NCBI GenBank assembly: GCA_017461395.1
Contig: JAFTYF010000024.1
Span: forward strand, 1-44,615
Reading direction: 5' to 3'
DNA length: 44,615 nucleotides
From: Ruminococcus sp.
Lineage (GTDB): Bacteria > Bacillota > Clostridia > Oscillospirales > Ruminococcaceae
In this document: piece by piece, positions 1-44,615 of the stretch
How the letters are laid out: each line of letters begins with the position of its first letter
Position numbering within the stretch: position 1 is the stretch's first letter
Translations under genes and position numbers: made by a program
The notes under the pieces: generated by a model
What the model was told of the DNA's origin: nothing
Seen by the model: the letters and a program-made list of their open reading frames with translations, nothing else
Database searches by the model: none

Positions 1-75
1 CTTGATGTACGGTTGGAGTTCAATGGGGATTTTGAGGATAGCGTGGCGGTGTATGTGGAGGGAGAATCGGCGTAA
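1..75 (+). CDS. C-terminal end of an unidentified protein (gene starts left of window)
   Basis: The first 24 codons are open and end in TAA at 73-75. The tail reads LDVRLEFNGDFEDSVAVYVE and then GESA. Codons are richer in G and C (gtg, gcg, tcg) than in the genes to the right, which may mean recent transfer. A short beta-strand tail of this kind can end large site-specific recombinases, and the adjacent tRNA with a duplicated half would fit that. So little is visible that this identity is only a guess. Confidence 0.35.
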   Translation, partial: LDVRLEFNGDFEDSVAVYVEGESA

Positions 76-150
76 AAACGGCATACGCATAAGGCGTACC
101 TTGTGTGCAATATAAATCTTGTGCCAATTGAATTCTGCATCAACAAATGA

Positions 151-178
151 AAAATCCCTCGAAAATTCGAGGGATTTT
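151..178 (-). terminator. Intrinsic terminator downstream of tRNA-Leu
   Basis: A perfect 13-bp inverted repeat (151-163 with 166-178; core TCCCTCGAA) lies just past the 3' end of the tRNA. Read on the minus strand it ends in a run of T, as expected for an intrinsic terminator of the tRNA transcript. Confidence 0.75.
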
Positions 179-180
179 GT

Positions 181-265
181 TGGTGCGGGTGACAGGAATC
201 GAACCTGCACACCTTGCGGCGCGAGAACCTAAATCTCGTGCGTCTGCCAGTTCCGCCACACCCGC
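181..265 (-). tRNA. tRNA-Leu (anticodon UAG)
   Basis: Read on the minus strand, the 7-bp acceptor stem GCGGGTG pairs with CACCCGC. It is followed by discriminator A and an encoded CCA (183-181). The anticodon stem CGAGA/TCTCG encloses loop TTTAGGT, giving anticodon TAG, which reads CUA leucine codons. The T arm GCAGGTTCGATTCCTG is canonical, and a long variable arm makes this a class II tRNA of 82 nt plus CCA. No clear promoter lies directly upstream; a partial copy of its own 5' half does, so transcription may come from further upstream. Confidence 0.95.
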
Positions 266-338
266 ATATTCAATTTTGCTCTTGAAATTAACCTGCCCAG
301 AGCTTGCAGGGGATAAATGCACTGTAGTGACGCAATCA

Positions 339-380
339 AAATCTCGTGCGTCTGCCAGTTCCGCCACACCCGCATATTCA
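339..380 (-). repeat. Partial tRNA-Leu: 42-bp copy of the 5' half
   Basis: Bases 339-380 repeat 231-272 exactly. They cover 7 bp of upstream flank (TGAATAT on the minus strand) and the tRNA from its first base to the anticodon loop, stopping at the first anticodon base. The 3' half is missing, so no tRNA can form. The two copies are offset by 108 bp with 66 bp of unrelated sequence between. A boundary inside the anticodon loop resembles a tyrosine-recombinase crossover site, but an old tandem duplication followed by deletion would also produce it. Confidence 0.8.
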
Positions 381-387
381 TAATAAA

Positions 388-702
388 TTATTTTATTCTT
401 TCGTAGAAATAACCATCACATGTAAGCTGCACATAAACGTATTCATAATCATACTCATAGTTTTCCACAGAAAAAATACACCAATCGCCATCAGTAGTTT
501 TACAAATGATCTCAGATATTTTTAAATTATTAGTTAATTCGTAATCATTACATCTTACGAATTCCATATTATCAAATGTAAGATTTTCTATTGAAAGGGA
601 AGCGCGTCTCAATTTATTTTCACGAATGATGCATATTATTAAAAATACGCCAATAACGACACAAATGCAGAGAATAAATAATGTTACTTTCTTTTTTGAC
701 AT
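388..702 (-). CDS. Small membrane-anchored protein of unknown function
   Basis: Encodes 104 residues. A short Lys-rich start (MSKKK) is followed by one hydrophobic segment at about residues 6-27, then a polar domain of about 75 residues rich in Asn, Asp, Glu and Tyr. The form suggests a single-pass protein, N-terminus inside, with the domain outside the cell. An AGGATG ribosome site lies 7 nt before the ATG. There are two Cys residues in the soluble part (about 51 and 67) and two or three more in or near the membrane segment. No family is recognised. The gene follows the 149-residue gene with a hairpin between them and precedes tRNA-Leu. Confidence 0.65.
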   Translation of the reverse strand: MSKKKVTLFILCICVVIGVFLIICIIRENKLRRASLSIENLTFDNMEFVRCNDYELTNNLKISEIICKTTDGDWCIFSVENYEYDYEYVYVQLTCDGYFYERIK

Positions 703-761
703 TTGATTTCATCCTAATTAAGAGAAATACATTGAGATGATTAAATGAATTTATCATTCAT

Positions 762-789
762 CCGCAGCTGTCATAAAGGACAACTGCGG
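762..789 (-). other. Intergenic hairpin
   Basis: Two 11-bp arms (762-772 and 779-789, core CCGCAG...CTGCGG) enclose a 6-nt loop. The hairpin lies between two minus-strand genes and no T-run follows it on that strand. It may be an attenuator or an RNA processing site rather than a full terminator. Confidence 0.4.
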
Positions 790-805
790 TATATGATAAA
801 TTTGA

Positions 806-1255
806 TTAAACGTTTGCTTCTTCTGCAGCTGTAGTTTCTTCAACCTCGGAATTTTTTTCCGAAGCTTCAGTTTCTTTAGTTTCAGGAGAATTTTCATCCT
901 GTGTCATGTTTGCTTCAGAAACTTTTTCAGCTTCCTCCTGCTTTTTCTTTGCTTCTTCAGCAGCCTTTGCAGCTTTGTTTTCTTCTTCCTTTTCAGCACG
1001 ATCTCCGGCTGATTCAAGATAAAGCGATTCGTCATCGAGAATTCCGACAGAATTAAGCTGCTTTACAGGAATACGCTTAAGAGGGGAGTAGACAAACTTA
1101 TTACAGGAGTAATTCGGATCAACAAGTGCCTTTATTTCGCAAAGAATTTTATCTCCGGCATTTGTACGCTTACCGTTCTGACAGTATTCGCACTTCGGAG
1201 TAATTTTCTTATCAAAATAATTTCCGCCGCTTTTGAATATAGAAAATATACCCAT
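806..1255 (-). CDS. Cys-containing protein with long Glu/Ala/Lys tail, unknown function
   Basis: Encodes 149 residues. The N-terminal half (about 1-75) carries four cysteines: Cys23 and Cys26 in CEYC, and Cys39 and Cys51 in LCEIKA and SCNKF. The spacing could bind one zinc ion. From about residue 85 the protein is a highly charged Glu/Ala/Lys stretch with runs such as KAAEEAKKKQEEAEK, likely a long helix or a disordered tail. No signal peptide is visible, so it is probably cytoplasmic. Ribosome site AGGTGA sits 6 nt before the ATG, and a good sigma-A promoter lies about 35-60 bases upstream, so the gene is transcribed on its own. I do not recognise the family. Confidence 0.7.
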   Translation of the reverse strand: MGIFSIFKSGGNYFDKKITPKCEYCQNGKRTNAGDKILCEIKALVDPNYSCNKFVYSPLKRIPVKQLNSVGILDDESLYLESAGDRAEKEEENKAAKAAEEAKKKQEEAEKVSEANMTQDENSPETKETEASEKNSEVEETTAAEEANV

Positions 1256-1286
1256 TTCTTATCACCTCATGAATAAACTAAATAAA

Positions 1287-1315
1287 ATTATAACACAAAA
1301 AATCCAATTTGTCCA
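1287..1315 (-). promoter_or_regulatory. Sigma-A promoter of the 806-1255 gene
   Basis: On the minus strand TGGACA (1310-1315) is followed by a 17-bp spacer and TATAAT (1287-1292). It points into the gene starting at 1255. Confidence 0.7.
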
Positions 1316-1355
1316 GTGATTTTTTAAACTTTTTCTAAAAAATTTCAAAATTCAC

Positions 1356-1769
1356 TCAATCAACTGTTTTTCTTATAAAGGTTCCCTGTGGAAATGTCAT
1401 ATCAGATCGGAATGAAAATTTCATCATAGCGTGGTTGGCAGTTTCGATTTCCTGATTATTTTCGTCAAAAAGCTTATCAAGAACAAGTTCAATCGGCTTT
1501 GATGACGGAGGAAGGATCTCAACAGTATCACCGGCAAAGAATTTATTTCGCTGAGTGCAGTAGACCACGCCGTCCCTGCATTCCTCAACAACAGCGACAA
1601 CATCATAATTTCTGATATAGCCGCTGTTTTCGTAATACTGCGATTCATCAGGAACTCCGAAGAAGAAACCATTGCAGTATTTGCGGTGACTCACTTTATA
1701 TACCTCATCTCTTATCCAACCGGAAAGATTATAATTAGCAGGATCTTTATAATACTCATCAACTGCCAT
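1356..1769 (-). CDS. U32 family peptidase/tRNA hydroxylation protein, C-terminal part
   Basis: Encodes 137 residues starting MAVDEYYKDP and ending IRKTVD. It matches the C-terminal part of U32 proteins, which holds a small beta-barrel after the catalytic TIM barrel. Its ATG (1769-1767) immediately follows the TGA that ends the upstream part, in the same frame. In intact relatives this joint reads roughly AYR followed by KAIDAY or similar, so one Arg codon (CGA) to TGA change would explain the break. No separate ribosome site stands immediately before this ATG. It could be made by re-initiation at TGAATG, by readthrough, or not at all. Confidence 0.7.
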   Translation of the reverse strand: MAVDEYYKDPANYNLSGWIRDEVYKVSHRKYCNGFFFGVPDESQYYENSGYIRNYDVVAVVEECRDGVVYCTQRNKFFAGDTVEILPPSSKPIELVLDKLFDENNQEIETANHAMMKFSFRSDMTFPQGTFIRKTVD

Positions 1770-2579
1770 TCAGTATGCGTTGGTAACAACGGCAGCGTAG
1801 TATGCTGATTTTGCTCGTCCCTCTATTTTCAGACTTGTAACCCCTGCATCAGCAAGCTTGTCAAGATGTTCTATCATACACATATCTTTTGAGTTGAGAA
1901 TATATGTACCTTTTTCATCTTCATAAACTGGAAAGAATTCTCCGGGACGCTTTTCCTCCATAAGATGATATCCCCAGCGGCAGGGCTGAGCACATTCACC
2001 GCGATTTGCATCACGATTTACTAGATACTGTGACAGAAGACATCTTCCGGAAAAAGACACGCACATTGCTCCGTGAACAAAAGCTTCAATATCAAGATCA
2101 GGAGATGTTTTTGCTCTTATTTCTGCGATCTCGTCAAGTGGAAGTTCTCTTGCAAGAACGATTCTTTTTGCGCCGAGATTGTAGAGTTCTCTTGCAGTAA
2201 CGTAATTTACGATACCGGTCTGAGTAGAATTATGTATTTCCATATCAGGAGCATATTTTTTTATCAGCATAAGCAGACCGATATCCGCAACGATAAGAGC
2301 ATCCACGCCTGCTTCAACAGCCTCGCGAACAAACTGCTCAAAATGTGGGATCTCATTATTTTTTGGCAGAGTATTGCAGGTGAGATATACCTTGACATTT
2401 CTTTCATGAGCATATCTCACTGCGTTACAGAGCTGTTCAAAATCAAAGTTAAGAGGTGATGATCTCATTCCAAATTGTTTTCTGCCAAGATATACAGCGT
2501 CAGCGCCGTATCTTACAGCAGCACCGAATCTTTCCTCATCACCGGCAGGTGCCAGAACTTCAAGCTTATTCATTTCCAT
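1770..2579 (-). CDS. U32 family peptidase (TrhP/PrtC-like), N-terminal catalytic part
   Basis: Encodes 269 residues from ATG at 2579 (MEMNKLEVLAPAG). AGGGAG stands 6 nt upstream inside the end of mltG, giving a 14-nt overlap. U32 enzymes were first annotated as collagenase-like peptidases; several members (TrhP/RlhA types) act in prephenate-dependent tRNA or rRNA hydroxylation. The U32 signature is intact (EAFVHGAMCVSFSGRCLLS), as are the further cysteines in GECAQPC that help bind an iron-sulfur cluster. The ORF stops at TGA (1772-1770) right after VVTNAY, where relatives continue, so the C-terminal barrel is detached. Adding the downstream part gives about 407 residues, the usual family length. 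It ends the thyX operon. Confidence 0.8.
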   Translation of the reverse strand: MEMNKLEVLAPAGDEERFGAAVRYGADAVYLGRKQFGMRSSPLNFDFEQLCNAVRYAHERNVKVYLTCNTLPKNNEIPHFEQFVREAVEAGVDALIVADIGLLMLIKKYAPDMEIHNSTQTGIVNYVTARELYNLGAKRIVLARELPLDEIAEIRAKTSPDLDIEAFVHGAMCVSFSGRCLLSQYLVNRDANRGECAQPCRWGYHLMEEKRPGEFFPVYEDEKGTYILNSKDMCMIEHLDKLADAGVTSLKIEGRAKSAYYAAVVTNAY

Positions 2580-4035
2580 TTTCTTCTCCCTGCTGAGCTT
2601 CCATAATTGCAATATCTTCTTCAATCTTCTCCTGATTCTTTAAGTGTTCTTCATAGGTTTCAGAGAAGAAGGTTTCTTCGGTATAAATATTTGCGATAAA
2701 GTAGAAATAATCACTCGGCTGACACTTAAGAACAGCGTCAATCGCTTCTATACCAGGATTGCAGATAGCTCCGGGCGGGAGTCCTGCACTAAGATATGTA
2801 TCGTATGCTTCGATCATAGCCTTGTTGTATACATCCTGATTAGGCTTGATTACAAAATTTGAATAATTTGAAGTTGGGTCAGATTCAAGCTTCGGGAATA
2901 CATCCGGATTGTTAAGACGATTCCAGAAAACTGACGCAACCATCGTCATCATGTTAGAAGTAGCTGCTTCCTTCTGAACGATTGAAGCAAATGTAATCAG
3001 CTCATCGAGTGAAAGATCAAGCTCTTCCATACGTTTAAGGCGATCTTCTGTCATCTTGTTGTTGAAGTTGAGATATATCTTCTGACATACCTTTTCCGGT
3101 CCCATTTCTTCATAGAAATAATATGTATCATGGAAAACATAGCCTTCCATAGGCTTGAATTTCAGCTGCGGATCAATAGGAAGCATATCTTCAAATTCAA
3201 ATCCGTATCCGGCAGCATTGAAATAGAACATGAAATCTTCTGAGCTGCATACATTGTTTTCTTCAAGTATCTGAGCTGCATCAAAAATAGTGATTCCTTC
3301 CGGGAAAGTAACCTCTACCATGTTTTTGTTTTTCTCGTCATCAGTTGTAAGATTCTGAATAATTGTTTCATATGCCATGTTTGCACGGATAAAATGCTCA
3401 CCAGGAATGAACAGCGAATCTGATTTTCTCAGACGCGAGAATAAAACGAAGAATTTCGGTGATTTAATAATTCCTTCGTCTTTGAGCTGCTGAGCGATTT
3501 CTTCTGTTGTAGCGCCTTCTTCAATAACAATAAGCTTTGTGGTATCACTTTTTTCGATACCAAGCATATCACGTCCGAAAACGATTATAACCATTGCAAG
3601 AACAATTGAAACTGCAAAAATAAATGTTGTGAGAATAAGTACACCCGGAAGACGGCTGCGCTTTTTCTTTTTCTTCTTCTTTTTCTTTCTGGGTGCACTT
3701 CTCTGCGGAGGATATTCATTTCCGGCAGGATATGCGTATTCATCCGGATAAATTTCATTTTCCTGATACGGAGTATTTTCCGGATAATCTTCTTCAGCCA
3801 CAGGATATTCTGGTTCATCATGATAATAATTCTGATTATCATTCCGGAAAACGTCTTCTGCAGCAGTGATCTCTGGTTCTGGTACGTCGTATTCCGGAGC
3901 TTCTTCCGGAATATAATCGTTATTGGTTTCTGAGGAAGCCGAAAGCAGTTCTGAAAGCTCCTCATCGGGTGGAGAACTTTTTTTGCTGTCGAGTTCATTT
4001 AAAATATCATTAATAAGATCGTCATTATTCGGCAT
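2566..4035 (-). CDS. mltG: Endolytic murein transglycosylase MltG (YceG-like)
   Basis: Encodes 489 residues. MltG cuts growing glycan strands at the outer face of the membrane and so sets glycan length. The first ~115 residues are acidic, Pro/Tyr-rich and cytoplasmic. Then come nine consecutive lysines (117-125), one membrane segment at about 128-153, a LysM-like part, and the YceG catalytic domain. The catalytic Glu is Glu356 in ASIVQKEA, followed by LESDPTSNY and GLPPGAICNPG, all family hallmarks. The long low-complexity cytoplasmic head is much larger than in E. coli MltG. The gene overlaps the end of the cyclo-ligase gene by 11 nt and the U32 start by 14 nt, indicating tight translational coupling. 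Confidence 0.93.
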   Translation of the reverse strand: MPNNDDLINDILNELDSKKSSPPDEELSELLSASSETNNDYIPEEAPEYDVPEPEITAAEDVFRNDNQNYYHDEPEYPVAEEDYPENTPYQENEIYPDEYAYPAGNEYPPQRSAPRKKKKKKKKKRSRLPGVLILTTFIFAVSIVLAMVIIVFGRDMLGIEKSDTTKLIVIEEGATTEEIAQQLKDEGIIKSPKFFVLFSRLRKSDSLFIPGEHFIRANMAYETIIQNLTTDDEKNKNMVEVTFPEGITIFDAAQILEENNVCSSEDFMFYFNAAGYGFEFEDMLPIDPQLKFKPMEGYVFHDTYYFYEEMGPEKVCQKIYLNFNNKMTEDRLKRMEELDLSLDELITFASIVQKEAATSNMMTMVASVFWNRLNNPDVFPKLESDPTSNYSNFVIKPNQDVYNKAMIEAYDTYLSAGLPPGAICNPGIEAIDAVLKCQPSDYFYFIANIYTEETFFSETYEEHLKNQEKIEEDIAIMEAQQGEENGNE

Positions 4036-4603
4036 TGCAAAGCACCGTCCTTTCTTCGGTTACAATCAAGTCTGTTCTGATGTCATGCGGCAGAACCGGA
4101 AGTTTTGGAACAACCAGTTTTTCATAGGAAAGAGCAATTTTATGTATCTTTACATTCGCTGCAAGAAATCTGTCATAAAATCCTCCACCGTAGCCAAGAC
4201 GACCGCCTGTTTCTGTAAAGGCAAGTCCCGGAAGAATACACACAGATCTTTCTGTCAGCACAGGAGAGGGAAGAGATATATCCGGTTCACGAATCCCGAA
4301 CTTTCCGTTATTGCTGACAGTAAGCTGACTGGCAGAGGAAACAATGTGAAAAGTCATTTCTGAATTGTCACCGCAGAGGGGATAGGCTAGCACAGCATTG
4401 CTCTCGTAGAGTCTTTCTGCAATATCCCATGTATTTATTTCCGAGCCGAACGAAGCATATATCAATATAACATCAGCATCTTTTATAAGTTTCTCCGACA
4501 GCAGCCGTTTTGCAATAGCATCATCTTTTTCAAAAGTTTTTTCAGCTTTTCTTACAGCTGAAAAATACTGACGGAGCTGTTTTTTATCTCTAATATCAAT
4601 CAT
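4025..4603 (-). CDS. 5-formyltetrahydrofolate cyclo-ligase
   Basis: Encodes 192 residues, the usual size. It uses ATP to convert 5-formyl-THF to 5,10-methenyl-THF in the cytoplasm and so returns stored folate to the one-carbon pool. The hallmark GYGGGFYDR is at residues 137-145, following LPGLAFTETGGRL. It lies in the thyX operon, and ThyX consumes methylene-THF, so the folate link makes sense. It overlaps mltG by 11 nt and the DJ-1 gene by 8 nt. The family is also called YgfA/MTHFS. Confidence 0.93.
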   Translation of the reverse strand: MIDIRDKKQLRQYFSAVRKAEKTFEKDDAIAKRLLSEKLIKDADVILIYASFGSEINTWDIAERLYESNAVLAYPLCGDNSEMTFHIVSSASQLTVSNNGKFGIREPDISLPSPVLTERSVCILPGLAFTETGGRLGYGGGFYDRFLAANVKIHKIALSYEKLVVPKLPVLPHDIRTDLIVTEERTVLCNAE

Positions 4604-5138
4604 ACATTATCGCTTTACGCTGCCTGCCGCATTCAGCTAAGGAAATAGCCTTTTCAACAAGCTTAAGTCCAAAATCAATAGCGGCTCCTGCACTTCTTGC
4701 GGTAATGAAGATACCGTCCTCAGCAACGGGAGAGTCAAGGATCTCAGCGCCTTCAAGCTGCGTTTCAAATCCCTGATAGCAAACAGCTTTTTTGCCATTG
4801 AGGAGTCCTTTATGACCAAGAATAGAAGGTGCAGCACAGATAGCGCCGATATAGATATTATTAGAAACACAATAGTCTATAGCAGCCTGAACATAAGAGG
4901 ATGCCTCAAGATTAAGTGTACCTGGCATACCTCCGGGAAGAACTATCATTTCAAGTTCATCAGTCAGGGGAGCCTCCTGAGCAATGGTGTCAGTAACAAT
5001 ATTTACGCCGTGTGAGCTTGTTATTATATTGTCACCGACTCCGACAGTAATTACCTTCTTTTCACTTCTTCTGAGAAGATCAATGGGAGCTATCGCTTCA
5101 GTTTCTTCAAAACCATTTGCAAGATAAACATAGATCAT
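4596..5138 (-). CDS. DJ-1/PfpI family protein
   Basis: Encodes 180 residues from ATG at 5138 (MIYVYLANGFEETEAI). AAAGGA lies 8 nt upstream; a longer upstream reading would run into the preceding gene. DJ-1-type proteins share a flavodoxin-like fold with a reactive Cys at a nucleophile elbow, here Cys101 in IGAICAAPSIL, and a conserved Glu in FEETE. Proposed roles include protein/nucleotide deglycation, glyoxalase activity and oxidative-stress sensing; the substrate cannot be told from sequence. It lies 13 nt after the DUF2156 gene and overlaps the cyclo-ligase gene by 8 nt, within the thyX operon. Confidence 0.88.
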   Translation of the reverse strand: MIYVYLANGFEETEAIAPIDLLRRSEKKVITVGVGDNIITSSHGVNIVTDTIAQEAPLTDELEMIVLPGGMPGTLNLEASSYVQAAIDYCVSNNIYIGAICAAPSILGHKGLLNGKKAVCYQGFETQLEGAEILDSPVAEDGIFITARSAGAAIDFGLKLVEKAISLAECGRQRKAIMYD

Positions 5139-5151
5139 ATAAAAAATCCTT

Positions 5152-6036
5152 TCATTTAAAAGTAACAGTATATTTATTGAGAAGAAATGCCGGATGATAC
5201 GAAAGTTTTGATTTGCGCAGCCCTTCGATGCCCAGATCCTCTTCACGATTTATGTATTTCAATTTTTTTGCTTCATTTTCAGCAAAAAGCTTATTTATGC
5301 CGGCATATATTCCTGGGAAAGACGCATCAGCTTTTTCAATATGAACGCAGAAAGTGTTGCTGTTAATTTTTTCACCAAGAGTAACAGCGGCGATTTTTCC
5401 ATCAATTCGGATAATACCGCCCCTCAGTCCAAGCTCATTATAATGACTAAAATAAGTATTGATAGCATACTGCTCAGCAATTGATGAATGATCCGGATCA
5501 TTCATTTTGTTATTGTAGGATTGTGTACAGAAAAAAATACAGTCATCAAAATCCTTTTCAGTAACAGGGGAGTAGGTATAATTTTTCAGTTTTGCCAGAT
5601 GATTTCGCTTGCTGTGATACTTCTTTCCATTAAGCTCAATAAGATCACTAGACAGATAAATATAGTCTGAACTGTCTCTGTCGTGTTCAGCAATAAACTG
5701 TTCTGGAAAAAGTTCATTCAGAAGCGAAATAGTCATTTCTGTAACTCCTGTAAGTATCAAAGGTTTTCCCATAGAATCAGAGAAGCTTTTCATTTCGCCG
5801 ATAACTTTCATGTAATCGCCGCTCCCGGCTGGAAAGATGAAATGAGGAATATCATCTTCTGTTTCAAATGCACAGCATATATAGAAATCACGGAAGAAAG
5901 CAATTTTCGAACCAGCAAGACGCTTCCATGCCATATTATTAGCAAAGCTGTATTCGCAGCCCATAAAATCAGACTGTCTCAGTGCCGAAGTAATACGTTC
6001 TTTGTCGTTTAAGGTAATATCTCTGAATTCAAGCAT
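5152..6036 (-). CDS. DUF2156 domain protein (GNAT-fold, lysyltransferase C-terminal-like)
   Basis: Encodes 294 residues with no membrane segment. DUF2156 is a double GNAT-like fold also found at the C-terminus of MprF, which transfers Lys or Ala from tRNA to phosphatidylglycerol. Typical motifs are SKRNHLAKLKN near the middle and YINREEDLGIEGLRKSKLSYHP near the end. This stand-alone form lacks the MprF flippase, so its acceptor is unknown; an aminoacyl-tRNA-dependent or acyl-CoA-dependent transfer is possible. It starts 2 nt after the end of thyX, so the two are surely co-transcribed. Confidence 0.85.
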   Translation of the reverse strand: MLEFRDITLNDKERITSALRQSDFMGCEYSFANNMAWKRLAGSKIAFFRDFYICCAFETEDDIPHFIFPAGSGDYMKVIGEMKSFSDSMGKPLILTGVTEMTISLLNELFPEQFIAEHDRDSSDYIYLSSDLIELNGKKYHSKRNHLAKLKNYTYSPVTEKDFDDCIFFCTQSYNNKMNDPDHSSIAEQYAINTYFSHYNELGLRGGIIRIDGKIAAVTLGEKINSNTFCVHIEKADASFPGIYAGINKLFAENEAKKLKYINREEDLGIEGLRKSKLSYHPAFLLNKYTVTFK

Positions 6037-6038
6037 AG

Positions 6039-6815
6039 TTATCTGCCTGATTTCCCGAGATTATTGTATTTTTCCCTGATCTCAGAGAATTTGCCGCAGG
6101 TCATATTTCCTTCGGGACATTTTCTTTCTGCAACACATGAGGGACCGGCATGAGCGAAAATATGAGGTGCTGTCTCTTTGCAGAGTCGAAGCATTTCATT
6201 TGCTACTGCACGAATTTCCCACTGAGCACGATTGCAGCAGCGATGTTTAAAGAAATTAAAAAGAGAGCGTACATTCATTGTGACTACGATTTTTGTTTCG
6301 CAGGCATTTGGAAGGATAAAACGAGCATCCTCGTTGGCAAGCTTTTTTGCCTTTGAAAGCGCTGTTTTCTCGTCAAGTCCCTGAGAAATAAATTCGATTT
6401 TGTGAACTTCCGTCAAAGCGTCAGCGATTTTTCTGTAGCTTTCCTGAATAGAATCAACAGCTCTGCGGAATTCATCATTTGCCTGCGGACAATTTTCAAC
6501 GGCTGGCGGAGTTATAAAGCTGAAACCATTTTCATTGACATAGCGCTGACTTTTCTGAGAATATGAAGCGATTCTGTGACGAACAAGCTGATGTGAGCAG
6601 GCGCGGGATATCCCTTCAATCCCAAAAGTAAAGCTGACGTGCTCCATAACGCTTTCATGCCCGATCGAGACAAGCATATCAATAAAATCACTGATTTTAT
6701 CGTCTGTAAGACCATTACGGAGGGAGCTTATATCGCTGCTTGAGTAACAGAGCTTTGCAGCTGTAGCAACAAGCCTTTCCGGATCTGGAGTGTGTTCAAG
6801 AAGAATAACGTTCAT
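6039..6815 (-). CDS. thyX: FAD-dependent thymidylate synthase ThyX
   Basis: Encodes 258 residues from ATG at 6815, with GGAGG 8 nt upstream. ThyX makes dTMP from dUMP using methylene-THF, FAD and NAD(P)H and yields THF, unlike ThyA. The RHRX7S signature is at residues 79-89 (RHRIASYSQKS). His58 in the SVMEH region and the C-terminal Arg-rich substrate site also match. It is the first gene of a six-gene minus-strand operon behind a strong sigma-A promoter. The operon also carries a folate-recycling enzyme. Confidence 0.96.
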   Translation of the reverse strand: MNVILLEHTPDPERLVATAAKLCYSSSDISSLRNGLTDDKISDFIDMLVSIGHESVMEHVSFTFGIEGISRACSHQLVRHRIASYSQKSQRYVNENGFSFITPPAVENCPQANDEFRRAVDSIQESYRKIADALTEVHKIEFISQGLDEKTALSKAKKLANEDARFILPNACETKIVVTMNVRSLFNFFKHRCCNRAQWEIRAVANEMLRLCKETAPHIFAHAGPSCVAERKCPEGNMTCGKFSEIREKYNNLGKSGR

Positions 6816-6852
6816 AAAAAAAACCTCCGCATACAATAATACATACATTTAT

Positions 6853-6881
6853 ATTTTACCATTATTCAAAGATTAAGTCAA
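6853..6881 (-). promoter_or_regulatory. Sigma-A promoter of the thyX operon
   Basis: On the minus strand TTGACT (6876-6881), a 17-bp spacer, and TAAAAT (6853-6858). It lies about 40 bases before the thyX start and faces away from the lipoprotein promoter. Confidence 0.8.
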
Positions 6882-7024
6882 TACGATACCATATAATTTT
6901 TTATAATTCGGATTACCACAATATATGATTAGTCAGAATGAACAAAAAAGTTTATGAAACACCGCTCTTGTTATACTGATATTTGTGCAAAAGGTGACAA
7001 AATGAAGAAAATTTCAATTTGCTA

Positions 7025-7053
7025 TGGACAAATCAAAAAAAATATTGTATAAT
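7025..7053 (+). promoter_or_regulatory. Sigma-A promoter of the lipoprotein gene
   Basis: TGGACA (7025-7030), a 17-bp spacer, and TATAAT (7048-7053), followed by GGAGGA and the ATG at 7097. The 140 bp between this and the thyX promoter are AT-rich and show no other clear signal. Confidence 0.8.
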
Positions 7054-7096
7054 GATATGGTATATGGAATATATTCACTTAATCGGAGGAATTCAA

Positions 7097-8356
7097 ATGA
7101 AAAATATGAACAAATTTGCAGCTGCTGCACTTTCTTTTGCAATAGCTGCTGTTTCAACCGGATGTTCTGCGCCTGGCGCACCGACAATCGGCAACGGTAC
7201 AAAAAATGCTGCAACAATCGACGGATATGAAGTTCCCGCCGGAGTTTTTATCGCTTTTGAGCTTGGAGCGTATGACAATGCTGTAAACCAGTATATTGCC
7301 AGCACAAGCGCAATGCCTACCCCTGACGACGTAAAGAAGTTCCACATTGAAGGCACGGATTCTTCCACATGGATTCAGGATCAGGCAACAGAACAGTGCC
7401 GTCAGTTTGTAGCAATCGAAAAAGAATTCGAAAAGATCAATGCATCTCTCACCGACGAGGAGGAAGATCAGATAGAGGATGGTCTTAAATCACTGTCTCA
7501 GACAATCCGTGATTACTATGAAAATAACGGTGTAGGCGAAGAATCTCTGAAAAAAATCGCTGCTTTTGAGTTCAAGGTAAACCATGTATTTGAGCATTAT
7601 TATGGTATCGACGCACCAAATGGATGTTCTGAGGAAGATCTTAAACAGTACTATCTTGACAACAATGCAAGAGTTAAGTATATCGAAATCAAAACTGCTG
7701 ACAGTCAGGGCAATAAGTACGATGAAGATACGATCCACGATCTCGAAAAAATGGCTGACAGTTATGTAAAACAGATCAACGCAGAAAAGGATAACGATTC
7801 AAAGCTTGCCAAAATGGACGAGCTTAAGGAAGAATATACAGAGTATGCTGCTGCAATTACAACGACAGTTTCCGGACAGACAACAGCTGCTACAACCACT
7901 ACTACAACAACCACTACAACTACTACTGACGCAACTGCAACAACTACAACTACAGATCCCCATGCAAATGAAAAGATCATTGCAAAGATCGCAACAACTA
8001 CAGCTGCTGCCGGCAGTGAATCAATATCAACTGAGCCGGTTGAAAAAACTGACTCTGAAAAGGCTGCTGAAAATTTCGATACAAAAATCTTCGGAAGCGA
8101 TATGCCGCTGTACAAAGCTGAAAAGTATCAGTACGATGACAATACGATCTATGTTATCATCAAAGCCGATTTGGAAGAGCGTATGAACGCTGACGACCTT
8201 TGGACTGAGGAATTCATGGACGCTCTTATCCAGCAGAGATATTCTTCAGCATTCGCTGACTGGATTGACGATATTGCAAAAAATTATTCTCTTGAAAAGA
8301 ATAAATCCGCTTATAAGCGCTACGAACCATTCAAGCTTGAACTTGAACAGGAATAA
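7097..8356 (+). CDS. PrsA/SurA-like lipoprotein with Thr-rich linker
   Basis: Encodes 419 residues from ATG at 7097, with GGAGGA 6 nt before it. The signal peptide ends in lipobox VSTGC, so Cys23 should be lipidated and the protein tethered outside the membrane. Residues of about 35-240 resemble the helical chaperone part of PrsA/SurA foldases, ending in a stretch (YYLDNNARVKYIEIK) like the entry to a parvulin domain. In place of an evident catalytic parvulin domain there is a Thr/Ala-rich linker (about 255-315) and then about 100 more residues. It may be a chaperone for secreted proteins; isomerase activity is not supported. The gene stands alone, divergent from thyX. Confidence 0.75.
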   Translation: MKNMNKFAAAALSFAIAAVSTGCSAPGAPTIGNGTKNAATIDGYEVPAGVFIAFELGAYDNAVNQYIASTSAMPTPDDVKKFHIEGTDSSTWIQDQATEQCRQFVAIEKEFEKINASLTDEEEDQIEDGLKSLSQTIRDYYENNGVGEESLKKIAAFEFKVNHVFEHYYGIDAPNGCSEEDLKQYYLDNNARVKYIEIKTADSQGNKYDEDTIHDLEKMADSYVKQINAEKDNDSKLAKMDELKEEYTEYAAAITTTVSGQTTAATTTTTTTTTTTTDATATTTTTDPHANEKIIAKIATTTAAAGSESISTEPVEKTDSEKAAENFDTKIFGSDMPLYKAEKYQYDDNTIYVIIKADLEERMNADDLWTEEFMDALIQQRYSSAFADWIDDIAKNYSLEKNKSAYKRYEPFKLELEQE

Positions 8357-8363
8357 TTAAAAG

Positions 8364-8399
8364 AAAACTGCTGTATCACCCATACGATACAGCAGTTTT
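8364..8399. terminator. Bidirectional terminator between lipoprotein and dnaC-like genes
   Basis: Fourteen-bp arms at 8364-8377 and 8386-8399 (core ACTGCTGTATC) enclose an 8-nt loop. A T-run follows on the plus strand and runs of T end both readings. It serves the two convergent genes. Confidence 0.88.
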
Positions 8400-8400
8400 T

Positions 8401-9363
8401 TTATAGATTTTTTGTTTTTATCTGCAGCCGGACATCTTCACCCTTGAATTCAAGACAAGTATACGCAGCAACTATTCGCGAAACAACACGTTCATCGTAT
8501 CGCCGTTTAATTCCGCCGAAATCGAGGTTTGTACTGATTATAGAAGGCTTTCCGCTGTTAAGACGTGTATTGATTATATTATAAATAGTTGCATTATAGA
8601 ATGGAGTTTCATATTCTGTGCCGAGATCATCAAGAATCAGCAGATCTGTACCAATAACCATATCGATCATTTCTGAGCTGTGTTCACGGCTGAAATGTTC
8701 TTTTTCTATCTTTCTGAGTATATTTATAGCCGAATCATATATTACACTGTATCCCTTTTCGAGGATCCTGTTTGCAGCGGCAAGCGAAAGATGCGTTTTT
8801 CCAAGACCTGTAGGTCCGAACATGAAAATACTTCCGGAATTTGTGGTAAATGTTTCCGCATACTGCATCGTAAATTCAAGAATCGACTTCATTGTAAAAT
8901 AATCATCGCCCTTGTAGTAGCTGAGGCTGAATGTATCAAAGCTGCATAATGCAAGGTTGGCATTTTTATTCAGTTCATCTGTCGAAAGCTTTCCGCAGAG
9001 CTTTTTGAAGCAATCGCAGAAACGGCCGTCAAAATAACCGGTATCATTGCAGCGTGGACAATTATAATGCACATCAAGATAATCAGCCGGATATCCGTTC
9101 TGTTCCAGAAGCTTCCTTGACATTTCCTGTGCACCAAGATTATACTGACGGAGTTCTTCTATTCTGGTGGATATATCAACTTCTTTTTTTTCGGAAATAA
9201 CACGGATAAGTTCACGTCCCGTATTTATAATAGCCTCATTTACCTCCTTAATCTGAGGAATACGAGCGTTTATTTCAGCAATTCTCATTTCATTTTCACT
9301 TTCCGCCTTAGCACGGCGGCTTGTCATTATTGACTGTGCCTTATCAAAAATAAAGCTGTCCAT
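8401..9363 (-). CDS. DnaC/DnaI-like helicase loader ATPase
   Basis: Encodes 320 residues. This AAA+ ATPase family loads the replicative helicase onto DNA. A coiled-coil N-terminus (about 1-90) leads to a zinc-binding motif with Cys102, Cys105, Cys116 and Cys118. The ATPase core follows: Walker A GPTGLGKT (183-190), Walker B LLILDDLG (about 241-248), sensor 1 in IISTNLDF, and an Arg finger region SRIVA near the end. It lies 14 bases after a DnaD-like gene, the usual Firmicutes pairing for primosome assembly. IstB-type transposon helpers share the ATPase fold, but the zinc motif and the neighbour favour DnaC/DnaI. Confidence 0.88.
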   Translation of the reverse strand: MDSFIFDKAQSIMTSRRAKAESENEMRIAEINARIPQIKEVNEAIINTGRELIRVISEKKEVDISTRIEELRQYNLGAQEMSRKLLEQNGYPADYLDVHYNCPRCNDTGYFDGRFCDCFKKLCGKLSTDELNKNANLALCSFDTFSLSYYKGDDYFTMKSILEFTMQYAETFTTNSGSIFMFGPTGLGKTHLSLAAANRILEKGYSVIYDSAINILRKIEKEHFSREHSSEMIDMVIGTDLLILDDLGTEYETPFYNATIYNIINTRLNSGKPSIISTNLDFGGIKRRYDERVVSRIVAAYTCLEFKGEDVRLQIKTKNL

Positions 9364-9377
9364 TTTATCTCCTCCAA

Positions 9378-10337
9378 TCAGAACTTATTTATTACTACCT
9401 TATATTTATCCACATCGGAATTGTCAGATGTACTGCGTGCAGATTTTTTATTTGTCTTATAATTCTGTTCAGCATCTCTAACATTTTTTATTGTAGTATA
9501 GCCGTTTTGCTTCCATGTAAGAAGAATTTTATTTATGTAATCAAACGAAAGTTTATTTATCTGCTCAATTGTCTTCTCATAAGCATAGCCAATAAGCTCA
9601 GTACTGAACCCCTCATTCTGCCATTGGGAAATAAATTCAGCCTGCTTTGTTGTCGGGCGACGGCTCATTTCAAATTTTTTCATAATAATGCTGGTAAAAT
9701 CATTATGTTGGGTGAGTCTCTGGACTTCATACTGAGCAGACTCAAGCGAATTTATATCATTTTCTGCCCAGCTGCAGGCAATTTTTTCTATGTATCCGGA
9801 ATTTGTCTTGTCAATATTGATGCAATACTGCATAAGTATAAGTATAACTTCTTTTTTCAATCCGAGATAATTGTACATCCATATAAGAGAATTCTGTTGT
9901 GTATGATTCAGGTTTCCGAGCAGCGATTCAGCGATCTTGAAAAGTTCCGAGATATCAGATGAACTCTTCAGTATATCTGATATTTCAGATGGTTTGTAAT
10001 CCTGTTTCTGACGCGGTGCATTGTTTTTGATAACTTCCGGCTGAGGATTCTGCGCTTCAGCCGTCTGTATCGGAATCTGCACAGCTGTAGCAGGATTCTT
10101 CTGTCCGTCAAGAACATTTACCTGCTGCCAAAACAAAACAGAATCGGCAACAGAATTAATAGAAACGCCTGTATTGCGTGAAATTTCCTCATCAGTAAGC
10201 GTTCTGCCTGAGTATCGCAGAATATAAAGCAGCACCTTGATCTGATCGGATGTTGCAAGCTTAAGAAAGTTATCGGCAACAACATGAGGAACCCCGAACA
10301 TTGCTCCCCAGACGCCGCTGTTTACTAAAAAATCCAA
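9378..10337 (-). CDS. DnaD/DnaB-like replication initiation protein
   Basis: Encodes 319 residues if it starts at TTG (10337), which has GGAGG 8 nt upstream. A longer reading to TTG at 10418 is unlikely because the -10 box of the promoter covers that codon. An N-terminal winged-helix part (about 1-90, with NSGVWGAMFGVP) resembles DnaD. Two later helical repeats (about 130-200 and 215-280) match DnaD/DnaB2 domains, including the WQNEGFSTELI type motif, and end in a YTTIKNV helix. Such proteins remodel DNA and recruit the helicase loader encoded next. Which DnaD/DnaB subfamily it belongs to is not certain. Confidence 0.85.
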   Translation of the reverse strand: MDFLVNSGVWGAMFGVPHVVADNFLKLATSDQIKVLLYILRYSGRTLTDEEISRNTGVSINSVADSVLFWQQVNVLDGQKNPATAVQIPIQTAEAQNPQPEVIKNNAPRQKQDYKPSEISDILKSSSDISELFKIAESLLGNLNHTQQNSLIWMYNYLGLKKEVILILMQYCINIDKTNSGYIEKIACSWAENDINSLESAQYEVQRLTQHNDFTSIIMKKFEMSRRPTTKQAEFISQWQNEGFSTELIGYAYEKTIEQINKLSFDYINKILLTWKQNGYTTIKNVRDAEQNYKTNKKSARSTSDNSDVDKYKVVINKF

Positions 10338-10417
10338 AGAAATATCCTCCCGAAAAATTTGCTCTCCCAACTTAATAAGATTTTTAAGAATTAAATGAGA
10401 GAGCGATAACTGTATCA

Positions 10418-10446
10418 ATTATAACACATTTTCAGGATATTGTCAC
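10418..10446 (-). promoter_or_regulatory. Sigma-A promoter of the dnaD-dnaC pair
   Basis: On the minus strand GTGACA (10441-10446), a 17-bp spacer, and TATAAT (10418-10423). It implies a leader of about 75 nt before the TTG start; GCTCTC/GAGAGC ends in that leader could pair. Confidence 0.7.
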
Positions 10447-10456
10447 CATGACATAT

Positions 10457-10486
10457 TGCACAATCAGTTATATAAAATATTGTGCA
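10457..10486 (-). terminator. Possible weak terminator after sigK
   Basis: Eight-bp arms TGCACAAT/ATTGTGCA (10457-10464 and 10479-10486) lie between the sigK stop and the dnaD promoter. There is no strong T-run, so termination would be weak. Confidence 0.35.
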
Positions 10487-10503
10487 TCTTTATGATGATT
10501 TTT

Positions 10504-11187
10504 TCAGAATGGCGTTGAATCGTACATTTTTCTGAGTTTATCGATTGCCTTTTTTTCAAGACGTGACACATAGGAACGTGAAATCCCCAGTTTTTCAGCA
10601 GTTTCATTCTGAGTATGCGGCAGACTTCCGTACAATCCATAACGATAGATAATAATATCAAGCTCCCGCTTATCAAGACAATTTCCCAAAAAACGATAAA
10701 GCTGACGTGAACGGATAAGCATATCAACTTGTTCATGTATATCATTGCCATCATCAATAAGATCCATGAGAGTGAGTGTATTACCGTCTTTATCAGTTTC
10801 AACAGGTTCATTGATGTATACATCTCCGGAAGTTTTTTTAGCTGCTCTGAAATTCATCAGGATTTCGTTTTCAATGCATCTGCTTGCGTATGTAGCAAAC
10901 CTTGCGCCTTTAGAATAATCAAAAGTTGAGACAGCCTTGATTAGTCCTATGGTTCCGATTGAAATCAGTTCATCCTGATCAGAAACATTATTAGAATATT
11001 TTTTTACAATATGTGCAACAAGCCTGAGATTATGTTCAATAAGTCTGTTTTTCGCATTCTTGTCACCTTCTGAAATCCTGATAAAACATTCTTCTTCTTC
11101 CTTTTTTGAAAGCGGCTTTGGAAAAACAGTATTACTGTCGATATGAAGGGCAAAAAAGAATATATTTCTGAGTAATTCAAGCAGCAT
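10504..11187 (-). CDS. sigK: Sporulation RNA polymerase sigma factor SigK
   Basis: Encodes 227 residues from ATG at 11187, with GGAGG 8 nt upstream. SigK directs late mother-cell genes for spore coat and maturation. The short hydrophobic N-terminus (about 1-15) followed by FPKPLSKKEEE fits the removable pro-sequence of pro-SigK. Region 2 has HNLRLVAHIVKKY and LISIGTIGLIKAV; region 4 has the helix-turn-helix NETAEKLGISRSYVSRLEKK. The gene is intact, with no skin-type insertion. Its promoter matches the sigma-E consensus, as expected for the mother-cell cascade. Many Ruminococcus strains are not seen to sporulate, so an intact copy is informative. Confidence 0.9.
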   Translation of the reverse strand: MLLELLRNIFFFALHIDSNTVFPKPLSKKEEEECFIRISEGDKNAKNRLIEHNLRLVAHIVKKYSNNVSDQDELISIGTIGLIKAVSTFDYSKGARFATYASRCIENEILMNFRAAKKTSGDVYINEPVETDKDGNTLTLMDLIDDGNDIHEQVDMLIRSRQLYRFLGNCLDKRELDIIIYRYGLYGSLPHTQNETAEKLGISRSYVSRLEKKAIDKLRKMYDSTPF

Positions 11188-11217
11188 AAAGCATACCTCC
11201 GGAAAAAAATATATATA

Positions 11218-11247
11218 ATGGTATGTCAAAGAGCTTGAACATTATTC
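11218..11247 (-). promoter_or_regulatory. Sigma-E-type promoter of sigK
   Basis: On the minus strand GAATAAT (11241-11247), a 15-bp spacer, and CATACCAT (11218-11225). This matches the sigma-E pattern (-35 like KMATATT, -10 like CATACAHT) and places the start about 25 nt before the sigK ATG. No convincing sigma-A -10 box lies at the right distance. Inference from consensus only. Confidence 0.6.
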
Positions 11248-11302
11248 TATATTGATTCCAACGATATCTGAAAAAAATAAAAGAAAAAACAATTTTAACA
11301 TA

Positions 11303-11331
11303 TTGACGTTCAGACAGAAATATTATATAAT
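11303..11331 (+). promoter_or_regulatory. Sigma-A promoter of the rpe cluster, with leader
   Basis: TTGACG (11303-11308), a 17-bp spacer, and TATAAT (11326-11331). It is followed by a leader of about 90 nt (11338-11429) before rpe. In the leader TGCGGA (11339-11344) can pair with TCCGCA (11369-11374). I do not recognise a known riboswitch. Confidence 0.8.
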
Positions 11332-11429
11332 ATTATTATGCGGATATTTTGATTTTTGGGGTTAGTGTTCCGCAGTCAGTTCCGGCATAATATTTCGGGG
11401 CTGTGCAATAACTTGGAAGAAGTGATAAA

Positions 11430-12086
11430 TTGAGGAATATGGTATCAGCTTCTGTGCTCAGCGCAGATATGCTCAACCTTAAAGAGGAAATAAAACGAAT
11501 GGAGAAAAGCGGCATTGAAATGCTGCATTTCGATGTAATGGATGGGATTTTCGTAAATAATATTACTTATGGTCTCCCCATTCTTGAACAGGTGAGAAAA
11601 ACAACAGATCTTATTCTTGACGTTCATCTTATGATCGCTGATCCGCTCAGATATGTCAGACGTTTTGCAGAATGCGGGGCTGATTATATTTCCTTTCACA
11701 TTGAAAGTGAAAGTGATACAGCAGAGACGCTCAGGGCAATAAGAGAATCCGGTGTAAAAACAGCTCTTGCTATAAAGCCGGCAACTCCTGCAGAAGCTGT
11801 CTTTGAATATCTTGATCAGCTTGATATGGTACTCGTAATGACAGTTGAACCTGGCTTCGGAGGACAGAATTTTATCCCTGAAACAGTGGAGAAGGTTCGT
11901 ATAATCCGTGAAAGAATCAGTTCAATGGGACTTGATATCAGAGTCGAAGTTGACGGCGGAATCAACGATGTCACATCTGATTGCGTTATCAATGCCGGAG
12001 CAGATACTCTTGTATCAGGAAGCTATCTGTTCAAAGCAGAAAATATGGCTGAGGCAGCCGGAAAGCTCAGGCGTGAGGGAATATGA
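11430..12086 (+). CDS. rpe: Ribulose-phosphate 3-epimerase
   Basis: Encodes 218 residues from TTG at 11430, or 215 from ATG at 11439. GGAAGAAG upstream fits the TTG better, while the protein start MVSASVLSADM looks natural. Rpe interconverts ribulose 5-phosphate and xylulose 5-phosphate in the pentose phosphate pathway. It is a TIM barrel with metal ligands His and Asp in LHFDVMDGIFV and DVHLMI. The hallmark VEPGFGGQNFIP and the catalytic Asp in VEVDGGIN are present. It is first in a long plus-strand cluster and overlaps the Rnf-like gene by 4 nt (ATGA), so the two are translationally coupled. Confidence 0.94.
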   Translation: MRNMVSASVLSADMLNLKEEIKRMEKSGIEMLHFDVMDGIFVNNITYGLPILEQVRKTTDLILDVHLMIADPLRYVRRFAECGADYISFHIESESDTAETLRAIRESGVKTALAIKPATPAEAVFEYLDQLDMVLVMTVEPGFGGQNFIPETVEKVRIIRERISSMGLDIRVEVDGGINDVTSDCVINAGADTLVSGSYLFKAENMAEAAGKLRREGI

Positions 12087-13093
12087 CAAAAACTGCCAGG
12101 AAAGAGCGCCTTATATGGCTTGACATAATGATAACGCTTGTCGCTCTGGAGCTTATGTCGTGTTTCTATTATGGTCTGAGGTCGATCGTGCTCGGAGGTG
12201 TCTGCATAGCCGTTTCACTTATAACGGAAATATTATGTCTGCGACTTATGAATAGACAATTTACTGCAGATGATCTGACCTGTACGTCCGATGCTCTCAT
12301 TATTGCATTGATGATGCCTGCTACAATGGACTACGGAATTGCAGGCATAGCCTGTGTTTTTGCAGTCGTTGCCGCAAAGAATGTATTTGGCGGACGAAGA
12401 AATATCATCTTCTCACCTGCGGCGGCAGCATATATTTTTATGCTGACATCATGGGAAAAGAAGCTTCTTCTCTACCCACAGCCGCATATGAGAACAGGCA
12501 TTTTCGATGAGCCTGAAGGACTTGTAAATTCAGTTTCGTATGTATACAATACAACAGGAAAAATGAATTACACTGATTTTGAACTTCTTATGGGCAATTT
12601 CAGCGGTCCTGCCGGTTCAGTAAGCATACTTATGCTTCTTATTGGTGCTGCAATGCTGATTCTCCGCAGAGATATCTCGGCAGGAGCATTTCTCGGAACA
12701 ATAACCGGAACAGCTTTTCTGAGCTATATCGTTCCTGCATCTCCGACGGCAGAAATCAGATATACATTCGTGACAAATATGGTGCTTTTTGCGGCTGTGT
12801 ATATTATTTCCGACCGCAGAATTGCTCCTAAAAAGGAGTATTATGCATTCTTCTACGGTTTGTTTATTGCAGTATTTTCGTATGTCATAGTGTTAACGAC
12901 CGGAAAGGAAAACGCCATAGTTATCGTATCTGTTCTCTTTACACCTGTGTCCTTAGGCATTAAGAATCTTGAAAAGAAAATTGAACTGGCGCATATCGAA
13001 GCCTCTGAAACAGCGGCAGAAAACTTTTCTGCTGTCGACACAACTGTAATTGAAAATTCTGATGAGAAAACGGAGGATACATCAAATGAATAA
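12083..13093 (+). CDS. RnfD/NqrB-like membrane protein lacking the FMN threonine
   Basis: Encodes 336 residues with about nine membrane segments and an acidic C-terminal tail. Homology to RnfD is seen in NVFGGRRNIIFSPAAAAYIF (about 100-119; RnfD has GG.G.N.FNPA) and in the late block FAAVYIISDRRIAP (236-249; RnfD GAFFILTDPVTAP). In RnfD that block follows SGAT, whose Thr carries covalent FMN. Here the aligned stretch is TNMV (231-234), with Val234 in place of that Thr, so flavinylation is unlikely. In full Rnf complexes RnfD is a core membrane subunit of the ferredoxin:NAD+ pump. The gene overlaps rpe by 4 nt and the RnfE-like gene by 8 nt. Confidence 0.78.
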   Translation: MTKTARKERLIWLDIMITLVALELMSCFYYGLRSIVLGGVCIAVSLITEILCLRLMNRQFTADDLTCTSDALIIALMMPATMDYGIAGIACVFAVVAAKNVFGGRRNIIFSPAAAAYIFMLTSWEKKLLLYPQPHMRTGIFDEPEGLVNSVSYVYNTTGKMNYTDFELLMGNFSGPAGSVSILMLLIGAAMLILRRDISAGAFLGTITGTAFLSYIVPASPTAEIRYTFVTNMVLFAAVYIISDRRIAPKKEYYAFFYGLFIAVFSYVIVLTTGKENAIVIVSVLFTPVSLGIKNLEKKIELAHIEASETAAENFSAVDTTVIENSDEKTEDTSNE

Positions 13094-13721
13094 AGAAAGA
13101 TCTTCTGTTTTCAGCGGTATAATCGGAAACAATATTGTTTTGTCATCGCTTATGGTCGTATCCCCTGTAATTATCTGCGGTGATACGCTGAAAAACGCTG
13201 CTGCCCTCGTTTACGCATTCAGTGCAATAACTTTTCTTTCTGTCCTGATATCATCATTTGTACCCAAAAAGCTTTCCTACACGGTGAAGGTGATCATTTA
13301 CGCCATCATCTCGTCACTGGTGTACATTCCTGTCAAGTGGGCAGCTCAGGAATTCTTTCCGGGTGCTGTTGAAAGAATAGGTATTTATTTTCCGTTGCTG
13401 GCAGTAAATTCTCTTATCATATTCCGTTCCGAAGCAGAACTTTATAAGCTCCCAAAGAACCGTATGATAATAAAGCTGATATTCTATATCCTAGGATTTG
13501 ATGCTGTCATGCTTACAACAGGATTTATCCGTGAACTTTTCGCTTACGGAACAATTAACGGCAGAATAGTTGATGTAAGTACACCGGTCATCGGACTTGC
13601 ACAGCCATTCGGCGGATTCATTTTCCTCGGATTGTTCTGCGGACTGTATCGCTGGATACGTTCCATTGTCATTAGTAAAAAAGAAGAGATAAGGGGTGAC
13701 GCTGATGTTTCTGGTAAATGA
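13086..13721 (+). CDS. RnfE/NqrD-like membrane protein lacking both iron-sulfur cysteines
   Basis: Encodes 211 residues from ATG at 13086 (MNKERSSVFSG), with GGAGG about 10 nt upstream inside the end of the previous gene. It has about six membrane segments. RnfE and RnfA normally hold one [2Fe-2S] cluster between them in the membrane through GLCP and NC motifs. Here the first motif is VVSP (Ser26) and the second is LAVNSLII (Ser109), so both RnfE cysteines are Ser at the expected positions. The flanks IGIYFPLL and FRSEAEL still match the family (IGI[YF]IPL, GRAEAF). It overlaps the RnfA-like gene by 17 nt. Confidence 0.8.
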   Translation: MNKERSSVFSGIIGNNIVLSSLMVVSPVIICGDTLKNAAALVYAFSAITFLSVLISSFVPKKLSYTVKVIIYAIISSLVYIPVKWAAQEFFPGAVERIGIYFPLLAVNSLIIFRSEAELYKLPKNRMIIKLIFYILGFDAVMLTTGFIRELFAYGTINGRIVDVSTPVIGLAQPFGGFIFLGLFCGLYRWIRSIVISKKEEIRGDADVSGK

Positions 13722-14268
13722 ACTGATAGCGCTGCTCGCTGCAAATCTCATCCTTACTCAGGCATTGGGCACAAGTACGATCTTCATTGCAGCAGGCAGC
13801 AGAAAAAATCTTGTCGGAACTGCCTTTATGATTACAGTTTTTACATTTACAGGCTCTGTTTGCGCATATTTTGCAGACAAACTGCTTCCGGAAAAATATT
13901 CTGATTTCAAACTGCTGATCTATGTTATCAGCATCGGTATATTATATGTAATTCTTCTTTCTGCGTTTTATTTTATCAGCAGAAATAACTTTGAAAATTC
14001 AAGAAAATATATTCATCTGTCGGTATTCAACTGCGCTGTTATGGGAACACTTCTTACTGTAAGCGGAAAAGCTTCTGAAAATTCGTCCATAACAGAATAT
14101 ATGTCAGCAGGACTTGAAGCTGGAATCGGCTTTATCGTTGCTGCACTTATACTTACCGCAGCCTACAGGAAACTTAACTCATCAAAGGTTCCGGCTGCTT
14201 TCAGAGGATTTCCGGCAATGATAATATATCTTGGAATAATATCAATGGCAGTTTATTCCCTTATATAA
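13705..14268 (+). CDS. RnfA/NqrE-like membrane protein with one of two iron-sulfur cysteines
   Basis: Encodes 187 residues from ATG at 13705, with AAGGGG 8 nt upstream; a GTG at 13696 is a weaker choice. It has about six membrane segments. In RnfA the motif NFVLVKFLGLCPF carries the first cluster Cys; here NLILTQALGTSTIF aligns, with Ser24 in place of Cys. The second motif FNCAVMG keeps its Cys (Cys110; E. coli TNCAVLG). The end VPAAFRGFPAMIIYLGIISM matches the RnfA C-terminus (VPAPFRG...). With the two neighbours it forms an Rnf-like D-E-A set; no RnfC, RnfG or RnfB gene is adjacent. Confidence 0.82.
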   Translation: MFLVNELIALLAANLILTQALGTSTIFIAAGSRKNLVGTAFMITVFTFTGSVCAYFADKLLPEKYSDFKLLIYVISIGILYVILLSAFYFISRNNFENSRKYIHLSVFNCAVMGTLLTVSGKASENSSITEYMSAGLEAGIGFIVAALILTAAYRKLNSSKVPAAFRGFPAMIIYLGIISMAVYSLI

Positions 14269-14302
14269 AGAAATCGGAAAGAACTGCAAGTAGGAGACAA
14301 AA

Positions 14303-15511
14303 ATGAAATTCAAAAATAAAGGAAGGAAGATATATAAGACCAAAGAAAAAAATTATTACGGCAAAAGCGGTGCCGGCAAAGCATTTTCTGTTGGTCTTAC
14401 GATATTACTTTTAGGCGGGTTGGGATTCATTGGCTACAGCGTAGCTGAACCTCTCGTCAATTACAGCAAGAAAAAAGGGGATAAAGACGCTGTATCCCCT
14501 ACTTCAGCTGTTGTTACTTCTGAAAATGCTACGGATTCAACGACGATTCCTGTTGAAACAATGCCGGGAATTACCCCACCGCAGGGCGTGAATTTTGAAG
14601 CATATAAGGGTGCATCTCTTAAAGCTGATGATCTTTTAAGCGCCGAAGCTCTTGAGCTTGCTATCGGAAGACTTCCTACAGGACAGGGAATAGAATATCT
14701 TGCTGTTCCACTGAAAATCAGCGGCGGAGCTGTTTACTATTCAAGCGAGGTATTTTATGCAGGACCGGCAAAAGCTTCCACTGATATGCTCACTCTTGAA
14801 CAGATTGTTTCAGCTATTAATAAAGCAGGCTATAAGCCGGCAGCTGTTGTAAGCATCTTCGATGACAACCTGCTTCCTGTCACTGACGGCGGCTGCGGCT
14901 ACAGAACATATACAACCGATGAGCAGTGGATTGACAACGATGTTTCTGCCGGGGGAAAACCGTGGGCAACGCCTTACTCAGATCTTGCAGTCAGCTATAA
15001 TGCTGATATTGTAAGCGAAATATCATCCGCCGGCTTCAAAAAAGTTATTTGCAGCGATCTTGTTTTCCCACGCTTTCGTCAGAGTGATCTTGATATACTT
15101 GATCCTGAGCTTTCAACGCCTGCAAGATCAATGAAAATGACAGCCGCAGCAAATATGTTCAACGACAGAATTCTCAAAAACGGCTCTTCTATGTTTATTG
15201 AAGTTTCAGCAGCAGATATCATTATGGAAAACAATGATATCCTCCAGCCGATGCTTCTAAACGTCAATACTGTTGTTCTTGATCTCAATATTGATGAGCT
15301 TAGCAGCGGTGTTTATACGGCAGATACTGTATATGATTTTTCCGGAACTGTATCTGAAAAAGCAGAAAAAGCCGTAAATATGGTCGAGGATGACCTGTCA
15401 GAATTTAATATCGTAATAAGACTGTCAGGAGATTCCTGTTCAATGATGGACTTCGTAGAAGCTCGTGATGCACTTGTCAAAAAAGGATACGAATCCTTTA
15501 TATTAGGATAA
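14303..15511 (+). CDS. Membrane-anchored putative glycoside-hydrolase-like barrel (DUF4015-like)
   Basis: Encodes 402 residues. A basic cytoplasmic start is followed by one membrane segment at about 33-52, a Thr/Ser/Pro linker (about 65-95), and a large extracellular domain. The order of features resembles DUF4015, a glycosidase-like TIM barrel: AVVSIFDDNLLP, then WIDND, PWATPYSDLAVSYNADIVSEI, GFKKVICSDLVFPRF. The family has WxDPY...GFDEIQFDYIRFP at this place. No catalytic pair can be named with confidence, so sugar cleavage is not proven. AGGAGA lies before the ATG, 34 nt after the Rnf-like trio, so it is probably co-transcribed with it. hprK follows closely. Confidence 0.62.
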   Translation: MKFKNKGRKIYKTKEKNYYGKSGAGKAFSVGLTILLLGGLGFIGYSVAEPLVNYSKKKGDKDAVSPTSAVVTSENATDSTTIPVETMPGITPPQGVNFEAYKGASLKADDLLSAEALELAIGRLPTGQGIEYLAVPLKISGGAVYYSSEVFYAGPAKASTDMLTLEQIVSAINKAGYKPAAVVSIFDDNLLPVTDGGCGYRTYTTDEQWIDNDVSAGGKPWATPYSDLAVSYNADIVSEISSAGFKKVICSDLVFPRFRQSDLDILDPELSTPARSMKMTAAANMFNDRILKNGSSMFIEVSAADIIMENNDILQPMLLNVNTVVLDLNIDELSSGVYTADTVYDFSGTVSEKAEKAVNMVEDDLSEFNIVIRLSGDSCSMMDFVEARDALVKKGYESFILG

Positions 15512-15548
15512 TCATTAAATCCGGAATATCCGGAGAATGGAGAAAAAA

Positions 15549-16508
15549 ATGGCAGAGAATTTTAAAGTTTCATTACAGAAGGTCATAGATGAATTCAAAC
15601 TCGAGGTTATTTATATCCATAAGGATGCAAATGATCTCATGATTGATGAGAACGACGTAAACAGACCTGGACTTCAGCTTATGGGATTTTATGAGTATTT
15701 TAATCCTGAACGTATTCAGATTATCGGAAAAATGGAATTTGCATATCTTTCGACAATCGACGAAAAAACAAGACGTGAAAGACTTCAGCTGCTTTTTTCA
15801 CAGAGAATCCCTGCACTTATCATAACACGAGAGCTGCCTTATTTCGCAGAAATGCTTGAGCTTGCCAAGGAATATGACGTTCCTCTCCTCAGGAGTAAGG
15901 AGAGTACTTCAAACTTCATGTCAGGACTTATCGCTTTTCTCAACCTTACTCTTGCGCCTAGAATCACACGTCATGGAGTACTTATTGAGATTTACGGTGA
16001 AGGTGTTTTCATTACCGGAGAATCCGGCGTAGGTAAAAGTGAAACAGCTATTGAGCTTGTAAAGCGTGGTCACCGTCTTGTTGCCGATGACGCAGTTGAA
16101 ATCAGAAAGGTATCAAATATCAGTCTTGTAGGAAGTTCACCGGATAATATCCGTCACTTCCTCGAACTGCGAGGCATAGGCATTATCAATGCACGCCGTC
16201 TTTTTGGTATCGGTGCAGTTAAGATGACCGAAAAGCTTGATCTTGTTGTAGAACTTGAGCAGTGGAATCCCGAAAAAGTATACGATCGTATGGGTGTTGA
16301 TACTGAATATGTGTCGCTTCTCGGTGTAAAAGTGCCGTCTCTTACAATTCCTGTAAAGCCTGGTCGTAACCTTGCAGTAATTCTTGAAGTTGCAGCTATG
16401 AACAACAGACAAAAGAAAATGGGCTACAATGCAGCTCAGGAGCTTCTTAACCGTCTTGGCATGGATTCTGACGCAAAGGAAGTTGTTCGTGATTATGAGG
16501 CATTCTGA
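15549..16508 (+). CDS. hprK: HPr kinase/phosphorylase
   Basis: Encodes 319 residues from ATG at 15549 (MAENFKVSLQ). GGAG lies 7 nt before this ATG, while the ATG at 15537 is too close to a ribosome site. HprK phosphorylates HPr on Ser46 and removes that phosphate, linking sugar supply to carbon catabolite control through CcpA. It has an N-terminal regulatory domain, a P-loop GESGVGKSE (about 157-165), catalytic ADDAVEI, and the family signature LELRGIGIINARRLFG. It is followed by murB, rapZ and whiA, a typical Firmicutes neighbourhood. Confidence 0.95.
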   Translation: MAENFKVSLQKVIDEFKLEVIYIHKDANDLMIDENDVNRPGLQLMGFYEYFNPERIQIIGKMEFAYLSTIDEKTRRERLQLLFSQRIPALIITRELPYFAEMLELAKEYDVPLLRSKESTSNFMSGLIAFLNLTLAPRITRHGVLIEIYGEGVFITGESGVGKSETAIELVKRGHRLVADDAVEIRKVSNISLVGSSPDNIRHFLELRGIGIINARRLFGIGAVKMTEKLDLVVELEQWNPEKVYDRMGVDTEYVSLLGVKVPSLTIPVKPGRNLAVILEVAAMNNRQKKMGYNAAQELLNRLGMDSDAKEVVRDYEAF

Positions 16509-16592
16509 TGCCTGAACCTTACATATACCGGCGGTCAGCACAGTCCGTAGAGTATACTGCTGCCGGCAATTATTTACCTCAGGGGGAACATA

Positions 16593-17498
16593 ATGATTAA
16601 TATAGATGAACTTACCGGTCTTTGCGAAAAGCTTGACTGCCGGATTACACCTGAATGTCCGCTGAGCGAGTATATTACTTTTCGCTTTGGAGGCTGCTGC
16701 AGGGCACTGATAAGCATTAATTCTGCACAGTCAGCAGCTGAAATTATCAGGTATTTGAAGGATAATTCTATCCGTTACGGCATTATCGGCAGAGGAAGCA
16801 ACGTTATTGTTGATGATAACGGATTTGACGGCGTTATTTTGCTTTTCGGCGGAGATTTCGCTTCTATAGAGATAAACGGAAATATCATCCGCTGCGATGC
16901 CGGAGCACTTCTCGCTTCTGCCTGCGTCCATGCACAGCAGGCGGGACTGAGCGGAATGGAAAATCTTTTCGGAATTCCCGGTACGGTAGGCGGAGCACTC
17001 TTCATGAACGCTGGTGCTTATGGCACTGAAATGAATGATATCGTTATTTCAGCAGAATATCTTGATGAGGACGGTAAAATCCGAACAATAAGTCGGGAAA
17101 ACATGGAGCTTTCATACCGTCACAGTGTTTTTTCTACTAAACCTTGTGTTATTCTCTCTGTAACGATGCAGCTTGAAAACGGCGATCCTGATGAAATAAA
17201 AAATGCAATGAATGAGTGCATGGCTAAACGAAGCGCCAAACAGCCTCTTGAATATCCAAGCGCCGGAAGTACCTTCAAACGACCAGAGGGCAGCTATGCA
17301 TCTCTCCTGATTGATCAGTGCGGTCTTAAGGGGATGCGCTGCGGTGGAGCTATGGTCAGTGAAAAGCACAGCGGATTTGTAATCAATATGGGATACGCAA
17401 CCTGTGCTGATGTTCTTGAACTTTGCTCGGAAGTCAAGAAAATCGTAAAAGAAAAAACAGGGTATACTCTTGAGCTTGAACCTATTATTCTCAGATAA
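16593..17498 (+). CDS. murB: UDP-N-acetylenolpyruvoylglucosamine reductase MurB
   Basis: Encodes 301 residues. MurB is an FAD enzyme that uses NADPH to make UDP-N-acetylmuramic acid for the wall. The FAD-binding half has IGRGSNVIVDDNGF and GMENLFGIPGTVGGALFMNAGAYG. YRHSVF and the catalytic Ser in YPSAGSTFKRP follow, and the C-terminal Glu is in LELEPIILR. The short form (type II, without the extra loop) is the one found in Firmicutes. AGGGGG stands before the ATG. The 84 bp after hprK contain a small GC-rich inverted repeat with CCGGC but no promoter I can name. Confidence 0.95.
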   Translation: MINIDELTGLCEKLDCRITPECPLSEYITFRFGGCCRALISINSAQSAAEIIRYLKDNSIRYGIIGRGSNVIVDDNGFDGVILLFGGDFASIEINGNIIRCDAGALLASACVHAQQAGLSGMENLFGIPGTVGGALFMNAGAYGTEMNDIVISAEYLDEDGKIRTISRENMELSYRHSVFSTKPCVILSVTMQLENGDPDEIKNAMNECMAKRSAKQPLEYPSAGSTFKRPEGSYASLLIDQCGLKGMRCGGAMVSEKHSGFVINMGYATCADVLELCSEVKKIVKEKTGYTLELEPIILR

Positions 17499-17522
17499 TT
17501 ATTAAATGAAACGGAGGCAGTT

Positions 17523-18395
17523 ATGCAGCTTTTGATAGTTACAGGAATGTCCGGCGCTGGAAAATCCAGCGTTATGGATGTTATGGAGGATATCGGCTAC
17601 TATTGCATTGATAATATTCCTCCAAAGCTTATACCACGATTTGTTGATCTTTGCCGCCAGTCAGAAAGTGCAATAACAAAAGTCGCTGTTGCAGTAGATA
17701 TAAGAACCGGCGATATGTTCGCTGAAATATTCCATTCATGGCAGAAATTGAAATCAGATTCTGACGTTGATGTAAAGGTACTCTTTATAGACGCAAACCA
17801 GCGTGTACTTATCAACAGATACAAAGAAACACGCCGCAAGCATCCTTTACAGGAAAAATTCAACGGAAATATAAGTGCCGCCATTGACTTTGAAAATAAC
17901 CAGCTTTCTCAGCTCAGAGAAATCGCTGACTTTTACATTGACACATCTGAATTCGCATCTGCTCATCTTAAAGAGCACATAAAATCAATGTTCCTTGAAA
18001 GAAGCTCTGATTCACTGCTTATTCAGATGATGTCATTCGGTTTCAAATATGGAATACCTACTGACTGCGATCTTGTTTTTGATGTCAGATGTCTGCCAAA
18101 TCCTTACTATGTGGATGAACTTCGTCCGCGCACAGGATGTGAACAGTCTGTACGGGATTTTGTCATGGGTTTTCCGCAGTCTCAGGAGCTTTTTACAAAG
18201 CTTGCAGACCTTATTGACTACCTTATTCCTCTTTATATTCACGAAGGAAAAAGTCAGCTTGTTGTAGGCTTCGGCTGTACCGGCGGAAAACACCGTTCCA
18301 TTACATTTGCTGAACTTATGGCTAAGCATCTGAGCGAAAAGGACTACAGAGTTCAGAAATATCACCGTGATATTACTAAAGACAGAAAATTCTGA
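17523..18395 (+). CDS. rapZ: RapZ/YvcJ nucleotide-binding protein
   Basis: Encodes 290 residues. This P-loop family binds ATP/GTP; E. coli RapZ is an adaptor that sends small RNA GlmZ to RNase E and senses glucosamine 6-phosphate. YvcJ of Bacillus affects competence, and its role in Clostridia is less clear. Walker A GMSGAGKSS is at 8-16, and YYCIDNIPP and the Walker B-like VAVDIR follow. The C-terminal domain has VRCLPNPYYVDELRP, VGFGCTGGKHRS and a YHRDI end, all conserved. It lies 24 nt after murB and just before whiA. Confidence 0.94.
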   Translation: MQLLIVTGMSGAGKSSVMDVMEDIGYYCIDNIPPKLIPRFVDLCRQSESAITKVAVAVDIRTGDMFAEIFHSWQKLKSDSDVDVKVLFIDANQRVLINRYKETRRKHPLQEKFNGNISAAIDFENNQLSQLREIADFYIDTSEFASAHLKEHIKSMFLERSSDSLLIQMMSFGFKYGIPTDCDLVFDVRCLPNPYYVDELRPRTGCEQSVRDFVMGFPQSQELFTKLADLIDYLIPLYIHEGKSQLVVGFGCTGGKHRSITFAELMAKHLSEKDYRVQKYHRDITKDRKF

Positions 18396-18405
18396 TCTTC
18401 AAGAC

Positions 18406-18422
18406 AGGAGTGAATAAAAATA
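18406..18422 (+). promoter_or_regulatory. Ribosome site and non-standard ATA start of whiA
   Basis: AGGAG (18406-18410) and ATA (18420-18422), 9 nt apart. Another ATA is at 18414, but it is too close to the AGGAG. A GTG at 18410 is in another frame and runs into a stop after eight codons. Confidence 0.65.
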
Positions 18423-19340
18423 TCTTTTTCAAATGAAGTAAGAAAAGAGATCTGTTCCGGAATAAACGACAAGGATAAACGATTTGCCTGCCTTTATGGT
18501 CTGCTGCTTTTCAGCCGTATTCTTACACCGGAAAGAATCTGTTTTCAGACAGAAAGTAAAATATCCTCTGATATTTTCAGTTCTCTTTTTGAAAACGTCT
18601 TTCATTGCCGGATACCATGCGGCATGAACGAAAGAAAAGGCAAAGCTGTCCTTTATTGTTATGATATCGAGGATGCTGACCTTATCAGAAAAATTTTTGA
18701 AAAGTATAAAATATCAAGTCCGGAAAGGACTATCAATTCCGAGATTATTGCTACAAATAGTCTCGGAGTTTTTACAGCTGGAGTTTTTATGGCGTGCGGA
18801 AGCGTGAACGATCCTTCAAAGGAATATCATCTTGAATTTTCTATTCCGCAGGAAAAGCTTGCCCATGAACTTTCTGTTCTTCTCGGAGATATAGGTGTTA
18901 CGGCAGGAAGCGTTCTTCGCAGAGGTCAGCATATAGTATATATAAAAGGAAGCGAATGTATTGAGGATGTGCTGACATTTATCGGCGCACAGCAGTGCAC
19001 TCTTGAACTGATGAACGTGAAAATCTGGAAGGATGTCAGAAACAAAGCAAATCGTATTGCAAACTGTGATTCTGCAAACATAGATAAAGTTGTGAAGGCG
19101 GCTATGAAACAGATCGATGATATAAATCTTATCCAGCAGAGCATCGGGGTGGATTCATTATCTCAGGAGCTTCGTGAGATTGCTGAAATCCGTCTTGAAA
19201 ACCGCGACATGAGCCTTCAGGAGATAGGGGAAAACCTCTCTGTACCTATCAGTCGTTCCGGAGTAAATCACCGATTCAAAAAACTGGCTGCAATGGCTGA
19301 TGAAATACGCAGCAGGAGTAAAAACAATGGAGCAGAATAA
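18420..19340 (+). CDS. whiA: WhiA, probable cell-division/DNA-binding regulator, with ATA start
   Basis: The recognised start motif of WhiA (MSFSxEVK) appears here as ATA TCT TTT TCA (SFSNEVRKEI), in frame with the rest. This gives 306 residues, the usual length. AGGAG (18406-18410) lies 9 nt before ATA (18420). An in-frame TGA at 18411 rules out a longer gene, and the first ATG is at 18624, which would delete 68 conserved residues. Initiation at ATA is therefore likely, or an ATG was mutated. The N-terminus is LAGLIDADG-like, and the C-terminal helix-turn-helix has ENLSVPISRSGVNHRFKKL. WhiA influences cell division and chromosome segregation in Bacillus and sporulation in Streptomyces. Its end overlaps dnaE by 14 nt. 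Confidence 0.86.
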   Translation: MSFSNEVRKEICSGINDKDKRFACLYGLLLFSRILTPERICFQTESKISSDIFSSLFENVFHCRIPCGMNERKGKAVLYCYDIEDADLIRKIFEKYKISSPERTINSEIIATNSLGVFTAGVFMACGSVNDPSKEYHLEFSIPQEKLAHELSVLLGDIGVTAGSVLRRGQHIVYIKGSECIEDVLTFIGAQQCTLELMNVKIWKDVRNKANRIANCDSANIDKVVKAAMKQIDDINLIQQSIGVDSLSQELREIAEIRLENRDMSLQEIGENLSVPISRSGVNHRFKKLAAMADEIRSRSKNNGAE

Positions 19341-22300
19341 TTTTGTAAATCTTCATGTTCACACTGAATACAGCCTCCTTGACGGTGCCTGCCGCATCAA
19401 AGATCTCATAAAGCGTGTGAAGGAAATGGGACAAGGTGCCGTTGCAATAACAGATCACGGTAATATGTATGGTGCTGTCGAATTCCGCAATGAAGCTGTC
19501 AAAGAGGGGATAAAGCCCGTAATTGGCTGCGAGGTATATGTTGCACCACGCACAAGATTCGACAAGGAAGCCGGCATAGATCAGCATCCATATCATCTTG
19601 TTCTGCTCTGTGAAAATAACGAGGGTTACAGAAATCTTGTAAAGCTTGTATCTGCTGCTGGAATTGAAGGCTTCTACAATCGTCCGAGAGTTGATAAAGA
19701 ACTTCTGAGGAAACATCACAAAGGACTGATATGTCTTTCAGCCTGCCTCGCCGGAGAAATTCCGAGACTACTTTCTGACGGAAACTACAACGGCGCTAAA
19801 GAAGCGGCTCTCACTTACCTTGAAATCTTCGGTGAAAACAATTTCTTTATTGAGATACAGAATCATGGTCTTGAAGATGAACTGAAAAATCTTCCAATGC
19901 TCTATAAGCTTTCCGACGAAACAGGAATCCCGCTGGTTGCAACAAATGATTGTCACTATATCAATAAAGAAGACAGCAATATTCAGGATATACTTCTTTG
20001 TGTGCAGACGGGAAGAATTCTTGGTGAACCGGGCGGACTCAGCTTTGAAACCAAAGAATTCTATCTTAAATCATGCGAAGAAATGGAAAAGCTTTTCAAG
20101 GGACATGAAGAAGCAGTCTCTGTTACTGCTGAAATAGCTGAAAGATGCAATGTGGAATTTGAATTCGGCAATATAAAGCTCCCGAAATTTACTATAGAAG
20201 GAGTTTCAGATAATAATGAATATTTCCGTCAGCTTTGTCTGAACGGAATGTATGATATGTATGGTCCGGAACCTTCATACGATGTACGGGAACGAATGGA
20301 ATACGAGATATCCGTAATAACAAAAATGGGATATACTGATTATTTCCTTATAGTCTGGGATTTCATACGTTATGCAAGAATGAATAATATTCCTGTCGGT
20401 CCAGGACGTGGTTCAGGTGCCGGAAGTCTTTGCGCTTATTGTATAGGTATAACTGGTATAGATCCGATGAAATATAATTTACTCTTTGAACGTTTTCTTA
20501 ATCCGGAGCGTGTTAGTATGCCGGATTTTGATATAGACTTCTGCATTGAAGGACGCCAGAGAGTAAAGGATTATGTTGTTCAGAAGTATGGCAAAGAGTA
20601 TGTTTCCGAAATTATTGCCTTTGATACCTTCAAGGCAAGGGCAGCAGTCCGTGATGTCGGACGAGTACTTAACTTGCCGTATCAGCTGTGTGATAAGGTT
20701 GCAAAGCTTATAGATCCGAAATCAAAACTGGAAGAAGCTATAAAACAATCTGAGGAGCTTGCACAGCTGTACCGTACAGACAGATCAGTAAAAAAGCTTC
20801 TTGACGCTGCCGGTCAGCTTGAAGGAATGCCGCGTCATACATCAATCCATGCGGCTGGAGTAGTAATATCAGCAGTTCCGCTTGATGATCTTGTACCTTT
20901 GCAGAAAAGTGACAATACCGTTATCACTCAGTACACTATGACTGTGCTTGAATCACTAGGGCTTCTCAAAATGGATTTTCTTGGTCTGCGAAATCTCACC
21001 ATAATTCGTGACTGTGTAAACGATATCCACAAGATCGAACCGGAATTTGATATATCTTCAATTCCAATTGACGATAAAGCAGTCTATAAGATGATGTCTG
21101 ACGGTGATACATCTGGAATTTTTCAGTTTGAAAGTGCTGGTATGACACGCTGGCTTACCGAAATGAAACCGGAAAGACTTGAGGATCTTATTGTAATAAT
21201 TTCGCTTTACCGTCCCGGACCAATGAAATCCATTCCGGTTTATATCGAAAATAAAAAGAATCCCGATAAGGCTGTGTATAAACATCCGCTGCTTAGGGAT
21301 ATCCTTGAGAATACACACGGAGTTATGGTATATCAGGAGCAAGTAATGGAGATCTGTCGAAAGCTTGCCGGATATTCATATGGTCACGCTGATATTGTCC
21401 GACGTGCTATGGCGAAAAAGAAACACGATGTTATGCTCATGGAGCGTGAAAACTTTATCAGGGGAGCTGCAGAAAACGGAATATCTGAGAAAACAGCTGA
21501 TTCAATCTTCGATGAAATGGTGAGTTTTGCATCATATGCTTTCAATAAATCTCATGCTGCAGCCTATGCATATCTATCGTATCAGACGGCATATCTTAAA
21601 TGCCACTACAATGGAATTTACATGGCAGCTCTGATGTCTAGCGTTATGTCAGTAGCGGGAAAGCTTGCTGAATATATTTCTTCATGCCGGAGCTCAGGAA
21701 TTAAGATTCTTCCGCCGGATATAAACAGAAGTATAAAAGGATTCCGGTTTGAAAACGAGAAAATGTATTTCGGACTTCTTGCGATAAAGAATATTGGCAG
21801 CGGACTTGCAGAAAAGATTATAGCTGAAAGAAAGCTTAATGGTAATTTCCGTGGTTTACAGGATTTCTGTGAGCGTGTCGGAGGACGTGAACTTAACAAA
21901 AAAGCTCTTGAAAATCTTATCAAAGCCGGAGCTTTTGATAATCTCGGACTTAATCGCCGGCAAATGCTTGAATATTACGAAACGATTCATGATGATTGCA
22001 GCAGCACTTCAAGGGGAATGATAGAGGGGCAGCTGAATTTTCTTGAATCATCTGATTCCGAGGACACGGGATTCCGCATACCACCTCTTCCGGAGCATGA
22101 TATGAGAAAGCTTCTGTCTATGGAAAAAGAGGCAACAGGTATGTATCTTTCCGGCAATCCGCTTGATGATTACAAGTATATGGCTTATCTTATGCATACA
22201 AGAAGCATAAGCTCACTGACTTCAGAGGATGCGGCTGTCAGTGACGGAGAACAGGTAAAGCTGCTGTGTACTGTACAAAATCTTAAAAAGCACGTTACAA

Positions 22301-22737
22301 AAAAGAATGAGCAGATGTGCTTTATCACAGCTGCGGATGAAAGCGGAGAAATTGAAGCAGTAATTTTTCCAGACCTTTATTCTGTAATCTCATCACGCCT
22401 TGCGGAGGACAATATTCTGCTGCTCACAGGAAAAATATCTATAAAAGATGAGAGCGTTACTGTAGTATGTACTTCCGCAGCAGGCGAGGAAGAATTCTCA
22501 CGGCTGACAGAAAATATGCGGTTATGCTTTAAAATGACTTCATCAGAAATATATATAGCTGACTGCCTCACAGATATTTGCAGAAAATTCCGTGGAAATA
22601 CTCCCGTGTGTTTCTATTTTACCGATCTTAAAAAAATGGTAATGCCTAAAAATCGGATTAATATAGAAATATCAAAGGAAAGTTTTATTGCTCTTTCCGA
22701 AATTTTTGATGCAAAACAAATCGGATTGATTCAATAA
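19327..22737 (+). CDS. dnaE: DNA polymerase III alpha subunit DnaE
   Basis: Encodes 1136 residues from ATG at 19327, with AGGAG upstream inside whiA. It is a replicative C-family polymerase, in Firmicutes the DnaE type that extends RNA primers beside PolC. The N-terminal PHP domain has HVHTEYSLLDG and TDHGNMYG. The palm carries PGRGSGAGSL and the catalytic aspartates of PDFDIDF. Helix-hairpin-helix sequence follows (NKKALENLIKAGAF), then an OB-fold region (about 970-1060). It ends the long plus-strand cluster and no clear terminator follows before the pfkA promoter. Confidence 0.96.
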   Translation: MEQNNFVNLHVHTEYSLLDGACRIKDLIKRVKEMGQGAVAITDHGNMYGAVEFRNEAVKEGIKPVIGCEVYVAPRTRFDKEAGIDQHPYHLVLLCENNEGYRNLVKLVSAAGIEGFYNRPRVDKELLRKHHKGLICLSACLAGEIPRLLSDGNYNGAKEAALTYLEIFGENNFFIEIQNHGLEDELKNLPMLYKLSDETGIPLVATNDCHYINKEDSNIQDILLCVQTGRILGEPGGLSFETKEFYLKSCEEMEKLFKGHEEAVSVTAEIAERCNVEFEFGNIKLPKFTIEGVSDNNEYFRQLCLNGMYDMYGPEPSYDVRERMEYEISVITKMGYTDYFLIVWDFIRYARMNNIPVGPGRGSGAGSLCAYCIGITGIDPMKYNLLFERFLNPERVSMPDFDIDFCIEGRQRVKDYVVQKYGKEYVSEIIAFDTFKARAAVRDVGRVLNLPYQLCDKVAKLIDPKSKLEEAIKQSEELAQLYRTDRSVKKLLDAAGQLEGMPRHTSIHAAGVVISAVPLDDLVPLQKSDNTVITQYTMTVLESLGLLKMDFLGLRNLTIIRDCVNDIHKIEPEFDISSIPIDDKAVYKMMSDGDTSGIFQFESAGMTRWLTEMKPERLEDLIVIISLYRPGPMKSIPVYIENKKNPDKAVYKHPLLRDILENTHGVMVYQEQVMEICRKLAGYSYGHADIVRRAMAKKKHDVMLMERENFIRGAAENGISEKTADSIFDEMVSFASYAFNKSHAAAYAYLSYQTAYLKCHYNGIYMAALMSSVMSVAGKLAEYISSCRSSGIKILPPDINRSIKGFRFENEKMYFGLLAIKNIGSGLAEKIIAERKLNGNFRGLQDFCERVGGRELNKKALENLIKAGAFDNLGLNRRQMLEYYETIHDDCSSTSRGMIEGQLNFLESSDSEDTGFRIPPLPEHDMRKLLSMEKEATGMYLSGNPLDDYKYMAYLMHTRSISSLTSEDAAVSDGEQVKLLCTVQNLKKHVTKKNEQMCFITAADESGEIEAVIFPDLYSVISSRLAEDNILLLTGKISIKDESVTVVCTSAAGEEEFSRLTENMRLCFKMTSSEIYIADCLTDICRKFRGNTPVCFYFTDLKKMVMPKNRINIEISKESFIALSEIFDAKQIGLIQ

Positions 22738-22780
22738 GAATAGTTTTTTACAGATAATATTAAAAATTATAAAAGAACTC

Positions 22781-22809
22781 TTGACTTTTCCAAAAGAATG
22801 TAGTACAAT
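22781..22809 (+). promoter_or_regulatory. Sigma-A promoter of pfkA
   Basis: TTGACT (22781-22786), a 17-bp spacer, and TACAAT (22804-22809). A leader of about 70 nt precedes the pfkA ATG. Confidence 0.82.
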
Positions 22810-22888
22810 ATAAATGTATGGAATTATGTTACGGAGTAAAATACCGTAAATTAAAAATAAATGCCCAAGAGCAGAATGGAGAATTTGT

Positions 22889-23851
22889 ATGATTAAAAAA
22901 ATCGGTGTTTTGACAAGCGGCGGTGACGCACCGGGAATGAATGCTGCTATAAGAGCGGTTGTAAGAACAGCTCTCAGCAAGGGTATGGAGGTTTACGGCG
23001 TTCATAAGGGATATGTAGGTCTCATCAACGGTAATATCGTAAAAATGGATGAAAGAAGCGTTTCTGATATCATTCACAACGGCGGAACTGTACTTTCAAC
23101 TGCAAGATGTCCTGAATTCAGAACAGAAGAAGGCGTTGAAATGGCAAGAAAGAAGTGCGAAGAACTCGGAATTGAAGGTCTTGTAGTTATCGGCGGCGAC
23201 GGTTCATTCAGAGGTGCCGCTGACCTTTCTGCAAAGGGCGTTCTTTGTATCGGAATCCCCGGAACAATCGACAATGATATTGCTTGTACTGATTATACAA
23301 TCGGATTTGATACAGCAATGAATACAGCAATGGAGCTTATGGATAAGCTTCGTGATACTTCACAGTCACATGACAGATGTTCTGTTGTTGAAGTAATGGG
23401 TAGAAATGCTGGTCATATTGCTGTAAATACAGGTATTGCCTGCGGTGCTACAGATATCATCACTGTTGAAGCTCCCTACGATCTTGACGTTATTGCTAAA
23501 TCTATGCTTGAAAAGAGAGCTAAGGGCAAGCAGTATTTCGTAGTTGTAGTATCTGAGGGCGTTGGACATACTGAGGAAATCGCAAAGGTTCTTCAGGAAA
23601 AAACTCAGATCGAAACAAGAGCTACAATTCTCGGTCACGTTCAGAGAGGCGGATCTCCTACTCTCAGAGACAGAGTTGAAGCTACTAGAATGGGTTACTA
23701 TGCTGTTGAGCTCCTCGAACAGGGTATTGGCAACCGTGTTGTTGGTATCAAGGACAGCAAGATTGTTGATTATGATATTCAGGAAGCTCTCTCCATGAAG
23801 AAATCATATGACTCTGATCTTCATAGAATTGCTGAAGAAATCGCATTCTGA
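22889..23851 (+). CDS. pfkA: ATP-dependent 6-phosphofructokinase
   Basis: Encodes 320 residues. It phosphorylates fructose 6-phosphate to fructose 1,6-bisphosphate, the committed step of glycolysis. GGDAPGMNAAIR binds ATP. GGDGS and PGTIDND have glycines at the two places where PPi-dependent enzymes differ, so ATP is the likely phosphate donor. The catalytic Asp is in GTIDNDI, and MGRNAGHIA and LGHVQRGGSP are conserved. GGAG lies about 9 nt before the ATG. The gene has its own promoter and terminator, and its codon use is more regular than its neighbours', as expected for high expression. Confidence 0.96.
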   Translation: MIKKIGVLTSGGDAPGMNAAIRAVVRTALSKGMEVYGVHKGYVGLINGNIVKMDERSVSDIIHNGGTVLSTARCPEFRTEEGVEMARKKCEELGIEGLVVIGGDGSFRGAADLSAKGVLCIGIPGTIDNDIACTDYTIGFDTAMNTAMELMDKLRDTSQSHDRCSVVEVMGRNAGHIAVNTGIACGATDIITVEAPYDLDVIAKSMLEKRAKGKQYFVVVVSEGVGHTEEIAKVLQEKTQIETRATILGHVQRGGSPTLRDRVEATRMGYYAVELLEQGIGNRVVGIKDSKIVDYDIQEALSMKKSYDSDLHRIAEEIAF

Positions 23852-23868
23852 TTTAATTACATAAAATC

Positions 23869-23900
23869 AAGGCATCTGCTTACATCGAAGCAGATGCCTT
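23869..23900 (+). terminator. Terminator of pfkA
   Basis: Thirteen-bp perfect arms (23869-23881 and 23888-23900, core GGCATCTGCTT) and a 6-nt loop, followed by a T-run. The minus-strand S1 gene ends just beyond, so it may act both ways. Confidence 0.9.
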
Positions 23901-23903
23901 TTT

Positions 23904-24821
23904 TTAGAATTCTGATATAATTTTTCTTTCTGAATCTTTTGAAGCATAGTTCCATGACTTTATTTTATCACCGCTGTAAAAATATCGAATTTCTTCGTGA
24001 GGAGTTTCATCGTCGCAGGTATCTACAATTATAAGCTTGATTTTCATTTTTTCCGGTATAAGAGCTTTTATGTAGACGCTTACACTCTGACCTGGATGAA
24101 TATTCTCCTTAGGCTCAGCAAGACCTGCAAGATTCGGCGCAAGTTCTACAAAAATACCGTATTCCTCGATAGACCTGACAATTCCCGAAACAGTCTCACC
24201 CGGATGAAAATCAGCAGCATTCTCATCCCATGTTCCTAAAAGCTCCTTATGACTAAGGCATATCCTGCCGTTTTCATTGGAACGCACAATAGCTCTTATA
24301 TACTGACCAGTGGAAAAACGATCGGACGGATGTGAAATTCTTGATACCGATATAGCGTCGATAGGAATAAGCGACGGCAATCCGCAGCCGATATCAACAA
24401 AACATCCAAATTGTTCAAGATGCGTGATTCTTACATCAATAATATCACCGGATGTAAGATGACCTGTATAATTTTCAATACATTTTTCCTGTGCTTCTTT
24501 TCTGGAAAGTATAGCTGAAACCTTTCCGGACGCATTTACTCTTACGTCCTTAACCATAAAGCAGACAAGTTTGTTTACCCGTGATATGAGAGCAATATCA
24601 CGGGTTTTTCCTTCTGAAATACCTACAGCGCCATCCTCTCTGGGAATAATTCCCTTTCCGCATGGAAGATCTACAATTAGATTATGTGCACTGTCACAGA
24701 CTGACACCCTTGCCTCCAAAATTATCTGCTTATTCATAGCTTCTCTGAGTCCCTCAGCTGATGAAATCAGCTTTAAATTCAGATCAGCTGAGTATAATGA
24801 ACCTTCTGGTTTATAAATCAT
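23904..24821 (-). CDS. S1 RNA-binding domain protein
   Basis: Encodes 305 residues from ATG at 24821, where GGAGG lies 7 nt upstream; the longer reading lacks this. It contains three S1-type OB folds, at about residues 27-105, 118-190 and 203-262. The middle one (HLTSGDIIDVRITHLEQFGCFVDIG) and the last (GETVSGIVRSIEEYGIFVELA) are clearest. Such proteins bind single-stranded RNA and occur as short relatives of ribosomal protein S1 in Clostridia. The precise role is unknown. It lies 68 nt after the 117-residue gene and is probably co-transcribed with it. Confidence 0.82.
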   Translation of the reverse strand: MIYKPEGSLYSADLNLKLISSAEGLREAMNKQIILEARVSVCDSAHNLIVDLPCGKGIIPREDGAVGISEGKTRDIALISRVNKLVCFMVKDVRVNASGKVSAILSRKEAQEKCIENYTGHLTSGDIIDVRITHLEQFGCFVDIGCGLPSLIPIDAISVSRISHPSDRFSTGQYIRAIVRSNENGRICLSHKELLGTWDENAADFHPGETVSGIVRSIEEYGIFVELAPNLAGLAEPKENIHPGQSVSVYIKALIPEKMKIKLIIVDTCDDETPHEEIRYFYSGDKIKSWNYASKDSERKIISEF

Positions 24822-24889
24822 GTTTATACCTCCGTAATCTCTGTTGCCTTGATACTTCATAATATGCGTATCTGAAACAGAATAGAACA

Positions 24890-25243
24890 TTATGATCCAG
24901 AGTGTATATTCAATCCGCCCATAGCGTTAAGAATTGCCTTTACATTGTTAATGCTGTCATTCTCGCAGATGACATATGCTTTTGTAGTACGGCTTCGTGA
25001 AGGTTCGGGAACAACATCCTCGCTTGCCGGAGACTCTATAACCGCAGTAATATAATTAAAAGTCGTGACAGCGGTAGGAATTATAGTATACAGCGTACCA
25101 TTTCTCAGCTTCACGCTTTCTTCGGAGCGCTTATTGTAGATTATTCCTGTCCGATGAATTCCTCTGATACCCTGCTTGATTCTATGAAGTGAAGCCTCTG
25201 CAAGCTCTGGAGCTTCAAATTCAGCCGATACTCTTGATACCAT
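24890..25243 (-). CDS. Small protein of unknown function
   Basis: Encodes 117 residues, with AGGA 9 nt before the ATG. No signal peptide or membrane segment is visible. The sequence alternates strands and helices: a start with MVSRVSAEFEAPELAEASLHR, a middle that could form strands, and an end helix with NNVKAILNAMGG. I do not recognise the family. It is divergent from the DUF951 gene and precedes the S1-domain gene. Confidence 0.65.
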   Translation of the reverse strand: MVSRVSAEFEAPELAEASLHRIKQGIRGIHRTGIIYNKRSEESVKLRNGTLYTIIPTAVTTFNYITAVIESPASEDVVPEPSRSRTTKAYVICENDSINNVKAILNAMGGLNIHSGS

Positions 25244-25340
25244 TTCGCATTATCCTTTCACTTTTTAGTAGAGTTCAATATGTTTTAATGGGGGTTTTTA
25301 TTATTTTTACACAAACTCAAAAAAATATACTCAATAAATA

Positions 25341-25369
25341 TTGATTTCATAATAATTTTAGGGTATAAT
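25341..25369 (+). promoter_or_regulatory. Sigma-A promoter of the DUF951-prfA operon
   Basis: TTGATT (25341-25346), a 17-bp spacer, and TATAAT (25364-25369). AGGAGG precedes the ATG at 25415. Confidence 0.78.
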
Positions 25370-25414
25370 TAGAAGTACACGGTTTTATAATGTATTATTT
25401 TAGGAGGAATTCTC

Positions 25415-25645
25415 ATGGATGTCAGACCTGGCGATATATTGACTATGAAAAAAAATCATCCATGCGGCTCAAATGAGATGTATGTGATCCGCTCCGGAAT
25501 GGATTTTCGGCTTCGCTGTGTAGGATGCTCAAGAGAATTTATGATCCCCAGAAAAAAAATCGAAAAAAGTATAAAGAAAATAAAACATCCGGATGAAGAA
25601 GTTTCCGGAACGATGAATAAAAAAGATAATCAAGGAGAAGCCTGA
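25415..25645 (+). CDS. DUF951 family small protein
   Basis: Encodes 76 residues. DUF951 is a short conserved Firmicutes family, usually about 65 residues, with a [11 protein letters not shown] motif and a CVGC pair, both present here (Cys17, Cys36 and Cys39). The cysteines may bind metal; the function is not established. The basic tail ([12 protein letters not shown]) is typical, followed by a charged extension. It is first in an operon and shares one base with prfA, so the two are coupled. Confidence 0.88.
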
Positions 25646-26718
25646 TGTTTGAAAAGCTTGCAGTAATGGCGGAAAAATATAACGAGATCGGAGAAAAGCT
25701 TTCAGATCCGAATATAGTCAGCGATAATCAACTGTATACTCAACTTATGAAAGACTATAAAAATATGACGCCTATCATTGAAAAATATAATGAATATCAG
25801 AAGGCTCTTTCTTCATTCAGCGATGCAAAGGAAATGCTTGATGATGGTATTACTGACCGTGAAATGAAAGAGCTTGCTCAGGCTGAGCTTGAGGAAGCTA
25901 AATCAGATATGGAACGCATCGCTCAGGAACTTAAAATTTTACTTCTTCCAAAAGATCCTAATGATGATAAAAATGTTATAATAGAAATCAGAGGCGGAGC
26001 AGGCGGCGAAGAAGCGTCACTTTTTGCAAATTCTCTCTATCGTATGTATACAATGTACGCTGAAGCAAGAGGCTGGAAACAGGAAATACTTTCAGCTAAT
26101 CCTACAGAGCTTGGCGGCTTTAAGGAAATCAGCTTTTCCATTGAAGGAAGCGGAGCCTATTCTCGTCTGAAATATGAAAGCGGAGTTCATCGTGTACAGA
26201 GAGTTCCGGAAACTGAATCTCAGGGACGAATCCATACATCGACCGTAACAGTTGCGGTTCTCGTTGAAGCTGACGAAATAGAACTGGAAATCAATCCTAC
26301 TGACCTTAAGATCGACTATTTTAGAGCAAGCGGAGCAGGAGGACAGCATATTAATAAAACTGAATCAGCGGTCAGAATAACATATCTTCCCACAAACGTC
26401 GTCGTTGAATGTCAGGATGAACGCAGCCAGCACAAAAACAAGGACAAGGCCATGAAGATTCTGAGATCACGCATTTATGAGGCTATGCAGGAAGAACACG
26501 ATGCCAAAATCGCCTCCGAGAGAAAAATGCAGGTAGGTACCGGTGACCGCTCTGAAAGAATCAGAACATATAACTATCCTCAGGGACGTCTTACAGATCA
26601 TAGAATAGGACTTACTATCTACAGACTTGAGGATATTCTTAACGGAAATCTTGATGAAGTATTTGATGCACTTGCTACGGCCGATCAGGCTGCAAAGCTC
26701 GCAAGTCAGGAAGCGTAA
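25645..26718 (+). CDS. prfA: Peptide chain release factor 1
   Basis: Encodes 357 residues. RF1 recognises UAA and UAG and triggers peptide release on the ribosome. The stop-codon reading tripeptide PxT appears as PET within [17 protein letters not shown]. The GGQ motif that enters the peptidyl-transferase centre is in [17 protein letters not shown] (around residue 234). The coiled N-terminal domain is rich in Glu and Lys. The gene starts on the stop of DUF951 and lies 5 nt before Sua5. Confidence 0.96.
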
Positions 26719-26723
26719 AAATT

Positions 26724-27737
26724 ATGGAAACTATATTACTTGATGACAGTGAGGCTGATCTTCTTAAAGCAGCTGATATTATAAAAAATGGGGGCATAGT
26801 CGGTATACCAACTGAAACTGTGTACGGACTCGGAGCAGATGCCTCCAATCCGGAAGCAGTCAGCAAAATATTTACGGCTAAAGGACGACCTGCAGATAAT
26901 CCACTGATCGTACACCTTGCAGATTTTTCTAATGCAGTAATGTATACCACCTATATTCCGGAACTTGCCAAAAAAATTGCGGAAAGATTCTGTCCTGGAC
27001 CTTTGACAATCGTTCTGCCTAAAAATGACAGGATACCCTCAATAACCTCAGGCGGGCTTGACACAGTTGGAATAAGAATTCCGTCGCACAAGACAATGCA
27101 CCGTATAATCGAGCTTTCAGGATGTCCTATTGCAGCTCCGTCCGCAAATACATCAGGACTTCCAAGCCCGACATCCGCAGATCATGTTATGGATGATATG
27201 AACGGAAAAATTAATGCAGTTGTTGACGGCGGACAGTCTGAATTCGGTGTTGAATCGACAGTTATATCAATTGAAAATGAAACATCTGTGAGAATACTTC
27301 GTCCAGGATGCATAACAAGAGAAATGCTTCTTGAACTGTGCGATGACGTTATAATTGATCCCGCTATCCTTCATGACCTTGAAGCCGGACAAACTGCCGC
27401 TTCTCCCGGAATGAAGTATAAGCATTATTCTCCGAGCGCTGACGTTATAATGGTTGAAGGAAGTATAGAAGAATTTACGGAATATGTGAAAAAATTCAAT
27501 GCGCCGTGTGTTTGCTCACTTATATATGACGAGGATAGGAAATATTTCCCATACAGATATATGACATACGGCAGCAGCAGCTCCGAACAGGCACACTGGC
27601 TTTTTCAGAGACTGAGAGAGCTTGATGAGCTTGGTATAAAAAAAGTATTTGTCCGTGCTCCGTCAATTGACGGAGTAGGACTTGCGGTATATAATCGCCT
27701 TATAAGGGCGGCAGGATTTGAGGTGATAAAGCTATGA
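26724..27737 (+). CDS. L-threonylcarbamoyladenylate synthase (Sua5/TsaC type)
   Basis: Encodes 337 residues. It makes threonylcarbamoyl-AMP from threonine, bicarbonate and ATP, the first step of the t6A37 modification of tRNAs. The YrdC-like domain (about 1-200) has IPTETVYGLGADA, KGRPADNPLIVH, and the SANTSG motif. A linker with MKYKHYSP leads to a C-terminal Sua5 domain, so this is the long Sua5 form rather than the short TsaC. It lies between prfA and coaE, with a 4-nt overlap (ATGA) into coaE. Confidence 0.94.
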   Translation: METILLDDSEADLLKAADIIKNGGIVGIPTETVYGLGADASNPEAVSKIFTAKGRPADNPLIVHLADFSNAVMYTTYIPELAKKIAERFCPGPLTIVLPKNDRIPSITSGGLDTVGIRIPSHKTMHRIIELSGCPIAAPSANTSGLPSPTSADHVMDDMNGKINAVVDGGQSEFGVESTVISIENETSVRILRPGCITREMLLELCDDVIIDPAILHDLEAGQTAASPGMKYKHYSPSADVIMVEGSIEEFTEYVKKFNAPCVCSLIYDEDRKYFPYRYMTYGSSSSEQAHWLFQRLRELDELGIKKVFVRAPSIDGVGLAVYNRLIRAAGFEVIKL

Positions 27738-28390
27738 ATAGTCTGAGTGGAGTTATGGTAGTCGGACTTACCGGTCAGACCGGAGCAGGGAAAAGTACTG
27801 TATCAAAAGTATTCGCAGCTAACGGATTTGCAGTTATCAATGCGGATAATGTTGCAAGAAAAGTTGTCGAAAAAGGAAGCAGATGCCTTGCTGAAATTGA
27901 AGATTTTTTCGGCAGCGACGTTATCAGTAGTGACGGTACACTTAACCGAAAGGCACTCGCAGCAATTGTTTTTTCAGACAAAAACAAGCTTGAAACACTT
28001 AATACAATAACTTACCCTTATATTACAAGTTCAATTTTAAAATTGATCAGACTTCATTCTTCAAAGAATGAAAAGCTTATACTTCTTGACGCCCCTACAC
28101 TTTTTGAAAGTCGTGCCGATGATTTCTGTGAGATTATTATTTCTGTTCTTGCAGATCCGGATATCCGTGAAAAGAGGATAATTCTCCGTGACGGACTTTC
28201 TGCTGAACAAGCGCGAAAAAGAATGAATTCACAGCTTGATGAGGAGTTCTTTGAAACACATTCTGATTATATAATACATAACAACGGAGATCTTGATACT
28301 GTAAACGAGATTTCTAAGGAGGTATCAGATAAAATCAAAGACTTTTATCAAACCAATACCGCCTGTGATGAGCAATCCGCAGTTATGTGA
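27734..28390 (+). CDS. coaE: Dephospho-CoA kinase
   Basis: Encodes 218 residues. It adds the 3'-phosphate in the last step of coenzyme A synthesis. The P-loop GQTGAGKST is at about 14-22, the substrate-binding part VINADNVARKV follows, and LLDAPTLFES is the family motif where many have LDIPLLFE. SEQ-like LID residues are in SAEQARKRMNSQ. It overlaps Sua5 by 4 nt and ends just before the aminopeptidase gene. Confidence 0.93.
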   Translation: MNSLSGVMVVGLTGQTGAGKSTVSKVFAANGFAVINADNVARKVVEKGSRCLAEIEDFFGSDVISSDGTLNRKALAAIVFSDKNKLETLNTITYPYITSSILKLIRLHSSKNEKLILLDAPTLFESRADDFCEIIISVLADPDIREKRIILRDGLSAEQARKRMNSQLDEEFFETHSDYIIHNNGDLDTVNEISKEVSDKIKDFYQTNTACDEQSAVM

Positions 28391-28401
28391 AAGGAGTTTT
28401 T

Positions 28402-29805
28402 ATGGATAATACTAAAGAAATAATTAAGAATCTGAAAGAAAAACTTTTCTTGAAAAAACAACATGGCAGTTACAGAATGACAGATGAACAGCTTGCAGAT
28501 TGTGACAGCTTCTGTGAGGATTACAAAAAATTTATGGATGTCGCCAAAATCGAGCGTGAAGCCGTAAACTATTCCATTGATCTTCTTAAGAAGAACGGTT
28601 ACGTTGAATACAAAAAAGGAATGAAACTCAATCCCGGAGACAAGATATACCGCAACAATAGAGGAAAGGCAGTTCTCATGGCTATTGTAGGTACTGCTCC
28701 AATCAGTGATGGTGTGAGACTCTGTGCCGCTCATATCGACTCTCCTCGTCTTGATCTCAAACAGAATCCCCTGTATGAGGACAAGGAAATTGCTCTCTTT
28801 AAAACGCATTACTACGGTGGAATAAAGAAATATCAGTGGACAGCTATTCCACTTGCACTTCATGGTGTAATATGCAAGGCTGACGGTACAGAGGTTACTG
28901 TATCAATCGGCGAAGACGAAAACGATCCCGTTTTCTGTGTAACTGATCTTTTGCCGCACCTTGCAAATGCACAAATGTCAAAGCCTCTTGCAAAGGGCAT
29001 AACAGGAGAACAGCTGAATCTTCTTATCGGCTCACGTCCATTCAAAGATGATGAAGAAAGCGGCGCTGTAAAGCTTAACATAATGAATATACTTTTTGAG
29101 AAGTATGGTATTACAGAGGCGGATTTCATTTCCTCAGAGCTTGAAGCTGTTCCTGCTTTCAAGGCAAGAGATATAGGATTCGACCGCAGTATGATCGGTG
29201 CTTACGGTCACGACGACAAGGTATGTGCCTATACCGCGCTCCGTGCAACTGTTGATTGTGAGAATCCCGTTCATACAGTAGTAACTGTCCTCACTGACAA
29301 AGAAGAAACAGGCAGCGACGGAAATACAGGTCTTTGCTCATCATATCTGGAATATTTCATTCACGACATCGCAGAAGCTCTTGGCTCTGACGGCAGAACA
29401 GTACTTTCAGCGTCTGAATGTCTTTCTGCAGACGTAAATGCAGCTTTTGATCCTACTTTCCCTGAAGTAAATGAAAGTAACAACTGCGCATATATCAACA
29501 AGGGAGTTGTTATCACAAAATATACCGGTGCAAGAGGAAAATCCGGCACATCTGATGCATCTGCTGAATTTACTGGCAGAATAAGACGTCTTATGAACGC
29601 AAATGATGTTATTTGGCAGACTGGCGAGCTTGGTAAAGTAGACGAAGGCGGCGGCGGAACTGTTGCTGCATATATAGCTAATCTTGACGTTGATACGATT
29701 GATCTTGGAGTACCTGTACTCTCCATGCATGCCCCATATGAAGTTGTATCAAAGATAGACACATATATGGCATATAAAGCTTTTTCAGCATTTGTAAAAG
29801 ATTGA
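28402..29805 (+). CDS. M18 family zinc aminopeptidase
   Basis: Encodes 467 residues from ATG at 28402; AAAGGAG lies 5 nt before it, and the ATG at 28387 lacks a site. M18 enzymes release N-terminal residues, often acidic ones, from peptides in the cytoplasm with two metal ions. Metal and catalytic motifs are visible: AAHIDSPRLDLKQNP, GAYGHDDKVCAYT, LTDKEETGSDGNTG, and the late His in SMHAPYEVVSKID. The protein forms large TET-like particles in known relatives. It is last in the DUF951-prfA operon. Confidence 0.93.
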   Translation: MDNTKEIIKNLKEKLFLKKQHGSYRMTDEQLADCDSFCEDYKKFMDVAKIEREAVNYSIDLLKKNGYVEYKKGMKLNPGDKIYRNNRGKAVLMAIVGTAPISDGVRLCAAHIDSPRLDLKQNPLYEDKEIALFKTHYYGGIKKYQWTAIPLALHGVICKADGTEVTVSIGEDENDPVFCVTDLLPHLANAQMSKPLAKGITGEQLNLLIGSRPFKDDEESGAVKLNIMNILFEKYGITEADFISSELEAVPAFKARDIGFDRSMIGAYGHDDKVCAYTALRATVDCENPVHTVVTVLTDKEETGSDGNTGLCSSYLEYFIHDIAEALGSDGRTVLSASECLSADVNAAFDPTFPEVNESNNCAYINKGVVITKYTGARGKSGTSDASAEFTGRIRRLMNANDVIWQTGELGKVDEGGGGTVAAYIANLDVDTIDLGVPVLSMHAPYEVVSKIDTYMAYKAFSAFVKD

Positions 29806-29814
29806 TTAAAAAAG

Positions 29815-29839
29815 GCGGCATCCCGTAATGGAATGCCGC
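29815..29839. terminator. Terminator between aminopeptidase and DUF308 genes
   Basis: Arms GCGGCAT (29815-29821) and ATGCCGC (29833-29839) enclose a short internal stem. On the minus strand it is followed by six T, so it ends the DUF308 transcript well; on the plus strand the T-run is weaker. Confidence 0.75.
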
Positions 29840-29844
29840 TGATT

Positions 29845-30387
29845 TTATTTATCATTTTTTGTAAATCCGGTAACATCAATAATTCCGGAGGTAGAATTAC
29901 TTTTTCTTGACGCCATTACACGGGCAGCATAAAGATTAAACGCACCAACAAGTACCATTACAGCACCGACGAGTATTCTTGCAAGCGTTCCGGCATTGAA
30001 TGGATTTATAACGCATATTCCGCCGACAACGAGCATTACCGCACCGATAATTCCTCGTACTAATCCTTTATCTGAATTTATTGCCTTAACGATCTCTGAA
30101 ATTCCAAGTGCTGCTATTACTATTCCTCCAATAAAACCTATTCCAAAAGCAATTATCTTCGGAAGGAAGATAATTACAGCAATAAGAACTGCTGAACCGA
30201 TAACGGACGGAATCACAACTCCGGCATCTCCGGAGGTGATTCCCTGAATAATCTCGACAACACAGAAAAGCGCTATAATTATACATATACCGTAAAGTGT
30301 ATATGTTATGATTTTCGGGAAGAAAATCATTATGATTCCGATTATCGTAAGAAGAAGTCCCTTCGCAATAAATTTACTGTTATTCAA
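29845..30387 (-). CDS. DUF308 (HdeD-like) membrane protein
   Basis: Encodes 180 residues from TTG at 30387, with AGGAGG 9 nt upstream. It has about six hydrophobic helices, each with the Gly-rich pattern of DUF308 (GIIMIFFPKIIT, GIGFIGGIVIAALGISEIV, VGGICVINPFNAG). E. coli HdeD of this family is linked to acid resistance; here the role is unknown. It lies 13 nt after the transglutaminase gene and is last of the moxR operon. Confidence 0.85.
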   Translation of the reverse strand: MNNSKFIAKGLLLTIIGIIMIFFPKIITYTLYGICIIIALFCVVEIIQGITSGDAGVVIPSVIGSAVLIAVIIFLPKIIAFGIGFIGGIVIAALGISEIVKAINSDKGLVRGIIGAVMLVVGGICVINPFNAGTLARILVGAVMVLVGAFNLYAARVMASRKSNSTSGIIDVTGFTKNDK

Positions 30388-30400
30388 TTCAATGAACCTC

Positions 30401-33112
30401 CTATATAATTACATTGCCTATTTTGAGCCATATTTTTCTTAACAGACCAGATTTTTTATAAATATTTTCAGCAAGTGTATTTACAAAATCATTGCAGAAT
30501 TTGATATCCTCTGCTACTGGAGTTTCACGGCTAAATCCACTGCTGAGCGCAATATCCATAAATTTGTCGAAATCACCGATAGGGAAGTAATCTCTGCCGA
30601 TATGCTGCTCAACTTTCTTTGAGAATTCAGTATAATTCCTATTCTCATTTTTAAGCTTGAGAATTGCAAGCAGCTGCTCTGAATAGTGGTATATATTTTT
30701 AATTCTGTCAGAAACCGTTCCGCTGTTGAAGCGTCTGCATCTCATCTTGAGAATAATTATTCTTCTGATAAAGATCATCGCGGCTAAAAGAGCAATCATT
30801 AATATAATGTAAATTATACACTTAACAAAATCAGGGATTCCTGAAGATTCCTTAGCTGCTGCAGCTCGTGCATTTACAGTACCTGTTCCGGCGCCAATGC
30901 CTGTACCAGCGACGACAGGAGAAGTTGTGGTAGTTGTTGTTACTGTCTGAGTTGATTCATACGGAGATGTTGGGGCAGGACTGCTGTTCGACGAAGTAGA
31001 AACAGACTCGGTAACATCAGATGACGTTGGTTCACTTGAAGAAGGAGCCTCAGTGGGAGGTATATGACTGATTGTTCTTTCGGTATATCCAGCTGTAAAT
31101 TCGTATGGAACCCAGCCAAATCCGTCAAGATACACCTCAACCCATGCATGGCTTCTGTTGTCCTGTACATCAATTGTAAACGTTCCGTCAGGATTTACAG
31201 TACCCTTTTCAAAATCATCTGCAACAACGATATATCCAGTTGCATAACGTGCAGGGATTCCAGCCATTCTTGCAAGAAGAACACCGGATGATGCATAGTG
31301 GATGCAGTATCCTTTCTGATTTTCTATCAGGAAGTAGTTGACAAAATCACGGTTTGAAGGAGTTTTTCCGGGAGAGAGAGTATATTCAGTATCAGCTGCC
31401 ATTTTTTCACGCATCTTGCGGAGGATATCAAGCTTTTCAGCGGCGTTTTTGGCATCTGAAGCTTCGCTGATAATATCACCATATTCCTTACGGACTTCAT
31501 CCATATTCTTGTTATCCGGCAGCTGAAGGTAATTATCGTATACAAAATCACGGTATTTATTTTCAAGAAGAGCAGCAAGTATAAGATGTCCATTTTCATA
31601 GAATTGTTCAACCTGTCTGCCATGTACGCTTAATGGAATCTCAACTTCTATTTGGTCAGAAGCGATTCCGTTATCTGAACAGAACTGCGCAATACTTCTC
31701 TGATAATTTTCATCCTGTACGAATGCGTTATTGAAATCAAGAGTAATTTTTTCTGTAAGCAATGAAGTATAATATCCGACATCAATCGGAATAAAGCTGT
31801 AATTGAATTCCTTTGACTTTGTATCAAGAGAAGATACAAGCATATCACGGCTATATGAAAGTCCTCCTACATTTTTTGTTCCATACGGAGCGAATAGCCT
31901 TTCTTTACCAACCTTGGACACAATTTTAATAAGAATATCGTTTACACCCGGATTAAGAATCTGAGCGAAAAGACCGGGAAAATCCTGTGGGAATATTTTA
32001 TTCTCCTTGAATTCTTCAAATACGCTATCATTATATTTTTTCTTGCTCAGTTCAATCCATTCATTTTCCTTGTAGATGCTGCCTACTGTATCTTTGATAT
32101 AAACAGCACTGCCTACAGGCTGTTCAAATGTAACTTCTAGATCGGTAACATTTTTATAGGTGATATGGTCTTTACTGCCGAGCTTGTTATTATTGTATTT
32201 GAAGGAAAGCCCGAAAACACCTGTAATTTTTGAAAGGCTTTCGGCAAGATTTTCAATTGAGAACTCCTCAAAAGCGACACTCAGCTCACGGCGCTTGCGA
32301 TTAAGCTCATCGCTTCTTTCGTAGCCGGAAATATTAATAACTGATGATGTTATAAATGTAATGATCATTACAGAGGCAATAATGAAGATACCGCATTTTT
32401 CCGTAACTTTTAGCTTCATTTGTCTCTTTGGTGAGAACACATTGTTTTTTCGGACGAAGCCTCCTGAACCGCCGGAATATTCTCCCATATCAGTAGAGGT
32501 TATGCAGAACATAGCGATCCAGTAACTTACTGTAAGAGTTCCCCAGAAAATAGGAATAGCTATACCGTTGTAAAGTCCTATTTCAATTATGGGAAATGTA
32601 ACTATAAGCGGAAGTATCATATTGGGATGATATATGGTAAAAAAGTAAATTACAAAAGCTATAAGCCATATTCCGAAGATCAAAAGAATGGTAGTTGCTC
32701 GTTCTTCATCCTTGAAATCAACGTACTTATAGTAATTTATATCGTTTTTCATTGATTCTCTGTATATAATATTATATACAAATTTAAAGCCTTCCGTTAT
32801 ATCTCCGATCATTTTAACAGCAGCTCCTGCAAGTAAAAGCAGAGAAGCAGCAATTATCCAGAGTGCCTTTCGGTTTATCAGTATAAAAACTATGTAGAAT
32901 ATCGAAAAAAAGACTGCAGCCATAACAACTGCGCTTTTATTGTATACAAAACTGAACATTCCCAGAAAAGACATTATAACGGAAACAAAACCGATCACCG
33001 CAATTATAACAGACTCCAAACGTCTGAGATAAGGACGTTTATTTTTCACGGACATTACGATACTGTCACAGATCGTAATACCGTTTCTGTTTTTAATAAC
33101 ATTATTTTTCAT
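30401..33112 (-). CDS. Transglutaminase-like membrane protein (TgpA type)
   Basis: Encodes 903 residues. About seven membrane helices fill residues 35-235 and a large extracellular domain follows. The transglutaminase-like core has the catalytic Cys in KGYCIHYASSG (about residue 600) and His in NRSHAWVEVYLDGFGWVPYEFT (about 655). A Ser/Thr/Pro linker (about 685-740) leads to a last membrane helix (about 757-782) and a cytoplasmic tail. TgpA-like proteins occur with MoxR and DUF58 and probably process or cross-link surface proteins; the substrate is unknown. Its ATG overlaps the stop of the DUF58 gene (TAATG). Confidence 0.9.
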   Translation of the reverse strand: MKNNVIKNRNGITICDSIVMSVKNKRPYLRRLESVIIAVIGFVSVIMSFLGMFSFVYNKSAVVMAAVFFSIFYIVFILINRKALWIIAASLLLLAGAAVKMIGDITEGFKFVYNIIYRESMKNDINYYKYVDFKDEERATTILLIFGIWLIAFVIYFFTIYHPNMILPLIVTFPIIEIGLYNGIAIPIFWGTLTVSYWIAMFCITSTDMGEYSGGSGGFVRKNNVFSPKRQMKLKVTEKCGIFIIASVMIITFITSSVINISGYERSDELNRKRRELSVAFEEFSIENLAESLSKITGVFGLSFKYNNNKLGSKDHITYKNVTDLEVTFEQPVGSAVYIKDTVGSIYKENEWIELSKKKYNDSVFEEFKENKIFPQDFPGLFAQILNPGVNDILIKIVSKVGKERLFAPYGTKNVGGLSYSRDMLVSSLDTKSKEFNYSFIPIDVGYYTSLLTEKITLDFNNAFVQDENYQRSIAQFCSDNGIASDQIEVEIPLSVHGRQVEQFYENGHLILAALLENKYRDFVYDNYLQLPDNKNMDEVRKEYGDIISEASDAKNAAEKLDILRKMREKMAADTEYTLSPGKTPSNRDFVNYFLIENQKGYCIHYASSGVLLARMAGIPARYATGYIVVADDFEKGTVNPDGTFTIDVQDNRSHAWVEVYLDGFGWVPYEFTAGYTERTISHIPPTEAPSSSEPTSSDVTESVSTSSNSSPAPTSPYESTQTVTTTTTTSPVVAGTGIGAGTGTVNARAAAAKESSGIPDFVKCIIYIILMIALLAAMIFIRRIIILKMRCRRFNSGTVSDRIKNIYHYSEQLLAILKLKNENRNYTEFSKKVEQHIGRDYFPIGDFDKFMDIALSSGFSRETPVAEDIKFCNDFVNTLAENIYKKSGLLRKIWLKIGNVII

Positions 33113-34305
33113 TACAGTTCTATATCCTTTATTGAAGAAGAAATTCTGCCTGCTGTCACAGGAGTGATGTTTATATCAGCGTATCCGCATTTTATTTCAG
33201 AAGCTGCTTCATGAGACCTTACAACCACAAGTGTATTTTTAATATCAGCTTCCACACATTCGTCAATAACGCTGAAAATATCCGAGTCAGGAAGAGCAGT
33301 GATCATAGTAAATGAAGAAATTGACATCATTGATTTTTCCTTAAAATAGCTGTTAGGCGGAAGACAATACAGATTGTCATTAAAGGAAATTATGATATCC
33401 CTTGTAACTTCTGCAAGATCATCTGCGGAAGAAACATTCCTTTCGACAAACTGACCTTTTCCTCCGTGATAAAATACAAGCTTGTGACTTCTCTCGTTAT
33501 CAAGCATAAGCTGAGATACAGAAAGAAAGGTTTCTATCAGGGTATCAAAAACGGGAAGAGTATATTCAGAATCCTCATAGCATCTCAGATTAAGGAAAAT
33601 CACTGACGGTATATCCACCGGAAGGCTATATTCTTTAACAATGAATTCATCTTTTTTAGAACTAAGCTTCCAATGAATACGATTAAGCTTGTCTCCTGGA
33701 TTATATTCACGAAGATCGAAAATTTCTGACGGATCATCACCTGACTTGTTTTCAGAAAAGACCTCGCTTTCCTCGCAGACATGATCCAAGTTCATAATTG
33801 TTCCGGAAACATCATGTATCTCAGGCATAACCGCTACTTCAGCAATGATGTTTTTTCCGGTTTTGAATTTGAATAGCCGCATAGGATCGAAAACTTTTAT
33901 ATTAACGACTTTTATTTTGATTATTCCGCAAAATTTTGAATCAAGCTGAAATGTCACACGCTGGGAATTTCTTGGTTGAATTGGCATATCAAGATAAAAA
34001 GAGCTTATCTGATTGCTGAAGACATTATAATACTCAATGTGAGCCTCCGCCTTTCCCACAGGGATAAAGCTTTTATTTGCAATACAAAGCTGAACGGGGA
34101 ACGGCTGATTTTTGCTCATCACTGTATCTTTGACAATAACCTCAGCCTTTATTGAAAACCTGAGAATAAATGATGAGATTAACATTATAACAGGCAGAGC
34201 GATAAAGACTACAAGCAGTACAAGAGCAAAATCCGGCACATAGAGTATATAAAAGAATGTACAAACAATTATAAGTACAAAAAAGAGTATTTTTGTTATG
34301 AGCAT
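33112..34305 (-). CDS. DUF58 domain protein
   Basis: Encodes 397 residues. Two membrane helices lie within residues 5-50, then a beta-rich extracytoplasmic part (about 55-170), then DUF58 with its hallmark FDLREYNPGDKLNRIHWKLSSK (around residue 200-215). The rest resembles a von Willebrand A-like fold. DUF58 proteins pair with MoxR ATPases, and the set is thought to help assemble or activate proteins at the membrane. AGGTGAT lies before the ATG, and the gene is 16 nt after moxR. Confidence 0.9.
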   Translation of the reverse strand: MLITKILFFVLIIVCTFFYILYVPDFALVLLVVFIALPVIMLISSFILRFSIKAEVIVKDTVMSKNQPFPVQLCIANKSFIPVGKAEAHIEYYNVFSNQISSFYLDMPIQPRNSQRVTFQLDSKFCGIIKIKVVNIKVFDPMRLFKFKTGKNIIAEVAVMPEIHDVSGTIMNLDHVCEESEVFSENKSGDDPSEIFDLREYNPGDKLNRIHWKLSSKKDEFIVKEYSLPVDIPSVIFLNLRCYEDSEYTLPVFDTLIETFLSVSQLMLDNERSHKLVFYHGGKGQFVERNVSSADDLAEVTRDIIISFNDNLYCLPPNSYFKEKSMMSISSFTMITALPDSDIFSVIDECVEADIKNTLVVVRSHEAASEIKCGYADINITPVTAGRISSSIKDIEL

Positions 34306-34321
34306 AGGATCACCTGCCGGA

Positions 34322-35266
34322 TCAGGATATTCCCGGAACAGGAACAGTTCGCAGGATATCAGCGATAACGGCTTCAGCTGTTATATCAGAGAGCTTTGCC
34401 TTGGAATTAAGCATAATTCTATGACAGAAAACATCTGCGCATATATAGGAAATATCATCAGGAATTACATAATCACGTCCCATAGCAACAGCTATCCCCT
34501 TTGCGATCTGCATAAGCGCAAGAGTACCTCTGGGACTGACGCCGAGCTTTATCATAGGATGTTTTCTTGTGGCCGCTGCTAATGATACAACGTATTCGTA
34601 AATTCTGTCATCAACATAGATATCGGAGATATAATTCTGCAATGATGTAATAAAGGAAGCGTTTGCAACAGCGTTGACTGTATCAAGAGGATTAGAATTA
34701 TACTTTGATTTAAGAATATTTACCTCCCCGCTGAAATCGGGATATCCCATACTAAGTTTTATCATAAATCTGTCGAGCTGAGAATCAGGAAGACTGTGGG
34801 TTCCGGCAGAACCGATAGGATTCTGTGTAGCAATAACTGTATATGGTTCAGGAAGCCTGTATGTAGTTCCATCAACAGTAATGCTCTTTTCCTCCATAAG
34901 CTCAAGGAGTGCAGACTGAGTTTTGCTGGATGTACGGTTGATTTCATCAGCAAGGAAAAGATTACAGAAAGCAGCACCGCAGCGGAATTCAAAAGCACCT
35001 GTTTTTTTATTATAAACATTGAAGCCGGTCACATCCGAAGGAAGAACATCCGGCGTAAATTGCATACGATTGTGCTCAAGAGACAATGCTTTTGAAAAAG
35101 CAAGTGCAAGTGTTGTTTTTCCGACGCCGGGGATATCCTCAATAAGAACGTGACCCTTGCAGAGGATAGCAAGAAGCACCTTGATAATAATTGCATCCTT
35201 GCCGATAACAGCCTTTTTGACCTCACTTACGATTGAATTAATTTGATTTGTATAGTTGTAGTTCAT
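34322..35266 (-). CDS. MoxR-family AAA+ ATPase
   Basis: Encodes 314 residues from ATG at 35266 (MNYNYTNQINS), with AGGAG 8 nt upstream. Walker A is EDIPGVGKTTLA (about 40-51) and Walker B FLADEINR (about 100). Sensor 1 is in TVIATQNPIG and the Arg finger region in LPDSQLDRF. MoxR ATPases act as chaperones for metal-cofactor insertion or complex maturation. It heads the operon moxR - DUF58 - transglutaminase - DUF308, a widely conserved combination. Confidence 0.92.
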   Translation of the reverse strand: MNYNYTNQINSIVSEVKKAVIGKDAIIIKVLLAILCKGHVLIEDIPGVGKTTLALAFSKALSLEHNRMQFTPDVLPSDVTGFNVYNKKTGAFEFRCGAAFCNLFLADEINRTSSKTQSALLELMEEKSITVDGTTYRLPEPYTVIATQNPIGSAGTHSLPDSQLDRFMIKLSMGYPDFSGEVNILKSKYNSNPLDTVNAVANASFITSLQNYISDIYVDDRIYEYVVSLAAATRKHPMIKLGVSPRGTLALMQIAKGIAVAMGRDYVIPDDISYICADVFCHRIMLNSKAKLSDITAEAVIADILRTVPVPGIS

Positions 35267-35299
35267 ATTTAAACTCCTGTCTTTTATTTGTACCATTTT

Positions 35300-35328
35300 A
35301 TTATAGCATTATTGAAAAGATTTTGCAA
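35300..35328 (-). promoter_or_regulatory. Sigma-A promoter of the moxR operon
   Basis: On the minus strand TTGCAA (35323-35328), a 17-bp spacer, and TATAAT (35300-35305), about 34 bases before the moxR start. Confidence 0.78.
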
Positions 35329-35358
35329 GCAAAAAAGAAAAATATTAACCATAGAATA

Positions 35359-35607
35359 TTATTCATTATCTTCATCAAAAAAACTGCTTATAGGTTTATC
35401 AAGTATCTTCGAAAGCCCCCAAAGTTCAATATCGGAAACTGTTCTTGTTTGTTCTTCTATTCTGCATATAGAGCCGCGGCAAATATATACAGCAATCGTT
35501 TCGAGTTTATCCGCAAGAGTCTGCTGACTCATCTTTTGTTCAGTGCGAAATTTACGCACCTTCTTTCCGATCATATTCTTTTTTTCACCGTCTATAATTC
35601 TTGCCAT
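35359..35607 (-). CDS. XRE-family helix-turn-helix regulator
   Basis: Encodes 82 residues from ATG at 35607, with GGAG 11 nt upstream; ATG at 35574 would also give an intact domain. One helix-turn-helix fills the protein: MIGKKVRKFRTEQKMSQQTLADKLETI, RGSICRIEEQTRTVSDIELWGLSKIL. There is no ligand domain. It is divergent from a three-gene ABC exporter, with a perfect palindrome and overlapping promoters between them. It therefore likely represses its own gene and perhaps the exporter. Confidence 0.88.
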   Translation of the reverse strand: MARIIDGEKKNMIGKKVRKFRTEQKMSQQTLADKLETIAVYICRGSICRIEEQTRTVSDIELWGLSKILDKPISSFFDEDNE

Positions 35608-35631
35608 TAGTAATCACACTCCAAAAAAGTC

Positions 35632-35660
35632 TTGACATAGGACAATTAATATGATATACT
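35632..35660 (+). promoter_or_regulatory. Upstream promoter (P1) of the ABC exporter
   Basis: TTGACA (35632-35637), a 17-bp spacer, and TATACT (35655-35660). The sequence CATAGGACA overlaps its -35 end and is also one half of the palindrome downstream. Confidence 0.7.
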
Positions 35661-35674
35661 AAATTTACAAACAA
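35646..35674 (-). promoter_or_regulatory. Possible promoter of the XRE gene
   Basis: On the minus strand TTGTTT (35669-35674), a 17-bp spacer, and TATTAA (35646-35651). The -35 box touches the palindrome. It is a weaker match than the others in this window. Confidence 0.45.
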
Positions 35675-35697
35675 TATGTCCTGTCATAGGACATATT
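35673..35697. promoter_or_regulatory. Palindromic operator between XRE and ABC genes
   Basis: Perfect 10-bp arms AATATGTCCT (35673-35682) and AGGACATATT (35688-35697) flank GTCAT. A further half-site, CATAGGACA, lies at 35636-35644. The palindrome is just downstream of P1 and overlaps the -35 of the XRE promoter, as expected for an XRE dimer acting as a repressor. Binding is inferred. Confidence 0.7.
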
Positions 35698-35748
35698 ATG
35701 AAAAAGTGATGTTCAATTACTTACAGACAGAAAAAAGCAGGAAATGTC

Positions 35749-35777
35749 TTGAAAAAAATAGTATATCATGATATAAT
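35749..35777 (+). promoter_or_regulatory. Proximal promoter (P2) of the ABC exporter
   Basis: TTGAAA (35749-35754), a 17-bp spacer, and TATAAT (35772-35777), followed by AAGGAGG and the ATG at 35808. Confidence 0.75.
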
Positions 35778-35807
35778 GAACGTACTTGTTTAAAAGGAGG
35801 AAGAACA

Positions 35808-36815
35808 ATGTCAGGAATAATCGAAATAAAGAACATATCAAAAGAATTCAAGGTTCTTAACCGCCGTGAAGGATTAAAAGGAAGTATAAGAGATCTTTTT
35901 TCACGGGATTACAAGATAGTCAAGGCAGTTGACAATATCTCAATGAGTATCACTCAGGGAGAAATCATCGGTTATCTCGGACCAAACGGAGCCGGAAAAT
36001 CCACTACAATCAAAATGATGACCGGAGTTCTGGAGCCTACTTCCGGGGAGATACTTGTAAACGGGAATATTCCCTATAAGGACAGAACAAAAAACGCTCA
36101 GGAAATAGGTGTTGTTTTCGGTCAGAGATCACAGCTGTGGTGGTCGCTGCCTCTGATTGAATCATTCAGACTTCTTAAAGATATATATCAGATTCCTGAT
36201 GATAACTATAACAGCATGATATCACTTTACAAATCACTCGTTGATATTGAGGATCTGCTGCATAAGCCTGTCCGTCAGATGTCTCTCGGACAGCGAACTC
36301 TCAGCGATATACTTGCTGCTTTTCTGCATAATCCGAAGATAGTTTTCCTTGATGAGCCTACTATCGGTCTTGATGTATCTATGAAAAGCAAAATAAGAAC
36401 GCTCATTCATGCTCTTAACAATGAAAAAAATACCACTGTAATTCTTACAACTCACGACATGGGCGATGTAGATGCGCTCTGCCGCAGAATCGTAATTATA
36501 GACAAAGGAAAAATGCTTTACGATAACGATATCGAACATTTAAAAGGTTTTTTCGGTTCATATCGAACTCTTAAGGTTCGTCCGGCAGGGGATATAGGAA
36601 AACAGGCAGAGGAGCTTGAAAAGGAATTAAAAAACCTGTCTGTATCAATTACTGCTGATGATGAATGGATATCATTTCTTGTCAATGAAGAAAAATCGAA
36701 GGTTATGGAGGTTCTCGAAGCTATACAGAAATCCCACGATATCCGTGACATGAAGCTCGAAGAAATTTCAACCGAGGAGGTCATAAAAAAGATATACGAG
36801 GAGGGTGTAGAATGA
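35808..36815 (+). CDS. ABC exporter ATP-binding protein (DUF990-permease type)
   Basis: Encodes 335 residues. Walker A GPNGAGKST is at about 58-66, the Q-loop sequence GQRSQLWWSLPLIESF is typical of this subfamily, and the signature is MSLGQR rather than LSGGQ. Walker B is IVFLDEPTIGLD (about 181) and the switch His is in TTHDM. A C-terminal domain of about 100 residues follows, as in drug-exporter ATPases. It pairs with the two permease genes next to it, overlapping the first by 4 nt. The substrate is unknown; toxic compounds or peptides are possible for the family. Confidence 0.92.
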   Translation: MSGIIEIKNISKEFKVLNRREGLKGSIRDLFSRDYKIVKAVDNISMSITQGEIIGYLGPNGAGKSTTIKMMTGVLEPTSGEILVNGNIPYKDRTKNAQEIGVVFGQRSQLWWSLPLIESFRLLKDIYQIPDDNYNSMISLYKSLVDIEDLLHKPVRQMSLGQRTLSDILAAFLHNPKIVFLDEPTIGLDVSMKSKIRTLIHALNNEKNTTVILTTHDMGDVDALCRRIVIIDKGKMLYDNDIEHLKGFFGSYRTLKVRPAGDIGKQAEELEKELKNLSVSITADDEWISFLVNEEKSKVMEVLEAIQKSHDIRDMKLEEISTEEVIKKIYEEGVE

Positions 36816-37615
36816 AGCTGAAAAAATATCTCGCCCTTACCCGTGCTGGTATTCTCGAATCCTTTCAATACCGCATGGCAATGCTCGTAATGGTAGCCGG
36901 AAATCTGCTGTACCTTACAGTAGTTTACTTCTTCTGGAAGGCTGTATATGCCTCCTCCGGAAGCAGCGTCGTAAACGGCATGACATTTTCCGATACTCTC
37001 ATATACCTAGTACTTGCAACTGCTCTGTTCAATTTCATGGAGATGTACACAGTATGGGAAATAGGACGCAATATACAGTCAGGAAAAATCGTGCTTGATC
37101 TTCTCAAACCGATGAGGTTCCGTAGTTTTCTGTTCTGGTCGTATTCCGGCACATTTGTGACACAGTTTTTCTTTACATTCCTGCCAACGTTCATCATTGT
37201 ATGTATAGTCACAAACGGAGCTGTTCCGCTCGGAATAAATCTCCTGTATTTCGCAGTATCCGTAGTCATGGCTGTCATTATCAACTATGCAATCGACTTC
37301 ATGACAGGTACTATCTGTCTTTACACAGAATCAATATGGGGAATCAACATCATGAAGCAGGTTATAGTCCTTCTGCTTTCAGGTGCAAATATACCTATAG
37401 CATTTTTTCCGGATACGATGAAAAAAATCGTCGGATATCTTCCGTTCAAGTCGATATACAATACGCCATTAACAATACTTCTGGAGAAAAATCCTGATAT
37501 TCCAGTAGTTGCTGAAGCTCTGGGAATACAGCTTTTCTGGTGCATAACTTTGCTGGTTCTCAGCAGTCTGTTCTGGAAAGTATCTCTCCGGAAAATCACA
37601 GTGAACGGAGGCTGA
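36812..37615 (+). CDS. ABC-2 type exporter permease 1 (DUF990-like)
   Basis: Encodes 267 residues with about six membrane helices. It belongs to the COG4587-like half of two-permease ABC exporters. A motif near the first third, SGKIVLDLLKPMRFRSFLF, fits the conserved G.l...L.rP cytoplasmic loop. A late PLTILLEK helix end matches the interface with the ATPase. It starts on the stop of the ATPase gene and ends 3 nt before the partner permease. Confidence 0.88.
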   Translation: MKLKKYLALTRAGILESFQYRMAMLVMVAGNLLYLTVVYFFWKAVYASSGSSVVNGMTFSDTLIYLVLATALFNFMEMYTVWEIGRNIQSGKIVLDLLKPMRFRSFLFWSYSGTFVTQFFFTFLPTFIIVCIVTNGAVPLGINLLYFAVSVVMAVIINYAIDFMTGTICLYTESIWGINIMKQVIVLLLSGANIPIAFFPDTMKKIVGYLPFKSIYNTPLTILLEKNPDIPVVAEALGIQLFWCITLLVLSSLFWKVSLRKITVNGG

Positions 37616-37618
37616 GCT

Positions 37619-38422
37619 ATGAAAAGAAAAAATCTGCGATTTTATTTCAGGATATACAGAAAAATTCTTGCACAGGATCTCAAAAGCAAAATGAGTTACC
37701 GTGCCGACTTTATCATATCCACAATCGGAATGATATGTACAAACATTGCCGGATTTATAAGCTTCTGGATATTATTCAGAAGTTTTCCGGAGGTAAACGG
37801 CTGGAGTTATCATGAAATACTGTTTTTATACGGATTTTCACTTGTTTCCCTGACGCCGGTACAGTGCTTTTTCGACAATAACTGGAGTCTGCGAATGTAT
37901 GTGTACTCCGGCGATTTCATTAAGTACTGCTTCCGTCCGATAAATTTGTTTTTCTATTATCAGTCAGAGGTATTCGATGTAAAGGGATTAGGACAGCTTG
38001 CCTTCGGACTTGGAACTATCATTTATTCATGGAGTAAAATCGGACTTCCACTGACATTCCTAATGATATTTAAGATGATAGTATTTCTTATAACAGCATC
38101 ACTTATAATGATTGCCGTCATGAACGCCGCAGCCGCTACCTGCTTCTGGATAACGAACTCATTTTATGTAATGGATCTTGCACTCAAATTCAAGGATTAT
38201 GCAAGGTATCCGATAACAATATTCAGTCCTGTTTTCAAATTTATTTTTACATTTATAATGCCTATAGCGTTTATCGCATACTATCCGAGCCTTGTAATAC
38301 TTCGTCCTGACGATATACCGCTTCTATCATGGCTGTCACCGCTGTTCGGATGTATATTCTTCTGGCTGAGCTATAAATTATGGATGTATGGAGCAATGAA
38401 ATACAGCGGTACTGGATCATAA
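37619..38422 (+). CDS. ABC-2 type exporter permease 2 (COG3694-like)
   Basis: Encodes 267 residues with about six membrane helices. The first cytoplasmic part (RKILAQDLKSKMSYRADF) and the loop YSGDFIKYCFRPINLFFYY correspond to those of the partner permease. The late block YPITIFSPVFKFIFTFIMPIAFIAYYPS is the hallmark of the family. It ends the three-gene exporter operon and is followed by a terminator. Confidence 0.88.
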   Translation: MKRKNLRFYFRIYRKILAQDLKSKMSYRADFIISTIGMICTNIAGFISFWILFRSFPEVNGWSYHEILFLYGFSLVSLTPVQCFFDNNWSLRMYVYSGDFIKYCFRPINLFFYYQSEVFDVKGLGQLAFGLGTIIYSWSKIGLPLTFLMIFKMIVFLITASLIMIAVMNAAAATCFWITNSFYVMDLALKFKDYARYPITIFSPVFKFIFTFIMPIAFIAYYPSLVILRPDDIPLLSWLSPLFGCIFFWLSYKLWMYGAMKYSGTGS

Positions 38423-38426
38423 CAAA

Positions 38427-38458
38427 AAAAGCCGATCACAATAAAGTGACCGGCTTTT
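38427..38458. terminator. Bidirectional terminator between ABC exporter and LUD gene
   Basis: Arms of 13 bp with one mismatch (38427-38439 and 38446-38458, core AAAGCCG...CGGCTTT). Seven T follow on the minus strand and four on the plus strand. Confidence 0.85.
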
Positions 38459-38471
38459 GCTATGTTTATTA

Positions 38472-39143
38472 TTAATATCCGAGTTCTTCTGCAACGATTA
38501 TTACCTTTATACGTCCCTTATGACGCTGCTGAGCAGAGATAAGATAATTACAGCAGATTCTTCCGTCACCAGAACAACCATCGCTCATCTGATGATCAGG
38601 CTTTGAAATGGAAATACACTCACCTTTTTCCTTGCAGTAAGTAGGGCAGTCGAGACGGACACAGTTCGGAGGTGCTGCTTCTTTTTTTACACGAAGTTCA
38701 GCTTCCTTAAGATCAGAAACGATCTTGTTGTATCCAGCGATAATGATTACAGAATCAGGTCCGAAAGCGATTGCAGCTATTCTGTTGCTGTTGCCGTCCA
38801 CATTGTAGAGCACGCCGTCCTCAGTTATGGCATTTGTGCTGGAAATGTAAACATCTGCTGAAAAAGCAGCTCTGTAGATATCCTTGATTTCCTCCGGTGT
38901 CTGTGCCTTTGAGCGATCGAGATACTTATAGTCAGGGGAGGAGATAAGCTCTCTTATTCCACATTCAGCCATTGAAACTGAACCGCCGTGAGTAATAATA
39001 TCGCCTTTTTTGATAAGTCCTTTTACAATTTCAGGAACATCTTCCTTAGTTTTGGCAAAATAGAACTCCATGTTATTTTTCTTAAGATTTTCGCCGACTT
39101 TGTTTATACGTTTTTCAATAATTATCTGTTTATTGATATCCAT
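38472..39143 (-). CDS. LUD-domain protein (LutC/YkgG-like)
   Basis: Encodes 223 residues, with AGGAGG 7 nt before the ATG. The LUD domain occurs in lactate-utilisation proteins LutB/LutC. Motifs include KKGDIITHGGSVSMAECGI near residues 45-65, ISSTNAITEDGVLYNVDGNSN, and a C-terminal group of eight cysteines between CVRLDC and ICCNY, which may bind metal. No LutA or LutB gene is near, so a lactate role is not supported. Stand-alone LUD proteins of this type are common in Clostridia and their job is unknown. Confidence 0.88.
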   Translation of the reverse strand: MDINKQIIIEKRINKVGENLKKNNMEFYFAKTKEDVPEIVKGLIKKGDIITHGGSVSMAECGIRELISSPDYKYLDRSKAQTPEEIKDIYRAAFSADVYISSTNAITEDGVLYNVDGNSNRIAAIAFGPDSVIIIAGYNKIVSDLKEAELRVKKEAAPPNCVRLDCPTYCKEKGECISISKPDHQMSDGCSGDGRICCNYLISAQQRHKGRIKVIIVAEELGY

Positions 39144-39178
39144 TGGTATCCTCCTATTTTATGTAATATTCAAAATAT

Positions 39179-39199
39179 GCGGGACTGAATCAGTCCCGC
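39179..39199 (-). terminator. Hairpin after hpf
   Basis: Perfect arms GCGGGACTGA (39179-39188) and TCAGTCCCGC (39190-39199). A six-T run follows on the plus strand but only a short one on the minus strand, so termination of hpf is probably partial and the LUD gene may be reached by readthrough. Confidence 0.6.
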
Positions 39200-39210
39200 A
39201 ATTTTTTAAA

Positions 39211-39738
39211 TTAATCGTTATCGGGTTCAAGAACAGCGTAATTCTCATCATCACGCTTGTAAACAACGTTTGTTTCACCAGTTTCTGCATTAATAAACAT
39301 AAAGAATTTATGACCGATCATATTCATCTGAAGAATTGCCTCATTGATATCCATAGGCTTCATCTTAAATTTCTTGCGTTTGATTACTTCATAATCAGAA
39401 ACTTCAGCAACCGGCTCAACAAAAGCCTCCTTAAAAGCTGTATCCTTAAGCTTCTTTTCAATCTTTGTCTTGTTCTTACGGATCTGTCTTACGATCTTAT
39501 CAATAGCGTCATCAAGAGCAACCATTTTATCCTCAGTTTTGCACTCAGCACGGAAGATCATACTGTTATATTTTACTGTAAGTTCAAGCTGGATAAGGTT
39601 TTTGTGTTCAGTAATAACAATTTTTGCATCGGCGTCATCACCAAAGAATTTGCTCAGTCTTGAGTCTATTCTCAGTGGAGCTTGTTCAGAAAAGTTCTGC
39701 GGAATCTGCATTTTTTTAGCTGTGATAATTGTTTTCAT
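39211..39738 (-). CDS. hpf: Ribosome hibernation promoting factor, long form
   Basis: Encodes 175 residues, the long HPF type. It binds the small ribosomal subunit and joins two 70S into inactive 100S particles in slow growth. The N-terminal YfiA-like domain spans about 1-105. The C-terminal dimerisation domain (about 120-175) has RKKFKMKPMDINEAILQMNMIGHKFFMFINAETGE and ends in YAVLEPD. GGAGG lies 7 nt before the ATG, and a sigma-A promoter is about 75-100 bases upstream. Confidence 0.94.
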   Translation of the reverse strand: MKTIITAKKMQIPQNFSEQAPLRIDSRLSKFFGDDADAKIVITEHKNLIQLELTVKYNSMIFRAECKTEDKMVALDDAIDKIVRQIRKNKTKIEKKLKDTAFKEAFVEPVAEVSDYEVIKRKKFKMKPMDINEAILQMNMIGHKFFMFINAETGETNVVYKRDDENYAVLEPDND

Positions 39739-39811
39739 AATTCGTCCTCCTTATTCAGAGCAGAATTCAATAAAGATATATCTTTTTATGAGTATCTGCC
39801 TTTATGTCAAC

Positions 39812-39840
39812 ATTATACCATATAATAAGACGATTTACAA
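39812..39840 (-). promoter_or_regulatory. Sigma-A promoter of hpf
   Basis: On the minus strand TTGTAA (39835-39840), a 17-bp spacer, and TATAAT (39812-39817). It lies between the PBP gene end and hpf. Confidence 0.75.
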
Positions 39841-39908
39841 GTATTTTTGTTAATTTTGTTTAATTCGTATATTTCAAACACTTACATTTGTTTATTTTTA
39901 CAAATAAA

Positions 39909-41276
39909 TTAATTCTCATATGTATTACTAAGAGAATCAAGAATAACCTTTGCAATATATTCTGTTTTGACAGAGGTGTTATTCTTATCCTCAACAAGTA
40001 TACAAAATGCTATGGGGAAATCCTCGTCCTCCACAAATCCTACAAGCAGTGAATTCTCATTTTTTCCTTCATTTACCTGAGCAGTACCGCTCTTAACGCC
40101 CACTTTATATCCGCTTATCAGACTGCTGTAGTTGTTTTCTCCATTTGTGAGAAGAATTTGTTTTGTTGTACTGGCAGTATCCGAGGAGAAAATCCTGTCA
40201 CTGAATTCAGTTTCACAGGAATAATTTTCTTTACCGTTTACATCGGTAGTACGGCTGATAAGATAAGGCATAGTCATCTTTCCCGTTTCGTTTGCAATGG
40301 CACTCTGCCACATCATAAGCTGAATAGGGCTTATAAGCGTATCTCCCTGACCTATGCATCCCCACTGCGTTTTGAATTCATAAGAATCAATCAGTGTAGT
40401 TGACGCCATTTCGCATTTAATACCGTCAATATCAATGTAACCGCAATTGTCACTGTTTATAGTATATCCCATTTCCTTGTATATACTCTTGATTTTTTTC
40501 AAGGGGAAATCATCATCCTCTACAAGCTGTGCAAAGAACGGGTTACAGCTGTTTTCTACAGCCTGCTGGATATTTTGTTCCCCGTGTCCGTAAATATTAT
40601 GGCAATCAATATTGTTTCCGCTCATATTTTCATAAGTTCCTGAACATGAGAAGCTTTTTGAAAAAAGTTTTTCAGGTCCCATGATCTCCAAAGCTGCAAT
40701 AACAGTTGATACCTTTTGCGTCGAGCCTGGAACTGTCCTGTACATATTCTTTGACATAAGCGTACCTGAACGAAGTTCAAGGATATTATCATAACCCTTA
40801 GTAACATCAATAGAGGGAAGACTTGTACATATCAGTATTTCACCGGTTTTATAGTTATATGCAACAGCACAACCGTCCTGACCGCAGAACGAATTGTATA
40901 CATTCCGATTGGCTTCATGATCGAGCGTAGTATGAATTGATGCCTTACCGTTGCTGCTGACCAGACCTCCCGTAAAGCTGTAATTATTAAGTCGTTTTAT
41001 GTTTTTTGAAACAAGGGTATTTGTCATCTGACCTTTGTCATCACCAATTAGATTTCCTACATCTATCAGATAATTTTCCTCAAACTCTGTCTTTCCCGAG
41101 CCGTCAAAAAGAATATCACCGTTTCTGTCATATACTTTCCCGAGCCGCAGTTCGCCGGAATTAATCATATAGAAGGATGATTCACGATTAACCTTCACCA
41201 CAAGAGCAACCATTCCGACGATAAAAAGAATCAGAACAAGACTCATCAATCCCTGACATCTTTTAATACTTTTCAA
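39909..41276 (-). CDS. Penicillin-binding protein, class B-like transpeptidase
   Basis: Encodes 455 residues. One membrane helix (about 11-28) is followed by a short N-terminal module and a transpeptidase domain. The active-site triad is STQK (Ser185, Lys188), SCN (243-245), and KSG (395-397) in place of the usual KTG. Such enzymes cross-link peptidoglycan outside the membrane. It overlaps the end of the FtsW/RodA gene by 4 nt, forming the usual SEDS polymerase and class B PBP pair. The linker part is shorter than in FtsI, closer to PbpA of actinobacteria. Confidence 0.9.
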   Translation of the reverse strand: MKSIKRCQGLMSLVLILFIVGMVALVVKVNRESSFYMINSGELRLGKVYDRNGDILFDGSGKTEFEENYLIDVGNLIGDDKGQMTNTLVSKNIKRLNNYSFTGGLVSSNGKASIHTTLDHEANRNVYNSFCGQDGCAVAYNYKTGEILICTSLPSIDVTKGYDNILELRSGTLMSKNMYRTVPGSTQKVSTVIAALEIMGPEKLFSKSFSCSGTYENMSGNNIDCHNIYGHGEQNIQQAVENSCNPFFAQLVEDDDFPLKKIKSIYKEMGYTINSDNCGYIDIDGIKCEMASTTLIDSYEFKTQWGCIGQGDTLISPIQLMMWQSAIANETGKMTMPYLISRTTDVNGKENYSCETEFSDRIFSSDTASTTKQILLTNGENNYSSLISGYKVGVKSGTAQVNEGKNENSLLVGFVEDEDFPIAFCILVEDKNNTSVKTEYIAKVILDSLSNTYEN

Positions 41277-42598
41277 AATGTATCCCTCCTCGGACTGTAC
41301 TGCTGATGCGGATAATTTACCGGCTGGACAGGCTGCTTCTTTTGACGTTTCGGCTTCTTAGTTTGTACGAATACCGGAGACTGACAGGCGATAAGCATTC
41401 CAGTCATCAGACCGCTGACCATCAACGAGCTTCCTCCGGATGAAATAAATGGGATAGTTACCCCGGTAAATGGTATCATATTGCACGAACCAAAGATATT
41501 CAGACCCATCTGTACAGCAAATGAAGCACATATTCCTGTTGCCATCGTAGCATGAAAATACGATCTTGGCGGATTTATAAGCGGAATCATAATAATAATG
41601 AGGATCACAAATACCATCATCAGTGCGTAAAGAAGTCCCCATTCTTCGGAGATAGTAGCAAAAACTATATCGTTTTCATGAGCAAATACATTGTGAAGAT
41701 ATCCATGTCCGGGACCTTTTCCGAACCAACCACCGTTTGCGATTCCGATAAGAGCCTGCGACTGCTGATAGCCGTTGCCAGACTGATCGTTCCAGATATC
41801 AACATGAAGTCTGTCCTGAACATAAGCCGGAGCAAATTTAATTCCAAGAATTGCTACAACAAGGAGTACAGCTCCAGCTGCAATAAGCTTGTTTTTTGAA
41901 AATTTTGCTTTAGGATAGCATATTCTGAGAAGAAATCCGCAGGCATATATTGCCACAAAGGTAGGAAGACTTCCAAGATCACGGCACCACCACTGAAGGA
42001 GAAAAATCATTACCATTAGTCCAAACAAAGCAACGTTTTCGTAAACAATGTGAAACTTCAGAATCTTGTGTTTCTTTTGCTGTTCAGCAATAGACGTCGC
42101 ACAGGCAAGAACAAACAGCGGCTTTATAAATTCCGACGGCTGTATAGTGATTGGTCCAAGCGATATCCACATACTTCTCGAACCTGTAAGAGTAAGAATC
42201 ACTATCATAAGTATACCAATACCTATATAAAAATACTTTTTCTGTTCCTGAAGCCATTTATGATTACGGCAGAATATATATCCAACACGGCAGGCAGCAA
42301 GAGCAACTATACAAGTTATATAATGCTTTAGAGAAAGACGGACACCGCCGAAGCAAGACTGAAAGATAACGCTCATATTGAGCAAAAGTATCATCAGAAA
42401 ATCTATAGCATATGTAGTCTGCTTAAAGAACATCATAGCTGTAAAGTATGCAGCATCTAGAAGCAAAACCGCAGCAGACAGAATTATCACACTGCTGATA
42501 TTTGTATAATTTCCGTTAAAAAAAACATTCAGGAGCATTCCGCCGTGAGCTATCAGGACAAAAAGTGCTGAAAATACATAAGTCACCTTACTGCTCAT
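41273..42598 (-). CDS. FtsW/RodA/SpoVE family (SEDS) peptidoglycan polymerase
   Basis: Encodes 441 residues from ATG at 42598, with AGGAG 9 nt upstream; a longer TTG reading would overlap the FHA gene. It has about ten membrane helices and a Lys/Pro/Gln-rich tail. SEDS motifs are ITIQPSEFIKPLFVLA, QSQALIGIANGGWFGKGPG, and TGVTIPFISSGGSSLM. SEDS proteins polymerise glycan strands with a cognate PBP, here encoded next. Whether it serves elongation, division or spores cannot be told from sequence alone. Confidence 0.92.
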   Translation of the reverse strand: MSSKVTYVFSALFVLIAHGGMLLNVFFNGNYTNISSVIILSAAVLLLDAAYFTAMMFFKQTTYAIDFLMILLLNMSVIFQSCFGGVRLSLKHYITCIVALAACRVGYIFCRNHKWLQEQKKYFYIGIGILMIVILTLTGSRSMWISLGPITIQPSEFIKPLFVLACATSIAEQQKKHKILKFHIVYENVALFGLMVMIFLLQWWCRDLGSLPTFVAIYACGFLLRICYPKAKFSKNKLIAAGAVLLVVAILGIKFAPAYVQDRLHVDIWNDQSGNGYQQSQALIGIANGGWFGKGPGHGYLHNVFAHENDIVFATISEEWGLLYALMMVFVILIIIMIPLINPPRSYFHATMATGICASFAVQMGLNIFGSCNMIPFTGVTIPFISSGGSSLMVSGLMTGMLIACQSPVFVQTKKPKRQKKQPVQPVNYPHQQYSPRRDTF

Positions 42599-42599
42599 A

Positions 42600-43010
42600 T
42601 CAGTATACTCCTTTCCGTCTGAAAACAAGACGTCTGTTTCCAAGCTTTATTACATCATTTTCTCTTAGCTGAGTTGTTTTAATAAGATTTCCATTTACAT
42701 ATATTCCAGATTTTGAACCGATATCAGTAATCGTCCACACACCATTTGAAACGGTCATTATCGCATGGTACCTAGAAACAGAAAGATCCGGCAGTCTTAT
42801 ATCTGCTGATGCGTGCCTGCCGATAAGTATCTCATCGCAGTTCAGAGGATATGTCACACTGTAATCAGCAAGCTCCATGAAACTTGTCATTCTGCCCCAG
42901 CGCTTTTTTCCCGAAGTTCGTTCATGATATGCTGTAAGAATCAGTACAAGAGCGCATATATCAAGAGATGCAGCCGCAACTGCACACAATACAAGATTAA
43001 GAGTATTCAA
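42600..43010 (-). CDS. FHA-domain protein with N-terminal membrane helix
   Basis: Encodes 136 residues from TTG at 43010, with GGAGG 7 nt upstream. One hydrophobic helix at about 5-27 anchors the protein, and the FHA domain is on the cytoplasmic side. The phosphothreonine-binding residues are in ILIGRHASADIRLPDLSVSRYHA, and SKSGIYVNG is the second conserved stretch. FHA domains read Thr phosphorylation, so a Ser/Thr kinase elsewhere may control the wall genes that follow. It heads an operon with the SEDS and PBP genes, similar to fhaB-rodA-pbpA of actinobacteria, but no kinase gene is in the window. Confidence 0.9.
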   Translation of the reverse strand: MNTLNLVLCAVAAASLDICALVLILTAYHERTSGKKRWGRMTSFMELADYSVTYPLNCDEILIGRHASADIRLPDLSVSRYHAIMTVSNGVWTITDIGSKSGIYVNGNLIKTTQLRENDVIKLGNRRLVFRRKGVY

Positions 43011-43040
43011 TAGGACACCTCCAATTTCAATCTGTTATTA

Positions 43041-43069
43041 ATTATACCATAATTATGCTATTAATGCAA
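43041..43069 (-). promoter_or_regulatory. Sigma-A promoter of the FHA-SEDS-PBP operon
   Basis: On the minus strand TTGCAT (43064-43069), a 17-bp spacer, and TATAAT (43041-43046), with a short leader to the TTG start. Confidence 0.78.
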
Positions 43070-43116
43070 CCTTCGGTATAAATGTTCAATCAATTGTCAC
43101 GATTGAGTAATAAAAA

Positions 43117-43140
43117 TACCGGAGATGTTACTCTCCGGTA
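43117..43140 (-). terminator. Terminator of ftsH
   Basis: Nine-bp arms TACCGGAGA (43117-43125) and TCTCCGGTA (43132-43140) enclose six bases; on the minus strand a T-run follows. Confidence 0.88.
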
Positions 43141-43156
43141 AATTTTTCAGAACAAA

Positions 43157-44615
43157 TCAGATTTGTGAATCTTCATTGACTTCGCTGTCAGTATTCTGCT
43201 GAGCGTCAACAAGAATATTTTCTGTGATTTCGCCCTTCATGAGCTTTTCAAAATCTTCTCCATTGATTTTTTCAAACTTCAGCAGATATTTTGCAAGAAG
43301 GTGAAGCTTATCAATGTTGTTTCTGAGAATATCAGCACAATCATTGTATGCTTTTTCTATTATCTGCTTTACTTCCTCGTCAATCTGAGCAGCAACAGAC
43401 TCACTGTAATTTCTTGTATGACCGTAATCCTTGCCAAGAAATACTTCATCATTGTCAGAGCCATATACAACTGTTCCAAGCTTTTTGGAAAATCCGTATT
43501 TTGTAACCATATTGCGTGCTGTATTTGTTGCTCTCTCGATATCGTTGGAAGCGCCTGTACAAATATCATCAAGGATAAGTTCTTCTGCGACACGTCCGCC
43601 AAGAAGCATAACGATATTTTCTCTCATCTGATTTCTGGAAACGTGCTGATCATTTGAATCAGGTCTTGTAACTGTAAGTCCGGCTGCCATTCCACGCTGA
43701 ATTATTGTTACCTGATGAACCTTATCCTGAGTAGGAAGATTATATGCAGCAACTGCGTGACCTGCTTCGTGGTATGCAGTAACACGTCTGTCGTGCTCTG
43801 AAACGATTCTTGACTTCTTTTCAGGACCTGCAATAACCTTCATTGTAGCTTCTTCGATATCCTTTTCAGTGATAGCCATTTTACTGTTTCTTGCAGCAAG
43901 CAGAGCAGCTTCATTGAGAAGATTTTCCAAATCAGCACCGGTAAATCCCTGTGTAGTCTGAGCAATTATCTTAAGATCAACATCAGGGGAGAGAGGCTTG
44001 TTTTTCGCATGAACCTTGAGAATTTCCTCACGTCCCTTGACATCAGGATAACCAACAACGATCTGTCTGTCGAAGCGTCCCGGTCTGAGAAGCGCCGGAT
44101 CAAGGATATCACGTCTGTTAGTAGCAGCGATAATAATTACACTTTCATTGCCTGTAAATCCATCCATTTCAACGAGAAGCTGGTTAAGAGTCTGCTCACG
44201 TTCATCATGACCGCCTCCAAGACCTGCACCTCTGTGACGACCTACGGCATCAATTTCATCAATGAAGATTATAGCCGGAGCGTGTTTTTTAGCCTGTTCA
44301 AAAAGATCTCTTACACGAGAAGCACCAACACCGACGAACATTTCAACAAAATCAGAACCTGAAATCGGGAAGAAGGGACATCCAGCCTCACCTGCGACAG
44401 CTCTTGCAAGAAGAGTTTTACCAGTTCCGGGAGGTCCAAGAAGAAGAACTCCCTTAGGTACTTTAGCACCGATTTCCTTATATTTATTAGGATTCTTAAG
44501 GAAATCAACGATTTCTTCGAGTTCCTGCTTTTCCTCATAAGAACCTGCAACATCGTTGAAAGTAGCTTTGCGTGCATTAGCCTGATTCTTGAGATTTGCC
44601 TTGCCAAATGAAGAA
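43157..44615 (-). CDS. ftsH: ATP-dependent zinc metalloprotease FtsH (5' end beyond right edge)
   Basis: The gene runs off the window; about 485 residues of its C-terminal part are present. FtsH is a membrane-bound AAA+ protease that degrades damaged membrane proteins and some regulators. Visible in order are [20 protein letters not shown], Walker A GPPGTGKT, Walker [16 protein letters not shown], the second region of homology with RPGRFDRQI, and the zinc site HEAGH with a later Asp in [10 protein letters not shown] short charged tail ends [10 protein letters not shown]. The N-terminal membrane segments should lie to the right of the window. Confidence 0.96.

Follow-up and report, generated by a model that had tools for sequence, protein, structure and literature searches.

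The question raised by this locus is what a set of Rnf-type membrane proteins does when the residues expected to hold its redox cofactors have been replaced. The window (the whole 44,615-nucleotide stretch of Ruminococcus sp. DNA that was analysed) contains three overlapping genes, here called D, E and A, which a preliminary description took for relatives of RnfD, RnfE and RnfA (Table 1). The Pfam matches agree, with all three proteins scoring above the Pfam cut-offs and thus belonging to the RnfD or Rnf-Nqr sequence families. They nevertheless miss the NCBIfam cut-offs for rnfD (88.3 vs 207.05 bits), rnfE (56.3 vs 213.4 bits) and rnfA (41.9 vs 229.3 bits). The stop codon of rpe overlaps the start of D (ATGA), and an alternative GTG start for A is possible at 13,696.

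Table 1. Genes of the D-E-A locus and its borders, in window coordinates.
Feature	Position	Strand	Pfam match (E-value)
rpe, ribulose-phosphate 3-epimerase	11430..12086	+	PF00834 (7e-73)
RnfD-like subunit D	12083..13093	+	PF03116 NQR2_RnfD_RnfE (6e-40)
RnfE-like subunit E	13086..13721	+	PF02508 Rnf-Nqr (7e-23)
RnfA-like subunit A	13705..14268	+	PF02508 Rnf-Nqr (7e-18)
DUF4015 protein with a single N-terminal helix followed by a barrel resembling that of glycosidases	14303..15511	+	
Gene at the 3' border of the locus, presumably an hprK homologue	15537..16508	+	

Structure prediction gives subunit D the RnfD fold, and PF03116 is the only Pfam family found on it, with no PF00175 fusion. Since this fold has distant relatives in the Amt/Rh and urea channels, D might act as a solute channel with E and A as its partner. 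We consider this quite unlikely, as the fold is common to RnfD proteins and so is not special to the trio, D is accompanied by E and A, and sequence searches with D match the RnfD/NqrB families only, giving it no membership among the channels.

No clear RnfB, RnfG or RnfC gene lies beside D-E-A in the window or in 80 named loci of the Ruminococcus flavefaciens group, although two open reading frames of about 600 residues in the named loci match RnfB weakly (20.6 and 29.5 bits). Neither nqrF nor nqrA occurs among the inspected neighbours on either side of the trio. The earlier statement that the trio lacks RnfC, RnfG and RnfB as neighbours is right, though a complete rnfCDGEAB with intact ligands and its own D, E and A is present on another contig of the same genome.

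Alignment upholds the earlier assignment of the [2Fe-2S] cysteine positions. Both are serine in the window E (Ser26 and Ser109), whilst in A the first is Ser24 and the second is kept as Cys110; in alignments these four residues fall on the cluster cysteines of RnfE and RnfA with solved structures and on those of the canonical Rnf encoded in the window's own genome. One of the four intramembrane cluster cysteines is therefore retained, and the loss of the others is fixed across the genus set. This set comprises the 80 named loci, which include isolates, and 25 more, and residues were counted over distinct sequences, window included, with identical proteins counted once. Ser26 of E is found in 84/84 sequences (plus one gap), Ser109 in 85/85, and Ser24 and Cys110 of A each in 86/86. 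Cys31 of E is likewise invariant (84/84, plus one gap), His104 of A is conserved, and the former cluster pocket ranks among the best-conserved stretches. Retention of the cysteines by close relatives is excluded, serine being present in every genus sequence that covers the positions, and the fixation of the Ser/Cys pattern across distinct sequences leads us to reject chance or sequencing error. Among reduced loci from several families, close relatives included, the second E cysteine is absent in 24/24, the first in 23/24 and the first A cysteine in 23/23.

The trio is real and kept by purifying selection, with dN/dS values of 0.04-0.12 against its two closest relatives, which rules out decay within the genus. 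That the genes are pseudogenes or assembly errors could be entertained because the genome is a draft in 80 contigs and a relative in family f23 has an in-frame stop in E. We regard this as extremely improbable, and for the genus it is already refuted by the low dN/dS and by isolates such as FD-1, 007c and ATCC 19208, which carry the same residues as the window. Some lineages do decay further, as seen in the f23 relative and in f20, where just C-D remains. Two genus members (G026 and G027) have rpe, the DUF4015 gene and hprK, and all three trio genes are missing together, indicating that the trio is dispensable. The trio is in all likelihood a redox-stripped Rnf core under selection, and the intact retention of genes whose redox parts are mostly lost suggests that they probably have a new membrane role.

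The origin of this core can be traced at its genomic site. Between rpe and the DUF4015 gene, different genomes carry in the same order a complete rnfCDGEAB (in family f4), C-D-E-A or D-E-A, a graded series that is newly reported here. The RnfC of the C-D-E-A loci keeps both 4Fe-4S motifs and has lost the NADH loop. The reduced forms make up a single clade (UFBoot 100) in two trees: one, made with a single model, leaves out locus L129, and the other takes the L129 E only up to its stop codon; L128, in which just C-D remains, entered none of the trees. Basal support among the complete rnf operons is low (23-62), and any choice of one of them as sister to the reduced clade would be tentative. rpe lies upstream in 24 of the 26 reduced loci compared; these are not independent, since four belong to the window's genus, L128 is counted and some are closely related pairs. 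Loci L035 and L037 are canonical and were excluded from A1-A3; A1 was made without L018, whose A is cut by a contig end, and A3 without L020, whose E is short.

Searches with profile A4 of samples of 371 genomes from the class and 398 from the phylum found no reduced forms outside the order, although A4 was built from reduced loci and a very different reduced A could score low and escape. Scores of at least 210 bits came from genomes of the order only (nine in the class sample, two in the phylum sample), the best score outside it was 129 bits, and, of the loci outside the order, all 29 for which the DNA was retrieved keep both A cysteines. Genus g26, from the window's own family, has canonical A only (3/3 genomes). 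On comparative grounds the trio appears to be the final stage of an in-place reduction. The starting point would have been a second, rpe-linked rnf operon, from which G and B may have gone first, along with the [2Fe-2S] ligands and RnfC's NADH loop, and RnfC itself next, leaving a D-E-A core kept by selection and offering no known route for electrons from ferredoxin to NAD+.

The usual presence of the DUF4015 gene at this site raises the possibility that the trio is a scaffold or energiser for the adjacent protein, which resembles a wall hydrolase. This gene directly follows A in 17 of the 26 reduced loci and is present in 79 of the 80 named loci, and the closest match of its barrel is Cwp19, followed by PgaB. 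Barrel matches of this kind are common, however, and the gene also lies downstream of complete rnf in f4 and f3 and of B on an f2 contig, stays behind without the trio in G026 and G027, and is missing beside the C-D-E-A of f24. Such a role is accordingly improbable, and a function bound to DUF4015 alone is rejected because the gene follows complete rnf and persists without the trio. No paper on DUF4015 was found in the open-access PMC literature, among the matches listed.

Could the trio instead work within an Rnf complex using canonical C, G and B from another locus? Of the 26 genus genomes with the trio, 23 also have a canonical RnfD, that of the window among them, and help of this kind may occur there. 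It is not general: in searches covering RnfC and RnfD, G002 (99% complete, 5% contamination), G004 (74% complete) and G022 (64%) have the trio, no RnfC over the cut-off and no second RnfD. A general rescue by canonical Rnf is thus rejected and, as the cluster ligands would in any case remain absent, we judge participation in such a complex highly improbable. The ligand loss, the reduction series and the 99%-complete genome that yielded neither a canonical RnfC nor a canonical RnfD together make it very unlikely that the trio is a ferredoxin:NAD+ pump. The preliminary description had reached the same view of an Rnf-derived system that is no such pump, now backed by homology and by ligand loss fixed across the clade.

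The flavin sites of D are more equivocal. Across the R. flavefaciens group the FMN motif DxxSSAT has become SxS, mostly SAS, and the loop lies at about residues 147-153 (LVNSVSY) of the window D. The earlier placing of the FMN threonine of SGAT at Val234 does not stand: its column falls on Ser152 in one alignment and Val151 in another, and, whilst pairwise alignment shifts the loop, none puts the threonine at 234, which sits in a late helix (TNMV234LFAA). Ser150 is present in 83/84 and Ser152 in 82/84 distinct genus sequences. Of the riboflavin site (A. woodii Asn123/Asp249), the window D keeps the aspartate as Asp244 (84/84 in the genus) and has Ser111 in place of the asparagine (serine in 81/84).

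These residues bear on the main rival to a cation module, namely that the trio is a redox complex with other cofactors: a flavin on Ser152, riboflavin held by Asp244, or a different metal bound in the Ser/Ser/Ser/Cys pocket, to which Cys31 of E might contribute. The near-invariance of the D serines and of Asp244, together with the invariant Cys31 of E and Cys110 of A, would fit this idea. The canonical RnfD of L122, which has all six genes, carries serine at the FMN position and the RnfG of f4 reads TGAS or SGAS, so that serine may be a usable flavin site. ApbE is encoded in the window genome, the 4Fe-4S motifs persist in the RnfC of the C-D-E-A relatives and, among 24 reduced loci, the FMN column holds threonine in 6 and serine in 8 (14/24 together), with the riboflavin asparagine kept in 18 and the aspartate in 19. 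Against this, the B, G, C and F subunits that would donate or accept electrons are missing at the locus, the riboflavin asparagine is replaced in nearly all genus D proteins, the D proteins of g28, g30 and g29 have neither serine nor threonine at the FMN column, and the flavin-motif aspartate, which presumably has a role in ApbE recognition, is glycine in the window D. On balance a complex of this type seems unlikely.

The explanation that we favour, if only tentatively, combines the stripped and selected core with a redox-free cation module built on the RnfA/E pore. Kumar et al. 2025 (PMC11889175) place Na+ in RnfA/E, report that evidence for a path through RnfD is lacking, and tie Na+ affinity to cluster reduction. 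With residues in A. woodii numbers carried over by cysteine offset, the window E keeps Leu103, Val106 and Glu115 of the ion path described there and has Arg67 changed to Lys, and A keeps Tyr105, Leu108 and Asn112; Thr111 of A has become Phe and Leu22 of E Met. The A residues said in that source to face RnfB are replaced (Lys32 by Gly, Arg154 by Tyr, Glu158 by Asn). Beyond the genus the ion-path residues are less well kept, with Glu115 of E being Asn, Ser, Ala, Gly or Leu in 9/24 reduced loci and Tyr105 of A altered in 15/23, which counts against a cation role, and the reported dependence of Na+ affinity on cluster reduction suggests that a pore lacking the cluster may have little affinity for Na+. 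That the trio translocates cations is consequently a possibility to which we lend less than even weight. D, E and A would still assemble as a complex, in which the broken-helix E/A pore might open alternately to both sides and move Na+ or H+, governed by the Ser/Ser/Ser/Cys pocket and His104 in place of the iron-sulfur cluster. Replacing the iron-sulfur switch by hydroxyl and protonatable residues would uncouple ions from electrons, and a respiratory redox pump might conceivably have become, through steps still visible in living relatives, a transporter or channel for cations that needs no redox chemistry; this fuller reading is doubtful.

The preliminary description's suggestion that the system is undescribed holds so far, no account of a D-E-A trio having been found in the open-access PMC literature among the matches listed. 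The trio shares homologous D, E and A subunits, the gene order D-(G)-E-A and the predicted RnfD fold with the Rnf complex; unlike that complex it lacks C, G and B, three of its four [2Fe-2S] cysteines are serine, and D has lost the FMN threonine motif and the riboflavin asparagine. The homologous core of Na+-NQR is NqrB/D/E. NQR gained NqrF and retained its core redox cofactors, whereas the trio shows no new subunit and has lost ligands. NQR has been proposed to derive from rnf duplication and rnfB loss (Reyes-Prieto et al. 2014, PMC4014512). The flavinylated NQR/RNF-like systems described by Meheust et al. 2021 (PMC8238504) are also reduced and have an NqrB/RnfD-like membrane protein; in them RnfD is fused to an NAD-binding domain and an FMN-binding protein is present as well, whereas the trio D is the RnfD domain alone.

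Electron-ion coupling in Rnf and NQR, and which subunit carries the ion, are debated, and a core with most ion-path residues and without most of the redox ligands would allow the ion path to be studied by itself. With complete rnf, C-D-E-A and D-E-A occurring at one site, the dismantling of a primary pump around a retained core can be followed, which is rarely possible. Annotation presumably names such genes electron transport complex subunits; if so, metagenome surveys of rumen and gut may overcount Rnf within this order.

In the window, rpe, D, E, A, the DUF4015 gene and hprK follow one another on a single strand, with stop/start overlaps throughout from rpe to A. By Pfam, D belongs to NQR2_RnfD_RnfE and both E and A to Rnf-Nqr, and all three score far below the NCBIfam cut-offs for rnfD, rnfE and rnfA. 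The closest named relatives are mostly labelled Ruminococcus flavefaciens or Ruminococcus sp. The preliminary description, which saw no RnfC, RnfG or RnfB beside the trio, raised the question of whether a complete system lies elsewhere in this genome (2.08 Mb, 93% complete). Another contig indeed carries a complete rnfCDGEAB that retains the cluster cysteines, the NADH loop of RnfC and the Thr of RnfD. We take the trio to be what is left of a second, rpe-linked rnf operon whose core has been kept by selection.

Alignment to the solved RnfE and RnfA (9eri, 7zc6) bears out the claimed ligand changes: the cluster cysteines of E are replaced by Ser26 and Ser109, and in A the first is Ser24 and the second is retained as Cys110. 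These residues are fixed in the genus set, counting identical sequences once and taking in the window (E Ser26, 84/84 with one gap; E Ser109, 85/85; A Ser24 and A Cys110, 86/86 each), which answers the earlier query as to conservation within a clade. E Cys31 is likewise present in 84/84 with a gap, and A His104, a Pro in canonical (ligand-intact) RnfA, in at least 97% of the set. The former cluster pocket is among the best-conserved stretches. dN/dS values, limited to the two closest relatives as dS is high or not computable farther away, are 0.07-0.09 for D, 0.04-0.06 for E and 0.08-0.12 for A. In A. woodii, as reported by Kumar et al. 2025 (PMC11889175), strains in which cluster cysteines had been mutated failed to grow, and the purified Rnf variants showed no ferredoxin-dependent NAD+ reduction.

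The same study has FMN carried by Thr156 of RnfD and riboflavin held by Asn123 and Asp249 (Kumar et al. 2025, PMC11889175). Asn123 corresponds to Ser111 of the window D, and Asp249 to Asp244. The FMN Thr had been placed at Val234, which is not so: the counterpart of Thr156 falls on Ser152, on Val151 or in a shifted position depending on the alignment, and is uncertain because the loop differs in length. As judged from sequence, a flavin may be carried on a Ser of D, since Ser also occurs in the flavin motif of one canonical RnfD and of RnfG proteins in family f4. The RnfG of the complete rnf at three f4 loci (L275, L281, L282) has TGAS or SGAS, with Ser replacing the FMN Thr.

Across 216 genomes of the Oscillospirales, 22 picked by a profile of A were taken as reduced, with ligand columns read in 20 and, of the other two, only for the A of G102. 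A second D led to three further reduced loci (G057, G049, G054), and one more is a second copy in G020.

Gene content of reduced loci (f, families; g, genera; L, loci; G, genomes) and coordinates of individual features
Feature	Where found	Coordinates
D-E-A, no C, G or B	four genera of the window's family, second G020 copy, f23	
Overlapping D-E-A trio	window	12083-14268
D-x-E-A, CAP gene in between	f24 g116	
CAP-domain secreted protein gene between D and E, the place of rnfG in rnf operons	L178 (f24 g116)	3919-4689
C-D-E-A, divergent RnfC	f5, f9, f15 (contig ends after E), four f24 genera, g29 of the window's family	
C-D	f20	
Divergent RnfC and RnfD only, no E or A in stretch	L128 (G054, f20)	2919-5170
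Lipoprotein-like ORF; long Thr run gives repeat-rich ORFs in other frames	window	7019-8353

In the 24 reduced loci compared for ligands, the second E cysteine is gone from every one and the first from 23, L178 keeping it; the first A cysteine is gone from 23/23 (at L177 the preceding residue is a Cys) and the second is kept in 12/23. The FMN column of D holds Thr in 6 and Ser in 8 of 24 loci, and the riboflavin Asn and Asp are kept in 18 and 19. The divergent RnfC (11 sequences aligned) retains both CxxCxxCxxxC motifs and has lost the GxGGxGFP loop. Judged by its sequence, the f23 lineage (L129, G057) is in decay, since its E gene has one in-frame stop and its D lacks the riboflavin Asp. The second trio of G020 (L118) is divergent (D identity 34%); beside it lie an rpe of its own, DUF4015 and a gene of the mecA cluster. 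Among 371 genomes sampled from the class and 398 from the phylum, those outside the order yielded no reduced A, using a profile built from reduced loci, for which a very different reduced A could score low and escape.

Among 26 reduced loci compared for synteny, rpe lies upstream in 24 and DUF4015 directly follows A in 17; an opposite-strand gene, matching MecA in all three cases tested, stands just before C or D in ten loci, in nine of them behind rpe. Family f4 has the order rpe, complete rnfCDGEAB, DUF4015 (L275, L281; for L282 the part examined includes no rpe), and wherever the motif scan reached, the cluster cysteines, the NADH loop and the Thr of RnfD are intact. CDGEAB-DUF4015 occurs in f3, and B-DUF4015 on a separate contig in f2. 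On the simplest reading, the reduced loci would be an rpe/DUF4015 rnfCDGEAB operon stripped in place. They form a single clade in two trees of D+E+A (UFBoot 100), to be read with caution given the long branches. C was likely, though not surely, lost only once, because the D-E-A forms group together (support 82, or 86 in the tree that includes f23 and the second copy of G020) and the g29 C-D-E-A form adjoins them (83 or 88). At L125, a second six-gene rnf (G053, f19), Gly replaces the second E cysteine and the first A cysteine lies one residue out of place, which may represent an early stage in the loss of ligands.

Within the genus, D of the trio occurs in 25 of 35 other genomes (49-86% identity), always with D-E-A adjacent (25/25). 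Counting the window's genome, 23 have both the trio and a canonical RnfD and three the trio only; four have canonical RnfD only and six neither. No RnfC over the family cut-off was found in trio-bearing G002 (99% complete, 5% contamination), G004 (74%) or G022 (64%). The window's six-gene order is found on one strand at 73/80 named loci; the other seven miss an end gene, taken as contig ends. In G026 (98% complete) and G027 (90%), rpe, DUF4015 and hprK stand side by side with the trio absent. G006 (95%) and G009 (99%) gave no rpe match, DUF4015 or trio; they may have lost this region, or it may be missing from the assemblies. A record titled Alistipes sp. (L099, JAMPAJ010000002.1) has the trio in the Ruminococcus arrangement and is probably mislabelled or a mixed bin.

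Among the open-access literature matches listed on Rnf paralogues, reduced Rnf and the Rnf of R. flavefaciens, we found no description of the trio. For NQR, one account describes an rnf copy that lost rnfB, changed function and recruited a reductase (PMC4014512). Loss of redox ligands with a core retained by selection is, to our knowledge, new.
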